Shown piece by piece: positions 1 to 64,000 of a DNA stretch of 64,000 bases. The notes under the pieces were generated by a model. That model did no database searches and was not told the origin of the DNA. It worked only from the letters and a program-made list of their open reading frames with translations. The first letter of the stretch is position 1. Every line of letters begins with the position of its first letter. The position numbers were made by a program, and so were the translations under genes. Origin of the DNA: Gloeobacterales cyanobacterium ES-bin-313 (GTDB taxonomy: Bacteria > Cyanobacteriota > Cyanobacteriia > Gloeobacterales > Gloeobacteraceae); NCBI GenBank assembly GCA_014379585.1, contig JACMLN010000125.1, forward strand, positions 1 to 64,000, given 5' to 3'.

Positions 1-349
1 GGGGTTGCCCCCTGGGAAGATAGCCCGATGCCAGGAAATTATTCTTACATCCCGAAGACTTCAGAGCTTTCATGCTTCTGGGGTCTTTTGGTCTTTGGGG
101 ACTATTTACTAATGAATCTAGACACGCTTGAACATCTGCTAACTCAAGTCGCTCTGGGAAGGAAGTTCAGCCACTTCAAGTAATACTATTGCGTGCCTCG
201 TGGGTACATTTCTCGGATAAAAGTTTCAGGGATTTGGTTGAGTGCGGTTACTTCTTAATCTCGCGATGGCGGTGGGTGGAGGGTGCGGTATTGCGCAGGT
301 ATTTTTAACATATGTCTGATATCCTTGCTTAGTAAACAAGGGTCGGCCA
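1..349. other. Intergenic region, no gene seen
   Basis: No convincing reading frame on either strand. The only structure noted is a terminator-like hairpin near position 56-89 (listed separately). No clear -35/-10 pair was recognised upstream of the GTG start at 350. Confidence 0.5.
56..89 (+). terminator. Possible intrinsic terminator of an upstream gene
   Basis: An imperfect stem (positions 56-67 pairing with 74-86, with two G-T pairs and one bulge) is followed by a short T run. It could end a plus-strand gene lying left of the window. The pairing is imperfect and the T run is only four bases, so this is weak. Confidence 0.3.
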
Positions 350-1495
350 GTGTCTACATCATCTAGTCCACCACTGCAGAATCGGCTAAGGCAGCTGCGT
401 AGTCGCCTAGGTCTTAGCCAGCAGGATCTAGCCCGAGCCGCCGGCATTACCCGCCAAACTGTTGGTGGCATCGAAACTGGTCTGTACGCCCCGTCTGCCC
501 ATGTGGCGTTGCGTATGGCTCAAGCGTTGAGTTGCAGGGTGGAGGACATCTTCTGGCTAGAAGAGTTGAAGACAACGCTGCAAGCAGTCTGTCGAAACGA
601 TGCTGTGTTTAAAGCAGGCCAACCCTTGCTCTTAGCAGCAGTGGGCCAACGGTGGGTAGCCCATCCTCTAGAAGGCGAGGCAGCATTCAGATCAGAGATG
701 ATTCCTGCCGATGCTATTGCCCTCAAGGACGGGTCAGAGATAGAAGTTGAACTGCTCGATACACCTGAGAGATTGGCCGGGACGCTCGTGCTAGCAGGCT
801 GTTCACCAGCCTTTTCGCTCTTGAGCCGATTGTCAGAGCGTTGGTCAGCGGAGTTGCGCGTGCATTGGCTGTTTGCGAACAGCACCCGCGCCCTGGCGCA
901 CTTAGCAAACGGAGAAGTGCACGCTGCTGGTGTACACCTAATAGATCCAGCGAGCGGCGAGTGCAACCAAGGGTTTGTTCGCCGAGCCTTACCGGGCTTG
1001 GACAGCGTACTTGTCACCCTGGGCTGGTGGCAAGAGGGCCTGCTAGTCGCACCAGGCAATCCTCGAAACTTGAAAAAGGGAGCGGACTTGGCACAACCTG
1101 GCGTGTGCATCGTGAACCGCGAAGCGGGGGCGGGCTGCCGCCACCTACTCGAGGGCGTCCTGCAGCAAGAAGGGGTTCCCTTCCAGGCTGTGCAGGGGTT
1201 CAGCAAACAACTAGGGGATCACCAGGCAGTCGCCCGGGCAGTAGCTGCAGGCAGATCCGATGGGGCAGTGAGTACAGAAGCGATCGCTAAGATCTACTCC
1301 CTCGATTTTGTTCCTTGGCGACGGGTACGCTTCGACCTTGCAATCCCGCGCGCCTACCTGACGAGTCCGCCAATGCAGCGGTTGATCGACGCCTTGCAGA
1401 ACTCGCAGGTTCGCCGCCAGTTGCAGCAGTTGGCCGGATACGACACTCGACAGACTGGTGAGATCGTTACGGAGGGTGCAGGCAGTGAACCTTAA
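350..1495 (+). CDS. Xre-type HTH regulator with PBP-like sensor domain
   Basis: A 381-residue one-component regulator. Residues about 12-66 form a Cro/C1-type helix-turn-helix (SQQDLARAAGITRQTVGGIE is the recognition region). Residues about 95-370 resemble the PBP-like domain found fused to such HTHs (PF12727 type), including the NREAGAGCR segment typical of the ligand pocket. Known relatives are thought to sense a small ligand, often linked to molybdate or metal metabolism; the ligand here cannot be read from sequence. The start is GTG at 350 and no strong Shine-Dalgarno is visible. The 3' end overlaps or nearly abuts the TonB receptor gene, so the two are probably co-transcribed and the receptor may be part of its regulon. 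Confidence 0.85.
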   Translation: MSTSSSPPLQNRLRQLRSRLGLSQQDLARAAGITRQTVGGIETGLYAPSAHVALRMAQALSCRVEDIFWLEELKTTLQAVCRNDAVFKAGQPLLLAAVGQRWVAHPLEGEAAFRSEMIPADAIALKDGSEIEVELLDTPERLAGTLVLAGCSPAFSLLSRLSERWSAELRVHWLFANSTRALAHLANGEVHAAGVHLIDPASGECNQGFVRRALPGLDSVLVTLGWWQEGLLVAPGNPRNLKKGADLAQPGVCIVNREAGAGCRHLLEGVLQQEGVPFQAVQGFSKQLGDHQAVARAVAAGRSDGAVSTEAIAKIYSLDFVPWRRVRFDLAIPRAYLTSPPMQRLIDALQNSQVRRQLQQLAGYDTRQTGEIVTEGAGSEP

Positions 1496-4103
1496 TAGAT
1501 ATATTTCCTGCTTGGGGATTGCTTGGTGCCTGGTGCTTCAGGAAACTACCTTCGTCCTAGCAAACCCGGATCCGTCACTGCCGCAACTGCGGCAGCAGGC
1601 ACGCACCAAGGCAGCAGATCTGCTCGCACAGAATGCTACTGAACGGCCAGATCCACCGACAGCCCAGAGAATATCCCCCATTTCTCCAGTTGCCGACACC
1701 GACGAAGCGAACACCGTTCTCGATGAAGTGACTGTCACCGCCACCCGCCGTGCAGTGCGCCAGCGGGAGACGACAACGACCACCTACGTAGTCAGTCAGC
1801 GTGACTTTAAAGCAACCGCTGCCCAAACGCTTACTGATGCCCTCACCTTGGTGCCTGGGTTCACGGGAATGACTGCACCGGGGGGAATTGCCCCAGCGGG
1901 GGCTGGTGGGGCTAACAACCTCTTCTTCCTCCGTGGTTTCGACGACCAGCGCTTCCAGATCCTCCGAGACGGACGGTCGCTGCAGCGACCAGCCAACGGA
2001 CGTACTGACATCTCCCGCTTCAGCGTCGATACCCTAGAGCGCATTGAGGTGGTGAGCGGTGGTGCCACACTGCGCTATGGGGCGGGAGCGGTAGGCGGAG
2101 TGATCAACTTGATCACACAGACACCCAAAGGGCCACCAAAACTCACCCTTTCCTACCAGGCAGGTTCCTACGGATTCAACAAGTACTTGGCGAAGTACGG
2201 CGGCGGCGACGACACGTTCAGCTACAACCTGGTCTACTCTGGGCTGGTTGCCTTCAACGACTATCCGTACTCGGTGAACATGCCTAACCAGGCCATCTTC
2301 TACGGTCCGACGGTCAACCCACAGTCCATACCACCCAACCGCATCGCTCCAGCCAACTATCCGAACGGACGCAACTCTCTCGATGTCGGCGGCCCAGCAG
2401 CGGGCGATCTTGCTAACAGCGGCGCGATTGTCCTGTTCGGCTTTCTAAAACCCGAAGTCGGCCCGCCTGTCGCTGTCCGCGGTGTCAATAACACCAACAA
2501 CACAGCTCTCGACAACTACACCATAAAGCTCGTCTTCAAGCCAGACCCCAAAGATCGCCTCATCTTAGATCTCAACCTCCAGAACTACACCTCGCTGTTA
2601 AGTAACCCCGGATCGGTTTACCGCAATGCCTGCTTCGGCGGTGCATCGGCAGCAGCCAATCCGGTGCTCGCTCTCAACCGCTTCTCCCCCGTCGATTGGC
2701 GCGGCAACCCACTGCCTTGCGACCAGCAGCGCTACGTCGTCCGCACCCCGACTAGCACCCAAACATTGCCCTTTAACTACAACACCAGCCTCGACGGTGT
2801 GACAGTCTTCCCGACCGGGCAGTCCTACCCATCCGTCGAAGCAGCCACCGCTGATTCGGCCTATTTTCTGCAGGTCAACCAAGTGCAGACTGACACTAGT
2901 TTGATCTGGGAGCACGACCTCTCGCCGACAACCAGTCTCAACAGCTACGTCTCGTTCTATCGGTTCGTCACTCCGCGTCAGGTACCGCCTCTGTTTGCTT
3001 TTAATACAAATGTTGAACTTGGCCAGCCCCTTCCTGGTCCCCCTGGTCAACGCTTCGCCCCTTTTTCGGTGCAACCGTACACCAACGGACGACGTTGGGA
3101 GGTGCAGAGTGCAGTGACTTCTCAGTTATCGCCTGGCCACACGCTCAACGCTGGGGTGCAATTCCTGGAGGACTTTAGCTTCCAGCAACCGACCGTCCAA
3201 GCCAGTGTCTTCGAGCGGGCGATCGCGCGCCTCGCCTTGTTTGTGACCAACGACATCAACTTTGATGCCCAGTGGAACCTCAACATCGGGTTTCGCTACA
3301 CACTCAGCTCGCAGTTTGGAGCAGTCGGTACCCCTGCCTTCGGGGTGCGCTACAGCCCGAACCGCTGGCTGTCGCTGCGTTCCAACTGGTCGCAGGTGTT
3401 TACGGCCCCAGCACTGTCGAATCTGTTTGCGGCTGGAGCCAACTTCCTGGCCAACCCCGGCCTGCGCCCGGAGGCTGGGATCACTTACGACATCGGGGCA
3501 GACATCACCCCTGCCAATAACCTCTCGCTACGGCTGACCTATTTCGAGACCTACATTGACGGTTTCTTCACCAATGTGGCGATTCCTAACCCGAATGCGA
3601 CCAACCCAGCTTCCCCCTCCTTCGGCTTCAACTTCCTCACCCAGCCTCAGAACCTGGGCAGTCGGCGTGCTTCGGGGTTCGAACTCGACGCGCTTTGGCG
3701 TCTTGACGAGCAGTGGCAAGCACGGGTGGCTTGGACTAACAGCGATGTACGCAACTATGGGCTGACAGACCAGACCGCCCAGCCGACCTTCCCATACTTT
3801 TACGGTTATCAAGACCCGCTCGTACCCTTCAACGCCCTGACAGCGAGTTTGAGTTATAGCAACCGTGGCTGGTTCGTGGCCTTGAATGGTCATTACGATG
3901 GCGGCAAGCGTCGCCCCAACTCCTTAGATTTAGTGCCTGCCTTCGCCACCCTCGATCTAGCACTAGAGGTGCCACTCACTCACTCCTTCACGCTTACGGC
4001 GAACGTGCTGAACCTGACCGACAGTCAGTACGAACTGATTCCGGGTGCGCCTGCGCCAGGGACAACTTTCCGGCTCGGCGGGCGGGTGGAGGTGGGTGAA
4101 TAG
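1485..4103 (+). CDS. TonB-dependent outer-membrane receptor
   Basis: An 872-residue outer-membrane ligand-gated porin. The preferred start is GTG at 1485: GGAGG at 1471-1475 is nine bases upstream and the product then begins with a signal peptide ending around FVLA. A longer frame opens at 1458 but has no ribosome site. After the signal come a low-complexity linker, a TonB-box-like segment (DEVTVTATRR), a plug domain (about residues 75-200, with RGFDDQRFQILRDG and a GGVINLIT end) and a long beta-barrel. The start lies inside the last codons of the upstream regulator, suggesting translational coupling. The substrate (siderophore, cobalamin, other metal chelate) is not determinable. C-ending codons and higher GC than the rest of the window hint at possible transfer. 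Confidence 0.9.
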   Translation: MNLNRYISCLGIAWCLVLQETTFVLANPDPSLPQLRQQARTKAADLLAQNATERPDPPTAQRISPISPVADTDEANTVLDEVTVTATRRAVRQRETTTTTYVVSQRDFKATAAQTLTDALTLVPGFTGMTAPGGIAPAGAGGANNLFFLRGFDDQRFQILRDGRSLQRPANGRTDISRFSVDTLERIEVVSGGATLRYGAGAVGGVINLITQTPKGPPKLTLSYQAGSYGFNKYLAKYGGGDDTFSYNLVYSGLVAFNDYPYSVNMPNQAIFYGPTVNPQSIPPNRIAPANYPNGRNSLDVGGPAAGDLANSGAIVLFGFLKPEVGPPVAVRGVNNTNNTALDNYTIKLVFKPDPKDRLILDLNLQNYTSLLSNPGSVYRNACFGGASAAANPVLALNRFSPVDWRGNPLPCDQQRYVVRTPTSTQTLPFNYNTSLDGVTVFPTGQSYPSVEAATADSAYFLQVNQVQTDTSLIWEHDLSPTTSLNSYVSFYRFVTPRQVPPLFAFNTNVELGQPLPGPPGQRFAPFSVQPYTNGRRWEVQSAVTSQLSPGHTLNAGVQFLEDFSFQQPTVQASVFERAIARLALFVTNDINFDAQWNLNIGFRYTLSSQFGAVGTPAFGVRYSPNRWLSLRSNWSQVFTAPALSNLFAAGANFLANPGLRPEAGITYDIGADITPANNLSLRLTYFETYIDGFFTNVAIPNPNATNPASPSFGFNFLTQPQNLGSRRASGFELDALWRLDEQWQARVAWTNSDVRNYGLTDQTAQPTFPYFYGYQDPLVPFNALTASLSYSNRGWFVALNGHYDGGKRRPNSLDLVPAFATLDLALEVPLTHSFTLTANVLNLTDSQYELIPGAPAPGTTFRLGGRVEVGE

Positions 4104-4153
4104 ACCCTTATTCTATGTGACATTGACAGTGCCGTCTTTACTCAACAAACTGA

Positions 4154-4969
4154 CTATAGACAATCAGTTTTTAAAATGGGTAGCCGAAAGAGCTTGCGGG
4201 CATTGTCTGTGGTTAATGCAGCAAGATCAGCTTCGCTGAGTCCGCGTAACTCCGCGACTTTCTCGGCAACATGGGCAACGTAGGCTGGTTCGTTGCGTCT
4301 TCCACGCTTCGGGATCGGTGCGAGGAAAGGACAATCCGTTTCGATCAGTAATTGTGCGGAAGGAACAATACTCACTGATTGTTGCAGCAGTTGAGCATTC
4401 TTGAAAGTAACGATCCCGCTGAAACTGATATACATACCTAAGTCGCAAAACCACTCAGTTTCTTCCGGTGAGCCACCCCAGCAGTGCATCACTCCTTTGA
4501 CGGAGCCAACGTCTTGGAGAATGCGACGACAGGCTTCGGCTGCATCGCGGCAATGAATAATCACGGGCAAATCTTGTTCCTGGGCGATCGCAATCTGAGC
4601 ACGAAAGGCTTCTTCTTGTGGCTCAAGATTTTCGGCCTTAAAAAAATCTAAGCCTGTTTCGCCAATGGCAACCACACGCTTGTCTGATTGGGCATAGGCA
4701 CGAATCTGTGAAGCTACCCCTTCTTTCCACGTTTTTTCTACATCGAGAGGATGTAGGCCAATGGCTAAGAATACTTCAGGAAAGCGATCTGCTAGCGCCT
4801 GCATACCAGGAAAATCAGCGGGTGTCACACAGGCGTGGACGAGCTGCACAACGCCTGCTGAACGCCAATTCGCTGCTACTGTATCGAGATCTGGTTCAAA
4901 ATTTTTGTAATTGATATGAACGTGGGTATCAATGAGTTCATGAATAGCGCTTGCCATGGCAAAAGACAT
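4154..4969 (-). CDS. tatD: TatD family metal-dependent hydrolase / DNase
   Basis: A 271-residue TIM-barrel hydrolase of the TatD family, known as 3'-5' exo/endodeoxyribonucleases with a two-metal centre. The N-terminal metal ligands are in DTHVH (about residues 14-18). Further family motifs are the IGETGLDF segment carrying the glutamate ligand, VIIHCRDA, a second His motif in GVMHCW, and the final ETDCPFLAP aspartate motif. Length is normal for the family. Two in-frame ATGs (4969 and 4957) are both possible and neither has a clear ribosome site. The gene converges on the TonB receptor with about 50 bases between stops. Confidence 0.93.
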
Positions 4970-5067
4970 AGGTATTTCGTCATGATCTTAACTCAGTCCC
5001 TCGGAAGGCTGGTTTCTGGAAGCGCAAAGCCTTAAACTGAGTGAACTTTGCGTTTTGAAGTGTAGCC

Positions 5068-5625
5068 ATGCGGATTCATCCAATCGAACCTGAAAATGCT
5101 GATAAGCAGTTAAAAACTGTCTTTGCAAGCTTAGAAAAAATGTACGGCACTGCTTTGAATCCCTTGCGAGTCCTTGCTCACAAGCCCCAAGCGATGCGGG
5201 CTGTTATGCAACTGTATGCTGCTATTCATGAACACAGCGCTACAATCTCCGATGAATTAAAAGAACTGATCAGTCTGCGTATTGCTCAGATCAATGGCTG
5301 CCGCATCTACTGTGTGCCCATGCATACCTTCATGCTGCACAAACTTGGAACCCCCGAAGATAAGATCCGTAGCTTGGTTCGCTACGCCACGAGCGATCTC
5401 TACACAGACGCTGAGAAAATTGCCATTGAGTACGCAGAGCGGATTACAGTTCCTGCCACCACAGTGACCGAAAACCTCTTTGGAAGACTCAAAGCGCACT
5501 ACAGCGATGTGGATATCGTTGAGTTAACAACTGTGATCAGTACGTTGAACTTCTGGACAAAGTTCATCGACGCCCTTGAAATTCCTTTGGACGATGTCTT
5601 CAAAGAAGTCCCAGCCTCTGGTTAG
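5068..5625 (+). CDS. AhpD-like / carboxymuconolactone decarboxylase family protein
   Basis: A 185-residue all-helical protein of the CMD/AhpD superfamily, cytoplasmic. The core reads ELISLRIAQINGC followed by RIYCVPMH (residues about 66-86). In most members the redox centre is CxxC followed by a His three residues later. Here the two cysteines (C78 and C82) are separated by three residues, so the motif is CxxxC-xxx-H. Peroxidase or disulfide reductase activity is therefore plausible but not assured. The conserved Glu-rich helix (TDAEKIAIEYAE) and the C-terminal NFWTKF helix are present. It is monocistronic by position and divergent from tatD. Confidence 0.85.
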   Translation: MRIHPIEPENADKQLKTVFASLEKMYGTALNPLRVLAHKPQAMRAVMQLYAAIHEHSATISDELKELISLRIAQINGCRIYCVPMHTFMLHKLGTPEDKIRSLVRYATSDLYTDAEKIAIEYAERITVPATTVTENLFGRLKAHYSDVDIVELTTVISTLNFWTKFIDALEIPLDDVFKEVPASG

Positions 5626-5710
5626 ATTTTCGATTTTTCAAGTCAGCATCCAAGTGATATGCGGATAGATGGGCATGAGCAAAAATGTTTCGATCCCCTC
5701 AAACGAAGCA

Positions 5711-8128
5711 TTAGAGCAGTCTTAATGGATCCACATCTACGGAGATGCTGACTCCTGTTTGGGGACTAAACCCACTTAGGAGTTCTTGGAGTCGATGTCT
5801 GCCTTGGGATCCACTCGGATTTTTGAGTAATAGTTGCCAGCGGTAGCGTCCAGCAACGCGTTCGACGGTGCAAGGTGCTGGGCCAAGGATATTGCCCTCA
5901 AAGTCTGTAGAACCATCCAAGATCGTCGCCAGGGCTTCAGCGACAGCAATCACACGCCCTTCTTGAACCCCAGTCAGTTGCAGAGCGATCAGCTGCACGA
6001 AGGGAGGATAGTTGAGGGCTTGACGCTCGTCGAGTTCTTTCTCGATAAAACTTTCAAAACGATAGGTGCAGGTGGCTTCGACCACAGGATGATCTGGGGC
6101 GTAGGTTTGAAGGATCACACGGCCAGGATCGTCGCCCCTCCCAGCTCTCCCTGCAACTTGGGTGAGCAACTGAAAAGCCCTTTCGCTGGCTCGAAAATCT
6201 GGCATGTTGAGCAGACCATCAGCGGCTAAGATCCCAACCAAGGTCACTTGGGGGAGATCTAAACCCTTCGCAAGCATCTGGGTGCCGACGAGGACATCAG
6301 CTTCTCCTTGGGCAAATTGATCGATGATCTGGCGATGGGCATTTTTGCGGCTAGTCGTGTCTCGATCAAATCGTAAAATCTTCAGATCTGGAAAGAGTTC
6401 TTCGATTTGGGCGGCAATGCGCTGGGTACCTGCCCCGAAATACCGCAAACTTGGCGAGCTACAAGCAGGACAGTTGCGCGGTTGAGAACGACTGTAATTA
6501 CAGTAGTGACAACGTAAATGTTCACCTGTTGGTAGACGATGATAGGTCAAAGACACCGCACAGTTGGGACAGCGCAAGGTTTCGCCACAACTACGGCACA
6601 TGACGAAGGTGCTATAACCACGTCGATTGATAAATAAAATCCCCTGTTTACCTGCTTCTTTCATGTCTACTAAGGCATGTTGGAGGCGACGACTAAAGGG
6701 AGTGAGATTGCCGTCAGCTAACTCTTCGCGCATATCGACAACCTCGACCCCAGGCATCGGGCGATCCGCGACTCGCTTTGTAAGTTGTAAATGCAAATAC
6801 TCGCCAGACTGAGAGCGCTGATAGGACTCGGAATCGGGGGTCGCTGAACCGAGAAGTAGCGGACAACCGCAGATTTCTGATCGCCAAAGAGCGACAGTTC
6901 GAGCATGGTAGCAAGGTGCAGGCCGATCCTGCTTGTAAGAACTGTCATGTTCTTCGTCCAGGATAATCAGTCCTAGTTTTGGCAGTGGCGCAAAAATTGC
7001 TGAACGCGTCCCAATCACAACTTGAGGTTCATGGGTAAGCATTGTTCGCCACGTATCGTAGCGCTCCCCTTCGGAAAGAGCAGAGTGGTAGACCAAGACC
7101 TGTGCCCCAAACCGGGCTGTAAATCGGTCTGTCAGTTGAGGGGTCAAGCCAATTTCAGGTACCAAGACAAGCGCCGATTCCCCACGCGCCAACACAGGTG
7201 CAATCGCTTGAAGGTAAACTTCTGTTTTTCCAGAACCAGTCACCCCTTGGATGAGAACAGTGCCAGATTTCATTTCTTTCAGGCGTTCAACAACAATCTG
7301 CTGTTCGGGTGTTAAGAGTTTTGGCTGATCCTTAGGCGCAAGGGGGACGGCTCCGCGCTGCATGACTCGGTCACTTAGCTGTACACGGCCTAGTTTGTGT
7401 AGCGTACTCAGCATGACTCTCGTCGTATGGGCCTCAGCCACAAAGGATTCGACGGTTGCTTCCCCACCGACAGACCGAAGGGTTTGGATCACGGCTGCCT
7501 GACGAGTCGTTAAACCCTCTTGATCCTCATTCACTAAGGTCACTATCTGTTGAGTTCTTACTCTCGGTGGTTCTGGAGCCACCAAATAGCTTTCAACGAG
7601 TCCCCGACGAAGCAAATCTGTCAGCCCCAAGCGAGCACGCGGAACCCGCTGTTGTAAAAACCGCCAACTAGCATGAGGCTCTTTTTGAGCGCGCAAAAAC
7701 GCTAAAAGGATCTTTCCATCCTGACTAAGACCCCATTCCGCCATCGGGTTAGCCTGCTGGGCTAAACGAATACGGCGTTGGGAGCGACTGAGCAATCCTG
7801 GCGGTAATGCTGTTTCAATGACGCGAGCAAGGGGAGCCAGGTAATATTCGGCGACTCGCTCCAAAATATGCCAAAAGCTAGCGGGTAGAAAGCCCTCTCC
7901 CAGGACTTCCTCGACGGTTTTTACCTGAGATGCATCAAGATCCCCAGGCAAACACTCAGAGCAACTGAGCACAATCCCACCCATGCGCTGGGAGCCAAAA
8001 GGCACGCTGACCACGTCCCCACTGGCAACAACCATCCCAGGAGCAAGTCGATAGGTGTAGGTGCGGCAATGGCTTGGGGCATCGACGAGTACCTGTACCC
8101 AAATTGTTGCCTCGCAGGTTAACTCCAT
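5711..8128 (-). CDS. priA: Primosomal protein N' (replication restart helicase PriA)
   Basis: About 805 residues. PriA is the 3'-5' DNA helicase that reloads the replisome at collapsed forks. N-terminal 3'-DNA-binding and winged-helix regions are followed by Walker A GVTGSGKT (about residue 298 counted from the longest frame), Walker B DEEH (about 394), and eight cysteines arranged as two zinc-binding clusters (about 505-555: CRSCGETLRCPNC, then CHYC and CPAC). Helicase lobe 2 contains GTQMLAKGLDLPQVTLVG and the arginine-finger region QVAGRAGRG. ATG at 8128 is chosen although the purine-rich stretch just upstream sits very close. A GTG at 8137 is the alternative. Confidence 0.96.
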   Translation of the reverse strand: MELTCEATIWVQVLVDAPSHCRTYTYRLAPGMVVASGDVVSVPFGSQRMGGIVLSCSECLPGDLDASQVKTVEEVLGEGFLPASFWHILERVAEYYLAPLARVIETALPPGLLSRSQRRIRLAQQANPMAEWGLSQDGKILLAFLRAQKEPHASWRFLQQRVPRARLGLTDLLRRGLVESYLVAPEPPRVRTQQIVTLVNEDQEGLTTRQAAVIQTLRSVGGEATVESFVAEAHTTRVMLSTLHKLGRVQLSDRVMQRGAVPLAPKDQPKLLTPEQQIVVERLKEMKSGTVLIQGVTGSGKTEVYLQAIAPVLARGESALVLVPEIGLTPQLTDRFTARFGAQVLVYHSALSEGERYDTWRTMLTHEPQVVIGTRSAIFAPLPKLGLIILDEEHDSSYKQDRPAPCYHARTVALWRSEICGCPLLLGSATPDSESYQRSQSGEYLHLQLTKRVADRPMPGVEVVDMREELADGNLTPFSRRLQHALVDMKEAGKQGILFINRRGYSTFVMCRSCGETLRCPNCAVSLTYHRLPTGEHLRCHYCNYSRSQPRNCPACSSPSLRYFGAGTQRIAAQIEELFPDLKILRFDRDTTSRKNAHRQIIDQFAQGEADVLVGTQMLAKGLDLPQVTLVGILAADGLLNMPDFRASERAFQLLTQVAGRAGRGDDPGRVILQTYAPDHPVVEATCTYRFESFIEKELDERQALNYPPFVQLIALQLTGVQEGRVIAVAEALATILDGSTDFEGNILGPAPCTVERVAGRYRWQLLLKNPSGSQGRHRLQELLSGFSPQTGVSISVDVDPLRLL

Positions 8129-8344
8129 GCTCCTCACTGAAAACTAGACATAGCCTATAGTACCTGGGTGGACACTAGATATAGGTTGCCGGACGCTGCC
8201 AGACAGTAAAATACCAAAACCCAAAACGGCTTCAACAAAAGCAGTTTCACGGAAAAACTGTGTGGCACCACACGCTTACAATTTTCGAAATTAGCTTTTT
8301 GGTGGGTTTTTAACTAGAGTGCAAATAGTGATTTTGGTGCATCC
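8129..8344. promoter_or_regulatory. Divergent promoter region between priA and an unknown gene
   Basis: About 215 bases between divergent starts, AT-richer than the flanks, containing a small palindrome (GTGTGG next to CACCACAC near 8260-8275). No confident -35/-10 pair was assigned. Confidence 0.3.
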
Positions 8345-8767
8345 ATGCAAGCATATGAGTGGGAAAAGATTTTGACGATTGAGCAATTCCTTCAGGAATT
8401 AGAATCTCACTGTGAAACTACAGGGATCGTCACCCTTTCTTCGGGATTTGCTATCGACATCAAGCGCAGCCGCAGAGGAATGAAGTACGGTTATCAATCG
8501 AACCACAAACCGCTTTTCTTGAGCCAGTTCAAGGAGACTTTGGGAGTAGTGCTTAGGACTTTCAAGCGGGAAACAGTACAGATTGTCAATATGAAAGGTC
8601 AACCCATAGAGATTCCAGTAAAAGCATTGCGAATGTACTTTGTCGAGCTACGGGATCAGGAGTTAAGAGTCTGCAAAGTGACTCCAGAAGCTTGCTTTGC
8701 TGCTCAAAATACCGATGCTGAAACAGGAGAAGTCCTCCCTTTTGTCAGTGGGATCGAATATTGCTAA
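8345..8767 (+). CDS. Hypothetical protein, function unknown
   Basis: A 140-residue soluble protein I do not recognise. It has no signal peptide or membrane segment, is mixed alpha/beta in character and has a basic stretch near residues 43-50 (IKRSRRGMKYGY). The frame is open with normal codon use for the window, and the stop codon interlocks with that of the convergent downstream gene (shared bases 8764-8767), which supports it as real. A middle region (KRETVQIVNMKGQPIEIPVKALRMYF) looks like packed beta-strands. No function is proposed. Confidence 0.7.
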   Translation: MQAYEWEKILTIEQFLQELESHCETTGIVTLSSGFAIDIKRSRRGMKYGYQSNHKPLFLSQFKETLGVVLRTFKRETVQIVNMKGQPIEIPVKALRMYFVELRDQELRVCKVTPEACFAAQNTDAETGEVLPFVSGIEYC

Positions 8768-9072
8768 CGGTTGCGCAGGTGTTGGATAGAGGCGAGTAAA
8801 TCAGTCATGAAGATCATCAGACTGAATCCAACCAGTAAAATCACCAAGAAGATGGTGATCAAGTCGTAATAAAGGTCGCTTTCTAAGCGTTTGCGGGGGC
8901 TATGGGGCTGGACGTTTTCAGGCAAAGGTAGCGGCATCACCGCTTGGCTCGGAAAAGCCCACCACTGCTGATCGACAAGGTGCGGCTCGCTCCAATGATG
9001 GGTGCGGCACCAATCGCGCACCTGATTTGGTACTTTTGGGACAGCAGGTTTGTGTCTGTTTAGAGAATCCAT
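8764..9072 (-). CDS. Small membrane-anchored protein, unknown
   Basis: A 102-residue protein with a Trp/Pro-rich soluble N-terminal half (about 1-65) and one hydrophobic helix near residues 70-92 (ITIFLVILLVGFSLMIFM). It ends with a short positively charged tail, so it is likely an inner-membrane protein. Its stop codon overlaps that of the convergent gene at 8345. No family recognised. Start ATG at 9072 is assumed because no Shine-Dalgarno is obvious. Confidence 0.6.
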   Translation of the reverse strand: MDSLNRHKPAVPKVPNQVRDWCRTHHWSEPHLVDQQWWAFPSQAVMPLPLPENVQPHSPRKRLESDLYYDLITIFLVILLVGFSLMIFMTDLLASIQHLRNR

Positions 9073-9193
9073 AAAACGATTGGATACAGTCTCAGAGCTT
9101 TCAGCGTACCCTAGAAGCCATACTATCGTTGCTTTGCAACAAAATTCTCCATTTTTCTTGCCAGAAAGCTTCTAAAAATGTCAGATAGAGCAG

Positions 9194-10438
9194 GTGCCCA
9201 TTGGGATTTTGAGGTTGTCTATTTCTGAATTGTTTACTCAAGCACGGCAAGACCTTGCGCCAACTTTTGCAGCAGTCGATAGCCGAGTCAAGAAAAACTT
9301 GGCACGAGTGCTGGATGCCTTTCGTGCTGAACGCATCGGTGCCCATCACTTTGCTGGAGTCAGTGGCTACGGCCATGGGGATCTTGGCCGCGATGCCCTA
9401 GACCGTGTGTTTGCTCGCATCTTTGGGGTAGAACAAGCAGCAGTGCGGATTCAGTTTGTTTCGGGGACTCACGCGATTGCCTGTGCCTTTTTTGGGGTAT
9501 TACGGCCTGGTGATGAACTCCTCTCGGTCGTGGGTGCGCCCTATGACACGCTCGAAGAGGTGATCGGTCTTCGAGAAGCGGGTCAAGGTTCCCTCAAGGA
9601 CTTTGGCATTACTTACCGTCAACTCGAACTGACTGCTTCAGGCACTGTCGATTGGGAGGGATTGGCGGCAGCGATTCGACCCGAAACCCGCATGGTGACG
9701 ATTCAACGTTCCTGTGGGTATTCATGGAGACCGAGTGTAGATATTGCTCAGATTGAGCGCATTATTGCGCTTGTGAAGTCTCAAAACCCTGAGACGGTCT
9801 GTTTCGTAGACAACTGCTACGGGGAATTTAGTGAAGACCTTGAACCTACCCACGTCGGTGCCGATCTGATTGCCGGTTCGCTGATCAAAAACCCTGGGGG
9901 TACCATCGCTCCGGCAGGTGGCTACCTCGCAGGGAATGCCCTATGGGTAGAACGTGCTTGCTCTCGTCTCACCGCCCCTGGCATTGGTAGTGAAGGGGGT
10001 TCTTCCCTGGATCAAAATCGCCTTCTAATGCAGGGGCTATTTCTGGCTCCTCAGATCGTCGGTGAGGCCATTAAAGGAGCGCATCTCGCCAGTCGGATCT
10101 TCGAGCAGCTCGGTTATCCAGTCAATCCCGCTTCTTTGACTCCACGGACTGATGTTATTCAAGCGATTCAACTGGGGAGTCCTGATAAACTCGTCGCTTT
10201 TTGCAAAGCCATTCAGCGTTCTTCTCCCATTGGCGCGTACCTTGAGCCAGTCCCGGATACAGTCCCTGGCTATGCGGATAGCGTCGTCATGGCCGGAGGA
10301 ACTTTTATTGAAGGCAGTACCCTCGAACTCTCGGCCGATGGCCCCCTCCGCGAGCCGTTCACGGTGTTTCTCCAAGGGGGAACCCATCTTGCCCATGTAG
10401 AAATCGCCCTTGAAGCTGTGCTTGAGTCGTTTGGATAA
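9194..10438 (+). CDS. PLP-dependent methionine gamma-lyase family protein (aluminum resistance protein-like)
   Basis: A 414-residue fold-type I PLP enzyme of the family annotated as Met gamma-lyase / aluminum resistance protein (YnbB-like, PF06838). It carries a conserved N-terminal HHFAGVSGYGHGDLGRD segment (about residues 51-67), the cofactor region FVSGTHAIACAFFG, the aspartate motif VCFVDNCYGEFSE and the predicted Schiff-base lysine in GSLIKNPGG (about residue 236). Length matches the family. The true substrate of this family is poorly defined. The start is GTG at 9194 with only a weak purine stretch upstream. A TTG slightly further in is possible. Confidence 0.92.
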   Translation: MPIGILRLSISELFTQARQDLAPTFAAVDSRVKKNLARVLDAFRAERIGAHHFAGVSGYGHGDLGRDALDRVFARIFGVEQAAVRIQFVSGTHAIACAFFGVLRPGDELLSVVGAPYDTLEEVIGLREAGQGSLKDFGITYRQLELTASGTVDWEGLAAAIRPETRMVTIQRSCGYSWRPSVDIAQIERIIALVKSQNPETVCFVDNCYGEFSEDLEPTHVGADLIAGSLIKNPGGTIAPAGGYLAGNALWVERACSRLTAPGIGSEGGSSLDQNRLLMQGLFLAPQIVGEAIKGAHLASRIFEQLGYPVNPASLTPRTDVIQAIQLGSPDKLVAFCKAIQRSSPIGAYLEPVPDTVPGYADSVVMAGGTFIEGSTLELSADGPLREPFTVFLQGGTHLAHVEIALEAVLESFG

Positions 10439-10452
10439 ACCCGAAATTAAGG

Positions 10453-11652
10453 CTAAGGGGTACTAAACCGAATTTGGAGATAGTCGTTCTCCATCTTCGC
10501 CCCACTCGTTTGGAGGGCAGCCAAAGACTGCGGGAGAACTAAGTTTCGACGGTGGTTTCCGATGCGAATATTTAGTTCATCCCCCGTCTTGGTTAACTGC
10601 ACCTCTGACTTCGGGATTCCTGGCAAGTAGAGATCCAGTCGGTATGCTCCCTTTTCTTGAATGACCTTGAGGGTCTGCTCTTTGTAAAGAACTTCGGAGG
10701 GATCTAATTCGCCATAGAGATCAACTTTGAGTCTTTCGAGCGCCGCAAAACCAACCAGTTCATCTTGATAGAGAGGAATTTCCCGAATTGGGAGGGGCGA
10801 AAAACTATCCTGAATTTCTTTGCGATAGATCTGCTGAGAAGCCTTCCACTGCTGGAAGTAAGGATCTTCAACGTGATCTGGGATCACGCGGTTGGCGATC
10901 ACCATATCCGTCGCCACGTTGTAGAGACTGAGATAAGCATGGGCACGCATCGATTCTTTAATGACCATTTTTTCGGGATTGGTCACCAAGCGTACTGTCG
11001 TCAGCGTGTTGTCGGTCAAGACGCGCTCAAGAGCTTCGATCTTTTCGTAGAACTCGAAGGGGGCATCCATGACTTCGTTATTTGGTAGGGGAATTCCCGT
11101 AAGACCCTTCACCATTGGACTGAAAATCGGCGTGAGGGTCTTAGCGATCCCCTGCATCGGTCTGAAGAATTTACGCACGTACCATCCAGCAACCTCAGGC
11201 AAACTGAGCAAACGGAGTGCTGTGCCTGTTGGGGCTGAGTCGATGATCAGCACATCAAAATCAGCTTCGTCGTAGTGGCGCTTTACCCTGACCAGTGAAA
11301 AAATTTCGTCCATTCCTGGCAAGATCGCCAACTCTTCGGCCTGAATTCCGTCTAGTCCCTGGGCTTGAAGCACTGTGGTGATGTACTTCTTGACGGCTCC
11401 CCAGTTAGATTCAAGCTCGATCAACGCATCCAGTTCAGCCGCCCAAAAGTTAGCCCGCACTTCGCGGGGATCGTGGGTGAGTGGGACATCTAATGAATCC
11501 GCCAAAGAGTGAGCAGGATCAGTTGAGAGCACCAAAGTTTTGTAACCTAGCTCTGCACAACGCAGACCAGTCGCCGCTGCCATGCTCGTCTTGCCGACTC
11601 CCCCTTTTCCAGTCATCAAGATGATGCGCATTTGGTCGCGGCGTATTGACAT
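10453..11652 (-). CDS. ArsA/Get3-type ATPase with C-terminal HSP20-like domain
   Basis: A 399-residue P-loop ATPase of the ArsA/TRC40/Get3 group. It has the deviant Walker A GKGGVGKT (residues 15-22), switch [12 protein letters not shown], and an [17 protein letters not shown] switch II. The last 65 residues (about 335-399) form an alpha-crystallin-like domain, a known arrangement in cyanobacterial members. Arsenite-pump partner genes are absent, so a targeting or chaperone role is as likely as metalloid export. The family usually begins at the second Met ([14 protein letters not shown] at 11631). Neither ATG has a ribosome site. It lies downstream of dps behind a strong hairpin, so it may have its own promoter. 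Confidence 0.92.
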
Positions 11653-11696
11653 GTTTGTTGCACTCTAAATGTTTCTTTACATTTTTATCATAAATT

Positions 11697-11727
11697 GGCA
11701 GAGCTGTTCCGAAGAAGCAGCTCTGCC
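11697..11727 (-). terminator. Hairpin after dps, likely terminator or processing site
   Basis: A perfect 10-bp inverted repeat (11697-11706 with 11718-11727) whose 11-base loop can add a further three pairs. It starts 22 bases after the dps stop. The downstream sequence on the minus strand is AT-rich but lacks a clean T run, so it may stabilise the transcript end rather than act as a classical terminator. Confidence 0.55.
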
Positions 11728-11748
11728 ATGTAGGAAAGATTGGAAGAT

Positions 11749-12288
11749 CTACTTGCTCTTGACAGCAACTCTGACATCAGAGCCAGATTTGTCGGTAGGT
11801 ACGATGGACTCGCCTTCGATGAAGGAGCGCAACATCCAGGCGATCTGTTCGTGTTGCTCCATCAAGCCTGTCAAAAAGTCGGCGGTGCCTGCATCCCCGA
11901 ACTTTTCATCACATTGATCGACGTGATCCCGCAGGTTGCGGATGACCAGTTCGTGGTCGGTCAGCAGGTTTTGAACCATGCCGTAGGCGGTTGGTATATC
12001 CCCTGCATGTTCTTGAATAGAAGCGTAGGACAGGAATCCTTTGGCAGTACCAACTGGGTAACCGCCGAGGGCACGAACACGCTCAGCAATTGCGTCAACA
12101 TTAGCGCTCAGGGCTTCGTAATGCTCATCCCAAAGGGTATGTAAAGAGCGAAACTGAGGGCCAACGACATCCCAGTGATATTTTTTCGTTTTGATCAACA
12201 CCAAGTAAGTGTCGGAAAGATCGCGATTGAGTAGATCGATGACACTTTCGCGTTGCTCTGTGCTCAAACCAATATTTAGCTTCGGCAT
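11749..12288 (-). CDS. dps: Dps family ferritin-like DNA protection protein
   Basis: A 179-residue four-helix ferritin-like protein. Dps dodecamers oxidise Fe(II) using peroxide and can coat DNA. The intersubunit ferroxidase ligands are recognisable: H38 in KYHWDVVGPQF, then H50, D54 and E58 in LHTLWDEHYE. The C-terminal helix ends with a short basic tail (VRVAVKSK). It sits in a minus-strand run with a peroxiredoxin and a disulfide oxidoreductase, which fits a peroxide or iron stress group. The ATG at 12288 follows a purine stretch (GGAGACTTTAAAG), an acceptable ribosome site. Confidence 0.95.
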   Translation of the reverse strand: MPKLNIGLSTEQRESVIDLLNRDLSDTYLVLIKTKKYHWDVVGPQFRSLHTLWDEHYEALSANVDAIAERVRALGGYPVGTAKGFLSYASIQEHAGDIPTAYGMVQNLLTDHELVIRNLRDHVDQCDEKFGDAGTADFLTGLMEQHEQIAWMLRSFIEGESIVPTDKSGSDVRVAVKSK

Positions 12289-12372
12289 CTTTAAAGTCTC
12301 CAGATCGAATCAGGGAAATATCTCTTTTCTCATGATCGGGCTGTATCCCTTTGGATGCCTCTACCTAAGGGA

Positions 12373-13386
12373 TCACTCCTGCGCTGCAGTGGCTCCCATC
12401 AACGCAGAAGGTAGGTTGGCTTCCCATTTGCGCGGGGCTGCTGCTCGCCTGACTTCTCGCCAGATCGTTGTCGCAGCCATCGTGCCATCGGCCACTGCAA
12501 TCGAAACTTGGTTCAATCCCTTCTTAAGATCTCCAAGCGCAAACAACCGTGGGTGAGAAGTGCGGCAAGTTTCGTCGGTGAGTAAGTCATGGCCATGTTT
12601 GTCGAGGTTGAGCGATTCGAGATAAGCACTATGGCGAACCGAACCCATGGCAATTAGACCCGTATCGACAGGTAGCACAGAGCCATCGTCAAATTCGATG
12701 CCGCTCATAATATGATTTTCGCCTAAGAATCGTGCAATTGGCTTCTCGATCAGGGGATAACCGTGGTCGGCAAGTTTTTCACGCATCTCGTCGCTGACGT
12801 GAAATGCGCCTTGGGTGATCACGGAGATATAGGGCGTAAACCAGTTGAGCACAAAAGCGGTGTTGATCTGCCCTTCGGAGCTTGCCAGTAGAGCAGCACG
12901 CTTGTCATTCATGTCGTAGCCATCGCAGATCAAGCAGACGTGCAAGTTGTAACCTGCATATTCAAAAACATTTTGTTGATTTGGTAACTGGGGAAGCGTA
13001 TCCATCACTCCACTCGCGGCAATCAAGTACTTGGAGCGAAACAAAGGATAATCGCTATTTTTGAAACGGTACTTCACCCGAACTTGAAATTCTTCCCCTG
13101 TGTCGGTGACATCTTCGACAAAACCGTTGAGCCAGTCAGCTCCATAGCCAAGAGCCATCTTTTTGCCGCCCTCGATCAGCTCTTTGCCACTGATGACAGC
13201 TGGAATATAGTTCCAAAGTTCCTGCATCCAAAAAGAACGGCCACGCCCTTTCTCAATGACTAAGACTTTGAGGTTGTAACGAGCCAGATAAACTGCAGCA
13301 GAGAGTCCGCCAGCGCCACCTCCAACAATGATCACATCGTAGAGGTGCTCTTGTTTTTCTTGGAAATGTTCTTGCTTCAAAAGCAT
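12373..13386 (-). CDS. Thioredoxin-reductase-like FAD disulfide oxidoreductase lacking an NADPH motif
   Basis: A 337-residue flavoprotein. It has the N-terminal FAD site IIVGGGAGG (about residues 19-27), a redox pair C151/C154 in CLICDGYD, and the C-terminal FAD motif ALGDLKKGLNQVSIAVADG. The usual NADPH Rossmann motif (GGGDSA type) is replaced by ALLASSEGQINTAF, so NADPH use is doubtful. This resembles the cyanobacterial DDOR/FFTR flavoproteins, which do not use NADPH; that assignment is an inference. ATG at 13386 is the start because GGAGG (13392-13396, minus) lies five bases upstream and is contained in the longer frame that opens at 13398. It lies between peroxiredoxin and dps genes. Confidence 0.85.
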   Translation of the reverse strand: MLLKQEHFQEKQEHLYDVIIVGGGAGGLSAAVYLARYNLKVLVIEKGRGRSFWMQELWNYIPAVISGKELIEGGKKMALGYGADWLNGFVEDVTDTGEEFQVRVKYRFKNSDYPLFRSKYLIAASGVMDTLPQLPNQQNVFEYAGYNLHVCLICDGYDMNDKRAALLASSEGQINTAFVLNWFTPYISVITQGAFHVSDEMREKLADHGYPLIEKPIARFLGENHIMSGIEFDDGSVLPVDTGLIAMGSVRHSAYLESLNLDKHGHDLLTDETCRTSHPRLFALGDLKKGLNQVSIAVADGTMAATTIWREVRRAAAPRKWEANLPSALMGATAAQE

Positions 13387-13464
13387 AGTGACCTCCACGA
13401 TGATTCAAAAGGTTGAAATTGGGGGTCGTTACAACATGCGCAACGACCCAGTACTACCAATTTA

Positions 13465-14001
13465 CTACTTGACGCCCTTCAAGTAGGCGAGCATTGTGTC
13501 TGCATCGGATACTTCAAATGGATCCGTAGGACAGTTGTCGCCGAAATCCGGTTCGATGAAGATCTTTTCGATTGTGCCGTCGTTGACAACCATCGAGTAG
13601 CGCCAGGAACGCATCCCAAACCCAAGGTTGTCCTTTTCTACGAGCATTCCCATCTTGCGACTGAAGTCGCCATTTCCGTCTGGCAACATGAAGATCTTGC
13701 TAACGCCAAGGTTCTTTGCCCACTGATACATGACAAATGCATCGTTGACGGAAAGACAAACAATTTCGTCTACGCCTTGAGCCTTAATGTCTTCATAAAG
13801 GGCTTCATAGCGAGGAGCATGGGTGGTCGAACAAGTAGGAGTGAAAGCTCCAGGCAGTGCAAACAGGACAACCCGCTTGCCAGCAAAAATGTCCGAAGTG
13901 CTTAAATCTTTCCAGGCGAAAGGATTGGGGCCTTCGATGGACTCATCGCGGACACGAGTCTTGAAGACGACATCAGGTACACGAGCAAGAGCGACTACCA
14001 T
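13465..14001 (-). CDS. Peroxiredoxin (Prx5/PrxII type)
   Basis: A 178-residue thiol peroxidase that reduces H2O2 and alkyl hydroperoxides. The peroxidatic cysteine is C57 in PGAFTPTCS. The conserved Arg in [12 protein letters not shown] and the FxxPDFGDN segment are present, with one additional Cys near residue 159 that could resolve or be glutathionylated. Length and absence of a glutaredoxin fusion indicate a stand-alone Prx5-like enzyme, cytoplasmic. The neighbouring disulfide oxidoreductase is a candidate electron donor by context only. Confidence 0.94.
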
Positions 14002-14089
14002 GAGTATTTACCTATGTGGCTGAAATCAGATTCCTTGTTTAGAATAAGTCTGATTTAGGAATTTGTCAACGTGTCTTATGAGGCATCGC

Positions 14090-14503
14090 TCAGTCCATCG
14101 GCATCGAGCCGCGCCGACCTTCCATACCTTGGGGAAGAGCCTCGATGCTCAATCCTTCGACCTCATCATCGAGGCTAAAAGCAATAATGGTTTCGTCTAC
14201 GAGCCCTTTAAATCCTGAACCGTAGTCACCACCCCTTGGTTTGAGTACCTTCAGAGCTTGTGGGTTTTGCTCCCCACCGGGAAGAACAACCAAAATCTTG
14301 CCTGACTCCGCCCCAGCAACGAAGTACTGCACCAAATCTGCCGAAAGTCCTAGTCCAGTGAGCTTGTCGGAGAGTCCTTCGAGGGAAGAACCTTGGTCTT
14401 TATCGATCACTTCTGGCGAAAAATTGGCAGCTTTGAGATCCGCAACGGCTTGATCAGCGGTGTCTTGATGGCGAAAAAGCACAGCGATGGTATCGGTTGA
14501 CAT
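14090..14503 (-). CDS. General-stress (YflT/17M-like) domain protein
   Basis: About 137 residues. The N-terminal half (TDTIAVLFRHQDTADQAVADLKAANF) matches the heat-induced stress/general stress 17M-like fold that recurs in bacterial stress regulons. The C-terminal half is acidic and less conserved, ending GMEGRRGSMPMD. The ATG at 14503 is chosen because AGGAG lies seven bases upstream. A longer frame from 14563 has no ribosome site and runs into the WD40 gene. It is part of the minus-strand run between the WD40 gene and the peroxiredoxin. Confidence 0.75.
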   Translation of the reverse strand: MSTDTIAVLFRHQDTADQAVADLKAANFSPEVIDKDQGSSLEGLSDKLTGLGLSADLVQYFVAGAESGKILVVLPGGEQNPQALKVLKPRGGDYGSGFKGLVDETIIAFSLDDEVEGLSIEALPQGMEGRRGSMPMD

Positions 14504-14526
14504 AGAAAAACTCCTGATGAGATGTG

Positions 14527-15564
14527 TTAGAGAAATCCCCGTCCTTCGGTCGGCGGATTCCAAGCGATCACGTGGCCTTCTGAGTAGCCTACTACAAAGA
14601 ACCGATCCCCCGAAACCCAGAGCACTTGACTCACCGCTTGGTCACTGATCGCGAAAGCGAGCGGATTTTTTGGTTTCTGGATATTCCAGTAGCTCAGCAC
14701 TCCTGCTTGATCGCCGATCACTAAGGAGTAACCACGATGGGCGAAGGCGAGTGAGGTAATCGGCTTGAGGTGCGAATCGAGTACTTTCGGGCGTGATCCC
14801 GCTGGCCCCTTACCAGAAAAGTCCCAGACTGTGGCACTTTCACCGCCGCCAGTGGCCAAGAATCTACTTGTGGCATCCCAACTCAGTTCGCGAACTTTAA
14901 GGGCGTAACCACTCATCTCCAAATCTGCGCCACTGGGTGTATGCCAAAGATGGACAGAAGCATCCTGGCAACCGCAGATCATCCAATTGCCATCGGGACT
15001 GCCGCTTAAGGCAATTAATGAATTGGCATACTCGTACACGGTTCCAGGCACGGGACTATTGGGGGATTGGAAGCGGACTAGACCGTAGCAACAACTCACA
15101 AATTGTCGACGTTGAACGTGCCACTGGAGGCCAGAGATGGTGTTTGGATGGGGTTCGCAGGTCTGAAACAACTCCCCTCCCGAATCCCAAATCTTTAAGT
15201 ATTTCCCAGCCGCAGTCGCCAACTGGCCATCGCCCCAGGCAAGATGTTCGACCCAAGCGGCTCCCCCTGCCAAGGTCGCAACCAACTCTCCAGTTTCGGG
15301 ATCCCAAAGTTTTGCTTTACCATCTTGACCACCCGTCGCGAGCCGTTTACTGTCTCCAGACCAGGCGAGGCAAAAGGTGCCCATGGTATGCCCCGGAAGG
15401 GTTTTGAGTGTATTTCCATTGCAATCGATCAAGACGACTGAGCCACTGGCAGAAGCAACAGCTAGACAACTGCGCTCAGGGGACCAGGCCATGGAAGTTA
15501 CGTAGTCGTCGATCTCCGCTTGCCAGCGTTGACTTAACTGTGGCCCTGTTTTCAAGCGAGACAT
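14527..15564 (-). CDS. WD40-repeat protein coupled to CobW-type GTPase
   Basis: A 345-residue beta-propeller made of about seven WD40 repeats, visible as recurring GH...W.P......G..DG.....WD patterns (for example [21 protein letters not shown] and [20 protein letters not shown]). No signal peptide, so cytoplasmic. Its start codon lies 13 bases inside the 3' end of the CobW gene, implying translational coupling and possibly a physical complex. The repeats are degenerate in the middle (residues about 140-180), where two adjacent cysteines occur (SCCYG). Confidence 0.9.
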
Positions 15565-16565
15565 GCCTTGAAACCTTTCACAAGTGCTTCGCGATCAAGA
15601 TGGCGTCCGATAAAGACCAATTGGTTCAAGCGTGGTCCACCCCCCCAAGCCTTATCGGGCAGGCTCTCAAACTGCATGTGAACGCCTTGAAAAACGTAAC
15701 GTTTATCTTCGCCCTTGATATTGACGATCCCTTTCATCCGGAAAATATCAGCGCCTTGTTCGCGGAGAAGCTGACTGATCCAGGCACTGAACTTCTTAGA
15801 ATGCAATGCACCCACTTCCTCAATTCCGACTGAGGTGATTTCGTTGTCGTGATGATGATGGTGATGGTCATGATGATCATGATCATGGCCATGGTGATCC
15901 GCTTCTTCGGTCTCTTCTTCCAAGAAAGTTGGCTTGATGCTTAGCGCCCGCTCAAGATCGAAACCACCGATATCGAGCACCGCATCCATATCGACCGTCG
16001 CATTTTGGGTGCGGTAGATACGAGCCATCGCATTCATAGAGCGAATCCGCTTTTCGAGTTTGTCCAGTTCTTCGGGAGCAACCAAGTCGGTCTTGTTCAG
16101 CAACAAGATGTCGGCGAAGGCGATCTGCTCCTGGCATTCGTCATTGTCGTCAATGTGCTGCCAGACGTGCTTTGCATCGACCACTGTCACGATCCCGTCC
16201 AGTTTGAGGCGTTCTTTCATTTCTTCGTCAGCGAAAAAAGTCTGGGCGACGGGCGAAGGATCGGCTAACCCTGTAGTTTCTACCAAAATGTGATCGAATT
16301 TGTCTTTGCGGCGCATCAAGCTTGTGATGATCCGAATCAGATCGCCGCGAACAGTACAGCAAATACAGCCATTGTTCATTTCAAAAATTTCTTCTTCGGC
16401 ATTGATCACCAATGCTTGATCGATCCCGATCTCGCCGAACTCATTTTCGATGACAGCAATGCGTTTGCCGTGTTCTTCAGTCAGGATGCGGTTCAAGAGG
16501 GTTGTCTTACCAGAACCCAAAAAGCCTGTGAGAACCGTCACTGGTACCCGTGCGTCTGTCGTCAT
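15552..16565 (-). CDS. CobW/COG0523 GTPase, putative metal chaperone
   Basis: A 337-residue G3E P-loop GTPase. It has Walker A GFLGSGKT (about 14-21), the family CxCC metal motif at C67/C69/C70 in GCICC, Walker B ETTGLADP, and NKTD (about 157-160) for guanine specificity. Residues 224-239 are a histidine/aspartate run with 12 histidines, typical for zinc, cobalt or nickel buffering. The C-terminal CobW domain follows. Family members deliver metal to target proteins, often under zinc limitation. The adjacent NiCoT permease and CzcBA efflux genes support a metal-homeostasis role. The specific metal is unknown. Confidence 0.94.
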
Positions 16566-16606
16566 CCGTTCCTCTCTCCCATTATCCGAATCTGACTCTT
16601 CTTATC

Positions 16607-17275
16607 CTAACCCTGCGCCGCCTCTTGCAGGCTCCACCAGCGTAAGCCCACAAGGAGGGCAAAAAGCCCCAAACCCATGGGCAGAGCGAACATTTCAAAA
16701 TCGCTACCTACCAACTCGGCAATGCCGATCCCGAAGGAAAAGAAAATGATCACGATGCTCAGAATACGGGAAGAGCGTATGGAACGGATTCCTCCTGCTG
16801 AGGCGATCTGCTGGATCCGAGCAGCCAGAAATCCATCGGTGCCATCGACAACGACCATGCCAAGGGTAAAAATTCCACCGAGAACCCAGGGATCGATCTG
16901 ATTGGCGAGAGCAAAAGTCGAAATCTGGCTTGCCGTTTCAAACCCGGCTGCAAAGACAATCCCCAAAATCAATGGGCTGGTACTGATTAAGGGAGTTGGT
17001 ACCACAGGCTGGGGTCGCAGAAGTCGCCAAAGATTGAGGGTACCAAGCAAAATCAACAACCAGGGTGCAAATATTGCCAGCGGTGTGACGAAAAATGTTC
17101 CAATCCCGACGGCAAGTAGGGTGACAAAACCGCCATGGCCGAGGGCAAAGAGCAAACCGTTGTAGGAACGTGGATGCACCCGTGCCAAGCCATCAATAGC
17201 AGCGAGGTGATCCGCGTCTACCCCATGGCGCATTCCCAAGGCAAACCCTAAGACAAGAACGGAGAAATTGATCAT
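16607..17275 (-). CDS. NiCoT-family nickel/cobalt permease (short form)
   Basis: About 222 residues with roughly six hydrophobic helices. The family signature appears as GMRHGVDADHLAAID (usual form RHAxDADHI) and is followed by a second motif LGHGGFVTLL that corresponds to LGHSSVV. A late GTDGFLAARI segment is also characteristic. It is shorter than classical HoxN/NixA permeases (about 330 residues). ATG at 17275 is preferred over an upstream TTG at 17314, though no ribosome site decides. It lies between czcA-like and cobW-like genes, all on the minus strand. Confidence 0.85.
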   Translation of the reverse strand: MINFSVLVLGFALGMRHGVDADHLAAIDGLARVHPRSYNGLLFALGHGGFVTLLAVGIGTFFVTPLAIFAPWLLILLGTLNLWRLLRPQPVVPTPLISTSPLILGIVFAAGFETASQISTFALANQIDPWVLGGIFTLGMVVVDGTDGFLAARIQQIASAGGIRSIRSSRILSIVIIFFSFGIGIAELVGSDFEMFALPMGLGLFALLVGLRWWSLQEAAQG

Positions 17276-17354
17276 TCGGCAATGATACGCGCTTTGTGAG
17301 AACTCCAGGCTCAATCCAGCGGTGGGGGGCTTTTCTTAGAGATATAGGAAAATA

Positions 17355-20300
17355 TCATCCATTCAAGCGAATTGACTTCTCTTTGTTGCCACAAATAATT
17401 GGGTAAAGCGCAGGCAGCACGAGGAGGGTGAGGAGGGTCGAAGTAATCAGGCCACCGATAACTACTGTCGCTAGAGGGCGTTGGACTTCAGAACCGACCG
17501 ACGTCGCAATTGCCATGGGCACAAACCCCAAAGAGGCAACGAGTGCTGTCATTAGCACTGGGCGTAGGCGCAACTCCGTGCCTTCAATGGCCGCTTCCGC
17601 CGCAGACAGTCCAGCTTCCTGCTCAAGGCGGCGAATAGTGGAAACGAGTACCACGCCATTCAAGACCGCAACCCCAAAGAGGGCGATGAATCCGACTCCA
17701 GCGGTAATTGAGAGGGGCATTCCGCGTAGAGCAAGGGCGTAGAGGCCACCAGAGAGCGCTAAAGGAATATTCAAGAAAATCAATAAACCGGGGCGAACAC
17801 TGCCGAAAGTGGCATAGAGCAAGATGAAGATCAAAGTGAAAGCCAAAGGCACAAGAATAAACAGGCGCGATTGGGCTTCTTGGAGATCTTCAAATTGGCC
17901 ACCCCATTCCAAGCGATAGCCTGCCGGGATAACGACATTTTGCGCAACGGCTTCTTGGGCAGCAGCCACAAACCCACCCAAGTCTCGGTTGCGGACATTC
18001 AACTGAACCGTCAGATTGCGATCTCCTGAGCGGTGGGCAATTTGGGCTGGGCCTTCAATTTTCTCGATGGTGGCAACTTGGCTGAGGGGGACTAACTCGC
18101 GAGTCGCGGACATCGCAACAGGCAACGTGCCGATATCTTCGGGACGGGTCAGACTATCAGGAGCGAAGCGCACCGAAAGGTCGTAGCGCGGTTTTCCCTG
18201 GAAGATCGTGCCGACGACTTTGCCATCGACAGCCGCAGAGACCGTATCCATCGCATCTTGGGCATCGATGCCGTAAGCATTTAGGGCAGCACGATTCAAC
18301 TTGGCACTGACGATTGGCAATCCAGCAATCTGCTCGACTTTGATATCTTCGGCTCCCTGCACTTTGCTGACTGCTCCGGCAATTTGGTTGCCAACTTTTG
18401 TCAGAGTGGCCAAGTCTTGGCCGTAGAGTCGAATGGCCACAGCCCCCTTCGCGCCAGAAACCAGTTCGTTCATCCGCTGTTCGATGGGCTGACTAAAGGA
18501 AATACTGGCACCAGGAATTTCTTCTTCCAGCTTCTTGGCCATTGCTGCTTCGATCTCTGCTTGGGTCTTGGCGGTCGCCCACTGAGCCTGGGGTTTGAGG
18601 ATCACAAAGAAATCGGTTTCATCTGGCCCCATGGGGTCGAAAGCTTGCTCAGAGTGACCACTGCGGGCGACAGCCGTTTCGACATCTGGGAAAGTGCGAA
18701 CCACTTTTTCGATGAGCGTCGTCTGTTGAGCTGCTGCTTCGAGGGAACCTGAGACTGCCCGGTTAATGGTCAGCACCATCGACCCCTCTTTGAGGGTGGG
18801 AATAAATTCGGAACCTAAAAAGGGAATTAGCGTGAGGCTGCCAGCAAAAATGCCAAGCGCTACAAGCGTTGTAGGCAGAGGTTTCGACATGCAAAAAGCG
18901 AGGGCACGAGTGTAAGGCGGGCGAATCCAGCGCATTAAAAAAGTTTCTTTCTCCTCCGGGGTTTCTTGAATCAGAAAATAGGCGAGGGCAGGGGTAAGAA
19001 AGAGGGCAACCACAAGGGCACTGAGTAATCCAAAAACCACCGTTAAGGCCATGGGCTGAAAGGTCTTGCCCGCTACGCCAGTCAGAAAAAGCACTGGGAT
19101 GTAGACAACAGTGATGATCAAAACGGCAAACAGGATCGGTCTTGCCACTTCTGCGCTGGCTCTACCGATGACTGCGAGGCGATCTTTCGGCTCAGGTCGT
19201 TCTTCACTCAGGCGCCGGAGAATATTTTCGACCATCACCACCGAGCCATCGATCAAGATGCCAAAGTCGATTGCTCCCAAAGAAAGTAAGTTGCCCGAAG
19301 TATTGGTGATGACAAGAAAACCAATCGAACCGAGTAAAGCCAGAGGGATCGCGAGGGCTGCAATGATCCCCCCGCGCAAATTTCCGAGGACGACAAACAG
19401 AATAACGACCACCAGAATCGCCCCAACCGTTAAATTGTGCCAAACGGTCTCGATGGTTCGTTCGATCAACGTACCGCGATCGTAAAATGGCACAATTTCG
19501 ACATTGCCAGGGAGCGTCGGTTTGAGGATTTCAAGCCGTGCTTTGATCCGATCTACGAGTTGTTTGGAATTTTCACCCTTGCGCATGAGGACGATACCGA
19601 TCACGGTTTCGCCGTTGCCATTTTGGGTAACGACACTCTGGGAAAGCTTCTTGCCTTCGACAATTTTTCCTAAATCGCGAACGCGTACCGTTCCCCCCGC
19701 TGTGCGCTTGACCATGACATTACCGATGTCACTGAGACTATGGAGCATTCCTTCTGAGCGCAGCAGTACTTGGTTGCCGTTCTCGACACTGTAGCCACCT
19801 CCAGCATTGGCATTGTTGCGCTGGAGCGCATCCATCACTTCTGTGACTGTGACGTGAAAACCGTGCATCTTTTCTGGTTCTAGCCAAACTTGATACTCTT
19901 TGGCTTGACCGCCCATAGCCTGGACTTCGTCCACCCCTGGAACACTTTTCAATATGGGGATCACCTGCCAATCGAGGATGTCCCGCAACTGCATCAAACT
20001 GTAGCCAGAACCGCGCACCTCAAATTGATAGACCTCACCCAAACCCGTCGCCAAAGGCCCAAGCGCCATCTTTGCATTGATACTTTTAGGAATACTTTCC
20101 ATGGCGCTGCCCAAGCGCTCGGAAACCTGTTGTCGCGCCCAGTAAATATCTGTGCCATCTTCAAAAACGACAGTTACTTGGGAAAGTGCATACTTTGAAA
20201 TCGATCTTAGTTGAGTGAGTTTAGACATGCCCTGGAGAGATTGTTCGACAGGATAGGTGACATACTGCTCAACTTCTTGGGGAGCGAGTCCACGGGCATT

Positions 20301-20513
20301 TGTGGTGACTGTCACCTGAATATTCGAAATGTCTGGAACGGCGTCGATCCGAAGGTTCAAGAAGGCATAAATGCCAGCCAAAGTGGCTAAAACGGTGATG
20401 ACTAATAAGAAAATGCGTGCCTTTAACGCCCCTTCGACAAGCTTTTCAATCAAGCCATCTTCTTGGATTACTTTTTGAGGGCGCGGACTTTCTCGCTCTA
20501 GTGACTTGGTCAT
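17355..20513 (-). CDS. CusA/CzcA-family heavy-metal RND efflux pump
   Basis: A 1052-residue inner-membrane proton antiporter of the HME-RND class, with 12 membrane helices and two large periplasmic loops. The helix-4 signature AIDFGILIDGSVVMVEN carries the DFG and DG acidic residues typical of divalent-cation (Zn/Co/Ni/Cd) pumps rather than the copper/silver type. N-terminal YPVEQSLQGM and mid-protein LGSEFIPTLKEG match the family. Its ATG directly follows the stop of the adaptor gene (TAAATG), so the two are co-translated. No outer-membrane channel gene is present in this operon. Confidence 0.95.
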   Translation of the reverse strand: MTKSLERESPRPQKVIQEDGLIEKLVEGALKARIFLLVITVLATLAGIYAFLNLRIDAVPDISNIQVTVTTNARGLAPQEVEQYVTYPVEQSLQGMSKLTQLRSISKYALSQVTVVFEDGTDIYWARQQVSERLGSAMESIPKSINAKMALGPLATGLGEVYQFEVRGSGYSLMQLRDILDWQVIPILKSVPGVDEVQAMGGQAKEYQVWLEPEKMHGFHVTVTEVMDALQRNNANAGGGYSVENGNQVLLRSEGMLHSLSDIGNVMVKRTAGGTVRVRDLGKIVEGKKLSQSVVTQNGNGETVIGIVLMRKGENSKQLVDRIKARLEILKPTLPGNVEIVPFYDRGTLIERTIETVWHNLTVGAILVVVILFVVLGNLRGGIIAALAIPLALLGSIGFLVITNTSGNLLSLGAIDFGILIDGSVVMVENILRRLSEERPEPKDRLAVIGRASAEVARPILFAVLIITVVYIPVLFLTGVAGKTFQPMALTVVFGLLSALVVALFLTPALAYFLIQETPEEKETFLMRWIRPPYTRALAFCMSKPLPTTLVALGIFAGSLTLIPFLGSEFIPTLKEGSMVLTINRAVSGSLEAAAQQTTLIEKVVRTFPDVETAVARSGHSEQAFDPMGPDETDFFVILKPQAQWATAKTQAEIEAAMAKKLEEEIPGASISFSQPIEQRMNELVSGAKGAVAIRLYGQDLATLTKVGNQIAGAVSKVQGAEDIKVEQIAGLPIVSAKLNRAALNAYGIDAQDAMDTVSAAVDGKVVGTIFQGKPRYDLSVRFAPDSLTRPEDIGTLPVAMSATRELVPLSQVATIEKIEGPAQIAHRSGDRNLTVQLNVRNRDLGGFVAAAQEAVAQNVVIPAGYRLEWGGQFEDLQEAQSRLFILVPLAFTLIFILLYATFGSVRPGLLIFLNIPLALSGGLYALALRGMPLSITAGVGFIALFGVAVLNGVVLVSTIRRLEQEAGLSAAEAAIEGTELRLRPVLMTALVASLGFVPMAIATSVGSEVQRPLATVVIGGLITSTLLTLLVLPALYPIICGNKEKSIRLNG

Positions 20514-21773
20514 TTATTCGCCTCCTAGGCTGGCTTTGAGCGCTTCAGATTTCAGAATAAAAGAGCCATCGGTGACCACTTGCTGTCCTGCAATCAAACC
20601 ACTTGTTGCTTCAACATAATCGCTAGAGTGTTCTCCCAGACTGATAGTTTGCATCCGATAGGTATGGGGTTGAACACGAACAAAGACGACAGTTTTGCCT
20701 TCGACTTGTTGGACTGAGGCTGAGGGAATTGCCAGAACAGTTTTAGTGTTTCCCGCCAACGCTTGGGCAAGAACCAGCATCCCTGGTTTCAAAATCCCCT
20801 CAGAATTGGCGATCGCTGCACGTACCCCAACTGTGCGGGCTTGGGCATCGAAATTCTCGCCGAGGCGAATCACCCTTCCTCTAAACGTCTTTCCTGGAGC
20901 AACCTCACTGGTGAATTGTACAGGCGCACCGAGGTGCAGTGAAGCGACCTCTGATTGGGGAACTTCGAGCATCGCCCAGACTTCGTCTAGATTGCTGATA
21001 TCGAAAAGGTGTTCGTGCATCCCACTCGCCGCCGTTGAAACGGGACTGACACTCTGACCGGGCTGAATGGCGCGGATCGTAATCGTGCCACTGACTGGAC
21101 TGCGTAGCGCCAATTCACTCGTAATCGTTCCGCCTCCAGCGACACGAAAAGCACTCAGACGGGCGTTGGATGCGGCAAGATTGGACTGTGCAGCCGCATA
21201 CATCGTCTTCGTAGCCGCCAATTCAGAACGGATCACGTCGTAGCGACCCTGGGCAGATTGGACATCCCGCAGGGCACTGATGCCCTTTTGGTTGAGACTT
21301 TTTTCGCGTTCGAAGTCCGCTTTGGCCAAGGCAACACGTCCATCGGTCAGTTGAATTTGGGCTTGGGCTTCTTGTACTTTCGCTCTTGCCGTCAGGTTAG
21401 CAGCCTGGGCATCTCCCAGTTCAGGGCTGCTGATATAGGCCAAAATCTGGCCGCGTTGGACGGTCTGACCGACATCGGCAAGTACGCGAGTGACAATCCC
21501 GGCCACTGGGGGAGTGACAATCCCAGAATTATTCGTAGGTGCCTCGATGGAGGAGGAGAACAGCGCTGGACTGGCCAAAGAACGGCGCGCGACCGGCTGA
21601 ACAGTGATCCCTGCTCGCTTTTCCATTTGATCTGTGAGCGTGTAGGTGCCTGGAGAGGTAGCCGCTGCGCTACTGTCTGGAGGGGGAGTCGCCGTTATTT
21701 TTGGATTGCTACAGCCAAACAGCACGGTGGTGCTCAGGGCAAGAGGCAAGAGGCGCTTCAATATCATCGACAT
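20514..21773 (-). CDS. RND efflux periplasmic adaptor (CzcB-like lipoprotein)
   Basis: A 419-residue membrane-fusion protein. The N-terminus is a lipoprotein signal with lipobox LFGC (Cys about residue 21). Then follow the lipoyl/barrel-sandwich strand VLADVGQTVQRGQILAYI, a long alpha-helical hairpin (about 130-215), and beta-barrel and membrane-proximal domains ending GQQVVTDGSFILKSEALKA. It links the CzcA-type pump to an outer-membrane factor encoded elsewhere. First gene of a likely operon reading leftward through czcA-, NiCoT- and cobW-like genes. ATG at 21773 or the next ATG six bases later may be used. Confidence 0.93.
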   Translation of the reverse strand: MSMILKRLLPLALSTTVLFGCSNPKITATPPPDSSAAATSPGTYTLTDQMEKRAGITVQPVARRSLASPALFSSSIEAPTNNSGIVTPPVAGIVTRVLADVGQTVQRGQILAYISSPELGDAQAANLTARAKVQEAQAQIQLTDGRVALAKADFEREKSLNQKGISALRDVQSAQGRYDVIRSELAATKTMYAAAQSNLAASNARLSAFRVAGGGTITSELALRSPVSGTITIRAIQPGQSVSPVSTAASGMHEHLFDISNLDEVWAMLEVPQSEVASLHLGAPVQFTSEVAPGKTFRGRVIRLGENFDAQARTVGVRAAIANSEGILKPGMLVLAQALAGNTKTVLAIPSASVQQVEGKTVVFVRVQPHTYRMQTISLGEHSSDYVEATSGLIAGQQVVTDGSFILKSEALKASLGGE

Positions 21774-21900
21774 AGCAGACCGTCCGTTACGCTAACTTCC
21801 AATAAAGAGGAAGATCCTGAAGTAAAAATGAAATTCCGAAACAATCAGAAAAAAAACCGCAAAGTCTTACAATCTGTGTGCGTGGGGAGGGGCTAGGAAA
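21774..21900. promoter_or_regulatory. Divergent promoter region, czcB-like / Anbu
   Basis: A 127-base AT-rich spacer between divergent genes, containing a run of eight adenines near 21848-21857. It should hold the promoters for the metal-efflux operon and for the Anbu gene. No Zur-like palindrome was recognised. Confidence 0.35.
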
Positions 21901-22626
21901 ATGACATACTGCTTAGGATTGCTGATGGAGTCAGGTTTGGTACTTGCGGCAGACTCGCGCACCAATGCGGGTTTAGACTACATCTCTAGTTATCGGAAAC
22001 TCTTTGACTTTTCGATCCAAGGCGAGCGCATCCTCTATATTCTTACCTCTGGCAACCTCTCGATCACCCAATCTGTCATCAATCTTTTGCGACAAGACTT
22101 GGCAGATGGATCAGAAAACTTACAGACTGTGCCAACGATGTTTTCGGCTTGCCAGTACATCGGTCAGATCCTCCGCTCCACGGAAGAACGGGATCGCCCG
22201 ATCCTAGAAAAAGATCGCATCGACCATCGCGTCAGCCTGATCGTTGCTGGGCAATTTCGTGGGGAAGATCCAGCCCTCTACCTCGTCTATACCCAAGGAA
22301 ACTTTATTCAAGCCAGTGAAGAAACACCCTTCATCCAGATTGGCGAAACCAAGTATGGTAAACCGATTTTGGATCGTGCTTTTAACTATCATTCCAGCTT
22401 GCAGCGTGCTGCGCTGTGCGGTTTACTCTCCATGGATTCGACGATGATTTCCAACCTGTCCGTCGGCTCCCCAGTCGATCTGGTGATCTACGCTAAGGAC
22501 AGCTTCAAAACCACCCACAGGTCACGCTTGCAAGAGACAGATCCTTTTTGGGTGACAATGCGCCGTACTTGGCAAAAGTCCCTTAAAAGTGCCTTCGACC
22601 ATTTGCCTGAGTTGCCCTTAGACTAA
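21901..22626 (+). CDS. Anbu (bacterial proteasome-like peptidase homologue)
   Basis: A 241-residue protein of the Anbu (BPH) family, an ancestral Ntn-hydrolase related to proteasome subunits. The start MTYCLGLLMESGLVLAADSR places the presumed nucleophile Thr directly after the initiator Met, followed by the RTNAGLDYISSYRKL segment characteristic of the family. Family proteins form open-helix oligomers; the substrate is unknown. The ATG follows AGGAAA. Usual Anbu operon partners (alpha-E, circularly permuted ATP-grasp, transglutaminase-like proteins) are not present here. Instead it is followed by DUF427 and FG-GAP genes. Confidence 0.92.
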   Translation: MTYCLGLLMESGLVLAADSRTNAGLDYISSYRKLFDFSIQGERILYILTSGNLSITQSVINLLRQDLADGSENLQTVPTMFSACQYIGQILRSTEERDRPILEKDRIDHRVSLIVAGQFRGEDPALYLVYTQGNFIQASEETPFIQIGETKYGKPILDRAFNYHSSLQRAALCGLLSMDSTMISNLSVGSPVDLVIYAKDSFKTTHRSRLQETDPFWVTMRRTWQKSLKSAFDHLPELPLD

Positions 22627-22690
22627 TGCAAGATTGCGTTTCGGGTTTGAACAGTGGCAATATACCCTTAGGTAGGGTTGAGAATAGACT

Positions 22691-23179
22691 ATGCAGCGTA
22701 TTGAACCACAGGAAGGTCAGGAGTCCGTCTGGGATTATCCAAGACCACCACGCCTTGAAGCGACAACCAAGCAGTTGCGTATTCTGTTTGGGGGGGAAGA
22801 AATTGCGAATACGGTTTCTGGATGGCGGGTACTCGAAACGAGCCATCCCCCTGTTTACTATCTACCTCTTGCTGATATTCGCATTGATTATTTGATCAAG
22901 TCGCCGCGTAGTTCTTTTTGCGAATTCAAGGGTGTGGCGACCTATTGGACGCTCCAAATTGGCAGAGAAAGTGCACAAGATGCTGCTTGGAGTTACGAAG
23001 CACCGACAGCAGACTTTGAATCAATTCGTGGCTATCTCGCCTTTTACGCCAGTCGGATGCAAGCATGTTATGTGGATGGAGAGCAAGTTCAAGCCCAAGT
23101 CGGGGATTTTTACGGTGGATGGATTACAGAAGCAGTTGTGGGTCCATTTAAGGGTGGTGTCGGCACTTGGGGTTGGTAG
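22691..23179 (+). CDS. DUF427 domain protein
   Basis: A 162-residue protein containing the DUF427 fold, recognisable from SHPPVYYLPLADIRIDYL, CEFKGVATYWTL and the AWSYEAPTADFESIRGYLAFY segments (about residues 55-125). The family has a compact beta-barrel with conserved Lys/Trp residues and no established function. The C-terminal extension (about 130-162) ends GGVGTWGW. The stop codon is followed immediately by the ATG of the next gene (TAGATG), so the pair is translated together. Confidence 0.88.
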   Translation: MQRIEPQEGQESVWDYPRPPRLEATTKQLRILFGGEEIANTVSGWRVLETSHPPVYYLPLADIRIDYLIKSPRSSFCEFKGVATYWTLQIGRESAQDAAWSYEAPTADFESIRGYLAFYASRMQACYVDGEQVQAQVGDFYGGWITEAVVGPFKGGVGTWGW

Positions 23180-24559
23180 ATGTTTATTGATCGTTCTGAG
23201 CTGATCAAAGAAAACTTTGCCCAGTTGCACTACGGCGTCGCCGTGGTCGATGTGGACAACGACGGTGAATTTGAGCTGTTTGTGGCTGGATATGGAGCTG
23301 CGAACCGCGTTCTGAAGTGGAATGGTTCTGCCTTTATCGATATTGCCGATCCAACTTTGGCGGATATTGAGCGCCAAGCAATTGGTGTTGCCGCAGCAGA
23401 TCTCGATGGCGATGGCCGCGAAGAAATTTATGTTCTCTGTACGGATGTGTATGCAGGTCGCAAGCGCTTCGGGGATCGGCTATTCGACTTTCAAAGTAGT
23501 AAATATTCTGGTTTGGGGGGTTGGGTCGATCTGTTTGACTTGCCACAAAATGCAGACTCTTTGAATTTGACTGCAGGCCGCTCTGTGCTGGCTCTAGATC
23601 GCAAAGGCAAAGGCCGCTATGGCTTTTTTGTCGCCAACTACGGTGGGCCGATGCGTCTATACGAATTGGACAACGAGGGCTTTTTGGCTGACTGTGCCCC
23701 CCAAGCCGATCTCGCCCTCGTTACGGGTGGGCGTGGATTGATCGCAGCACCGCTCGTTTCTGAAGCCCTCGATATCTTTGCGGCCAACGAACAGGGAGCA
23801 AACTTTTTGTTCCAAAGCCAAAAAGACGGAACTTTCGAAAATGTCGCAGCGCTTTGGGGACTTGCTGACGAGGCGGAAAATGGACGGGGGGTGTCCCTAT
23901 TTGATGAAGATGGACAGTTTGGGATTATCTACGGCAATTGGCAAGGAGCGCATCGGCTCATGCGCCGAGGGCAGGATTGCTACTACGACGATGCGCCGCC
24001 GGAAATGGCCGCACCGAGCCTGATTCGTACTGTCATCGCTGCTGATTTTGATAACGATGGCGAACTAGAGATCTTTTTTAACAACATCGGTGAACCAAAT
24101 CGGCTGTTTGGTAAGCGCTCCGGGGTTTGGATCCAGTTGCCGATCGGTGATGCCCTCGATCCTTTTGGCCTAGGCACGGGGGCAGCCATTGGCGATTTCG
24201 ATGGCGATGGTCGCCTCGAACTGCTGATTAGCCACGGTGAATCTGCTCCTCAGCCGCTTAGCTTTTTCCAAACTGCGGATCAAGGCAACTATTGGCTACG
24301 GATTCTGCCTTTGACGCCCCAAGGTGCGCCAGCCCGAGGCGCAACAGTCACCCTCAAGGCGAATGGCCGTATCTATCGCAGAATAATCGACTGTGGGAGC
24401 GGCTATCTTTGTCAAATGGAACCTGTCGCCCACTTTGGTCTTGGCAAAAGTGCAGCTGTCGAAAGTGTGAGTGTGCGTTGGTTAGATGGTCGATCGTTGG
24501 TGATTGAAAATCCGCTAGCCAATCAGCTTTTACGTGTTCCCTACCCGGTTGTCCGATGA
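23180..24559 (+). CDS. FG-GAP repeat / ASPIC-UnbV (CRTAC1-like) protein
   Basis: A 459-residue beta-propeller with at least five calcium-binding-like DxDxDGxxE repeats (for example DVDNDGEFELF, DLDGDGREEIY, DFDNDGELEIF, DFDGDGRLELL). A C-terminal ASPIC/UnbV domain (about 370-455) shows the characteristic GARGATVTL-like and HFGLGKSAAVESVSVRW motifs. Most relatives are exported, but no signal peptide is present here, so the location is uncertain. Start and stop both touch neighbours: TAGATG upstream, and a 4-base overlap with the ABC ATPase downstream. Confidence 0.9.
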   Translation: MFIDRSELIKENFAQLHYGVAVVDVDNDGEFELFVAGYGAANRVLKWNGSAFIDIADPTLADIERQAIGVAAADLDGDGREEIYVLCTDVYAGRKRFGDRLFDFQSSKYSGLGGWVDLFDLPQNADSLNLTAGRSVLALDRKGKGRYGFFVANYGGPMRLYELDNEGFLADCAPQADLALVTGGRGLIAAPLVSEALDIFAANEQGANFLFQSQKDGTFENVAALWGLADEAENGRGVSLFDEDGQFGIIYGNWQGAHRLMRRGQDCYYDDAPPEMAAPSLIRTVIAADFDNDGELEIFFNNIGEPNRLFGKRSGVWIQLPIGDALDPFGLGTGAAIGDFDGDGRLELLISHGESAPQPLSFFQTADQGNYWLRILPLTPQGAPARGATVTLKANGRIYRRIIDCGSGYLCQMEPVAHFGLGKSAAVESVSVRWLDGRSLVIENPLANQLLRVPYPVVR

Positions 24560-25293
24560 TCCGTATCGAAAAGATCCAAAAGCGCTACGGTGAGCGTACT
24601 GTCCTTTCCTCGACAAGTCTTGTATTTGCTGAGGGGCAGACTACAGCGTTGATTGGGCCAAGTGGTTGCGGTAAATCGACTTTGCTGCGGTTGATCGCTG
24701 GGCTGATCGTGCCGGATAGTGGGCGTATCTTTCTTGGTAGCGAGGAACTGACCCCTGAGAATGGTGAAACGCAGCGCCGCCGCATCGGCTATGTGATCCA
24801 GGATGGCGGACTGTTTCCCCATCTAAGCGCCTACGAAAATGTTGTACTCCTGGCAAAATTTCTTCAGCATCCTGCAAGCTGGGTTGAAGAACGTGTTCGT
24901 GAACTGGCTGAACTGGTTCAACTGCCTGAGTCAGCCCTAGAACGGTTTCCCCGCGAACTTTCCGGCGGACAGCGCCAACGGGTCGGGTTAATGCGTGCTC
25001 TGATGTTGGATCCGAAGATCATTCTCCTCGACGAGCCACTTGGTGCCCTCGATCCGATCACCCGTAGTGAGTTGCAGACCCAACTGAAAGCGATCTTTGC
25101 GACACTTGGCAAAACGGTTGTCTTAGTGACCCACGACATGGGCGAAGCTGCTTATTTCGCCGAAACGATTCTCTTGATGCGCGATGGCCATGTGATTCAA
25201 CAAGGATCCCTCGCAGACTTACTCGAACGCCCCGCAGAGCCTTATGTTCGGGAATTTATCCGTGCCCAACGCTCTCCCCTGCCACAACTATGA
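24556..25293 (+). CDS. ABC transporter ATP-binding protein (osmoprotectant/ProV-like), orphan
   Basis: A 245-residue ATPase with Walker A GPSGCGKST (about 33-41), Q-loop YVIQDGGLFPHL, signature LSGGQRQRV, Walker B ILLDEPLGALD and H-loop VTHDM. Sequence style is that of the glycine betaine/choline or EgtU type (OpuCA). No permease or binding-protein gene is adjacent and there is no CBS domain, so its membrane partner must be encoded elsewhere or the system is reduced. The ATG overlaps the previous stop by four bases (ATGA). Confidence 0.92.
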   Translation: MIRIEKIQKRYGERTVLSSTSLVFAEGQTTALIGPSGCGKSTLLRLIAGLIVPDSGRIFLGSEELTPENGETQRRRIGYVIQDGGLFPHLSAYENVVLLAKFLQHPASWVEERVRELAELVQLPESALERFPRELSGGQRQRVGLMRALMLDPKIILLDEPLGALDPITRSELQTQLKAIFATLGKTVVLVTHDMGEAAYFAETILLMRDGHVIQQGSLADLLERPAEPYVREFIRAQRSPLPQL

Positions 25294-25403
25294 ATGTAAT
25301 CCCCCAGGTTCCGAGAGGTGTATCTTTGTCTTCTCGCTTTCCCTTTAAATGCCTATCATAAAGTAGGTGCCTTGCACTGCCGCCCCGTCCTGCAGGAATA
25401 GTG

Positions 25404-25748
25404 ATGAAGAACAAATATGTCGCAGCCCTCCTTGCTTTTTTTCTGGGTGGTATCGGAATCCACAAGTTTTACCTAGGGCGCACCGGGGCTGGCATTGCTT
25501 ACTTGATCTTTTTCTGGACATTTATCCCTGGAATGATCGCTTTTTTTGAATCCATTATTTTGTTGTTTATGCCAGAGTCAGAATTTAATTTCAAGTTCAA
25601 TGGCCAGTTTGTCTCACCGGCTTTGTCTTCAGGCAATCCGATTCAAGAAGCCCTCGCCCTCGAAAAGTTGGCAGAATTGCAGGCAAAAGGCTTGATTACT
25701 GAAAATGAATTCGAAGCAAAGCGGCGGCAAATTTTAGACCGAATGTAG
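25404..25748 (+). CDS. TM2 domain protein with C-terminal SHOCT-like motif
   Basis: A 114-residue membrane protein. Residues about 1-58 are the TM2 domain: two hydrophobic helices around the GGIGIHKFYLGRTGAGI turn. The last 35 residues (ALEKLAELQAKGLITENEF...) are a SHOCT-type helical hairpin often found at termini of oligomerising proteins. ATG at 25404 is preferred because AGGA ends six bases upstream. The GTG at 25401 is too close. It is followed after 16 bases by an HhH membrane protein, probably the same transcript. Confidence 0.88.
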   Translation: MKNKYVAALLAFFLGGIGIHKFYLGRTGAGIAYLIFFWTFIPGMIAFFESIILLFMPESEFNFKFNGQFVSPALSSGNPIQEALALEKLAELQAKGLITENEFEAKRRQILDRM

Positions 25749-25764
25749 ATAGCAGGGGAAATTA

Positions 25765-26469
25765 GTGAAAGCACAGTCAGTTCCTGGTTGGTTTTATCTT
25801 GCTGCCGTCCCGGCCATCGGTTGGGTTCCACTTTTGATCGCTGGTTATCAAGCCAAGTCAAAGGGCTGGATGATGAGTGCTGCAATGTACGGCGCCTTGA
25901 GCTTAACTGGATCGATTGCGGATCCACTGGCTGGTTTTGTCACTATCGGCTGGCTTGGAGCCATTATTCATCTAGCTGCGATTCGTGGACAGTATCAGGA
26001 GCGTTTGCGTCTATCAGCTCCCAATGCTCGCATTGGCAGTCGCCAAGAAGCAGAACTTGCTCAGCAAATGGGAAAACGGATCGACATTAACAAAGCTTCT
26101 CAAGATGAATTGGTCTATCAGCTCAATTTATCGATTTTGCAGGCGAACAAAATATTAGAAATGCGCCGTGCTGGTGCTATGTTCACTTCTATGCAGCAAC
26201 TTGCTTCCTACACTGGGATTCCTTTCGCAAAGTTACAAGAAGTCGAACCGATCGTAGCGTTTCTCTACTACGATGATGGCCAGGGTTACGAACGATGGAC
26301 TCGCGTCAATACCCTGAGTGCTGATGAAATTAGTCGAGAATTTGCTCTTCCTGCACCAACGGCTCAACGGCTAGTCTTTGAGCGCGATCAAGGTGGAAGT
26401 TTTAGCTCACTTGCTCAGTTACGAGAACGGGTAAAACTCCCCTACGAACAGATCGAAAAGTTGTTCTAA
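25765..26469 (+). CDS. Membrane protein with helix-hairpin-helix (ComEA-like) repeats
   Basis: A 234-residue protein. Three hydrophobic helices lie in the first 80 residues. A ComEA-type helix-hairpin-helix follows (about 105-155: RIDINKASQDELVYQLNL then LASYTGIPFAKLQEV). A second, weaker HhH-like copy lies at about 180-234 (RVNTLSADEISREFALP, LRERVKLPYEQIEKL). Such domains bind DNA or protein. An anchored DNA-binding or scaffold role is possible but unproven. Start GTG at 25765 follows AGGGG. The stop codon interlocks with that of the convergent pilin gene (26466-26469). Confidence 0.8.
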   Translation: MKAQSVPGWFYLAAVPAIGWVPLLIAGYQAKSKGWMMSAAMYGALSLTGSIADPLAGFVTIGWLGAIIHLAAIRGQYQERLRLSAPNARIGSRQEAELAQQMGKRIDINKASQDELVYQLNLSILQANKILEMRRAGAMFTSMQQLASYTGIPFAKLQEVEPIVAFLYYDDGQGYERWTRVNTLSADEISREFALPAPTAQRLVFERDQGGSFSSLAQLRERVKLPYEQIEKLF

Positions 26470-27017
26470 GTCCCAGAAGGCCGACATGATCCAGGGGTTA
26501 CGCCCATGCTCAAGACTTGGTCATCGACCATGTTAAAGAGACTCTGATTGCTCTGCCTATACATGCCAGGCTTGACAAAAAGAACTTGATTGTTGGGAAC
26601 ATCGCGAGCAGCATTTTTTCCCCGAAAAACAATTTGAATGTAACAGCTACCTGTACCACTATTGTAGCTATCGTAGTCATAGGTAGCACCGAAGGGGCCA
26701 CTGGTTGGCCAATCCCTCAAATAGCCATTTGCAATGCCAGCTGGAACTTGCCCATTGTCAACATCGCCAGGAAAGTTACTATTGTTTTCAAAAAACTCGT
26801 TTAGAGCCGTTTTCATCCGACCCATATCTCCAGAAGCTTGGGCATAGCGAGAGCGATCTGTCGAATTGAGAAAGTTTGGAATTGCTACAGAAGAAAGAAT
26901 TCCAACCATGGTGACAACAGTCAGTAATTCGAGCAGTGTAAATCCACGCCGATTTCTACGGCGTTGTGGCAATGACAGTCTACGGAAGAAAGTCAAGAAA
27001 GCAGCGTCGGTATTCAT
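26466..27017 (-). CDS. Type IV pilin/pseudopilin-like protein
   Basis: A 183-residue prepilin. The class III signal is RRNRRGFTLLELLTVV, so prepilin peptidase would cut after the Gly near residue 25, leaving N-methyl-Phe and Glu at position 5. The leader is unusually long (about 25 residues). The hydrophobic N-helix is followed by an alpha-beta head with a C-terminal disulfide pair candidate (GSCYIQ and GSCRPSG). No pilus assembly genes are nearby. It may be a minor pilin or a GspG-like pseudopilin used by a system elsewhere. Confidence 0.9.
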   Translation of the reverse strand: MNTDAAFLTFFRRLSLPQRRRNRRGFTLLELLTVVTMVGILSSVAIPNFLNSTDRSRYAQASGDMGRMKTALNEFFENNSNFPGDVDNGQVPAGIANGYLRDWPTSGPFGATYDYDSYNSGTGSCYIQIVFRGKNAARDVPNNQVLFVKPGMYRQSNQSLFNMVDDQVLSMGVTPGSCRPSGT

Positions 27018-27139
27018 AGCTTTTAGAGGGGGAAAGGTTTGGAGAACTTGTTTGATAACGTTCCCTGAAATTTTTCCTGTTGCTCCGCAATTCTACGGAT
27101 AGTTAAAGTTTTGACGAAGTTTCAGTAGCTTCTTAAGAT

Positions 27140-28906
27140 TTACTCCTCTGAGGCTGGTTGGGGCATCGTTGTCACCGAGAAGCCTTTAAAGGTGCGCAAC
27201 AAGACGACCCCACTCAGGGCAGCAATTCCCAAATAGCTACCACCAGCTAGCCACTCTTTAAATATCAGCTTGCCAATACCAAAAAGAGCACCGTAGACCA
27301 GCACTACCCCACAGAGCCAATTAAAGGCTGTAGGCCAGAGAGACTCTCCAGGCGGCATTCCCAGCTTTTGGGCAATGACTGTCCAGCCTGGGCCTTCTGG
27401 ATGGACTTTTCGATAGAACTTTTCGAGCACTTCATCGGACTCTGGCTCAGTGATGAAAGTCACGATTACCCAGACGGTGGTGGTGATCGCCACCGAAATC
27501 AGCAAGGACTGGGCAAATTCATCGGGTTTGTCGGTATTCAAGTGAAAGACGGACTGAGTGATCAAGTAGCTCCCGAAAGCAGCCGCTTGGGCAGAGATCT
27601 CAGACCAAGCGTTGATTCTCCACCAGTACCAACGCAGCAAGTAGACAGGCCCCGTACCAGCACCGATGGCCAGGAGCAATTGCCATGCTCCCTGAATCGA
27701 GGTGAGTTGAGAAGTGGCAAGTCCAGCGAGCAACATCACGAAAATGGTGACAATCCGCGAAACCCAGACGTAGTGGCTATCCGAGGCTTCTGGTTTCAAA
27801 AAGCGCTTATAAAAATCGTTGATTAAGTAGGAGGTTCCCCAGTTGAGGTGGGTAGAGATCGTAGACATATAAGCTGCCGCAAAAGCAGCAAGCATCAGCC
27901 CCCGCCACCCGAAGGGTAAAACATCGATCATCACTTTGATATAGCCAGTTTCTGGATCCGCTAGTTTGGTATAGCGCACCATGGCGACGAGGGCGACGAT
28001 GATCCACGGCCAAGGGCGAATGGCATAGTGGGCAATCGTAAACCAAAGTGTGGCGAGCAGAGAATCTTTTTCCGTGCGGGCAGCAAAGACCCGTTGGGCG
28101 ACATAGCCACCACCACCGGGTTCCGCTCCTGGGTACCAAGAAGCCCACCAACTCACGCTAATAAACACCAAAAAAGTGCTAATTGGCATCCAAGGAGAGT
28201 TGAGCGCAGGGGTCATGGAGAGAATCTGCTCCACCCCACCGGGATGTTGAATTTCCAGAGCAGCCTTGAGGCCATCGATGCCGCCGACTGTATCTAAAGC
28301 AAAGACAGCCAGGGCGATACAGCCGATCATCGCCCAAACGAACTGGAAGGCATCTGTGACCAGAATTCCCCAAAGTCCCGAGAGCAAGCTGTAAACAGCC
28401 GTTACCCCGAAGCAAAAAATGATCGCTTGCCAGCGGTCTATCCCCATGGTCAGACCCAAAATTTTGGCCATGGCCAGAGTCACCCAGCCCATGATGATCG
28501 AATTGATCGGCAGTCCCAGATAAAGAGCACGAAATCCGCGCAGCAGTGCTGCTGGTCTGCCGCCGTAGCGCAGTTCTGTAAATTCAATGTCGGTAAGCAC
28601 TTCCGAACGCCGCCAGAGTCGGGCATAGAAAAAGACCGTGAGCATCCCGCCCATGACAAAGTTCCACCACAGCCAGTTACCCGCCACTCCGTTGCTGACC
28701 ACAAGCCCAGCCACAGCCAGGGGGGTATCAGCAGCGAAGGTCGTCGCGACCATGGACGTTCCAGCCAACCACCAGGGAACATTGCGCCCCGAGACAAAAA
28801 ATTCGCTGATATTTTTACCTGCCCGCTTTGTATAGAACAGGCCGATCAGCAGGGATATCACAAAGTAAGAGGCAATAATGATCCAGTCCAGCAATTCAAG
28901 TTTCAT
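27140..28906 (-). CDS. Sodium:solute symporter family protein
   Basis: A 588-residue inner-membrane protein with about 13 hydrophobic helices, beginning LDWIIIASYFVISLLIGLFY and followed by the SSS-family SEFFVSGRNVPWWLAGTSMVATTFAADTPLAVAGL core. A long ATLWFTIAHYAIRPWPWIIVALVAM stretch and an AAFAAAYMSTISTHLNWGTSYL segment are also family-like. Substrate unknown (sugars, amino acids and carboxylates are all used within the family). Monocistronic by position, with about 120 bases either side. Confidence 0.92.
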   Translation of the reverse strand: MKLELLDWIIIASYFVISLLIGLFYTKRAGKNISEFFVSGRNVPWWLAGTSMVATTFAADTPLAVAGLVVSNGVAGNWLWWNFVMGGMLTVFFYARLWRRSEVLTDIEFTELRYGGRPAALLRGFRALYLGLPINSIIMGWVTLAMAKILGLTMGIDRWQAIIFCFGVTAVYSLLSGLWGILVTDAFQFVWAMIGCIALAVFALDTVGGIDGLKAALEIQHPGGVEQILSMTPALNSPWMPISTFLVFISVSWWASWYPGAEPGGGGYVAQRVFAARTEKDSLLATLWFTIAHYAIRPWPWIIVALVAMVRYTKLADPETGYIKVMIDVLPFGWRGLMLAAFAAAYMSTISTHLNWGTSYLINDFYKRFLKPEASDSHYVWVSRIVTIFVMLLAGLATSQLTSIQGAWQLLLAIGAGTGPVYLLRWYWWRINAWSEISAQAAAFGSYLITQSVFHLNTDKPDEFAQSLLISVAITTTVWVIVTFITEPESDEVLEKFYRKVHPEGPGWTVIAQKLGMPPGESLWPTAFNWLCGVVLVYGALFGIGKLIFKEWLAGGSYLGIAALSGVVLLRTFKGFSVTTMPQPASEE

Positions 28907-29029
28907 GGGCGGCGCTAAAAACTGGAGCTATGATACTTGCTTTTTGGTCTATGAATCGTAACAACCACTTCTCAACAAAGTGTCTAGGTAGGTTTTCATG
29001 ATTTTCCTAGCCATGTAGGGTGCAATATC

Positions 29030-30025
29030 TCATATCAAGAATGCCCGATCAATGCACTGCAAGAATGCCAATTTCTGACTTTGGATAGATTGAAACACAG
29101 CGATCTGGCGATGGCAGCGAGCAAGATTATGGGCTTTACGCGATGAAAAAGCAGTACGATCCCACTGAAAATAACAGTCCTCAAAGTAGTCTTTTAAGTA
29201 GCGTATTCCTAATTCAAGGACAATCAGTTGAACCCCTTGAGCGAGTAGTTCTGGCTCTAAGTGTTGAAGCGCTTCCGAATCCGCGTAACCCTTTAATGCG
29301 GCGGCGAGGATTTCCAAGTCGAAATGGTTGCCCACAGTGCACCAAGAGCGCAGAGCATCCCCCATTTCAATGTATAAATTATGAACCATAAAGGTGTCTA
29401 AATCGACAATCCCAGTACAGATACTTTGATCGTCAAAAAGAAAGTTAGAAAGCTTCAAATCCCCATGAATGACTTGTTTCGGGAGGTTTTCAGGGAGAAA
29501 AAGATCAAGGATCGTCTCTCGAAAAAAGTTTATCTCAGCTTCTACATTCGGATCGTCGGCAATTGTTTGAAGACTTTGAAAGATGTATTTTATATCGTGA
29601 AAATAAGGCAGTTGAAATTTAAATTGATGTTCAAAGTTGGAAAGCAATTGATGCAGTTTTCCACTCAAAAGACCCGCCTGATAGAGATAGGTTTTCTGAG
29701 GTGCCTTGGCATGGGTGATTCCTGGTAGGCAGTCCATCACCCGCAAAGGCTTTCCTTCCCATTCGAGATGCAGTTCACCGTCGGCTGTTGTGAAGTATTG
29801 GGGAATCGGGAATCCGTAATTCCGTAGAAACTGACTAATAACTTGGGCATCTTCAGTCACTTCTTTGGCGAAAGCTGGATGTAACTGTTGGCAGATGAAT
29901 CGCCCGCGTTGAGTTTCTAAGTGCCAGGTCTGCTGGATTAATCCGCTTTGGAGCGGAGCAAGTGATTTGGGTGTGCCCAGGCCGAACGCTTCAGAAAGAG
30001 GGTGCAGCCAAGGGGGAACTGACAT
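29030..30025 (-). CDS. APH-family small-molecule kinase
   Basis: A 331-residue protein with the aminoglycoside phosphotransferase fold. The catalytic loop is QVIHGDLKLSNFLFD (about 203-217) and the metal-binding aspartate is in GIVDLDTFMV. The N-lobe nucleotide region is around LQSGLIQQTWHLET. Members phosphorylate amino sugars, choline, homoserine or antibiotics. The substrate cannot be assigned, and resistance should not be assumed. It follows the HerA gene after only three bases, so the two form an operon. Confidence 0.87.
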   Translation of the reverse strand: MSVPPWLHPLSEAFGLGTPKSLAPLQSGLIQQTWHLETQRGRFICQQLHPAFAKEVTEDAQVISQFLRNYGFPIPQYFTTADGELHLEWEGKPLRVMDCLPGITHAKAPQKTYLYQAGLLSGKLHQLLSNFEHQFKFQLPYFHDIKYIFQSLQTIADDPNVEAEINFFRETILDLFLPENLPKQVIHGDLKLSNFLFDDQSICTGIVDLDTFMVHNLYIEMGDALRSWCTVGNHFDLEILAAALKGYADSEALQHLEPELLAQGVQLIVLELGIRYLKDYFEDCYFQWDRTAFSSRKAHNLARCHRQIAVFQSIQSQKLAFLQCIDRAFLI

Positions 30026-30028
30026 GCT

Positions 30029-31702
30029 TTAAAATCCGAGATCTTGATTGGCCAACTCTGCTTCTCGAAAAAGTTGTTCGTCGTCCATTTCAGAGGGTTC
30101 TTGAGAACCGACTTGTCGGTAAAACAACTCATCGTAGGCACGGGTTCGGACGACAACGGGCATCGGCACCGCATAGCCCAGCACGAGGGCTTGCTGTTTT
30201 GGGTCAAGTTGGGCCAGTACTGTGCGTAGGGTTTGCCCACCGGAAACCCCGGTGAATACGGCATCAATATCTTTATCGTCATTCAGCAGGGCTGTGATCC
30301 GTGTACCGAGTTGAGACATCACTTCGTTGTCGATACCAGAAGGCCGCTGATCTACGACGAGAAGGGTCACAAAATACTTGCGCATTTCGCGAGCAATGAT
30401 CCCGAAAATAGTCTGCCTCGCCATCTTCGGATCGAGAAACTTATGTGCTTCTTCGATGGTGATGATCAACTGACGGGGTTTATCCGTGATTTTTTTGGTT
30501 TGTAGATACAGTTCAGCCTTGCGCACGTAGGCTTCATGAATCCGGCGGGTGAGGATATTGGCAGCCAACATGTAACTGAGCATCGATCCTTGGGAGCCAA
30601 ATTCGACCACGACATTTTTGCCCGCACAGAGATGATCAAGAATTTCGCTCACATAGTTGTGGGGACTGACAGGCCGGATGTAGCGCAGATCTTGGAGCTT
30701 GAGTAGTTTGCGCTGCATAGCAATCGTCGAGCCAAAGTGTGCTCCTTTTTGCTCGCAGAATTCCTGCAACTCGCCACCACTCATACTCAATAGCGTGCCG
30801 ATCCAGCTTTTGCCAAATTCATGCTTAAAAATATTGGCATTCTCAATACTTGCCTCGGACAAGTTCAACTCGCCGCGAATTAAGGAAAGATCCTCAACTT
30901 CGATCTGATCGTAGGAAATGTAAAGTTCACGGGCATCCCGCACCCCACGTCTTCGGGTCGAGTCGGGATCGAGGGTATACATCTGCACTTTGCCTGGAAA
31001 CAGTTGCCGCAGACCTTTCACGGTGGAAGCTTCTTTTCCTTCCTTCGTGGCTTCCCAGCCATACTCCGAGTGCATATCGAAGATTAAGTTGACCGCTGCT
31101 TCTTTTTTGATCACCCCAGAAAGAATGAGGCGGGTCAAAAAGGATTTTCCTGTTCCAGACTTGCCAAAAATACCATTGGAGCGCTCAACAAAGCGCTCAA
31201 GATCTAAGCAGACAGGCACATCCATATCGAGAGGCTGGCCAATAAAGAAGTTTTTCTTTTCGGCATTCTCTTCGGAGCCAAACACCATTTGGAAGTCGTA
31301 AGCCGTCGCCTCGTGAACTTGGGAGAAGTGGGAAGGAATCGTTTTGACAGGACGCAATTCCGATTGACCACCGATAGTCTCGAACATTAACATTGGAGTC
31401 AGTTGTACAGTTCCAAATGTGCCTGTCCCTGCCAGCACTTCAAACAAGAAATCGTCTTCAGGCGGGGGCGGATTCATCAGGATTTTGGGACTGGCGGTAC
31501 CGAGGGTGACATCGGTAAGCATCGAAAAGAAGCGGGTACGCCGACCGTAGACGACGCAAAATTTACCGACCCGCATTTCTTCGACAGAGACCTCTGGATT
31601 AAGCCTGACTTCTAACCCTTCACTGAGGGATCCTTGAACGACTGAACCGATCGGTTTCGCTTCGCCGGGGTTTGGAAACTGGTTCGGAAAATTACCGTCC
31701 AT
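30029..31702 (-). CDS. HerA-like FtsK/HerA-superfamily ATPase
   Basis: About 557 residues. An N-terminal HAS-barrel-like region (about 20-110) is followed by Walker A GKSGTGKS (about 180-187 from this start), Walker B with catalytic Glu in LIITIEEAHKFLD, the sensor region LLVVDQRPSGIDNEVMSQLGTRI, and an arginine-rich end of the RecA core. HerA hexamers usually work with the NurA nuclease in DNA end processing, or as anti-phage modules with SIR2 or other partners. NurA is not adjacent; an APH-like kinase is. ATG at 31702 is preferred (AGG five bases upstream) over GTG 31714. Confidence 0.9.
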   Translation of the reverse strand: MDGNFPNQFPNPGEAKPIGSVVQGSLSEGLEVRLNPEVSVEEMRVGKFCVVYGRRTRFFSMLTDVTLGTASPKILMNPPPPEDDFLFEVLAGTGTFGTVQLTPMLMFETIGGQSELRPVKTIPSHFSQVHEATAYDFQMVFGSEENAEKKNFFIGQPLDMDVPVCLDLERFVERSNGIFGKSGTGKSFLTRLILSGVIKKEAAVNLIFDMHSEYGWEATKEGKEASTVKGLRQLFPGKVQMYTLDPDSTRRRGVRDARELYISYDQIEVEDLSLIRGELNLSEASIENANIFKHEFGKSWIGTLLSMSGGELQEFCEQKGAHFGSTIAMQRKLLKLQDLRYIRPVSPHNYVSEILDHLCAGKNVVVEFGSQGSMLSYMLAANILTRRIHEAYVRKAELYLQTKKITDKPRQLIITIEEAHKFLDPKMARQTIFGIIAREMRKYFVTLLVVDQRPSGIDNEVMSQLGTRITALLNDDKDIDAVFTGVSGGQTLRTVLAQLDPKQQALVLGYAVPMPVVVRTRAYDELFYRQVGSQEPSEMDDEQLFREAELANQDLGF

Positions 31703-31768
31703 GGACACCTGCACTCGTTGCGCTAATTGTAGCGTAGGAGGGCAAATTTGGTACTACAGGTGTTGAAA

Positions 31769-32026
31769 TCAGGAACCGATTTCTTTGTAACTATGCCAAT
31801 AGGTGATCAATTGTTGTCGCACAAGCGCAATCTGATTGGCTTCGCGTCGGGCTGCCCAAAGTGCAGCGAAGCGGTAAGCAGTGGCAATCAGCGCAACTGT
31901 ACCGACCATAAGCAAAAATTGCAAAGGGCTAAAGAAGGAGAGCAGAATGAACGCCACCATGGGCAAGATCATTAAAAGTAAAGTTGGATAATCATTCTTT
32001 GCGAAAACTTTACTCACTTGCAGCAT
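31769..32026 (-). CDS. Small two-helix membrane protein, unknown
   Basis: An 85-residue protein with two adjacent hydrophobic segments (about 14-34 and 36-56) and a basic, amphipathic C-terminal region (AARREANQIALVRQQL). GGAG lies seven bases before the ATG, supporting expression. No family recognised. It lies just upstream of herA on the same strand, separated by about 65 bases. Confidence 0.65.
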   Translation of the reverse strand: MLQVSKVFAKNDYPTLLLMILPMVAFILLSFFSPLQFLLMVGTVALIATAYRFAALWAARREANQIALVRQQLITYWHSYKEIGS

Positions 32027-32202
32027 GAATCGACTCCAAACACTTTTTTGATTGTGCTTGCAAAATCCCTAGCACCTGGAAATATTCATTAAATGAAACA
32101 TTGCAAGTACAAAGAAAAGCTTAAAAAGCCTCAAACCCCTCTCACTGAGAAGCTTTCCAGAAGCAATCTATTGTTGCGAAGTATTAAAAAATCCGATGCG
32201 CT

Positions 32203-32976
32203 TCAACTAGAAGCACTGGTATAAAACCGCAGAGCAAACTTCCAGAAATAGTTGGAGCAGACCAATAGCACGACAGCTAAGATCCCTGAACCGAGAAGCC
32301 AACCGGGTTGAGTCCTTCCCAGCAAAACCTCGGAGGGGATCGTCGTCAAGAAAGCGACAGGCACGATAAATGTCAGAAAAAAGCGATAGGCCGCAGGGTA
32401 GGCAATCATCGGATAGCGACCCGCTTCCAGCAAACCCCGCAGCACTTCTGTCGCGTTGTAGATTTTGACAAACCAAATGCTGGTTGCCCCGATCATGAAC
32501 CAGAGACTATACAAAATCACCAGACCAAAGAAGAGCGGAAAGAGGCTCAATAGATAATCGTTCAGATGAAGACCGAGGCGGTTTCCCGCGTAGAGAATCA
32601 GCAGCACACCGAATAAAAGATTCGGCAACCCCCAAGGTGAAAGGGTGCGCGTCGAAAGCCAGAATTGGGAACTGATCGGTTTGAGCAGGACGAAATCGAG
32701 AGTGCCTTCCTGCACGTAGGTGACGAGTTTACTCAAGTTTGGACTCAAGAAAGTACTCGTAAAACCTTCCAAGATCGTAAAGAAGCCAAGTACGACAAGG
32801 GCAGCTTCCCAGGACCACCCCTGAAAGTGATAACCCGCCCCATAAAAGAGGTAGACCCCAAAAATACTACCGACCAAATTGCCCAGACTATTGACCGCCG
32901 CAAGCACGAAGTTAAGGCGATATTCCAGTTCAGCGGCAAGGGCTGTACCCCAAAAAAGCCCAAGAATGCGTATCAT
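32203..32976 (-). CDS. ABC-2 family permease (DUF990-like)
   Basis: A 257-residue inner-membrane protein with six hydrophobic helices, matching single-subunit ABC-2 permeases of the DUF990 type. Recognisable segments are GFFTILEGFTSTFLSPNLSK, YVQEGTLDFVLLKPISSQF and the late VPVAFLTTIPSEVLLG. These normally act with a second permease and an ATPase; neither is adjacent. Its ATG shares one base with the purB stop (TAATG), so expression is coupled to purine synthesis. Confidence 0.9.
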   Translation of the reverse strand: MIRILGLFWGTALAAELEYRLNFVLAAVNSLGNLVGSIFGVYLFYGAGYHFQGWSWEAALVVLGFFTILEGFTSTFLSPNLSKLVTYVQEGTLDFVLLKPISSQFWLSTRTLSPWGLPNLLFGVLLILYAGNRLGLHLNDYLLSLFPLFFGLVILYSLWFMIGATSIWFVKIYNATEVLRGLLEAGRYPMIAYPAAYRFFLTFIVPVAFLTTIPSEVLLGRTQPGWLLGSGILAVVLLVCSNYFWKFALRFYTSASS

Positions 32977-34271
32977 TACACGTCCAGTCGATCAAAAACA
33001 GTCTGAAGATTTTTGAGGTGGACAGTCGGATCAAAGCAACTCGCTAGTTCCTCAGAATTTAAATATTGGGCAACTTCTGGATTGGTCTCAAGCCTGGATC
33101 GAAAATCGCCATCTACCGTGTTCCAGGCACTATGGGCATTGCTTTGTACCAGTTTGTAGGCATCCTCGCGGGTCAACCCTTTGGCAACAAGGGCAAGCAA
33201 CACCCGCTGGCTGAAGATGACCCCACCGTAGCGGTTCAGATTGCGGAGCATATTGTCTGGGTAGACCTCTAACTTGTCGAGCATGTCCGAAAATTTGACG
33301 ACCATATAGTGGGTCAAGATCGCGCTATCGGGCAAAATCACTCGCTCGACCGAGGAGTGGGAAATATCCCGTTCGTGCCAGAGGGGCATGTTTTCGAGAG
33401 CGGCAATGGCGTGGGATCGCAGCAAACGCGCCAGTCCCGTCAGTTGTTCGGAAGTGATCGGGTTGCGTTTGTGGGGCATCGCTGAGGAGCCTTTTTGACC
33501 CTTAGCAAAAAATTCTTCGACTTCCAGCACGTCGGTGCGCTGCAAATTGCGAATCTCAACGCAGAATCGCTCAATAGAAGTTCCCAATAAAGCCAATGCC
33601 TGCACAAATTCGGCGTGGTGATCTCGGCTAATAATTTGGGTTGCAGCCAGATCGGGGGTGAGTCCTAATTGGGCGCAGGTGAGGGCTTCAACTTTTGGAT
33701 CGAGGTTGGCGTAGGTACCAACCGCCCCAGAAAGTTTGCCCACAGCCACGCGACAACGCACAGCTACAAGGCGCGATTCATGGCGTAGCAATTCTGCTAG
33801 CCAGCCAGCGAGTTTGAAACCAAAGGTGATTGGCTCGGCATGAATTCCGTGGGTGCGTCCGACCATGACTGTGTTGCGATGAAGACGGGCTTTCGCTTTG
33901 GTGATGTGGATCAGATCACCAAGACGCGCCAAGATCAAGTCGAGGGATTGGATCAGTTGCAAGGCCAAAGCCGTGTCCAGCACATCGGAACTGGTCAACC
34001 CCAAGTGTATAAAGCGGCCACTCGGTCCAACTTTTTCATTCACAGCCGTCAAAAAAGCAATCACGTCGTGGCGGACTTCCGCCTCAATGGTTTGAATGCG
34101 TTTGATATCAAAATCGGCTTTTTCATGGATCTGCTTGAGATCATCCTCAGGAATCTGCCCAAGACTGGCGAGGGCATCGCAAGCAGCAAGCTCTACTTGC
34201 AGCCAGTTGCGATATTTTTGTTCATCAGTCCAAAGGGAACCCATCTCAGGCAGGGTATAGCGCTCAATCAC
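32976..34271 (-). CDS. purB: Adenylosuccinate lyase
   Basis: A 431-residue homotetrameric enzyme that splits SAICAR and adenylosuccinate in purine synthesis. It has [14 protein letters not shown] at the N-terminus, the conserved [13 protein letters not shown] and [14 protein letters not shown] motifs, and the fumarase-superfamily signature [11 protein letters not shown] with the catalytic serine loop. Start GTG at 34271 gives the usual family N-terminus ([10 protein letters not shown]). A frame running back to 34343 adds 24 unconserved residues. The stop overlaps the next gene. Confidence 0.97.
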
Positions 34272-34612
34272 AGTTTCATTCTCTTTATTAGCCTTCGCTA
34301 TTCTGGCACTGTTTTTTTGTCCCTCGAAAATTACAAGCTGCACCGGGATTTACAGTTTGATGACTTCAGGACTCAAAAAGAATCATGGAGATTTCATTGT
34401 TGGTGCTGGTAGGTCGCAACCGGTGTATATCGTTTCAGCATTGTCTTCGCTATCGGATTTGAATGAAACGACTAACTGGGTACCAATTTAGAAATGCCTT
34501 AATGTTCCGTTATCCTTTCATTAATCTTGGCGGCCTACGATTCTGTCTAGACTCAACGTATGTTTCTGGAGTTCCCCTGTCCGCAGGATTGTCAGACTCT
34601 AAAGGAGAATTG
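34272..34612. other. Intergenic, divergent promoter region
   Basis: 341 bases between purB and the PEP-CTERM gene. A frame opens from 34463 across part of it but has no ribosome site or signal peptide of its own. I see no RNA or repeat. The promoters for both flanking genes should lie here. Confidence 0.4.
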
Positions 34613-35194
34613 GTGAAAAAAGTACTGGTAGCTTTGTCCCTAGGTTTAGCTGTAGTGAGCAATCCAGCTCAGGCAGCTACTTTTAATGAAGTTGAAAGCA
34701 ACGATACCCTGGGCACTGCTCAGAGCTTGGGTAGTTTGGATACCGCCAACGCAGTGAATGCAAGTCGTATTGGAGATTCTTCTGCGGATTACTACAGCTT
34801 TAGCTTGAATGCTGGCGACACTGTGACCTTTGAAACCGCCACTCCTGGCAGTGTAGGCGATACGGTCATTGCCTTCTACGGTCTTGGACAAAATCTTCTT
34901 GCTCTCAACGATGATGGCCCTGTTTTTCCAGCCTCGGCATTGTCCTTCACAGTCGCTAGTGCCGGAACTTACTACCTTGGTGTGGGCGATTTTGGTGATA
35001 TCAACTACGACGGTAATGGCACCATAACATCCCTGACTGGGGATGTTTTTGCTGGTGGCGGTGATTCCTACAGCTACACCCTGAACATTGGCATTGTGCC
35101 TCAGACTGTCCCTGAACCCACTTCGATGACAGGTATGCTCCTCTTGGGGCTGGGTGGTATCGCCACTCGCTACAAGAAACGCCGAAATCATTAG
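34613..35194 (+). CDS. PEP-CTERM anchored protein with pre-peptidase C-terminal domain
   Basis: A 193-residue exported protein. The start is GTG at 34613, five bases after AAGGAG, and gives a clear signal peptide ending NPAQAA. The mature part is a PPC-type beta-sandwich (FNEVESNDTLGTAQSLG to about residue 160), with a short DDG-containing turn. The C-terminus is a PEP-CTERM sorting signal: VPEP, a hydrophobic helix and a KKRR-like basic tail, recognised by exosortase. No exosortase lies in this window. Likely a surface or matrix protein. Confidence 0.9.
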   Translation: MKKVLVALSLGLAVVSNPAQAATFNEVESNDTLGTAQSLGSLDTANAVNASRIGDSSADYYSFSLNAGDTVTFETATPGSVGDTVIAFYGLGQNLLALNDDGPVFPASALSFTVASAGTYYLGVGDFGDINYDGNGTITSLTGDVFAGGGDSYSYTLNIGIVPQTVPEPTSMTGMLLLGLGGIATRYKKRRNH

Positions 35195-35379
35195 ACCTGT
35201 CGGTCATTTCCTAGAGCTTGTCATTTCCCGTGGGGTACTGTTGCCCGAAATGATTCAGATTGGCTGGCTCCTTTTCTTCCATGGCGAATGGCAATTCTTC
35301 AGACAAATGATCTACCTGCACTGAAAACGCTTCTTAGCCAACAAATCCATCAGTCCATTTCCACTGCGGAGTTTTAGTT

Positions 35380-37656
35380 GTGAAAATCTTTCGTTCTTTT
35401 ACCCTGGCCTTAGCTGGAGTACTTGCCCTTTCCACCTTGTCTGCCCAGGCTGCACCCAAGGTGATTTTGATCTCCCTCGATGGCAATGCCCAAGCAATTT
35501 TGGAGCCATTTTTCGCCGATGGTACCATTCCCCTTAACCAAGGGCTAGGCATTCTTCGCACCGCCGGCAGTTATGCCAGCACGAACCTTACCATTACCCC
35601 TTCGATCACTGCTGCTGCCCACATTGCCATTGCCACGGGTGCCTCAGCAGCCGCTAACGATGTTCCTAGCAACACATTCCATTTGGTTTCTAGCCCTTTC
35701 ACCAACAACATTAGTGGTTTCGGCGCTCCTATCGGTGGCTATACCCTCGCACAGCCCACCGCTGTACCTGCGGTTCCGGCTGCTCCTACTGCTACGCCCA
35801 CAGCAGAACCCCTCTGGATCAAAGCCCGCGCTGCAGGTAAATCTGTGGTGACTGCGACTTGGCCTGGTGGTGATGGCGTGAACGTGTTGCTTCCCGGCAC
35901 TTCCACATTGATTCAATCGAATACCAACCGCACCGTGGACTATACGATTCCCTTCGGCGCCTCCACAGCGCCTTTCCAAAAAGGGTATAACCTGACCGCC
36001 AGCAGTTTCAGCGCCGCTCCTGCTACCTTGGTCAACCAGTTGACAGCCGCCGGAAAGACCTCTTTCAGTCCGGTTCAGGTGACAGGAACGCTTGACACTT
36101 ACTTCTGTTCCACCGCTGCTTCCGTTGTTGCTCCCAATACGGCTCCGACGACTGTCTGTAGTACTTCTGCCTTCACCGGTAGCCAGTCCTATGCCATTCA
36201 AGCGGCTGCCCTCGATACCACCAATGACAGCACGGTCAACTACGACACCTTGGTTGTCTTCAATGCAAACGTCGGCATCCCATCAGGGCCTTTTACTGGC
36301 CCTTCCACTGGCCCTGCCTATATCAGCAAACCGACCACTAATGCTGATAGCACCATCAATGTAAACAGCGCACGCTTCTTGTTAGAGGGGAGCTTTTTTA
36401 AAGCGGGTGTGACCTTCTATGTCTCCAATCTGGCTCCCGATTTAAGCACGGTACGCTTGACACGCTCCACCACTACCTATATTCCCCGCACCAAACAGTT
36501 TGGACAATTGCTGGATGCGGCACCTTTGGCTAACGTCGATGATGTCAATAACAACGTCGGTTTCTGGGCTGCTCAACCCGACTTTCGGATCGTGGAGCGC
36601 ATTGATGCGACTCCTTCTACTTTTGCCAGCTACCCAGATCAAGAACTAGAAGGAATCTACGAAGCGCAACTGCAGGACTTCGTGAACTTCCAGACCAATC
36701 TTGGACTGCGAGCCATTGCTCAAAATCCCAACGCCGATGTGGTGATGATTTACATCGAGCAACCCGATGGTTCTGGTCACCAATTCACGCTGACGGATTC
36801 GCGTCAATCGACGAGTTTTACCACCAACCAAGCTGGAGCTAGTCAGGATGCAGCGAAGGTTGCTCGCTATAGCAAGTACGTCAAGTTTGCTTACCAGCAG
36901 GCCAACCTCGCGGTGGACCGGATTATCAAAGCCCCCGAAGTCGGTCTGACCAGTGGCGTTCCGAATAGCAATGTTATCGTCGTCTCTGATCACGGCATGG
37001 CGCCTTTCCATACGGCAGTGAACATGGCACAAATCCTGGCCAATGCCGGCTTCAACTCATCCCAGGTGCGGGCAGTGACCTCAGGGCCAGCTGCAAACAT
37101 CTACATCAGCACCCAGGGCAGAGAATCCAACGGCACGGTGAGCACCAACAGTGCGGCGACCCCCAACTATGCCTTGCTACAAAGCCAGGTGGTGACCGCC
37201 CTCAACAATGCAGTGGATACCAATCCCTTCTACACCCAAGCTGGAACCAAGCCCCTCTTCAGCGTGGTACAGCCCCGTCCCCTACCAGCAGCCTTCGGAA
37301 CCAACGCCTCCATTGGTCAAGATAGTGGCGATATCTTCGCTATCCTCTCCCCCGGCTACAACTTCGACGGCACCCAAAACCCTGTCGTCGCCCGCACCGG
37401 CGATCCAGCGGCCACATCGACCACGGTGCTATCTCAGCCCAACTTCTACGGTGTCCATGGCTTCGCGCCATCTGGCTATCCTGGAAACCTGATGAGTGCC
37501 ATTTTCTATGCTGCTGGGCCAAATATTAAACAGAGCAGCATCCCCTTGAAGAAGGTCAGCAACATTCAAGTTGCTCCCACCATCCTCTCTATTCTTGGAG
37601 TCACCCCGTCACCAACGGTTCAAGGTACTCCCCTCACTAGCATCCTCCAACCTTAG
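35380..37656 (+). CDS. Secreted alkaline-phosphatase-fold phosphodiesterase
   Basis: A 758-residue protein with a signal peptide ending LSAQAA. It belongs to the type I phosphodiesterase/nucleotide pyrophosphatase group of the alkaline phosphatase superfamily. The metal and nucleophile region is VILISLDGNAQ then LTITPSITAAAHIAIATG (Thr or Ser nucleophile around residue 72), with later metal ligands in EQPDGSGHQF and IVVSDHGMAPFH and a final VHGFAPSGYPGN. A 250-residue low-complexity insertion (about 120-370) rich in Ala/Thr/Pro is unusual. GTG start at 35380 has GGAG about nine bases upstream. It may release phosphate from nucleotides or phosphodiesters outside the cytoplasm. Confidence 0.9.
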   Translation: MKIFRSFTLALAGVLALSTLSAQAAPKVILISLDGNAQAILEPFFADGTIPLNQGLGILRTAGSYASTNLTITPSITAAAHIAIATGASAAANDVPSNTFHLVSSPFTNNISGFGAPIGGYTLAQPTAVPAVPAAPTATPTAEPLWIKARAAGKSVVTATWPGGDGVNVLLPGTSTLIQSNTNRTVDYTIPFGASTAPFQKGYNLTASSFSAAPATLVNQLTAAGKTSFSPVQVTGTLDTYFCSTAASVVAPNTAPTTVCSTSAFTGSQSYAIQAAALDTTNDSTVNYDTLVVFNANVGIPSGPFTGPSTGPAYISKPTTNADSTINVNSARFLLEGSFFKAGVTFYVSNLAPDLSTVRLTRSTTTYIPRTKQFGQLLDAAPLANVDDVNNNVGFWAAQPDFRIVERIDATPSTFASYPDQELEGIYEAQLQDFVNFQTNLGLRAIAQNPNADVVMIYIEQPDGSGHQFTLTDSRQSTSFTTNQAGASQDAAKVARYSKYVKFAYQQANLAVDRIIKAPEVGLTSGVPNSNVIVVSDHGMAPFHTAVNMAQILANAGFNSSQVRAVTSGPAANIYISTQGRESNGTVSTNSAATPNYALLQSQVVTALNNAVDTNPFYTQAGTKPLFSVVQPRPLPAAFGTNASIGQDSGDIFAILSPGYNFDGTQNPVVARTGDPAATSTTVLSQPNFYGVHGFAPSGYPGNLMSAIFYAAGPNIKQSSIPLKKVSNIQVAPTILSILGVTPSPTVQGTPLTSILQP

Positions 37657-37722
37657 AACTGACGCATTGGATGGTGTGCCCCTCGCCACCATCCTCAAAA
37701 AGTCCAAAAGTACACAGGTTGA
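37657..37722 (+). pseudogene. Remnant of a second phosphodiesterase 3' end
   Basis: Just after the phosphodiesterase stop, the other reading frame carries LDGVPLATIL, closely resembling the C-terminal VQGTPLTSIL of the preceding gene (codons ccc ctc, atc ctc and others conserved). This looks like the tail of a former tandem copy left after deletion. The match is short, so an accidental resemblance is possible. Confidence 0.4.
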
Positions 37723-37751
37723 GCCGTCTGCTTGTCCCAGGCGGCTTTTTT
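37723..37751 (+). terminator. Intrinsic terminator after the phosphodiesterase gene
   Basis: An 8-bp GC-rich stem (37723-37730 with 37738-37745, one G-T pair), a seven-base loop, then six T (37746-37751). It separates the phosphodiesterase from the downstream small exported protein cluster. Confidence 0.85.
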
Positions 37752-37958
37752 CTTGCCTTAAACGCGCAGTTGTCATCCCTCGATAGGTAGCTTTCGCCTC
37801 TCGCTCTCTAGCAATACTGCCTAAAGCAAATCTGATTGCGGTAAGTCGCAGTGTTTGCTGCCACTATTGCTGTTCGATGATGCGCCGATCCCCGATTCTT
37901 GATCCCCGCTAAACGAGGAAAGTAGGGAGTGTTCAGACACCTCTTACGGAGTTCCCTA
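37752..37958. promoter_or_regulatory. Likely promoter region of the small exported protein cluster
   Basis: About 200 bases between the terminator and the first cluster gene. No gene found. No confident -35/-10 pair was identified, but the cluster must be started here if the terminator at 37723-37751 is efficient. Confidence 0.35.
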
Positions 37959-38306
37959 ATGCAAGTACGCAATCTGCTTGGTTTGATGCTCATCTTTGCT
38001 GCCACCACTATTGGTGTAGCGAAGGCCGACGTAGTCCAAACGACCGTCGGTATTCAGCAAAACTCCCAGTCCCAATACCTCGAAGGCCGTGGTTTTCAAA
38101 CGGGAGTCAGTGTTCAAAACATGGGACAAAGACAAATGGCACGTCCTAGTTTCCGGGGTGAAAATATCCAGCAGACAACGGCAGGTGTGCAGACCACTGA
38201 ACAGGCTCAAGCGGGCTACGGTCGCGTCAATCAAGCGCTCACCGATATGCGCAACCTCCAACAGCGCCAGTACTCAAATGGCTACAACCCCTACAACCCC
38301 CGCTAA
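37959..38306 (+). CDS. Small exported Gln-rich repeat protein (cluster gene 1)
   Basis: 115 residues. ATG at 37959 is set by GGAG seven bases upstream and yields a signal peptide ending VAKAD. The mature protein has three imperfect copies of a motif like (V/F/I)QTxVGxQxxxQxQ: VQTTVGIQQNSQSQ, FQTGVSVQNMGQRQ and IQQTTAGVQTTEQAQ. The tail is rich in Asn/Tyr/Pro (SNGYNPYNPR). The repeat is reminiscent of curlin repeats but with one extra residue between the Gly and the Asn. I do not recognise a named family. First of four similar consecutive genes. Confidence 0.75.
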   Translation: MQVRNLLGLMLIFAATTIGVAKADVVQTTVGIQQNSQSQYLEGRGFQTGVSVQNMGQRQMARPSFRGENIQQTTAGVQTTEQAQAGYGRVNQALTDMRNLQQRQYSNGYNPYNPR

Positions 38307-38319
38307 GGAGCGTCATTCT

Positions 38320-38649
38320 ATGTTCCGCTCATTTATCGGTGGATTGGGATTGGTTCTTGCTCTGAGCGGCATCGCCGAAGCTGGCACCATCGAAGTTAGC
38401 CCTTCTGTCCAAACAGGGATCGGCATCCAAAATGCCCAGCAGATCCAACTGGGCTATGGGGTTCGCCAACAAAGTGGCACGCTCACACAACAACAGCCCC
38501 AGTATCAGTACATCTCGCCCGCTCGTAGTGGCTCTCGCTATAGCTATCCTGGGCAGACCGATATTCGCGTCAATCCGAATGTCCAGACTGGTATCGGTGT
38601 CCAAAATGCCCAGCAGATTCAACTGGGTCTGCCAGAGTTCTCGCGCTAA
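38320..38649 (+). CDS. Small exported protein with two near-identical curli-like repeats (cluster gene 2)
   Basis: 109 residues. ATG at 38320 follows AAGGAG by nine bases and 13 bases after the previous stop. The signal peptide ends IAEAG. The repeat VQTGIGIQNAQQIQLG (about residue 30) recurs as VQTGIGVQNAQQIQLG (about 88), preceded by SPS and NPN respectively. The spacer is Gln/Tyr/Ser-rich. Regularly spaced Gln and Gly are as in amyloid-forming curlin. An extracellular fibre subunit is a plausible inference. Confidence 0.78.
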   Translation: MFRSFIGGLGLVLALSGIAEAGTIEVSPSVQTGIGIQNAQQIQLGYGVRQQSGTLTQQQPQYQYISPARSGSRYSYPGQTDIRVNPNVQTGIGVQNAQQIQLGLPEFSR

Positions 38650-38669
38650 CCCTCTGTCGTGTTTCTCAT

Positions 38670-38695
38670 GCGGGGGCATCATCTCCCCCGCTTTT
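38670..38695 (+). terminator. Internal hairpin with T tract between cluster genes 2 and 3
   Basis: A perfect 7-bp GC stem (GCGGGGG 38670-38676 with CCCCCGC 38685-38691) and a run of TTTT directly after. It sits between two genes on the same strand that appear to be one operon, so it probably acts as a partial terminator lowering expression of genes 3 and 4. Confidence 0.75.
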
Positions 38696-38712
38696 CCAAA
38701 GGAGTTTCTCTC

Positions 38713-39051
38713 ATGAAAGTGCAATACCTCGCTTCTCTCACCTTTTCAGTCGTTCTTTTGAGTGCTATCCCTGCTGCCCATGCGGGTCGGATTGTCATCC
38801 CGGTTTACCAAAGCCAAGTTGGTGTCAACAACGGTACCCAAAATCAATCAGGTGGCTACGGAAGCACCCAAACGGGTGTTCTTGACCAATCCAACCAGCA
38901 GTCTCAGGCTGTCAATGTGTATGTACCGGACAACTATCGTGGTAGTGTTCGCACCATCTATCTCAATGGCGGCGAACCATCCAGTGCTGCTCGGGGTAAT
39001 TCGTTCTACAACCGCCGCGACGGAAAAGGATTCCAGCCCAAACCCCGTTAG
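38713..39051 (+). CDS. Small exported Gln-rich protein (cluster gene 3)
   Basis: 112 residues. ATG at 38713 with AAAGGAG eight bases upstream. A signal peptide ends AAHAG. Repeat-like segments YQSQVGVNNGTQNQ and TQTGVLDQSNQQSQ match the cluster motif loosely. A C-terminal basic region (NRRDGKGFQPKPR) follows a short domain around NYRGSVRTIYLNGG. A longer frame from 38659 is excluded because it would run through the hairpin. No named family. Confidence 0.75.
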   Translation: MKVQYLASLTFSVVLLSAIPAAHAGRIVIPVYQSQVGVNNGTQNQSGGYGSTQTGVLDQSNQQSQAVNVYVPDNYRGSVRTIYLNGGEPSSAARGNSFYNRRDGKGFQPKPR

Positions 39052-39063
39052 GAGGTTTTTGTG

Positions 39064-39369
39064 ATGAGACGTTCTCTTTTTGGATTCTGGGTTGTTATCA
39101 GCTTGCTCTGGGCCTCCGATGCCAAAGCCCAAGTCTCAGTCCAAGTTGGAAATGACGGTGATGTCCAAGTATTTACCAGTGACAGCAATGTCTCGATCGT
39201 GAATGGCCAAGTGCTCACCACCAACGGCGGCACTACGGTTATTCAGCGCAGTTACAGCTACCAGGGCTACGGCAATCCCTACAATCGACCTTTTCGGCGC
39301 AAACAGCGCACTATTGTCCGCAGCCGTTCTGGGATTGTGGACCAGTCTGTTCTGATCGATGTGCGATAG
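39064..39369 (+). CDS. Small exported protein (cluster gene 4)
   Basis: 101 residues. AGGAGG at 39050-39055 overlaps the stop of the preceding gene. ATG at 39064 is eight bases away and the GTG at 39061 five bases away. The signal peptide ends AKAQ. The mature part begins VSVQVGNDGDVQVF and continues with beta-prone segments (NVSIVNGQVL, GGTTVIQRSY). The YGNPYNRPF segment echoes the NPYNPR tail of gene 1. Less repeat-like than genes 1-3. It may be a capping or nucleating subunit, which is speculation. Confidence 0.72.
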   Translation: MRRSLFGFWVVISLLWASDAKAQVSVQVGNDGDVQVFTSDSNVSIVNGQVLTTNGGTTVIQRSYSYQGYGNPYNRPFRRKQRTIVRSRSGIVDQSVLIDVR

Positions 39370-39372
39370 GGC

Positions 39373-39378
39373 TATAAT
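39373..39378 (+). promoter_or_regulatory. -10 element of tRNA-Ser
   Basis: TATAAT 12 bases before the mature 5' end of the tRNA. The -35 region overlaps the end of the upstream gene and is not a good consensus match. Confidence 0.6.
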
Positions 39379-39390
39379 CAGCAACGGACT

Positions 39391-39477
39391 GGAGAGATGG
39401 CCGAGTGGTCGAAGGCGCAGCACTGGAAATGCTGTATAGGGGCAACCCTATCGAGGGTTCGAATCCCTCTCTCTCCG
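39391..39477 (+). tRNA. tRNA-Ser (anticodon GGA)
   Basis: An 87-base class II tRNA. Acceptor GGAGAGA pairs with TCTCTCC, with discriminator G. The anticodon arm CAGCA-CTGGAAA-TGCTG places GGA at the anticodon (reads UCC and UCU). A long variable arm and the T loop TTCGAAT on a GAGGG/CCCTC stem complete it. The 3' CCA is not encoded. Confidence 0.97.
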
Positions 39478-39541
39478 CTTCGTCCTTTTGCTTCTAGGTT
39501 AATATTGGGTAGCATCTTTTCACCCATCCTGGAGCAGCGAA

Positions 39542-39877
39542 GTGAGCAATCCCTGGATTCGTACCTTTTTTCTAGGCAGAGCTACCGCCGAGGTGCTTTT
39601 AGAGAAACTTGAAGATGCTGTCACCGATCTGCTCAGCGATGTAGGCAGAGCTGAGGCGGACTGGCGCGACCAATTGCGCATTTTTACCGAAACGGTTGTC
39701 GAACGGGCTGAGAGTGCAGAATTGGAAGCAATGGCTGATCTTGGGTCAACTCCTGATCGTTATGCTGCTTACAATGCTGCTTCAAACGATGTGCAGCGCA
39801 CGGTGGATGAACTTCGCGCGGAAGTCGCCCGTCTGCGTTCTGAGTTGCAGCGCCTGCGCAATCGGGAAACTTCTTAG
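39542..39877 (+). CDS. Conserved cyanobacterial protein (DUF6825-like)
   Basis: A 111-residue soluble protein, helical, beginning SNPWIRTFFLGRATAEVLLEKLEDAV. Its acidic middle is followed by a C-terminal coiled coil (VQRTVDELRAEVARLRSELQRLR, about 80-108). It resembles a small protein family conserved in cyanobacteria and plastids (as I recall, DUF6825), with no defined function. GTG start at 39542 is preceded by GGAG. Confidence 0.7.
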   Translation: MSNPWIRTFFLGRATAEVLLEKLEDAVTDLLSDVGRAEADWRDQLRIFTETVVERAESAELEAMADLGSTPDRYAAYNAASNDVQRTVDELRAEVARLRSELQRLRNRETS

Positions 39878-39900
39878 TTACTTTTTACTGGTCATCCACT

Positions 39901-41598
39901 GTGTCCTCTCCGCCACCTACTAAGTCTTACCGATGGAATCAGGTCAATTATTCCCGTTGGCGTCGGGTGATCGACATCTGGGGATTCTTTTTCTTAATCC
40001 TTTTCTTTCGTTGGTGGGATAGCAAGCCCTGGACTTACAACGGGGTGTATAACGAACAGACTCAGTCGGCAAGGCAGCGTGGTCGAGCCATCTGGACTCG
40101 CGAGACAATGCTGGAACTTGGGCCAACTTTTATTAAAGTCGGTCAGCTGTTTTCGACGCGGGCAGATCTCTTTCCAAAAGAGTATGTGGAAGAACTCTCC
40201 AAACTCCAAGACGAAGTTCCATCTTTTCCTTTTGAACAGGTCAACGCGATCATCGAAGGTGAATTTGGTCGTCCCCTTAAACGCATTTTTCAGTTTTTCG
40301 ATCCAACCCCGATTGCCGCTGCCTCTTTGGGGCAGGTTCACCGCGCCCAACTCAATACGGGCGAAGAAGTGGTCGTCAAAGTCCAGCGTCCTGGCCTCGA
40401 CAAACTCTTTCGATTAGATCTCGATATTTTGCGCGGGATCGCCCAGTATTTGCAGAATCATCCTCGCTACGGACGAGGAGGGCGCGAGTGGGTGATGATC
40501 TACGATGAGTGCGCCAAGATTCTATTTCAAGAGATCGATTACCTGAATGAAGGGCGCAACGCTGATACTTTTCGGCGGAACTTCCGGGACAGCAATGAGA
40601 TCTGTGCACCAAAAGTGTATTGGCGCTATGCGACACCACGAGTTCTTACTCTGGAGTACTTGCCCGGTATTAAAATCAGCAATTACGAAGCCCTCGAAGC
40701 GGCGGGGTTAGACCGCAGTGCCCTCGCTCGGATCGGCGCGAAGTCCTACTTACAGCAGTTGCTTAACGATGGCTTCTTTCACGCCGATCCCCATCCCGGC
40801 AACCTCGCGGTACGTGCCGATGGTGCTTTAATTTTTTACGATTTCGGGATGATGGGCGAGATTTTGCCCGGTACCAAAGAAAAGCTCATGGAAACCTTCT
40901 TGGGGGTCGCCCAGGGGGATTCTGACAAAATCATCGATTCGTTGACAGATTTAGGTGCGATCAAAAAAGGATCTGACCGTGTCCCAATCCGACGCTCCAT
41001 CGACTTTATTCTCGAAAACTTTGCCAATAAGCCCTACGGGGATCAGACTTTTAACTTTGATGCGATTACCAGTGACATCTACGAGATGGCCTACGAGCAG
41101 CCATTTCGCTTTCCTTCCACCTTTACGTTTGTCCTGCGTGCCGTTTCGACATTAGAAGGACTTGGCAAAGGGTTGGATCCGACCTTTAATTTTATGGATG
41201 TTGCCCAACCTTTCGCGGATCAGCTTTTGGCTAATAACAACGACTTTGGGGCAAGAGAAATCATTGCCCAACTTGGACAGCAAGTCGGACAAGTTGGGGG
41301 TGCCGCTCTCAATTTGCCCCGCCGCATCGAACAGACCCTCGACCGTGCCGAGCGTGGTGAATTGCGTGTACGAGTAAAATCTGTCGAGTCTGAGCGGCTA
41401 CTGCGCCGCATGAACACGGGCATTCTTGGGCTCATCTACGGGGTGCTGCTGAGTGCGGCGATGATCTGTACAGTGCTTTTCTACACCACCAGCCACACGA
41501 TTGAAGGAATCATCACCTTCGGATTGGCTGGGGTTTTTAGCTTGTTAGTTTTCCGCGTGATTCGACGATTGTCGCGTCCTGACGATGAACTTGCATGA
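39901..41598 (+). CDS. ABC1/AarF/UbiB-family atypical kinase
   Basis: A 565-residue membrane-associated atypical kinase. The KxGQ motif is in GPTFIKVGQLFSTRADLFP (about residue 80). The Ala-rich nucleotide loop AAASLGQVHRAQL, the lysine in VVVKVQRPG, the catalytic DPHPGN and the metal-binding DFGMMG follow. Two hydrophobic helices close the C-terminus (about 505-550). Relatives regulate prenylquinone or tocopherol metabolism in cyanobacteria and plastids. GTG start at 39901, 23 bases after the upstream gene, suggests co-transcription. Confidence 0.93.
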   Translation: MSSPPPTKSYRWNQVNYSRWRRVIDIWGFFFLILFFRWWDSKPWTYNGVYNEQTQSARQRGRAIWTRETMLELGPTFIKVGQLFSTRADLFPKEYVEELSKLQDEVPSFPFEQVNAIIEGEFGRPLKRIFQFFDPTPIAAASLGQVHRAQLNTGEEVVVKVQRPGLDKLFRLDLDILRGIAQYLQNHPRYGRGGREWVMIYDECAKILFQEIDYLNEGRNADTFRRNFRDSNEICAPKVYWRYATPRVLTLEYLPGIKISNYEALEAAGLDRSALARIGAKSYLQQLLNDGFFHADPHPGNLAVRADGALIFYDFGMMGEILPGTKEKLMETFLGVAQGDSDKIIDSLTDLGAIKKGSDRVPIRRSIDFILENFANKPYGDQTFNFDAITSDIYEMAYEQPFRFPSTFTFVLRAVSTLEGLGKGLDPTFNFMDVAQPFADQLLANNNDFGAREIIAQLGQQVGQVGGAALNLPRRIEQTLDRAERGELRVRVKSVESERLLRRMNTGILGLIYGVLLSAAMICTVLFYTTSHTIEGIITFGLAGVFSLLVFRVIRRLSRPDDELA

Positions 41599-41662
41599 CA
41601 AGTCTCCAGTGACCTAGTAAGCTAACATCAACTTGCATTTCTACACATTGGAGGTTACTCGG

Positions 41663-42103
41663 ATGCGTAAACTTTTAGTGGCCGCTCTCGTCGGTGCTTT
41701 GCTCATTGCAGTCAATGTCTCGGCAAAGACTGTCACCGGTCCAAAAGGCAGTACAGCCACAGGTTCCAAGGTTGTAGTTCCAAATAAGCAAGGTGGTATG
41801 ACTGGGGTTGTCACAGGTTCAGGGACTGGGGCAAACGGTGGGACTGCCAGTGGCCAAGGCCAAGGGTCTACCAATGGCCAAGGCACGGCAACCTATAGCG
41901 GCAGTGGCACAGCTAGTACCCCCAAAGGAAGCAGTGTTACTGGCACAACGAGCGGCAGCAGTACCTACCAAAGCGGCTCCTATAGCGGCAACAATACAAC
42001 AACGGTGAACGGCAAGACAGTGACGACCACCACAGGTAATGGCTCAGCGACTGTGACCACAGGTCAAGGAACGAAAACGCTCACCCCCCCGAAGAAACCC
42101 TAG
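41663..42103 (+). CDS. Exported Gly/Ser/Thr-rich protein, unknown
   Basis: 146 residues. The start ATG at 41663 follows GGAGG by eight bases, giving a signal peptide ending NVSA. The mature chain is low complexity: Gly, Ser, Thr, Asn and Gln with few charges apart from Lys near both ends (KTVTGPKGSTATGSK and TLTPPKKP). Threonine-rich runs include TVTTTTGNGSATVTTG. It resembles matrix or cell-surface glycine-rich proteins. No family recognised. Confidence 0.65.
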   Translation: MRKLLVAALVGALLIAVNVSAKTVTGPKGSTATGSKVVVPNKQGGMTGVVTGSGTGANGGTASGQGQGSTNGQGTATYSGSGTASTPKGSSVTGTTSGSSTYQSGSYSGNNTTTVNGKTVTTTTGNGSATVTTGQGTKTLTPPKKP

Positions 42104-42154
42104 TGGACACTAGGCATCGAAGGCTTTATAGTAGTTGCCTGGTAGAGTACTTTC

Positions 42155-42160
42155 GGAGGA
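42155..42160 (+). promoter_or_regulatory. Shine-Dalgarno that points to an AUU start
   Basis: GGAGGA ends six bases before ATT at 42167, in the reading frame of the STAS protein. No ATG, GTG or TTG lies between the upstream in-frame stop (TAG at 42143) and the TTG at 42254, which would cut off conserved residues. Confidence 0.7.
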
Positions 42161-42166
42161 ACGGCC

Positions 42167-42535
42167 ATTCCTGAGCCACTTAACCTGACAGTTAGTCTGA
42201 GGGGAACCCGCGATGTCAGTGAAAATTACCAGGTCTTTCGACTAGCGGGCTTATTGGACGCTTTTTCAGAGCCTGTTTTCAAAAAAATCCTGGCCAAGTT
42301 CGCAGAAGACGGACCGCCTTATCTCATCCTTGATCTTTCAGCCATCGACTTTGTCGATAGCTCTGGTCTCGGCGCTCTAGTTCAACTGCACAAAAAGGCA
42401 GTTGGTGCGAACGGGAGCTTGCAGATCATCTCAAACACACGGGTGACGCAAACAGTGCGGATGGGACGCCTTGAACAGTTCCTCTCCATCAGACCCTCGA
42501 TCGACGAAGCGATTACCCACATTCCTGCGAAATAA
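42167..42535 (+). CDS. STAS-domain anti-sigma factor antagonist, probable AUU start
   Basis: About 122 residues. The frame encodes the standard STAS fold, including the phosphorylatable Ser motif in IDFVDSSGLGALVQL and a LEQFLSI end. The first good start codon (TTG 42254) would delete the N-terminal strand that relatives have (LTVSLRGT..., then YQVFRLAGLLDAF). Translating from ATT at 42167, placed six bases after GGAGGA, restores that N-terminus. Such proteins bind anti-sigma or kinase partners. The mini-RNase III gene follows after one base. Confidence 0.85.
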   Translation: MPEPLNLTVSLRGTRDVSENYQVFRLAGLLDAFSEPVFKKILAKFAEDGPPYLILDLSAIDFVDSSGLGALVQLHKKAVGANGSLQIISNTRVTQTVRMGRLEQFLSIRPSIDEAITHIPAK

Positions 42536-42536
42536 T

Positions 42537-42926
42537 GTGGATATCCAGGCACTCTCCTGCGAGTCCCTCGCTTACCTAGGAGATGCTGTCTGGGAACTGC
42601 ATGTGCGGGTCAATCTGCTCTGGCCTCCGCGCCGTATGCGTCAGACCCACAGTGAGGCTGTGGCTCGTGTCCGTGCTCAAACCCAAGCAAGCATCATCAT
42701 CAAGTTGCAACCCCACCTTGATGAAGCGGAGCAAGATTGGGTGCGTAGAGGGCGCAATGCAGCGGGGAAAATCCCTCGACACTTGAATCCCGCAACTTAT
42801 CGTTTGGCCACTGGCCTCGAAACATTGTTAGGGTATCTATATCTGACTTCTCCAGAACGCCTGGAGGTCATTCTTGATCTTTGCGACGAGTATTACCATC
42901 ATGTCTCCCAGTCCCCAGCGTCCTAA
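42537..42926 (+). CDS. mrnC: Mini-ribonuclease III
   Basis: A 129-residue RNase III catalytic domain without the dsRNA-binding domain, matching Mini-III, which matures 23S rRNA ends. The signature [15 protein letters not shown] (about 9-23) contains the conserved Gly-Asp of the metal site. [18 protein letters not shown] carries the second acidic centre (Glu). Start GTG at 42537, one base after the STAS stop, gives the normal family N-terminus. The 3' end overlaps rlmB, another 23S rRNA factor. Confidence 0.9.
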
Positions 42927-44190
42927 GCGCCCAACCCGCCCCACGAGTGCTCGCAAGAGCGCATCTGGCAAACCTGTGCGTGCCCGTAAGGCATCTTCAG
43001 GGATCAGCAAAGATATGACACCCGATTCAAAGCCTCGTAAGGTACGCAAAACTGGGGACTCTGAAAATATCCAACGCAAGAGTCAAGAGAGTAGCGCAGG
43101 TCGGATTCGTCGTAAAGAGGATACTTCAGGCCGTGCGAGCCGTGGTGGTGAATCAGGGGATAGCAGTCGCCTACGTCGAAATACTTCTTCTTCCGATGAG
43201 AGTAGCCGTATTCGTCGCCCCAAAAAAGAAGAGCAAGGGGAACAACCACGGGTGCGCCGAGATAAGGAGGCCGGAAGTGATAATAGTCGCATTCGACCGA
43301 TTAAATCGGGTATCGGTGGCATTCGCCGCCCGACAGTGGAAGAACCTGTTACGCGTCATCAGAGTGATGATTCAGAAGAAGTCCGTCCGCCCAATCGTAA
43401 ACAGATTGTCACGGGTGCTCCAGAAGGGGATGAAGACAGTCCTGAGTTGCTTTATGGCAAACAAGCTGTGCTTGCGGCGTTGCAATCTGGCCGTTCTCTG
43501 AATCGTGTTTGGTTGAGCGAGCGGATGCGCTACGATCCACGCTTTTTACGCCTCGTCGATGCAGCGAAGGGTGGGGGAACCGTCGTCGATATTGTTGAGC
43601 TTAAACGGCTGGATCAACTCACCGACGGTGGCAATCACCAAGGCATTGCCGCTCAAGTTGCAGCCCATGCCTATGTGGAGTTTGAAGACTTGATCACCCA
43701 AGCTTTGACCCAAAGCAATCCAGTGATTTTGGCCTGCGATGGCATCGAAGATCCGCATAATTTGGGTGCTTTGATCCGCAGTGCGGAAGCGCTAGGGGTT
43801 CAGGGTTTGGTCATTCCCCATCGTCGGGCTGTTGGGATTACTGCCGTGGTGGCGAAAGTGGCTGCTGGAGCAATCGAGCACCTACCGATTTCGCGGGTGA
43901 TTAATCTGAATCAGGCGGTTGAACGGCTTAAAGAAGCGGGTTTTTGGATCTTGGGAACCCAGGATACAGCCGGTCAAGCGATCTACGAATTGGATCTGAC
44001 TGGCCCACTTGTGGTGATCATTGGTTCTGAAGGCAAAGGCATCTCGCTACTTACCCAGCGCCACTGTGACTACATGGCCGCTGTTCCTCTGGCTGGGAAG
44101 ACGGGGAGTTTGAATGCTTCGGTGGCAGGTGGTGTGGTGCTTTATGAAGTGATGCGCCAACGGGCGAAGAAAAATATCGACATGAGTTAG
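42901..44190 (+). CDS. rlmB: 23S rRNA 2'-O-methyltransferase RlmB-like (SPOUT) with basic N-terminal extension
   Basis: A 429-residue protein. The C-terminal about 245 residues form a TrmH/SpoU methyltransferase: substrate-binding domain ([21 protein letters not shown]), then knot motifs [34 protein letters not shown] and [22 protein letters not shown]. The first 175 residues are disordered and basic, containing six roughly evenly spaced RxR repeats (GRIRR, SRLRR, SRIRR, PRVRR, SRIR, GIRR at about 67-143). That is unusual for the family and likely binds RNA. ATG at 42901 is chosen over a TTG at 42874. Confidence 0.92.
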
Positions 44191-44297
44191 CGGGATTTGC
44201 TTTGTCTTGTCAGGGGGCGGGGCTGTCTACACTCCGCTTTGCTGGGTGGGATAAGTAGTACCCCCGACCCCAAAAAGCAGCTTCTCTACCCTTGCTC

Positions 44298-46424
44298 CTA
44301 CTTACAGCTTTTTAGGGGAATTGCTTTGGTGAGGAATTGCTGAAGCATGGTTTCTAGTTGGCCACGGGTATAGGGTTTTTGGAGAAAGCCGTTCATGTCA
44401 ATAGCTAGATGAGATTCATATTCATCCAGATTACTGAGAGCAGTGATAGCAATAATCGGTAAATGCTTATCCATGTTTCTTGAACGGATGATTCTGCTGG
44501 CTTCAAAGCCATCCATGTCAGGCATCTGGCAGTCCATCAAGATTAAGTCATAGTCGGTGCTATCGGCTGCTGCAACAGCTTGGAGGCCATCATGGGCAAG
44601 ATCCACACTGCTAAAGCCAAGTTGTTTGAGATGTCTGAGTAGAACCATCTGGTTAACGGGATTATCTTCAACAACCAGAAGCTTTGCATCCAAGTGCTGG
44701 AGAGCAGGCTGTTCAATCGTTGTGGAGTTTTCAGAGGGGATGGAGATGGGCTGTGCTTCCTCACTAGCACTGAGAGGTAAAGCGAAGGAGAAGGTTGAAC
44801 CCTCCCCAGGAATACTTTCAACGGTGATTGCTCCACCCATGAGTTCGACGAGTTGTTTAGAGATGGCGAGTCCTAGCCCTGTGCCGCCAAAGCGCCGATT
44901 GAAAGAAGCATCGGCCTGGGTAAAAGCAGTGAAGAGTTTGCCGATGTCCCTAGGAGCAATGCCAATGCCTGTATCCTCGACACAAAACCGGATATGACTT
45001 GGGGCATCGGGGAGGGACTCAACTCGGATATGGACGCGGCCCGAAGCGGTAAATTTCACGGCATTGCTAGCCAAATTGCTCAGGATTTGGGTAATGCGCA
45101 CTGAATCGCCATACAAGGAAAGAGGTAAGTGTGGATCAACCTGGATCGCGAAATCGAGTCCTTTGCGTTGTGCTGATTCGCCAACTATGGCTGCAACAGA
45201 GGCAACCAAAGCTTTGACATTAAAAGGGGCAGGGTCGAGTTCCATCCGTCCTGCTTCCACTTTCGAGTAATCGAGAATATGGTTGATGAGGGCGAGCATC
45301 TGTTGGGAACAGAGCATGAGGGTACTGGCAAAGCCACGTTGCTCCTCAGTCAGTTGTGTTTGGAAGAGTAGATCTGTCAAGCCGATGATGCCGTTCATGG
45401 GGGTACGTAGTTCGTGGCTGGCATTAGCCAAGAAGGTACTTTTTGCCGTCAGTGCATTTTGTAATTCATCGGTGCGTTGGGCGACGCGATCTTCTAACAA
45501 TCTAGTTAAGCATTCTAGTTGCTTGAGTTGGGCTTTAGCTGCTTGGTACAACTGCGCTTGATGCAAGGCAATAGTAAGCTGCGCTCCGAACTGGTATAAC
45601 AAATCCATCTCGCCTGCTCGCCAACGCCTGGTGCTGCTGCATTGGTGGAGAATAAACAGTCCCCACACCTTACCATCCATCAAGATAGGAACAACTAGGC
45701 TTGCCTTCACCTCAAAACGCTCCAGCAATTCCAGGTGACAAGGAGATAGGCCAGCTTCACGTACATCTTCAAATGCGGCTATACGATTGTCGAGGTACTG
45801 CTCGGCCTTGCTAGCTTTAAAACAGGTGTCATTGATTTCTAGTCCACGTGAGTGAGTCCAGCCCATTGCGACCGACTCAGCAGCCACGGTGCCGTTATAC
45901 TCCCCATCGAAGTGATAGAGAAGTGCCCTATCCACCCCCATGAATGCCCTTACCCCATCTACTGCGGCTTTAAAGACATCTTTGAGTTCTAGCGAGCGGC
46001 GCACTGCGCCCACAAGACGGAAGAGCGCTTCGCGCTCCGCCTCGCCATATCCCTCGTACCTATGGTGGGTTGCAACTGCACTGAGTAGGGAGCCAGCAAG
46101 GCAGTCAATCCGGCAGGCTGGTATGCAGCAGTCAGCCCCAGCTTTGGCTAGGCGAGCGGCTTCTAGTGGTTCGTCGGCTCCACCGAACACGATCACTGGA
46201 GCATTCGCACCAGCATGTCGTAGCAGCGCCAGCACAGCAATAGTGGGCAGGCTAGGTGGATCCGCCGAGACAATAATGGCATCCCACCTCGCTGCAGCGC
46301 TTGCTTCTACCTCATCCGCTGAAGCAACAACACTCACATTGGAAGCAATTAGCCCAAGACTCGCTACGAGCGTAGAAGCGTTTTTGGGAGTAGCGATGAT
46401 AAGTAGACGTAGAGAATTTAGCAT
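44298..46424 (-). CDS. Hybrid sensor histidine kinase with cyanobacteriochrome-type GAF domain
   Basis: 708 residues. Residues 1-110 form a degenerate receiver-like domain (the phospho-acceptor position appears to be Ser). Residues about 135-300 are a GAF domain with D199-T-C201-F (DXCF motif) and C229-H230 in SPCHLELLERF, the two cysteines used by DXCF cyanobacteriochromes to hold a bilin. Then come HisKA with H337 (SHELRTPMNG), a HATPase with DTGIGI and GGTGLGL, and a C-terminal receiver with VVEDNPVNQ and LILMDCQMPDMDG. Predicted cytosolic, light-responsive. Output partner unknown. Confidence 0.88.
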   Translation of the reverse strand: MLNSLRLLIIATPKNASTLVASLGLIASNVSVVASADEVEASAAARWDAIIVSADPPSLPTIAVLALLRHAGANAPVIVFGGADEPLEAARLAKAGADCCIPACRIDCLAGSLLSAVATHHRYEGYGEAEREALFRLVGAVRRSLELKDVFKAAVDGVRAFMGVDRALLYHFDGEYNGTVAAESVAMGWTHSRGLEINDTCFKASKAEQYLDNRIAAFEDVREAGLSPCHLELLERFEVKASLVVPILMDGKVWGLFILHQCSSTRRWRAGEMDLLYQFGAQLTIALHQAQLYQAAKAQLKQLECLTRLLEDRVAQRTDELQNALTAKSTFLANASHELRTPMNGIIGLTDLLFQTQLTEEQRGFASTLMLCSQQMLALINHILDYSKVEAGRMELDPAPFNVKALVASVAAIVGESAQRKGLDFAIQVDPHLPLSLYGDSVRITQILSNLASNAVKFTASGRVHIRVESLPDAPSHIRFCVEDTGIGIAPRDIGKLFTAFTQADASFNRRFGGTGLGLAISKQLVELMGGAITVESIPGEGSTFSFALPLSASEEAQPISIPSENSTTIEQPALQHLDAKLLVVEDNPVNQMVLLRHLKQLGFSSVDLAHDGLQAVAAADSTDYDLILMDCQMPDMDGFEASRIIRSRNMDKHLPIIAITALSNLDEYESHLAIDMNGFLQKPYTRGQLETMLQQFLTKAIPLKSCK

Positions 46425-47004
46425 TTGAAACCATTGAAAGCAGTTTACACAGACCCACTGGAGTGTCCATTTACGGTAGAGTACCCTCTGGAATTATTGG
46501 AGTACAACAATATACTGATTAGGAATTGCGTTTCGAAGTTTTCTGAATTTTTGTTGTAAATTGCTGCCTTAAACCCCAAGGGCAGTTTTTTCAGAAAGAG
46601 AAGGAGGTGCGCGAAGAATAAACGCTGTGAGAGCTACTTCGGCCAAAAGTGATGGCTTATTGTCATGCATTTAACCTCAAATTGGGGGGTAAGGAACAGT
46701 TAGGATGCGTTTACTTTTGCTTTGTGATCGGAAACTACTGCCGTGTACTCGGAAAATCTACTTCCCTCTCAGTAATTTCATCTACAACAATCTTATTGGT
46801 TTCTTGAATTGTGAATATAAAGCAACTGTAAAGATTGATCATTTTTGGAAAACCAGTATTTATGCTTAACGTGATTTTGAGTTAAGCATCTGTGGCGAAA
46901 AAGGCTTCGTGGGCTGGTGACATTAGGAGATTAATCCGCTCAAGAGATTGACCAGAAAGTTGGTTGGGCTGCGATGCCTTGTATGATCGCGCTAAGCGAT
47001 GTTT
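46425..47004. other. Intergenic region, 580 bases
   Basis: No supported gene. A 54-codon frame from 46705 has a weak ribosome site but unnatural composition, and I rejected it. A short palindrome lies near 46984-47001. The region should contain the promoter of the hybrid kinase. Confidence 0.45.
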
Positions 47005-48285
47005 TTAGCCCTCGAGTAATTTTTGGACTTCTGCCTCGACTTCGCGCGGGTATACAAGCCAAGTGTGCGTCTCTGGTTGCATAAGAGAACGGACGAGGGG
47101 AGAAGCGTTGGCGATTTCAATTAACTGCCCGCCATCTCTTAAAAAAATACCCTGTTCATAAAGGGTGTAACCTTTTGCTTGGCTGCCTTCAATGGTGGAA
47201 TAGAGTTGTGGGGGCAGTCCGAGTTCGGCCAGCGTTGTGCGGACTCGGTTGAGAATGTATTGGCAGTGAACATCCTCTAAATTGGAAACTTCGGCGACTT
47301 TAAACAAGTCGCGATCTAAGAATCGGCGGCAGAGATCCCGCAAAATCGGGTCACTGTGATGTCTCCAGCGGTGCAAATGGTAGTTGACGACGGTGTCGTC
47401 GTTGGCGAGGTAGGTTGCTAACGGAAGATCTGGTACGAGTTGGAGTAGCCAAGCCCGCATCACTTCATCTGCTTCAAGATCGCCAGTTTGGGCATGTTTT
47501 CGAGCTAGCCCCAGCGCCTGCTGGAGGATAAACCGAGCTGCCATATTTTTGGGATGGTAGTAAACCTGGGAGTACATGAAGTGGCGCACAACCAGATAGT
47601 GCTCGATGGCAACCATGCGCTTACGATCTTTGAGCACTAGCATCTGAGAACTGGGGTCGTAATCGAGAGCATTCAAAATGCGGTCGAGATCTAAGTGTCC
47701 GTACTGGGCACCAGTGAAATAGCTGTCCCGTAGCAAATAATCGAGGCGATCGCAGTCGAGTTGCCCGGAAACGAGTTGGGTGAGGGCAAGAATGGGATGG
47801 GTCTTGGCCAAAACTTGCTGGAGTTCGGGAATCAGTTTTGGATCGTGGGCAGCGAGGAGTTGGGCAACTTTGGTGTCTCCATGGAGAATCTGCTGGGTCC
47901 AGAGTTCGTGGTCGTACTGAAAAATATGTTCGCTGGCATGGCTGAATGGGCCGTGGCCAATGTCGTGGAGAAGCGCTGCGCAGAGGGCGACGCCTCGAAA
48001 GGGAGCCAACATGGGGTAGCGGGGAATAAGCCGATCTACAACGCGCCGTGCGACTTCGAGCACGCCTAAGGAGTGGGTGAAGCGAGAGCCTTCCGCCCCA
48101 TGAAAAGTGAGAGCAGCCACGTCCAATTGGCGTATGCGCCGCAAGCGTTGAAATTCTGGGGTATCGATCAAGTCAATCAACAGCGCTTCGACAGGGTCAT
48201 CGCCGCGCAAACTGATCGCCCCATGAATGGGGTCGTGGTAAGTCCGAGATTTACGTGCCACAAACAGGCTGGAACGTCTGTTCAC
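47005..48285 (-). CDS. HD-domain phosphohydrolase (dNTPase/YwfO-like)
   Basis: About 426 residues. The HD metal site is visible as His in FTHSLGVLEVARRV, the His-Asp pair in LLHDIGHGPFSH and a distal Asp in QLDCDRLDYLLRDS. The start DPIHGAISLRGDDPVEALL and LRRIRQLDVAAL match the dGTPase/YwfO-like family, which hydrolyses nucleotides or related phosphates. The start is uncertain: GTG at 48285 is used here, a TTG at 48315 or GTG further in are alternatives, and none has a good ribosome site. Monocistronic. Confidence 0.9.
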   Translation of the reverse strand: MNRRSSLFVARKSRTYHDPIHGAISLRGDDPVEALLIDLIDTPEFQRLRRIRQLDVAALTFHGAEGSRFTHSLGVLEVARRVVDRLIPRYPMLAPFRGVALCAALLHDIGHGPFSHASEHIFQYDHELWTQQILHGDTKVAQLLAAHDPKLIPELQQVLAKTHPILALTQLVSGQLDCDRLDYLLRDSYFTGAQYGHLDLDRILNALDYDPSSQMLVLKDRKRMVAIEHYLVVRHFMYSQVYYHPKNMAARFILQQALGLARKHAQTGDLEADEVMRAWLLQLVPDLPLATYLANDDTVVNYHLHRWRHHSDPILRDLCRRFLDRDLFKVAEVSNLEDVHCQYILNRVRTTLAELGLPPQLYSTIEGSQAKGYTLYEQGIFLRDGGQLIEIANASPLVRSLMQPETHTWLVYPREVEAEVQKLLEG

Positions 48286-48437
48286 AGTATCGCCCAATAA
48301 GCGTGTTGTTGGCAATGTGAGTACAACGATTATTGCTACTCAAGCTTGGAGGAACAAACGAATCTTCTGATTCAGAACACCAACTTTTCGCTAAATTGGG
48401 CATGAGATAGACTCCTGAACTAGATCCTGCTTCAACC

Positions 48438-48677
48438 ATGCAAAGCCTACTTTCCGCAATCACTTTTCAGCCATTGCTGGCTGATGATCTTGTAATGCTT
48501 CACGATTGGTTGCAACGCCCACTCGTTGCTGAATGGTGGGATGCACCGCCACCCTTCTCTGAGGTCGAGTCTGAATTCCTTGAACTTACTGAACTTGAAA
48601 GCTGGTTTTATCCCAAAGGCAAATATCATCACCCCGGATGGCCAAGCACTGCTTATGGTAAAAGAAAGGACAAGTGA
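48438..48677 (+). pseudogene. Truncated GNAT acetyltransferase (AAC(6')-like) fragment
   Basis: The frame encodes only the N-terminal part of a GNAT acetyltransferase of the AacA4/RimJ-like type: ITFQPLLADDLVMLHDWLQRPLVAEWWD matches the fold's start, but the acetyl-CoA-binding core (V-x-x-x-x-R/Q-G-x-G) is absent. The tail turns into an unrelated basic sequence (AYGKRKDK) before the stop. It is probably a decayed remnant. A functional 79-residue protein is unlikely. Confidence 0.6.
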
Positions 48678-48735
48678 AGCAAAATCATCTCTACGCTCTC
48701 GCCCGTAGAATTAAGAGGCGAAAGCGGAGCATCGA

Positions 48736-50247
48736 GTGAAAGATTTCCAGAAACAGTTTGGTCTAATCGCTGCAATCGGCGGTGGTGTTGCCCTCGGATT
48801 AGCTCCCCAGGCGGGGCTTTGGTGGCTCGCTTGGTTTGCCCTTGCGCCCCTTTGGGTTTACCTATCTACTGCTGAGAAACCAAGCGCTTTTCGCCTCGGC
48901 ATGGTCTTTGGTATGGTCTACCACGGAATTATGCTGCGCTGGTTACTCGGAATGCATCCGCTCACCTGGATGGGCATTCCCTGGTGGCCAAGTCTTGGCA
49001 TTGCCATTGGCTTGTGGTTACTGGTCAGTGCGACCCAGGCATGGGTGATTGGGGGGTGGGCTTGGCTAGTTTTTCGACCCCAAATTTCAGGTTTGCCTAG
49101 AATTGCCTTCGCAGTCGGCCTCTGGATAGCGCTGCATTGGATCTGGGGGCAGGGTTCTACGGCTTTTCCTTGGGATGACATTGCTCAGACCCAAAGTGGA
49201 GATCTCTGGGGAATACAGCTGGTTAGCCTCGGTGGTTCGGCACTGCTCACAGCTCTTTTGGTTTCAGTCAATGGTTTCATCGCTGAATATTGGCTCAGTA
49301 AAAACAAAAATTTCGCGTTTGCCCCCGTTGCTGTTTTAATTGCAGCCCACAGCTTTGGGATTTGGCAGTTAGACCAACCTTTAGAATCGGCGGGTGCCAG
49401 TTTTCGCATTGGAGTCGTACAAGGTAATATTCCGCAAAATCGCAAGTGGTCTCGTGGCGGATTCACGGAAGCGCTTAATACTTACGTAAAAGGCTATACA
49501 AGCCTTGCTACCCAAGAAGCAGATGCAGTGCTAGTGCCTGAAACAGCCTATCCACGCATCTGGTTGCATACTCCCGATCCAGATAACCCCTTGGTGCAAG
49601 CAATTCGTTCACAAAAGAAAGTGCTGATCTTGGGGGCTTTCGATGTCCCCAACAGCGATGCTCTAAATACTTCCTTGTTTGCCCTCGATCGAACTGGCGC
49701 TGTAGCAGGTAGCTACAACAAAGAACATCTCGTCCCCTTAGGAGAGCAAATTCCTCTAAAAGAATATATCGGCTGGCTCATTCGTAAACTTTCGCCCCTT
49801 AAAGGCGAATTGGAACCAGGAATTCTTGAACAGAAATTTACGACACCTTTTGGTCTTTTAGCCGGGGGGATCTGCTTCGATTCGGCCTTCGGTGAGGGCT
49901 TTCGCTGGCAAGTCGATCAAGGGGCAACAGTCTTGGTAACGGCTACCAACGATGCTTGGTTTGGTTCTGCCATGGGCCCTGAACACCATGCTCTCGATAC
50001 GTTGCGCGCCGTTGAAACCGCCCGTTGGTTGGTGCGCGCTTCCAATAATGGTACGAGTGGCAGTATCGACCCCCGTGGCCGCACGGCGCAACTGACTGGT
50101 TGGAATGTCTACGCCGAATTTATTCAAACAGTACAACCTCTTAAAACCCGCACGCTTTATGTTCAGTGGGGTGATTGGGTGCCACCTCTTACAGCTGGTT
50201 TGGCCATTTTTAGCGCAATCGCCAGCCGACGAGAACGCCGCCCATAA
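48736..50247 (+). CDS. lnt: Apolipoprotein N-acyltransferase
   Basis: A 503-residue inner-membrane enzyme that adds the third acyl chain to lipoproteins. Several N-terminal membrane helices (about 10-215) precede the carbon-nitrogen hydrolase domain with catalytic E269 (VPETAYP), K329 (NKEHLVPLGE) and C380 (GGICFDSAFGE). Start GTG at 48736 has GGAG eight bases upstream. The 3' end overlaps the convergent FUN14 gene by 38 bases. Consistent with this window's lipoprotein adaptor (20514). Confidence 0.95.
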   Translation: MKDFQKQFGLIAAIGGGVALGLAPQAGLWWLAWFALAPLWVYLSTAEKPSAFRLGMVFGMVYHGIMLRWLLGMHPLTWMGIPWWPSLGIAIGLWLLVSATQAWVIGGWAWLVFRPQISGLPRIAFAVGLWIALHWIWGQGSTAFPWDDIAQTQSGDLWGIQLVSLGGSALLTALLVSVNGFIAEYWLSKNKNFAFAPVAVLIAAHSFGIWQLDQPLESAGASFRIGVVQGNIPQNRKWSRGGFTEALNTYVKGYTSLATQEADAVLVPETAYPRIWLHTPDPDNPLVQAIRSQKKVLILGAFDVPNSDALNTSLFALDRTGAVAGSYNKEHLVPLGEQIPLKEYIGWLIRKLSPLKGELEPGILEQKFTTPFGLLAGGICFDSAFGEGFRWQVDQGATVLVTATNDAWFGSAMGPEHHALDTLRAVETARWLVRASNNGTSGSIDPRGRTAQLTGWNVYAEFIQTVQPLKTRTLYVQWGDWVPPLTAGLAIFSAIASRRERRP

Positions 50248-50524
50248 ATCCAGCCCCCGCGAGGCTTAAACCTTTCAGGGCATGGGTTGCCCAATGCTGG
50301 GCGCTTTTAGAAAATTCGACAAAGTGGGAATCAAAAGCAGACCAGTTGACTGTTGCTACCCCCCATTGCGTAAGCGCGAAGGTAAATAGTAGGCCGCAGC
50401 CGACCAGAAAGAGCAAAAAAAGGGCAATCTTACGAAGCGCAAAACCAACGGCAACCCCTGTAAGGCCTCCGGCACCAAGTTGTAGGATCATTGGTATGAC
50501 CGGATCGTTCGCCAAAAAGTCCAT
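50210..50524 (-). CDS. FUN14-family membrane protein
   Basis: About 104 residues, three hydrophobic segments. The pattern LQLGAGGLTGVAVGFALRKIALFLLFLVG is typical of the FUN14 family, which in bacteria has no settled function. ATG at 50524 is chosen because the longer frame from 50563 would begin inside the adjacent tRNA. No ribosome site is visible, so it may be translated from the tRNA-derived transcript. It ends inside the 3' end of lnt on the opposite strand. Confidence 0.8.
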   Translation of the reverse strand: MDFLANDPVIPMILQLGAGGLTGVAVGFALRKIALFLLFLVGCGLLFTFALTQWGVATVNWSAFDSHFVEFSKSAQHWATHALKGLSLAGAGFMGGVLVGWRLR

Positions 50525-50531
50525 AGGAAGA

Positions 50532-50604
50532 TCGGCGGTACTGGACTCGAACCAGTATGTCACGAATTATGAGTTCGCCGCTTTACCAAGTCAGCCAACC
50601 GCCG
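50532..50604 (-). tRNA. tRNA-Met (anticodon CAT)
   Basis: 73 bases. Acceptor 5' CGGCGGT pairs with 3' ACCGCCG (discriminator A). The anticodon stem is GCGAA/TTCGT with loop CTCATAA. The T arm is ACTGG-TTCGAGT-CCAGT. The first pair C-G differs from the C-A mismatch of initiator tRNA, so this is elongator tRNA-Met, or Ile2 if lysidine-modified. CCA is not encoded. The FUN14 start follows after eight bases on the same strand. Confidence 0.95.
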
Positions 50605-50615
50605 CCTTCCAAACA

Positions 50616-50623
50616 AGTATAAT
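50616..50623. promoter_or_regulatory. Overlapping divergent -10 elements
   Basis: AGTATAAT can serve as a -10 in both directions: TATAAT (50618-50623) toward the plus-strand gene at 50703 and TATACT (complement of 50616-50621) 11 bases before the tRNA-Met 5' end. The -35 boxes are poor matches. Confidence 0.4.
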
Positions 50624-50702
50624 AGGAAGATGTAGGTGAAGGGTTGAACCCCCTTTTCCTGCGGGGCCACTCCGTCGGGCGTTACGCGCCATTCTTCACA
50701 CA

Positions 50703-50984
50703 ATGCTACATCGCAAGCTGTATCAACTCTGTCAGGAAAAAGTCGAAGTCTGCCTTTTCCTGCGGGATCAAGGACGCTGGCTGGAGGAGGTTCAGATCCT
50801 CGACCTAGAAGGCGATATCGTTACCGTGCGCTACACCACGGACGATGAAGACGAAATTGCTGCCTGGGAAGAGATCATTCGCATCGACAATATCGGCTCT
50901 GTGACGCGCAAGCTATCGACGCTCTCAAAGCGCCACGATGCTTCGATGCTTGTCGCCGAAGATTGCCCAGAGTCCGAACGTTAG
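50703..50984 (+). CDS. Conserved cyanobacterial protein (DUF6679-like)
   Basis: A 93-residue acidic soluble protein starting MLHRKLYQLCQEKVEVCLFLRDQGRW and continuing with a beta-rich segment (VQILDLEGDIVTVRYTTDDEDE). It ends in a conserved-looking DCPESER tail. It resembles a small cyanobacterial family I recall as DUF6679. Function unknown. No membrane helix. ATG at 50703. Confidence 0.7.
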   Translation: MLHRKLYQLCQEKVEVCLFLRDQGRWLEEVQILDLEGDIVTVRYTTDDEDEIAAWEEIIRIDNIGSVTRKLSTLSKRHDASMLVAEDCPESER

Positions 50985-51298
50985 GGCGAAGTGCCTGCTC
51001 TGCCAACCAGCAGTGCTTGGATGTCGTCTGCAAAATTTCTCTGTTTATGCGTACTTAATTGGGTGCTGCTCTCCCGCTGTTGCCCAAATTGTCGAGGGGA
51101 ACGAAGCTTTAAGTGAGATCGACCCTGTGAATATTCAGGTTGTGCTAGAACTTCAACTGCCTTCGCAGCCGCCAATTCTATTCTGAGTACTCGCTTAAAA
51201 TTTCAGAAGCGACTTGGCGTGCTCAAGATGCGGCGCTCCTCTTAAAGCTCTAAGCCTAAGAATCATGTCAAAATCAAAACAGATGTAAAGCCTCACAC
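50985..51298. other. Intergenic region with a doubtful small frame
   Basis: Within these 314 bases a frame from GTG 51013 to 51186 encodes about 57 residues resembling a short exported or matrix peptide (CCSPAVAQIVEGNEALSEID, then a beta-prone QVVLELQLP). It has no clear ribosome site or family match and may be chance. Nothing else was seen. Confidence 0.3.
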
Positions 51299-53050
51299 AT
51301 GCACCTACTGCCAAAAAGTTATCGTCGCCTCACCCCTTTTCTGGTGCCTTATCAGAAAACGATCTTGGCGGCATTGGGGTGTACGCTCGGCTTCGTGATT
51401 ACGATGCCCGCGCTGGCGTACCTCGTTGAAAAATTAACGAGCTTCTTGAGCGCTGGTAATTTGCAGGCAATCACTGAATTGGCGGTGATCGCCGTCGGCA
51501 TGTTTATTGTTCGGGGTCTGTTTCAGTACGGCCAGGATACGCTGATGGCCAAAGCTGCGCTCCAGGCGATCACAGATCTGCGCAAGCATGTCTATCAACA
51601 TTTACAAACCCAAGATCTGGCCTACTTAGCTTCCCAACGGACTGGCGATCTCACTTACTGCCTCACAGCAGATATTGATCGCCTCGGCGAGACGGCGCGA
51701 CGCTTCTTTCACCAGTTCATTCCCTGTGTGCTGACGATCATCGCGGTGCTCGGCTACTTGATCTACCTCAACTGGCAGTTGACAGTCGTGACGATCTCCG
51801 TCGCTCCCTTGATCGGCTGGCTGTTCGGGTGGTTTGGCAACCGACTGCTCAGTTTTTCGAGCACCAGTCAAAAACAGATCGCCAATCTTTCTTCTTTGCT
51901 CACCGAAGTGTTTAGTGCCACACGGGTAATTCGCGGTTTTGCCGCCGAAGAATACGAGCGCCATCGTTTTAACGAACGCTCCGACGAAAACTGTGAGGCA
52001 CGCTTCCGCACTGAACAAATTAAAGCGATTCAATATCCCGTGATCGGCTTGCTTCAAGCCATTAGTGTCCTACTTGTCTTTTGGGTTGGGGCATGGCAGA
52101 TTTCGGTTGGCCACCTTGATGGGGCTAAGTTTGCCTCTTTTGTGACTGGAATCGCGCTTTTGATCGACCCGGTCACTTTAATCACGAACAACCTTAACGA
52201 CTTACGAGAAGCAGAATCTTCGGCAAATCGAGTCTTTGCTCTTTTAGATATCCACCCGACTGTCCTTGAAAGTCCCGATGCCAAGCCCCTGCCTACCGTC
52301 CAAGGAAGTATCGATTTTCACGATATTGATTTTAGCTACAACCTCGATCAGCCTGTCTTGGTGGGCATCAACTTGCGGGTTAAACCGGGGGAAGTCGTTG
52401 CCTTGGTTGGTCCTTCGGGTTCTGGCAAATCTTCCATGGTCAATCTCTTGCCGCGCTTCTACGATCCCCAACGCGGCACGGTTCACATTGACGGCATCGA
52501 CGTGCGAACCGTTAAGTTTGACAGCCTGCGCCGTCAAATTGGCATTGTTCCCCAGGAGACGATTCTGTTTTCGGGCACCATCGCCGAAAATATTGCTTAC
52601 GCGCGAGAAGATTTTAACTTCGACCGCGATATTGCCGAAATTGAACAGGCAGCTAAAGTGGCCAACGCCCACGAATTTATTTCCAAGCTTCCTTACGGCT
52701 ACAAGACTCCCGTTGAGGAACGAGGATCCAACTTTTCGGGAGGACAACGCCAACGCATCGCCATCGCCCGCGCTGTGTTGCTCAATCCAAAAATCCTGAT
52801 TCTCGACGAGGCAACCTCAGCCCTCGATACCGAGTCAGAATTTTTGGTGCAGGATGCCCTGAATAATTTGATGAAAGAACGGACCGTGATCGTCGTCGCT
52901 CACCGCCTCTCGACCATCCGCGATGCAGACCGCATTCTGGTTCTCGATCACGGCCAGATCACTGAAGAAGGAGACCACCACAGTCTTTTAGATAAGGGTG
53001 GCCTCTATGCTCAGTTGTACAACCGCCAGTTTGAGCGGACAACCGCTTAA
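51299..53050 (+). CDS. ABC exporter, MsbA/heterodimer-type full half-transporter
   Basis: A 583-residue fused permease-ATPase. Residues about 1-310 are six membrane helices of the type I exporter fold. The ATPase follows with Walker A GPSGSGKSS, Q-loop VPQETILFSG, signature NFSGGQRQRIA, Walker B ILILDEATSALD and H-loop VAHRLST. The general architecture fits lipid or peptide export (MsbA/HlyB-like), substrate unspecified. ATG at 51299 has no strong ribosome site. Its stop interlocks with the convergent small gene at 53047. Confidence 0.92.
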   Translation: MHLLPKSYRRLTPFLVPYQKTILAALGCTLGFVITMPALAYLVEKLTSFLSAGNLQAITELAVIAVGMFIVRGLFQYGQDTLMAKAALQAITDLRKHVYQHLQTQDLAYLASQRTGDLTYCLTADIDRLGETARRFFHQFIPCVLTIIAVLGYLIYLNWQLTVVTISVAPLIGWLFGWFGNRLLSFSSTSQKQIANLSSLLTEVFSATRVIRGFAAEEYERHRFNERSDENCEARFRTEQIKAIQYPVIGLLQAISVLLVFWVGAWQISVGHLDGAKFASFVTGIALLIDPVTLITNNLNDLREAESSANRVFALLDIHPTVLESPDAKPLPTVQGSIDFHDIDFSYNLDQPVLVGINLRVKPGEVVALVGPSGSGKSSMVNLLPRFYDPQRGTVHIDGIDVRTVKFDSLRRQIGIVPQETILFSGTIAENIAYAREDFNFDRDIAEIEQAAKVANAHEFISKLPYGYKTPVEERGSNFSGGQRQRIAIARAVLLNPKILILDEATSALDTESEFLVQDALNNLMKERTVIVVAHRLSTIRDADRILVLDHGQITEEGDHHSLLDKGGLYAQLYNRQFERTTA

Positions 53051-53226
53051 GGCTTTAGGGCTTTATTGAAGTTTTCGCGGAATCGACTGTTGGTGATCAA
53101 AAAGACGGGCCAAAGAGCAGCAAGCATGAACACTTGATCGTCTTGGTAGTAGCGCCCAGCTTTTTTGGAGAACATCCAAGCTCCCGTACCCCAGACTGCC
53201 AACAGGATCAAAAAAATCAGGCCCAT
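53047..53226 (-). CDS. Small cyanobacterial membrane protein, conserved hypothetical
   Basis: 59 residues, N-terminal hydrophobic helix (GLIFLILLAVWGTGAW), middle SKKAGRYYQDDQVF, a second hydrophobic stretch MLAALWPVFLIT and a basic tail NSRFRENFNKALKP. AGGA lies seven bases before the ATG at 53226. The stop overlaps the convergent ABC exporter stop (TTAA shared). The pattern (a short helix, then LWPVxLxx-NxxxRxNFxKALK) looks like small conserved cyanobacterial proteins of unknown role. Confidence 0.75.
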   Translation of the reverse strand: MGLIFLILLAVWGTGAWMFSKKAGRYYQDDQVFMLAALWPVFLITNSRFRENFNKALKP

Positions 53227-53546
53227 GACTATTTCCTATATAGGCTGTACTGCTAGCATAGCTTTTCTGGAAGTCCCTTGACACCTTAGAACGATGTCGC
53301 TTATCTTGGATATTCATCTTTGTCAAAAATTAGAAGGGAAACTATGCCCTGTCTGTTTGATCGCTCCGAGAACTCAGCCTACACATTCCGCATTGGCGTC
53401 AAGGATCGATCGCTCAGGCGAGATTTAAAAGTTTGAGCAAGGCTCGCTGCTGTTTGCATTTTTTCGGCGAGCGGCGCACCAATGCTGATGTCCGGCGATT
53501 GAGGATGTCGTTAATTTTGCCAGCGCACTGAAGGAGAGAAGAACCT
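53227..53546. other. rpoC1 upstream region
   Basis: 320 bases with no gene. rpoB is not here, unlike the usual rpoB-rpoC1-rpoC2 order. A candidate plus-strand promoter (listed separately) lies near 53278-53307, leaving a leader of about 230 bases before rpoC1. Confidence 0.5.
53278..53307 (+). promoter_or_regulatory. Candidate promoter for rpoC1-rpoC2
   Basis: A perfect -35 TTGACA (53278-53283) and an 18-base spacer to TATCTT (53302-53307), four of six matches to the -10 consensus, oriented toward rpoC1. Confidence 0.5.
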
Positions 53547-55370
<1,824 letters not shown>

Positions 55371-55378
55371 GAGAGCAT

Positions 55379-58300
55379 ATGACGCCACCCATCCCAAAAT
55401 TTATTAACCGTCGCTTTGACAAGAAGGGCCTTGGAAAATTGATCTCCTGGGCATTCACCAACTACGGCACCGCCCGCACCGCCGATCTTGCAGACAACCT
55501 CAAGAATCTTGGCTTTAAGTTTGCCACCCGTGGTGCTGTCTCGATCTCCGTCGAAGATCTTCAGGTTCCTGAGAGCAAAGTCGAGATTCTCGATCAAGCT
55601 GAACAGGAAATCCAACGGGCTGAGGCACGTTACACCCGTGGCGAAATCACCGAAGTGGAACGCTTCCAAAAAGTCATCGACACCTGGGCCAACGCTACAG
55701 ACGAACTGACTGAAGGCGTGAAGAAAAACTTCCAGGACAACAATCCCCTCAACTCTGTTGGGATGATGGCCTTCTCCGGTGCCCGTGGAAACCTCTCCCA
55801 GGTTCGTCAATTGGTCGGAATGCGTGGATTGATGGCCGATCCCCAAGGACAGATCATCGATTTGCCGATCAAGGCGAACTTCCGTGAAGGTCTGAATGTC
55901 ACCGAGTACATTATTTCCTCCTACGGTGCCCGTAAAGGTCTGGTAGATACAGCGCTGCGCACGGCTGACTCCGGGTACTTGACCCGTCGCCTCGTGGACG
56001 TTTCACAGGATGTGATCGTCCGTGAAGACGACTGTGGTACCCAACGCGGTATCTTCTTGGGCAGCCTCCGGGACGGGGACAAGATGATCGTCGCCCTCGG
56101 AGACCGTCTAACAGGGCGGGTTGCCGCTCGCGATGTCGTCCATCCTGTGACTAGAGAATTGATTTGTCCCCGCAATTCTCTCTTTGATGGCGACTTGGTT
56201 GCCAAAATTACAGCGGCACAAGTTGAAGAAGTGATGGTGCGTTCGCCCCTGACGTGCGAAGCCAATCGTTCTGTCTGCCGCCTCTGCTACGGCTGGTCTT
56301 TGGCGCACTCCCACCTCGTGGATATCGGTGAAGCCGTCGGCATTATTGCTGCCCAATCCATTGGCGAACCCGGTACCCAGTTGACGATGCGGACGTTCCA
56401 CACCGGCGGTGTGTTTACAGGGGAAGTCGCCAAACCCCTCAAGGCCGCTTTCCCGGCGACAATTAAGTTCTCCAGCACACTCCGTGCTCGTCCGATGCGA
56501 ACCCGTCACGGGGATGAAGCCTTCCAGGTTGATCAGATGGGAACAATTACCCTCGACGGCCCTGGTAGCAAAAAAGAGACCATTACCCTGACCCAGGGTT
56601 CGCTCTTGATGGTCGAAGATGGCCAAAAGATCGAGAAAGGGACGATGTTCGCCGAACTTGCCCTCGTCGGCAAAACGTCTCGTAAGAGTACAGAAAAAGC
56701 GCAAAAAGAAGTCTTCTCCGACTTGGCAGGGGAAGTCAAATTTGACAACCTTGTGCCTGAAGTCAAGACGGATCGCCAGGGCAACGAAACCCAGTACGCC
56801 AGCCGCTTGGGTCTGTTGTGGGTGCTCTCGGGCGCTGTTTACAACCTGCCGCCAGGCGCAGAAACGACTCTTGATCGTAACGACAAGATCGAAGAGGGCG
56901 GTGTTCTGGCCGAAACCCGCCTGATTACCGAGCATGGTGGTGTCGTTCGTCTTAAAGATCAAGACACCAAAGCGGGTCGCGAAGTCGAGATTATTACGGC
57001 TTCAGTGCTCCTCGATAAAGCGATTGTCCACGAGGAAAAGTCCCAAGGCCGCGAGACCTATCACCTTGAAACAGACAATGGCCAGTCCTTCTCCTTAAAG
57101 GTTTCACCAGGAACCAAGGTCACCAACGGCCAAGTCGTCGCCGAACGCGTCGATGATCGCTACATCACCAAGTCCGGTGGGATCATTAAATACGCTGGTG
57201 TAGAAGTCGCCAAGGCAAAAGGCAAGCAGGGCTTTGAAGTCCTCAAGGGCGGCACCTTGCTCTGGATCCCTGAAGAAACCCACGAAGTCAACAAGGACAT
57301 CTCGCTTCTTGAAGTCGAAGATGGTCAGTACGTCGAAGCAGGCACCCAGGTCGTCAAGGACATCTACTGCCTAACCACTGGGGTGGTTTCGGTCACGCAG
57401 CGCAACGACATTTTGCGCGAAGTCGTGATTAAGTCCGGGGAACTGCACATGCTCGATTCCCTCAGCGATCTCAAAGTCCCCCATGAATCTCTGGCTCATC
57501 CCGGCACAGAGGTGATTCCAGGTCTGATCGTTGAGGAACTCAAGTACATCGAGCAAGTCGAAACCCCAGAAGGCTTGGCAGTGCTGCTGCGCTCCGTGGA
57601 GGAATTCACTGTTCCCGACGAACCAGATGCGCCCAGTCAAGAAGCTTCCCATCAAGGAGCGAGTATTCGCCTCAAGGGTGTCCAACGGATTCCCTACCGC
57701 CACGATGACCGGGTGAAATCCATCGACGGTGTTGAGTTGATGAAGACCCAACTCGTTCTTGAAATCACCGATCAAGCTGCCCAACTTGCGGCAGACATTG
57801 AGTTAGTCACCGACGAGAAAAATCCCGACCTGACGCGCTTACAGTTGGTTATTCTGGAAACCTTGTTGATCCGCCGCGATCTTGAAGAAGACTTGCTGCA
57901 CGGAGCAACGTTGACCGAGCCTCTTGTCCATGCCGGTGATCAGATTGCACCAGGTGCAGTAGTTGCCCGCACCGAAATCCTCGTCAAGAAAGGCGGCGGT
58001 GGTATCGTGCGCGGGATTTCAAAGGTAGGTTCGACGGCTCGCCGTATACTCCTCGTCACTGATGCGGACAAAGTGGCGATCAAGACCACTGGTGAACCTG
58101 TGGCCAAAGCCGGAGATCTGGTTCGTGCCGGCGACCCCCTAACTACAGAGACACTTGCTACCGAATCTGGCCAAGTGCTGGTGGTTGAAGGTGGTCGTGC
58201 TGTCATCCGTATCGGTCGGCCTTACCTGGTTTCAGGTGGCGCGATCTTGATGGTTGAGGACACCGACCTCATCCAACGGGGCGACAACTTAGCCCTCTTG

Positions 58301-59164
58301 GTGTTCGAACGCGCCAAGACTGGAGATATTATCCAAGGTCTGCCCCGCGTTGAGGAGTTACTGGAAGGCCGCAAGCCCAAGGAAATGTGCATGTTGGTGG
58401 AGCGTCCTGGAGAAGTCTCTGTGACGTTGATGCCCGACGAAACCTATCAAGTGACCGTGAAAGAAGATGACGGCAATGTCACCAACTACTCGATCATGGG
58501 CCAGAGCATCATCGTCAGCGACGGTCAACAGGTGCAAGCCGGAGAACCGATTACCGATGGGCCTTCAAATCCCCACGACATCCTCCGGGTATTCAGCGAA
58601 CGCGAAGGTCTCCAGAAGGGCATTCAACAAGTTCAGCGCTACTTGGTCAACGAAGTCCAGCAGGTCTATCGCTCCCAAGGCGTCGAAATCCACGACAAGC
58701 ACATCGAGATCATCGTTAGACAGATGACTTCCAAGGTGCGGGTCGAGGACGGTGGTGACACGACCTTCCTGCCTGGAGAACTCGTCGAACTGCGTCAAAT
58801 CGAGCAGGTCAACGAAGCGATGGAAGTGACAGGCGGTGCCCCCGCCCGTTGCACTCCAGTGCTCTTGGGGATCACCAAGGCATCGCTCAATACCGACTCG
58901 TTCATCTCAGCAGCGTCCTTCCAGGAGACGACCCGCGTCCTCACCGAAGCGGCTATCGAAGGCAAGTCCGATTGGCTGCGTGGTCTCAAAGAGAACGTCA
59001 TCATCGGTCGTCTGATCCCAGCAGGGACAGGCTTCAACGCCTACGAAGAGGCCGAAGAAGTGATCGAAGATGATGAACTGATCGACGACAGCCTCGGTCT
59101 ACGTACTGTGGGTGTGGTCTATGCGGGTGACGATGAACTCGTCGATGACGAGGACGAAGACTAG
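55379..59164 (+). CDS. rpoC2: RNA polymerase subunit beta-prime (C-terminal part)
   Basis: 1261 residues. The bridge helix region ([28 protein letters not shown]) is followed by the first half of the trigger loop, [14 protein letters not shown] (about 335-348). A long insertion of roughly 630 residues (SI3, repeated sandwich-barrel hybrid motifs) separates it from the second half, [16 protein letters not shown] (about 987). This is the cyanobacterial arrangement. An acidic tail ([12 protein letters not shown]...DEDED) ends the protein. Confidence 0.98.
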
Positions 59165-59174
59165 TCCTTGTAAT

Positions 59175-59193
59175 GGGGCGGCTCTGCCGCCCC
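59175..59193 (+). terminator. Hairpin after rpoC2
   Basis: A perfect 8-bp GC stem (GGGGCGGC/GCCGCCCC) with a three-base loop, about 10 bases after the rpoC2 stop. The following sequence is C-rich, without a T run, so it is a weak or Rho-aided terminator or a transcript-stabilising element. Confidence 0.45.
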
Positions 59194-59255
59194 TCCCGCC
59201 TTGGCTACCCCCAAAACCCCAAAGTCTCACTTGAAACTTTTTGGCGGGAGAAATC

Positions 59256-61106
59256 ATGACTTTTCAATCTTTACAACAGCTTTTGGCCAGCCGGGTTTGG
59301 ACAGCCCTCGCGACGGCATTTGCAAAAGAGCACCTCGGCCAACTCACCGCCGAGCAACTCGATGAATTTGCAAATGTTTCTAAGATCGTGATCCAAAAGC
59401 CGAAGCAAGCAGATCTTGGCGACTATGCGACCCCTGTCGCCATGGCCTTGGCAAAACCGAGCCGTTCTAATCCCTTGGCCATTGCGCAAACCATCGCCAG
59501 TGAACTGCAAAGCCCCGACTACACCGTTGAAGTCGCAAAGCCCGGATTTATTAATATTCGACTGAGTGGGGCGTTCTTGGCAGCCCAACTGGAACAAGTA
59601 CTTGTCCAGGGTGATGACTATGGCCGTACCCGGGCGGACACGCCAGAAAAGATTTTATTAGAGTACGTTTCTGCGAATCCTACGGGTCCTCTACACGTCG
59701 GCCACGGACGTTGGGCTTCTTTGGGTTCTTCCTTGGCCAATATTCTGGGTTTTGCTGGCCACAAAGTAGACCGCGAATTTTATATCAACGATGCCGGCAA
59801 CCAGATGCAAATTCTGGGGGAGTCCCTGCGGGTGCGCTACCTGCAAGCTCTCGGTGAAGTGATCGAATTGCCTGCTAATGCTTATCGAGGCAAAGATATC
59901 CAAGAGATCGCGGCTGAACTGGTTGCCGAAGTGGGAGAAAGCAAACGGGATGCTGATATGGTCTGGTTTTCTCGCTACGCCGAAAACAAAGAACTAGCGC
60001 GTCAAAAAGCAGTGCTCGCCCAGTTTCGGACTGAGTTCGACCAATGGTACTCGGAGCGTTCCTTGCATGCCGCCGATGCTGTCGAAGAGACCTTCAAAGA
60101 TTTCGATGCGCGGGGAATGCTCTATAGGGCGACCAAATCTCGCCAGGAAGAATCTGGAGAAATCACCCATCGTTCTACCAAAGTGCGCAAAACCCCGGAA
60201 AATGACGAAAATCCAGAAGGAGCGGAAGCAGTTTACTTTCGCTCTGCGGACTTTGGGGACGAGAATGACCGGGTCATCCGCAAAGCAACTGGCCAATTTA
60301 CCTACATCACCCCCGATATTGCCTACCACCGGGATAAGTACAACCGTGGCTATGATCGCCTAATCAATATTTTGGGTGCTGATCATCACGGCTATGTACC
60401 GAGGATGCGGGCTGCTATTCAAGCTCTAGGCCATCCTGGGGATTCGTTTGAAGTTTTATTGGGTCAGATGGTTCGTCTCTTTAAGACCAATCCTGAAACT
60501 GGCGAAAAAGAAGAAATGCGCATGTCTAAGCGCACAGGCGACTTGGTTTCCATCGGAGATTTGATCGAAGAAGTTGGGGTTGATGCTGCCCGTTGGTTCT
60601 TGCTCAGTCAATCCCTGAATTCGACGATCAACTTCGACTTGGATCTGGCGAAATCCGAGAAATTCGACAACCCTGTTTTTTACGTTCAGTACAACCATGC
60701 ACGCTGTTGCAGTATCTTGCGCAAAGCACCGGAGCGGGGAATGCCACTACCTGAACAGTACACATTCCTCAAGCCTGATGGCTCTTCATGGCTGGTAGAA
60801 CCAGCAGAACGCACATTAATCCTAAGACTCATCGCAGCCCCCGACGAAATCCGTTTCGCTGCCATCGACCGGACTCCCCAGCGCCTCACCCAGTACGCTT
60901 ACGAATTGGCCAGTGACATGAGCCAGTTCTACGAAAACTGTCCAACATTACCGCCGTTGGCTGACAAAGTAGAGCTGGGGATTCGTTACGCCCGATTGGG
61001 TCTTGTCGATGCTACGCGCCAAGTTCTCGCCAACGTCTTGACTTTACTTGGCATCGAGCCGAAGACCCGCATGGAAAGAATCGTAGCAAGTGAAGAACCA
61101 ACCTAG
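59256..61106 (+). CDS. argS: Arginyl-tRNA synthetase
   Basis: A 616-residue class I synthetase. It has the N-terminal Add-1 domain (about 1-115), then the HIGH-type motif in GPLHVGHGRWASLG and the KMSKS equivalent MRMSKRTGD, with a C-terminal DALR-type anticodon-binding helical domain (YAYELASDMSQFYENCP). ATG at 59256 is chosen because GGGAG lies just upstream. The longer frame from TTG 59241 would include the ribosome site itself. It converges with the BrkB gene across an inverted repeat. Confidence 0.97.
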   Translation: MTFQSLQQLLASRVWTALATAFAKEHLGQLTAEQLDEFANVSKIVIQKPKQADLGDYATPVAMALAKPSRSNPLAIAQTIASELQSPDYTVEVAKPGFINIRLSGAFLAAQLEQVLVQGDDYGRTRADTPEKILLEYVSANPTGPLHVGHGRWASLGSSLANILGFAGHKVDREFYINDAGNQMQILGESLRVRYLQALGEVIELPANAYRGKDIQEIAAELVAEVGESKRDADMVWFSRYAENKELARQKAVLAQFRTEFDQWYSERSLHAADAVEETFKDFDARGMLYRATKSRQEESGEITHRSTKVRKTPENDENPEGAEAVYFRSADFGDENDRVIRKATGQFTYITPDIAYHRDKYNRGYDRLINILGADHHGYVPRMRAAIQALGHPGDSFEVLLGQMVRLFKTNPETGEKEEMRMSKRTGDLVSIGDLIEEVGVDAARWFLLSQSLNSTINFDLDLAKSEKFDNPVFYVQYNHARCCSILRKAPERGMPLPEQYTFLKPDGSSWLVEPAERTLILRLIAAPDEIRFAAIDRTPQRLTQYAYELASDMSQFYENCPTLPPLADKVELGIRYARLGLVDATRQVLANVLTLLGIEPKTRMERIVASEEPT

Positions 61107-61134
61107 CTTTTTAGCTTTGAAAGGAAGTTCCTAG

Positions 61135-61164
61135 TTCCATCAAGCAATACATTGCTTGATGGAA
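61135..61164. terminator. 14-bp perfect inverted repeat between convergent genes
   Basis: TTCCATCAAGCAAT (61135-61148) is followed two bases later by its exact reverse complement (61151-61164). It lies between argS (+) and the BrkB gene (-), so it probably acts as a bidirectional terminator, although neither side has a long T run. Confidence 0.55.
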
Positions 61165-61181
61165 ACTACAAAACCAAGCGT

Positions 61182-62093
61182 TTATAACTTCGACAAGGAC
61201 TCTTCTGCAAGCATGGCATTTTCTGTCGGCAAAGGGTGCTCACTGTACCTACGAGTAAAGACTTTTGTAAATTCTGCACCGAAGAAAAGAATCTGAGCAG
61301 TATAGTAAACCCACAATAAAACTACAACCAATGATCCAGCTGCACCGTAAGCCGAAGTCGCGCTGCTATGACCAAGATAGAAACTGATCAGCGATTTTCC
61401 TGCCACAAAAAGCACTGCTGTAAGCCCCGAACCAACCCAGACGTTCTTCCACGTTAATTGCACGTCAGGTAACACTTTAAAGATCATTGCAAATAGAAGC
61501 GTTATTACACCAATGGAAACAAGCGTGTCGATTACTTGAGGGACAAACTCCGGTAGTGGTAGGGCTGATCCGAGTACACCGATCACAGCCGCAATGGCTG
61601 CACTAATTACTAAGGAAACCAGCAGTAAAAATACAATTCCGAAAACCATCGAGAAAGATACAAACCGCTCTTTAAGAATATCCAACCAACTACGATTCGG
61701 TTTTGGTTTAACGCCCCAAATAGTATTGAGTGATCCTTGCAACTCACCGAAGAGACCCGAAACACCGAGAAGAATTGCCGCAGTTGCAAGAGAGGTCGCG
61801 ATCCAGCTCGAAGAAGGTTGGTAGGCATTCCTCACAAGTTCTTGAATGGCAATTGCACTCTGCTGACCGACCAAACCAGCAATTTGGTTATCGAGCTTTC
61901 CGCGTACAGCATCGGCACCAAATAGTGTGCCAGCGATAGCAATCACAATCACAAGTAATGGTGCCAGCGAGAAAAATGTATAGTAAGCAAGTGCTGCTGA
62001 GAGCCGAGGAACCTTGTCCTCAGACCATGCACTGCCAGCTTCTTTAAAAAGTACGATGGCTTCTTGCCAGAATGAGCCTTTTGCAGATGTCAT
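61182..62093 (-). CDS. YihY/BrkB-family inner-membrane protein
   Basis: 303 residues with about six hydrophobic helices. The N-terminal VPRLSAALAYYTFFSLAPLLVI and SLNTIWGVKPKPNRSW segments match the YihY family (formerly annotated as RNase BN or virulence factor BrkB). The true function is unclear and it is not a nuclease. It shares strand and proximity with a downstream-upstream DUF1328 gene, 81 bases away. Confidence 0.9.
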   Translation of the reverse strand: MTSAKGSFWQEAIVLFKEAGSAWSEDKVPRLSAALAYYTFFSLAPLLVIVIAIAGTLFGADAVRGKLDNQIAGLVGQQSAIAIQELVRNAYQPSSSWIATSLATAAILLGVSGLFGELQGSLNTIWGVKPKPNRSWLDILKERFVSFSMVFGIVFLLLVSLVISAAIAAVIGVLGSALPLPEFVPQVIDTLVSIGVITLLFAMIFKVLPDVQLTWKNVWVGSGLTAVLFVAGKSLISFYLGHSSATSAYGAAGSLVVVLLWVYYTAQILFFGAEFTKVFTRRYSEHPLPTENAMLAEESLSKL

Positions 62094-62174
62094 AATTACT
62101 AAATTCTTTTTTGTATAAAACCTCCAGATAGATATCGTCAGAATTCAACCTATCTGGAAGTACGGAGCCATCTA

Positions 62175-62336
62175 TTAAACGACTCGACGGCCTGTAAAGA
62201 AGCTGAAAACAGCCAGCACAAGGGAACCGACGATCAAAAACCAAGCGACACTTTTGAGAGAAGCAACGACACCAGTAAAGCCTAGAAGAGCAGCAACAAT
62301 CATCAATCCAACAACCGTCCAAAGTAAGCTAAGCAT
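62175..62336 (-). CDS. Small DUF1328-like membrane peptide
   Basis: 53 residues, two hydrophobic segments (LLWTVVGLMIVAALLGFTG and AWFLIVGSLVLAVFSFF) and a basic RRVV end, in the pattern of DUF1328/YtjA-like peptides common in bacteria. GGAG is eight bases before the ATG at 62336. It lies upstream of the BrkB gene in the same direction. Confidence 0.85.
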   Translation of the reverse strand: MLSLLWTVVGLMIVAALLGFTGVVASLKSVAWFLIVGSLVLAVFSFFTGRRVV

Positions 62337-62448
62337 GTTTCAATCTCCGATCTTTCAATTACAAATGTAGAGAAATAAACACGCATTTCAATCCATCTGC
62401 TGATATAAGCTCGTTGGCGAGGGTATATCTCTTGAGAGATACAGTGAT

Positions 62449-63465
62449 CTAGAACTGACGCAAGAAGCGCAGATCGTTGTTGTAGAAATGGCGAATGTCG
62501 TCAATGTCATAGAGCAACATCGCGATCCGCTCTACTCCAAGACCGGCTGCAAAACCTTGAACTTTTTCAGGGTCGTAGCCGACGGATTTAAAGACATTCG
62601 GATCGACCATGCCGGAACCGAGGATTTCGAGCCAGCCTGAGTAAGAACAGGTGCGGCAGCCTTTGCCAGCGCAGGCGCGGCATTGGACATCGACTTCTGC
62701 CGATGGCTCAGTGAATGGGAAGAAGCTGGGTCGAAAGCGCACGGGCATCTCCCCGAATAGAGCTTGGGTAAAGACGGTGAGAGTGCCCTTAAGGTCTGCA
62801 AAAGTGACTTCTTCATCGACTGCCAAAATTTCGATCTGGTGGAAAATCGGTGAGTGGCGGTTGGTGGGCTGATCTCGTCGATAGACCCGACCAGGGGCAC
62901 AGATGCGGATCGGTGGTTCGTTGTTTTCCATGTAGCGAATCTGCACCGATGAAGTCTGGGTACGCAGGACATTTCCGTCAGAGAGATAAAAAGTGTCCTG
63001 CATATCCCGTGCTGGGTGATCCGCTGGGGTATTCAGTGCCTCAAAATTGTAATACTCTGTCTCAATCTGTGGGCCAGTGGCAACGGTAAATCCTAAGCCG
63101 ACGAAGATATCGAGAACGCGGTCAATAGTCGCTGTCAAGGGGTGAGGACGACCGGGAGGCATAAACCGCCCAGGCATGGTGACATCAAGAGTTTCTGCTT
63201 CGAGTCGCCGGTCAATTTCTTGGTTTTCAAGAGAAGTTTTTTGCGCCTCAAGTTTTGCTTCGATGGCGACTTTGACCTGATTGGCCAATGCTCCGATCAC
63301 TGGACGCTCTTCTGCCGAAAGCTTACCCATGCCACCCAAGATTGCGGAAAGCTTGCCCTTCTTGCCTAAAAAATCGACGCGAATGCGATCTAGACTTGCC
63401 AGGTCTTCGGTTCTGGCAATGGACTCTAGGGCTTCTTGCTGCATCGCATCCAGTAATTCTTTCAT
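62449..63465 (-). CDS. pheS: Phenylalanyl-tRNA synthetase alpha subunit
   Basis: A 338-residue class II synthetase catalytic subunit. An N-terminal coiled coil is followed by motif 1/2 regions ([19 protein letters not shown]), the [18 protein letters not shown] core and a cysteine cluster ([12 protein letters not shown]) found in many members. It ends with motif 3 ([18 protein letters not shown]). ATG at 63465 is chosen over 63495 because AAGGA precedes it. pheT is not adjacent here. A terminator-like leader lies upstream. Confidence 0.96.
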
Positions 63466-63537
63466 CGAACGGGCCTTTCCTTGCGGTCTACCCAATCTTA
63501 AGCCAATTGCTACCCTGTGGTAGGATGGGAAAGCTTG

Positions 63538-63559
63538 AAAAAAGCCCCTCGTGGGCTTT
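63538..63559 (-). terminator. Terminator-like hairpin in the pheS leader (possible attenuator)
   Basis: On the minus strand a 7-bp stem (AAAGCCC/GGGCTTT) with five-base loop is followed by a run of T (six A on the plus strand at 63538-63543). It is oriented toward pheS, about 75 bases before its start. The ten-codon mini-frame at 63562-63594 ends just before the stem. Confidence 0.65.
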
Positions 63560-63561
63560 GG

Positions 63562-63594
63562 TTACTGTTTAGACCGTAGCCGCCAAACATTCAT
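63562..63594 (-). other. Possible leader mini-frame before pheS
   Basis: ATG...TAA coding MNVWRLRSKQ on the minus strand, ending three bases before the hairpin. It contains no Phe codon and has no visible ribosome site, so a classical PheL-type leader is not supported. The position is nevertheless suggestive. Confidence 0.25.
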
Positions 63595-63622
63595 TTACTG
63601 ATCCATTTGAGGCATGTAGGAA

Positions 63623-63784
63623 ATGGCGAAGCGCCGCAACCAGAAAAAGGAAAAAGCCCTGCGTAACCGCGCCAATGCGCGCAAGTACCGCAAAAAGCAG
63701 GTCAATAGCCGCTACGGACGGCGTCCAGGGGGTGGCATGGGTGCTGCCTACGAGGACAACGACACGGGCGCACAGGCTCCTTAG
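63623..63784 (+). CDS. Small basic cyanobacterial protein, unknown
   Basis: 53 residues, strongly basic N-terminal half (AKRRNQKKEKALRNRANARK then YRKKQVNSRYGRR) and a Gly-rich acidic tail. It resembles small conserved cyanobacterial proteins of this composition, possibly binding RNA or the ribosome. GAGG lies ten bases before the ATG. A terminator follows. Confidence 0.75.
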   Translation: MAKRRNQKKEKALRNRANARKYRKKQVNSRYGRRPGGGMGAAYEDNDTGAQAP

Positions 63785-63802
63785 GTTGCTGCAATTGACG
63801 CA

Positions 63803-63839
63803 ATGGGCGAGTACTTGGAGAAAGTATTCGCCCATTTTT
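63803..63839 (+). terminator. Intrinsic terminator after the small basic protein gene
   Basis: A 14-bp stem (63803-63816 with 63822-63835, one G-T pair) with a five-base loop, followed by TTTTT at 63835-63839. Confidence 0.85.
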
Positions 63840-63922
63840 AGTCAGAATTTTTGACTGGCGATATTGGACGGGTCAGCGCTCTACAGCTATAAGTAAGAAG
63901 CATCCCGTAGGCTGATTTCACT

Positions 63923-64000
63923 GTGAATCCTCCACTGCGCGCCAATTCTCGCAACCCCCTTAGCCAAACGCGACTGCGTCTGGTTGTGAGCTATGTCGCT
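63923..64000 (+). CDS. 5' end of a gene cut by the window edge, unknown
   Basis: The first 26 codons from GTG 63923 read MNPPLRANSRNPLSQT then RLRLVVSYVA at the window edge. The pattern of a short basic start followed by the beginning of a hydrophobic helix resembles membrane sensor kinases, but too little is visible to name it. Confidence 0.45.
   Translation, partial: MNPPLRANSRNPLSQTRLRLVVSYVA

Follow-up and report, generated by a model that had tools for sequence, protein, structure and literature searches.

The locus analysed here, in the genome of Gloeobacterales cyanobacterium ES-bin-313, contains four consecutive genes for small exported proteins, three of which have a recurring glutamine motif, and raises the question of whether they belong to the curli system, to some other secreted matrix or fibre, or to the cell envelope without forming a fibre at all. 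In the following, the whole analysed stretch of 64 kb is referred to as the window, and the four genes as g1 to g4.

Gene organization

The genes g1 (37959..38306), g2 (38320..38649), g3 (38713..39051) and g4 (39064..39369) are located head to tail on the forward strand, with intergenic gaps of 13, 63 and 12 bp, and form a tight operon. They encode exported proteins of 115, 109, 112 and 101 amino acids, of which the first two are glutamine-repeat proteins, while the third has a single copy of the repeat and, in addition, the conserved segment QxVNxYxP. A Shine-Dalgarno-like site precedes each gene (GGAG, AAGGAG, AAAGGAG and AGGAGG, respectively), and all four proteins have a Sec-type N-terminus, as judged by eye and with a crude script for hydrophobicity and A-x-A motifs. 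The gene positions, ribosome sites and signal peptides given in a preliminary description of this DNA were thus all recovered. Across the whole 64 kb, g1-g4 are the sole exported ORFs of less than 230 amino acids in which glutamine and asparagine account for at least 15% of the mature protein.

A GC-rich hairpin (GCGGGGG / CCCCCGC; 38670..38691, forward strand) is predicted in the gap of 63 bp between g2 and g3, and hairpins of other sequence are predicted in the same gap in five relatives of the family. The z-score is -1.9 in the window and ranges from -1.3 to -6.3 in four relatives, with a strong value in one only, which is suggestive of a hairpin kept across the family. Such a hairpin could raise the level of the g1-g2 transcript, as is often seen for structural subunits. 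A promoter scan returned nothing.

Downstream, a gene for tRNA-Ser (GGA) at 39391..39478 on the forward strand marks the boundary of the system, of which it is not a part. Directly upstream lies a gene for an exported type I phosphodiesterase (PF01663; 35380-37656), a homolog of which (52-53% identity) is found at the same place in the genomes G001, G003, G004 and G005; in G002 and G006, no homolog was observed next to the operon. The window also contains a gene for a PEP-CTERM protein with a pre-peptidase C-terminal (PPC) domain at 34463-35194 and, 2 kb downstream of the operon, one for an exported Gly/Ser/Thr-rich protein of 156 amino acids (41633-42103) with no family match.

A glutamine repeat in the first three proteins

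The proteins g1-g3 have in common the frame Q-x5-Q-x3-Q-x-Q (QTGhGhQNxxQxQ), which occurs in seven copies in total, all encoded on the forward strand. In g1, the repeat cores are located at 38037..38075 (residues 27-39, QTTVGIQQNSQSQ), 38097..38135 (residues 47-59, QTGVSVQNMGQRQ) and 38172..38210 (residues 72-84, QTTAGVQTTEQAQ), at distances of 20 and 25 residues, and a degenerate fourth repeat with R in place of the second Q can be read from the translation at 38232..38270 (residues 92-104). In g2, the cores are located at 38410..38448 (residues 31-43, QTGIGIQNAQQIQ), 38470..38508 (residues 51-63, QSGTLTQQQPQYQ; degenerate) and 38584..38622 (residues 89-101, QTGIGVQNAQQIQ), and the single core in g3 is at 38869..38907 (residues 53-65, QTGVLDQSNQQSQ). 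No copy of the frame is present in g4. The two nearly identical copies previously noted in g2 both exist, but the middle copy at residue 51 had been overlooked because it is degenerate.

Shuffling of the mature proteins yielded a mean of 0.20 copies and a maximum of 4, and none of 20,000 shuffles reached seven, which confirms the earlier observation that the three proteins have a repeat in common. The spacing Q-x5-Q-x3-Q-x-Q ranks first among all 364 triple glutamine spacings of up to 14 residues, and in 0 of 300 shuffles were seven copies obtained with any such spacing. Every row tested among the relatives contains the frame, with two or three copies in g1, three in g2 and one in g3, and the invariant residues are mostly Gln, Gly or Asn. 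Distances between glutamines are even in 65% of cases, as compared to 50% in the shuffles (6/5000), and this preference would fit glutamines placed on one face of a beta-strand.

We compared the profiles of the mature proteins with hhalign, using 60 column-permuted controls for each pair. The scores were 36.9 for g1-g2 (control maximum 15.8), 31.9 for g1-g3 (control maximum 17.9) and 21.3 for g2-g3 (control maximum 18.5), and none of the 60 controls reached the observed score in any of the three comparisons. These profile scores indicate that g1, g2 and g3 are mutually related beyond what is expected from their composition.

Conservation and distribution

All four genes were identified in the same order in 5 of the 5 other family genomes examined, including Aphanocapsa lilacina HA4352-LM1 and Gloeobacterales ES-bin-141. 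Homologs to g1 are present in all family genomes (60-67% identity), homologs to g2 in all family genomes and in G006 (61-71% identity), and homologs to g3 in the whole family as well as in G006, G027 and G062. In G006 (uncultured cyanobacterium PMM_0068), g1-g3 are present and the contig ends there. Two genomes from outside the order contain all four genes, G027 together with a second, diverged locus and G062 together with an extra g3-like gene; g1-g4 are absent from both genomes of a third family of the order. Searching further early-branching cyanobacteria for this gene order, as had been suggested, was thus successful both within the family and at larger distances.

The gene set is under purifying selection, with dN/dS values mostly between 0.08 and 0.2 for the closest genome pairs and between 0.08 and 0.15 for g2 among the three closest genomes. 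It is ancient and conserved. According to the preliminary description, a lack of homologs with conserved repeat spacing would reduce the genes to a low-complexity set that arose by chance; the homologs clearly keep the frame. We found no point in support of such a chance origin, which is refuted by the conserved gene order, the purifying selection and the repeat statistics, and its probability is negligible.

The second, diverged set in G027 (locus L029, contig C18, 8899-12835) consists of genes for a repeat protein, a g2-like protein and a gene-4-like protein, and is followed by a gene for an outer-membrane efflux protein of the TolC family (PF02321), through which export might take place. 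In G027 (L028, 8049-8462, minus strand) and in G312 (L072, 7605-7952, plus strand), a small exported protein of similar appearance is encoded next to the operon, in opposite orientation to it, and the one in G027 has no Pfam family.

The operon itself encodes no dedicated secretion pore, which would be consistent with periplasmic proteins of an unrelated role, for example in stress, metal or outer-membrane homeostasis, that are rich in glutamine by coincidence. The TolC-family gene next to the paralogous locus in G027 would also suit a role in the envelope. Such a coincidence is difficult to reconcile with a repeat that is regular and conserved across diverged lineages, and we consider this explanation improbable.

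Relationship to curli

Curli, like the system in the window, are built from small Sec-exported repeat proteins rich in Gln, Asn and Gly that are encoded in an operon and have a period of about 20 residues, and glutamine ladders are a possible further feature in common. On these grounds, g1 and g2 might be homologs of CsgA and CsgB that are secreted through CsgG, and among the repeat proteins of the wider operon described below, some carry QxGxGN arcs and match CsgA above permuted controls. The details of the repeat differ. The spacing in curlin repeats is described as Q-x-G-x2-N, with a minimal repeat of X6-QxGx2N-X10 (PMC3521004), whereas the spacing of the motif in the window is Q-x-G-x4-N and not, as previously suggested, that of curlin with one added residue. 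The QxGxxN motif occurs 0 times in g1, 0 times in g2 and once in g3, and the single occurrence is consistent with chance. Moreover, the curlin kernel N-x-Psi-x-Psi-x-Q and arc XGXX, for which a repeat period of 23 +/- 5 is given in a second survey (PMC10192328), are out of register in the window proteins.

Profile searches gave the same result. The curlin profile PF07012, proposed earlier as a check, has no match in the genome of ES-bin-313 and none over the cut-off in the 30 operon genomes, with a positive control in E. coli. In no comparison did g1-g3 score higher against the profiles of CsgA and CsgB from E. coli K-12 than the best of the column-permuted controls, and profile kinship of g1-g3 to a curlin-spaced set of proteins (c7) was likewise at the control level. 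CsgG (PF03783) is absent from all six family genomes and from G006, G027 and G062, with positive controls, and in the 4 of 30 operon genomes that contain it, the gene lies at a large distance from the operon or on a different contig. Since the tests of PF07012, spacing, CsgA/CsgB and CsgG all fail, we reject curlin membership of the window genes, and the likeness to curlin noted in the preliminary description is not supported as kinship; that the operon encodes true curli is very improbable.

Gene 4 and a wider cyanobacterial operon

In the relatives, gene 4 encodes a protein of ~185-205 amino acids that has two parts, a beta module at the N-terminus and a jelly-roll-like domain at the C-terminus. 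In the window, an in-frame internal deletion has removed the central/C-terminal jelly-roll-like domain that is kept in other gene-4 relatives, and what g4 retains is the beta module at the N-terminus together with the last strand (GIVDQSVLIDVR vs GIVNQTILVTLR; alignments A4 and A9). The C-terminal domain, hereafter C, is encoded in the operons of G001-G005, G027 and G062 and absent from the window, and no copy was found elsewhere in the genome of ES-bin-313 (assembly 96% complete). The model of gene 4 from ES-bin-141 is mostly of low confidence, with a beta-rich C-terminal half (mean 50), and a Foldseek search with this low-confidence model gave zero matches at E <= 0.001. A CsgC-like chaperone was considered as a candidate for g4 and found to be unsupported (hhalign probability 2%, no PDB sequence match). 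Sequence searches of the PDB produced nothing meaningful, whether the query was g2, its family, the curlin-spaced set or the C domain.

Single members of the C domain match sugar-binding jelly-roll models weakly (GH2_N, E 0.003; rhamnoside_JR, E 0.0025). These matches would suit non-fibrous proteins of the matrix or envelope that, as monomers or small oligomers, attach through their repeats to polysaccharide, to peptidoglycan or to the surface of the outer membrane, while gene 4 supplies a partner that binds carbohydrate. The basic or Arg-rich tails of several g3 proteins and repeat proteins point in the same direction, as does the surface-protein context, to which the exported phosphodiesterase and the PEP-CTERM protein belong. 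Stacking would account for the strict Q-x5-Q-x3-Q-x-Q register and for the paralogous subunits better than a binding site would, and we regard non-fibrous proteins as a rather unlikely solution.

The C domain was identified in 50 of 390 cyanobacterial genomes, representing 23 of 160 genera, as part of a wider, unnamed operon that encodes proteins with glutamine repeats (A), a small beta protein (B), a protein with cysteines (D) and the jelly-roll-like domain itself. It is flanked on the same strand by genes for small exported proteins, namely one to three A proteins, B, D and sometimes a coiled-coil protein (E). The A proteins have the conserved pattern Q-x3-Q-x5-G-x2-N-x3-Q-x3-Q, B corresponds to the N-terminal module of gene 4 standing alone, and D, a two-cysteine protein, is present in 42 of 380 genomes and adjoins C in about 32 of these by coordinates, with none in the Gloeobacterales. 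Within 3 kb of C on the same strand, 54 exported Q/N-rich ORFs were counted in 124 kb, as compared to 4 in 81 kb on both strands further away. Among the A, C and D proteins that were scanned, none has a convincing match in Pfam or NCBIfam.

The gene-4 family scored 26.0 against B in hhalign, with a control maximum of 13.5 and 0 of 40 controls at this level. In the Gloeobacterales, gene 4 is a fusion of B and C, and this fusion argues that B and C work together. Both domains of gene 4 link the set in the window to the wider cyanobacterial operon, with which it also has in common the exported glutamine-repeat neighbors on the same strand. In contrast to the wider operon, the set in the Gloeobacterales lacks D and has another repeat spacing, and the kinship of g1-g3 to A is weakly supported, with hhalign probabilities of 18% for g1, 14% for g3 and <1% for g2; despite the low probabilities, g1 and g3 exceed all 40 controls, while g2 is marginal. 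For this comparison, only hand-checked members of family A were used, as the iterated HMM had drifted into B and D proteins.

At three loci of the wider operon (L073, L075 and L077), the C domain is accompanied by paired exported proteins that contain three or four QxGxxN arcs with the spacing of curlin. Against CsgA, these proteins exceed 40 permuted controls (hhalign probability of 11%), but they score below the cut-off for PF07012. The likeness to curli is thus stronger in these distant relatives than in the window, and may be due to convergence.

A putative glutamine-ladder matrix

The genes, their operon order, the repeat, the selection acting on the set and the wider family are established by the comparisons above. 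We propose that the operon is dedicated to secreted structural proteins that form a glutamine-ladder matrix or fibre independently of CsgG, a proposal that has about an even chance of being correct. The strand geometry, assembly, location and role of g4 that we infer are as follows. The Sec-exported g1-g3 would serve as repeat subunits in which glutamines alternate along beta-strands, with the Q-x5-Q-x3-Q-x-Q spacing placing them on one face. Having crossed the outer membrane by a route other than CsgG, these subunits would probably assemble by stacking, with their glutamines arranged in ladders, into a fibre or sheet outside the cell, as part of its surface or of a biofilm matrix. The g4 protein, with an N-terminal beta module that is widespread as a separate protein, may be an accessory, and the jelly-roll-like domain of gene 4, lost in the lineage of the window, probably caps or anchors the fibre or links it to polysaccharide. 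Modeling of g2 with AlphaFold2 from four sequences (pLDDT 41) produced no strands and no usable model. A secreted matrix or fibre of glutamine-repeat proteins is the most likely role of the operon, the balance for and against it being roughly equal.

A broader reading is that cyanobacteria produce unrecognised, CsgG-independent secreted fibres with glutamine ladders, in the deepest-branching and in many later lineages, equipped with accessory beta-sandwich and cysteine proteins of their own, and that the set in the window is the form found in the Gloeobacterales. Taken as a whole, this reading is tentative and on balance doubtful.

Comparison with known systems

The preliminary description knew of no named system with this layout, and neither g1-g3 nor the set as a whole matches any of the family databases searched. 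The operon is real, conserved and undescribed in the libraries and literature searched. In the literature found, its closest functional analog comes from Synechococcus elongatus PCC 7942, namely the operon for the EbfG proteins, which carry a double-glycine-type leader. Like the system in the window, EbfG1-4 are small exported cyanobacterial proteins encoded by an operon of four genes, and several of them form amyloids in the matrix (PMC9981879). The two systems are set apart by description, as the hotspot motif of the EbfG proteins is A-Phi-N-I-Pi (PMC9981879) and not a Gln-Gly repeat, and the signal peptides in the window are of the Sec type according to a crude predictor. In the literature found, EbfG is the one amyloid matrix from cyanobacteria with experimental support (PMC9981879), and the consulted sections of two curli surveys do not report curli in this phylum (PMC3521004, PMC10192328). 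If the proposed role is true, the operon would represent a second, more widespread candidate matrix system in cyanobacteria, which spans the deepest cyanobacterial branch and, by its accessory domain, about an eighth of the sampled cyanobacterial genomes.
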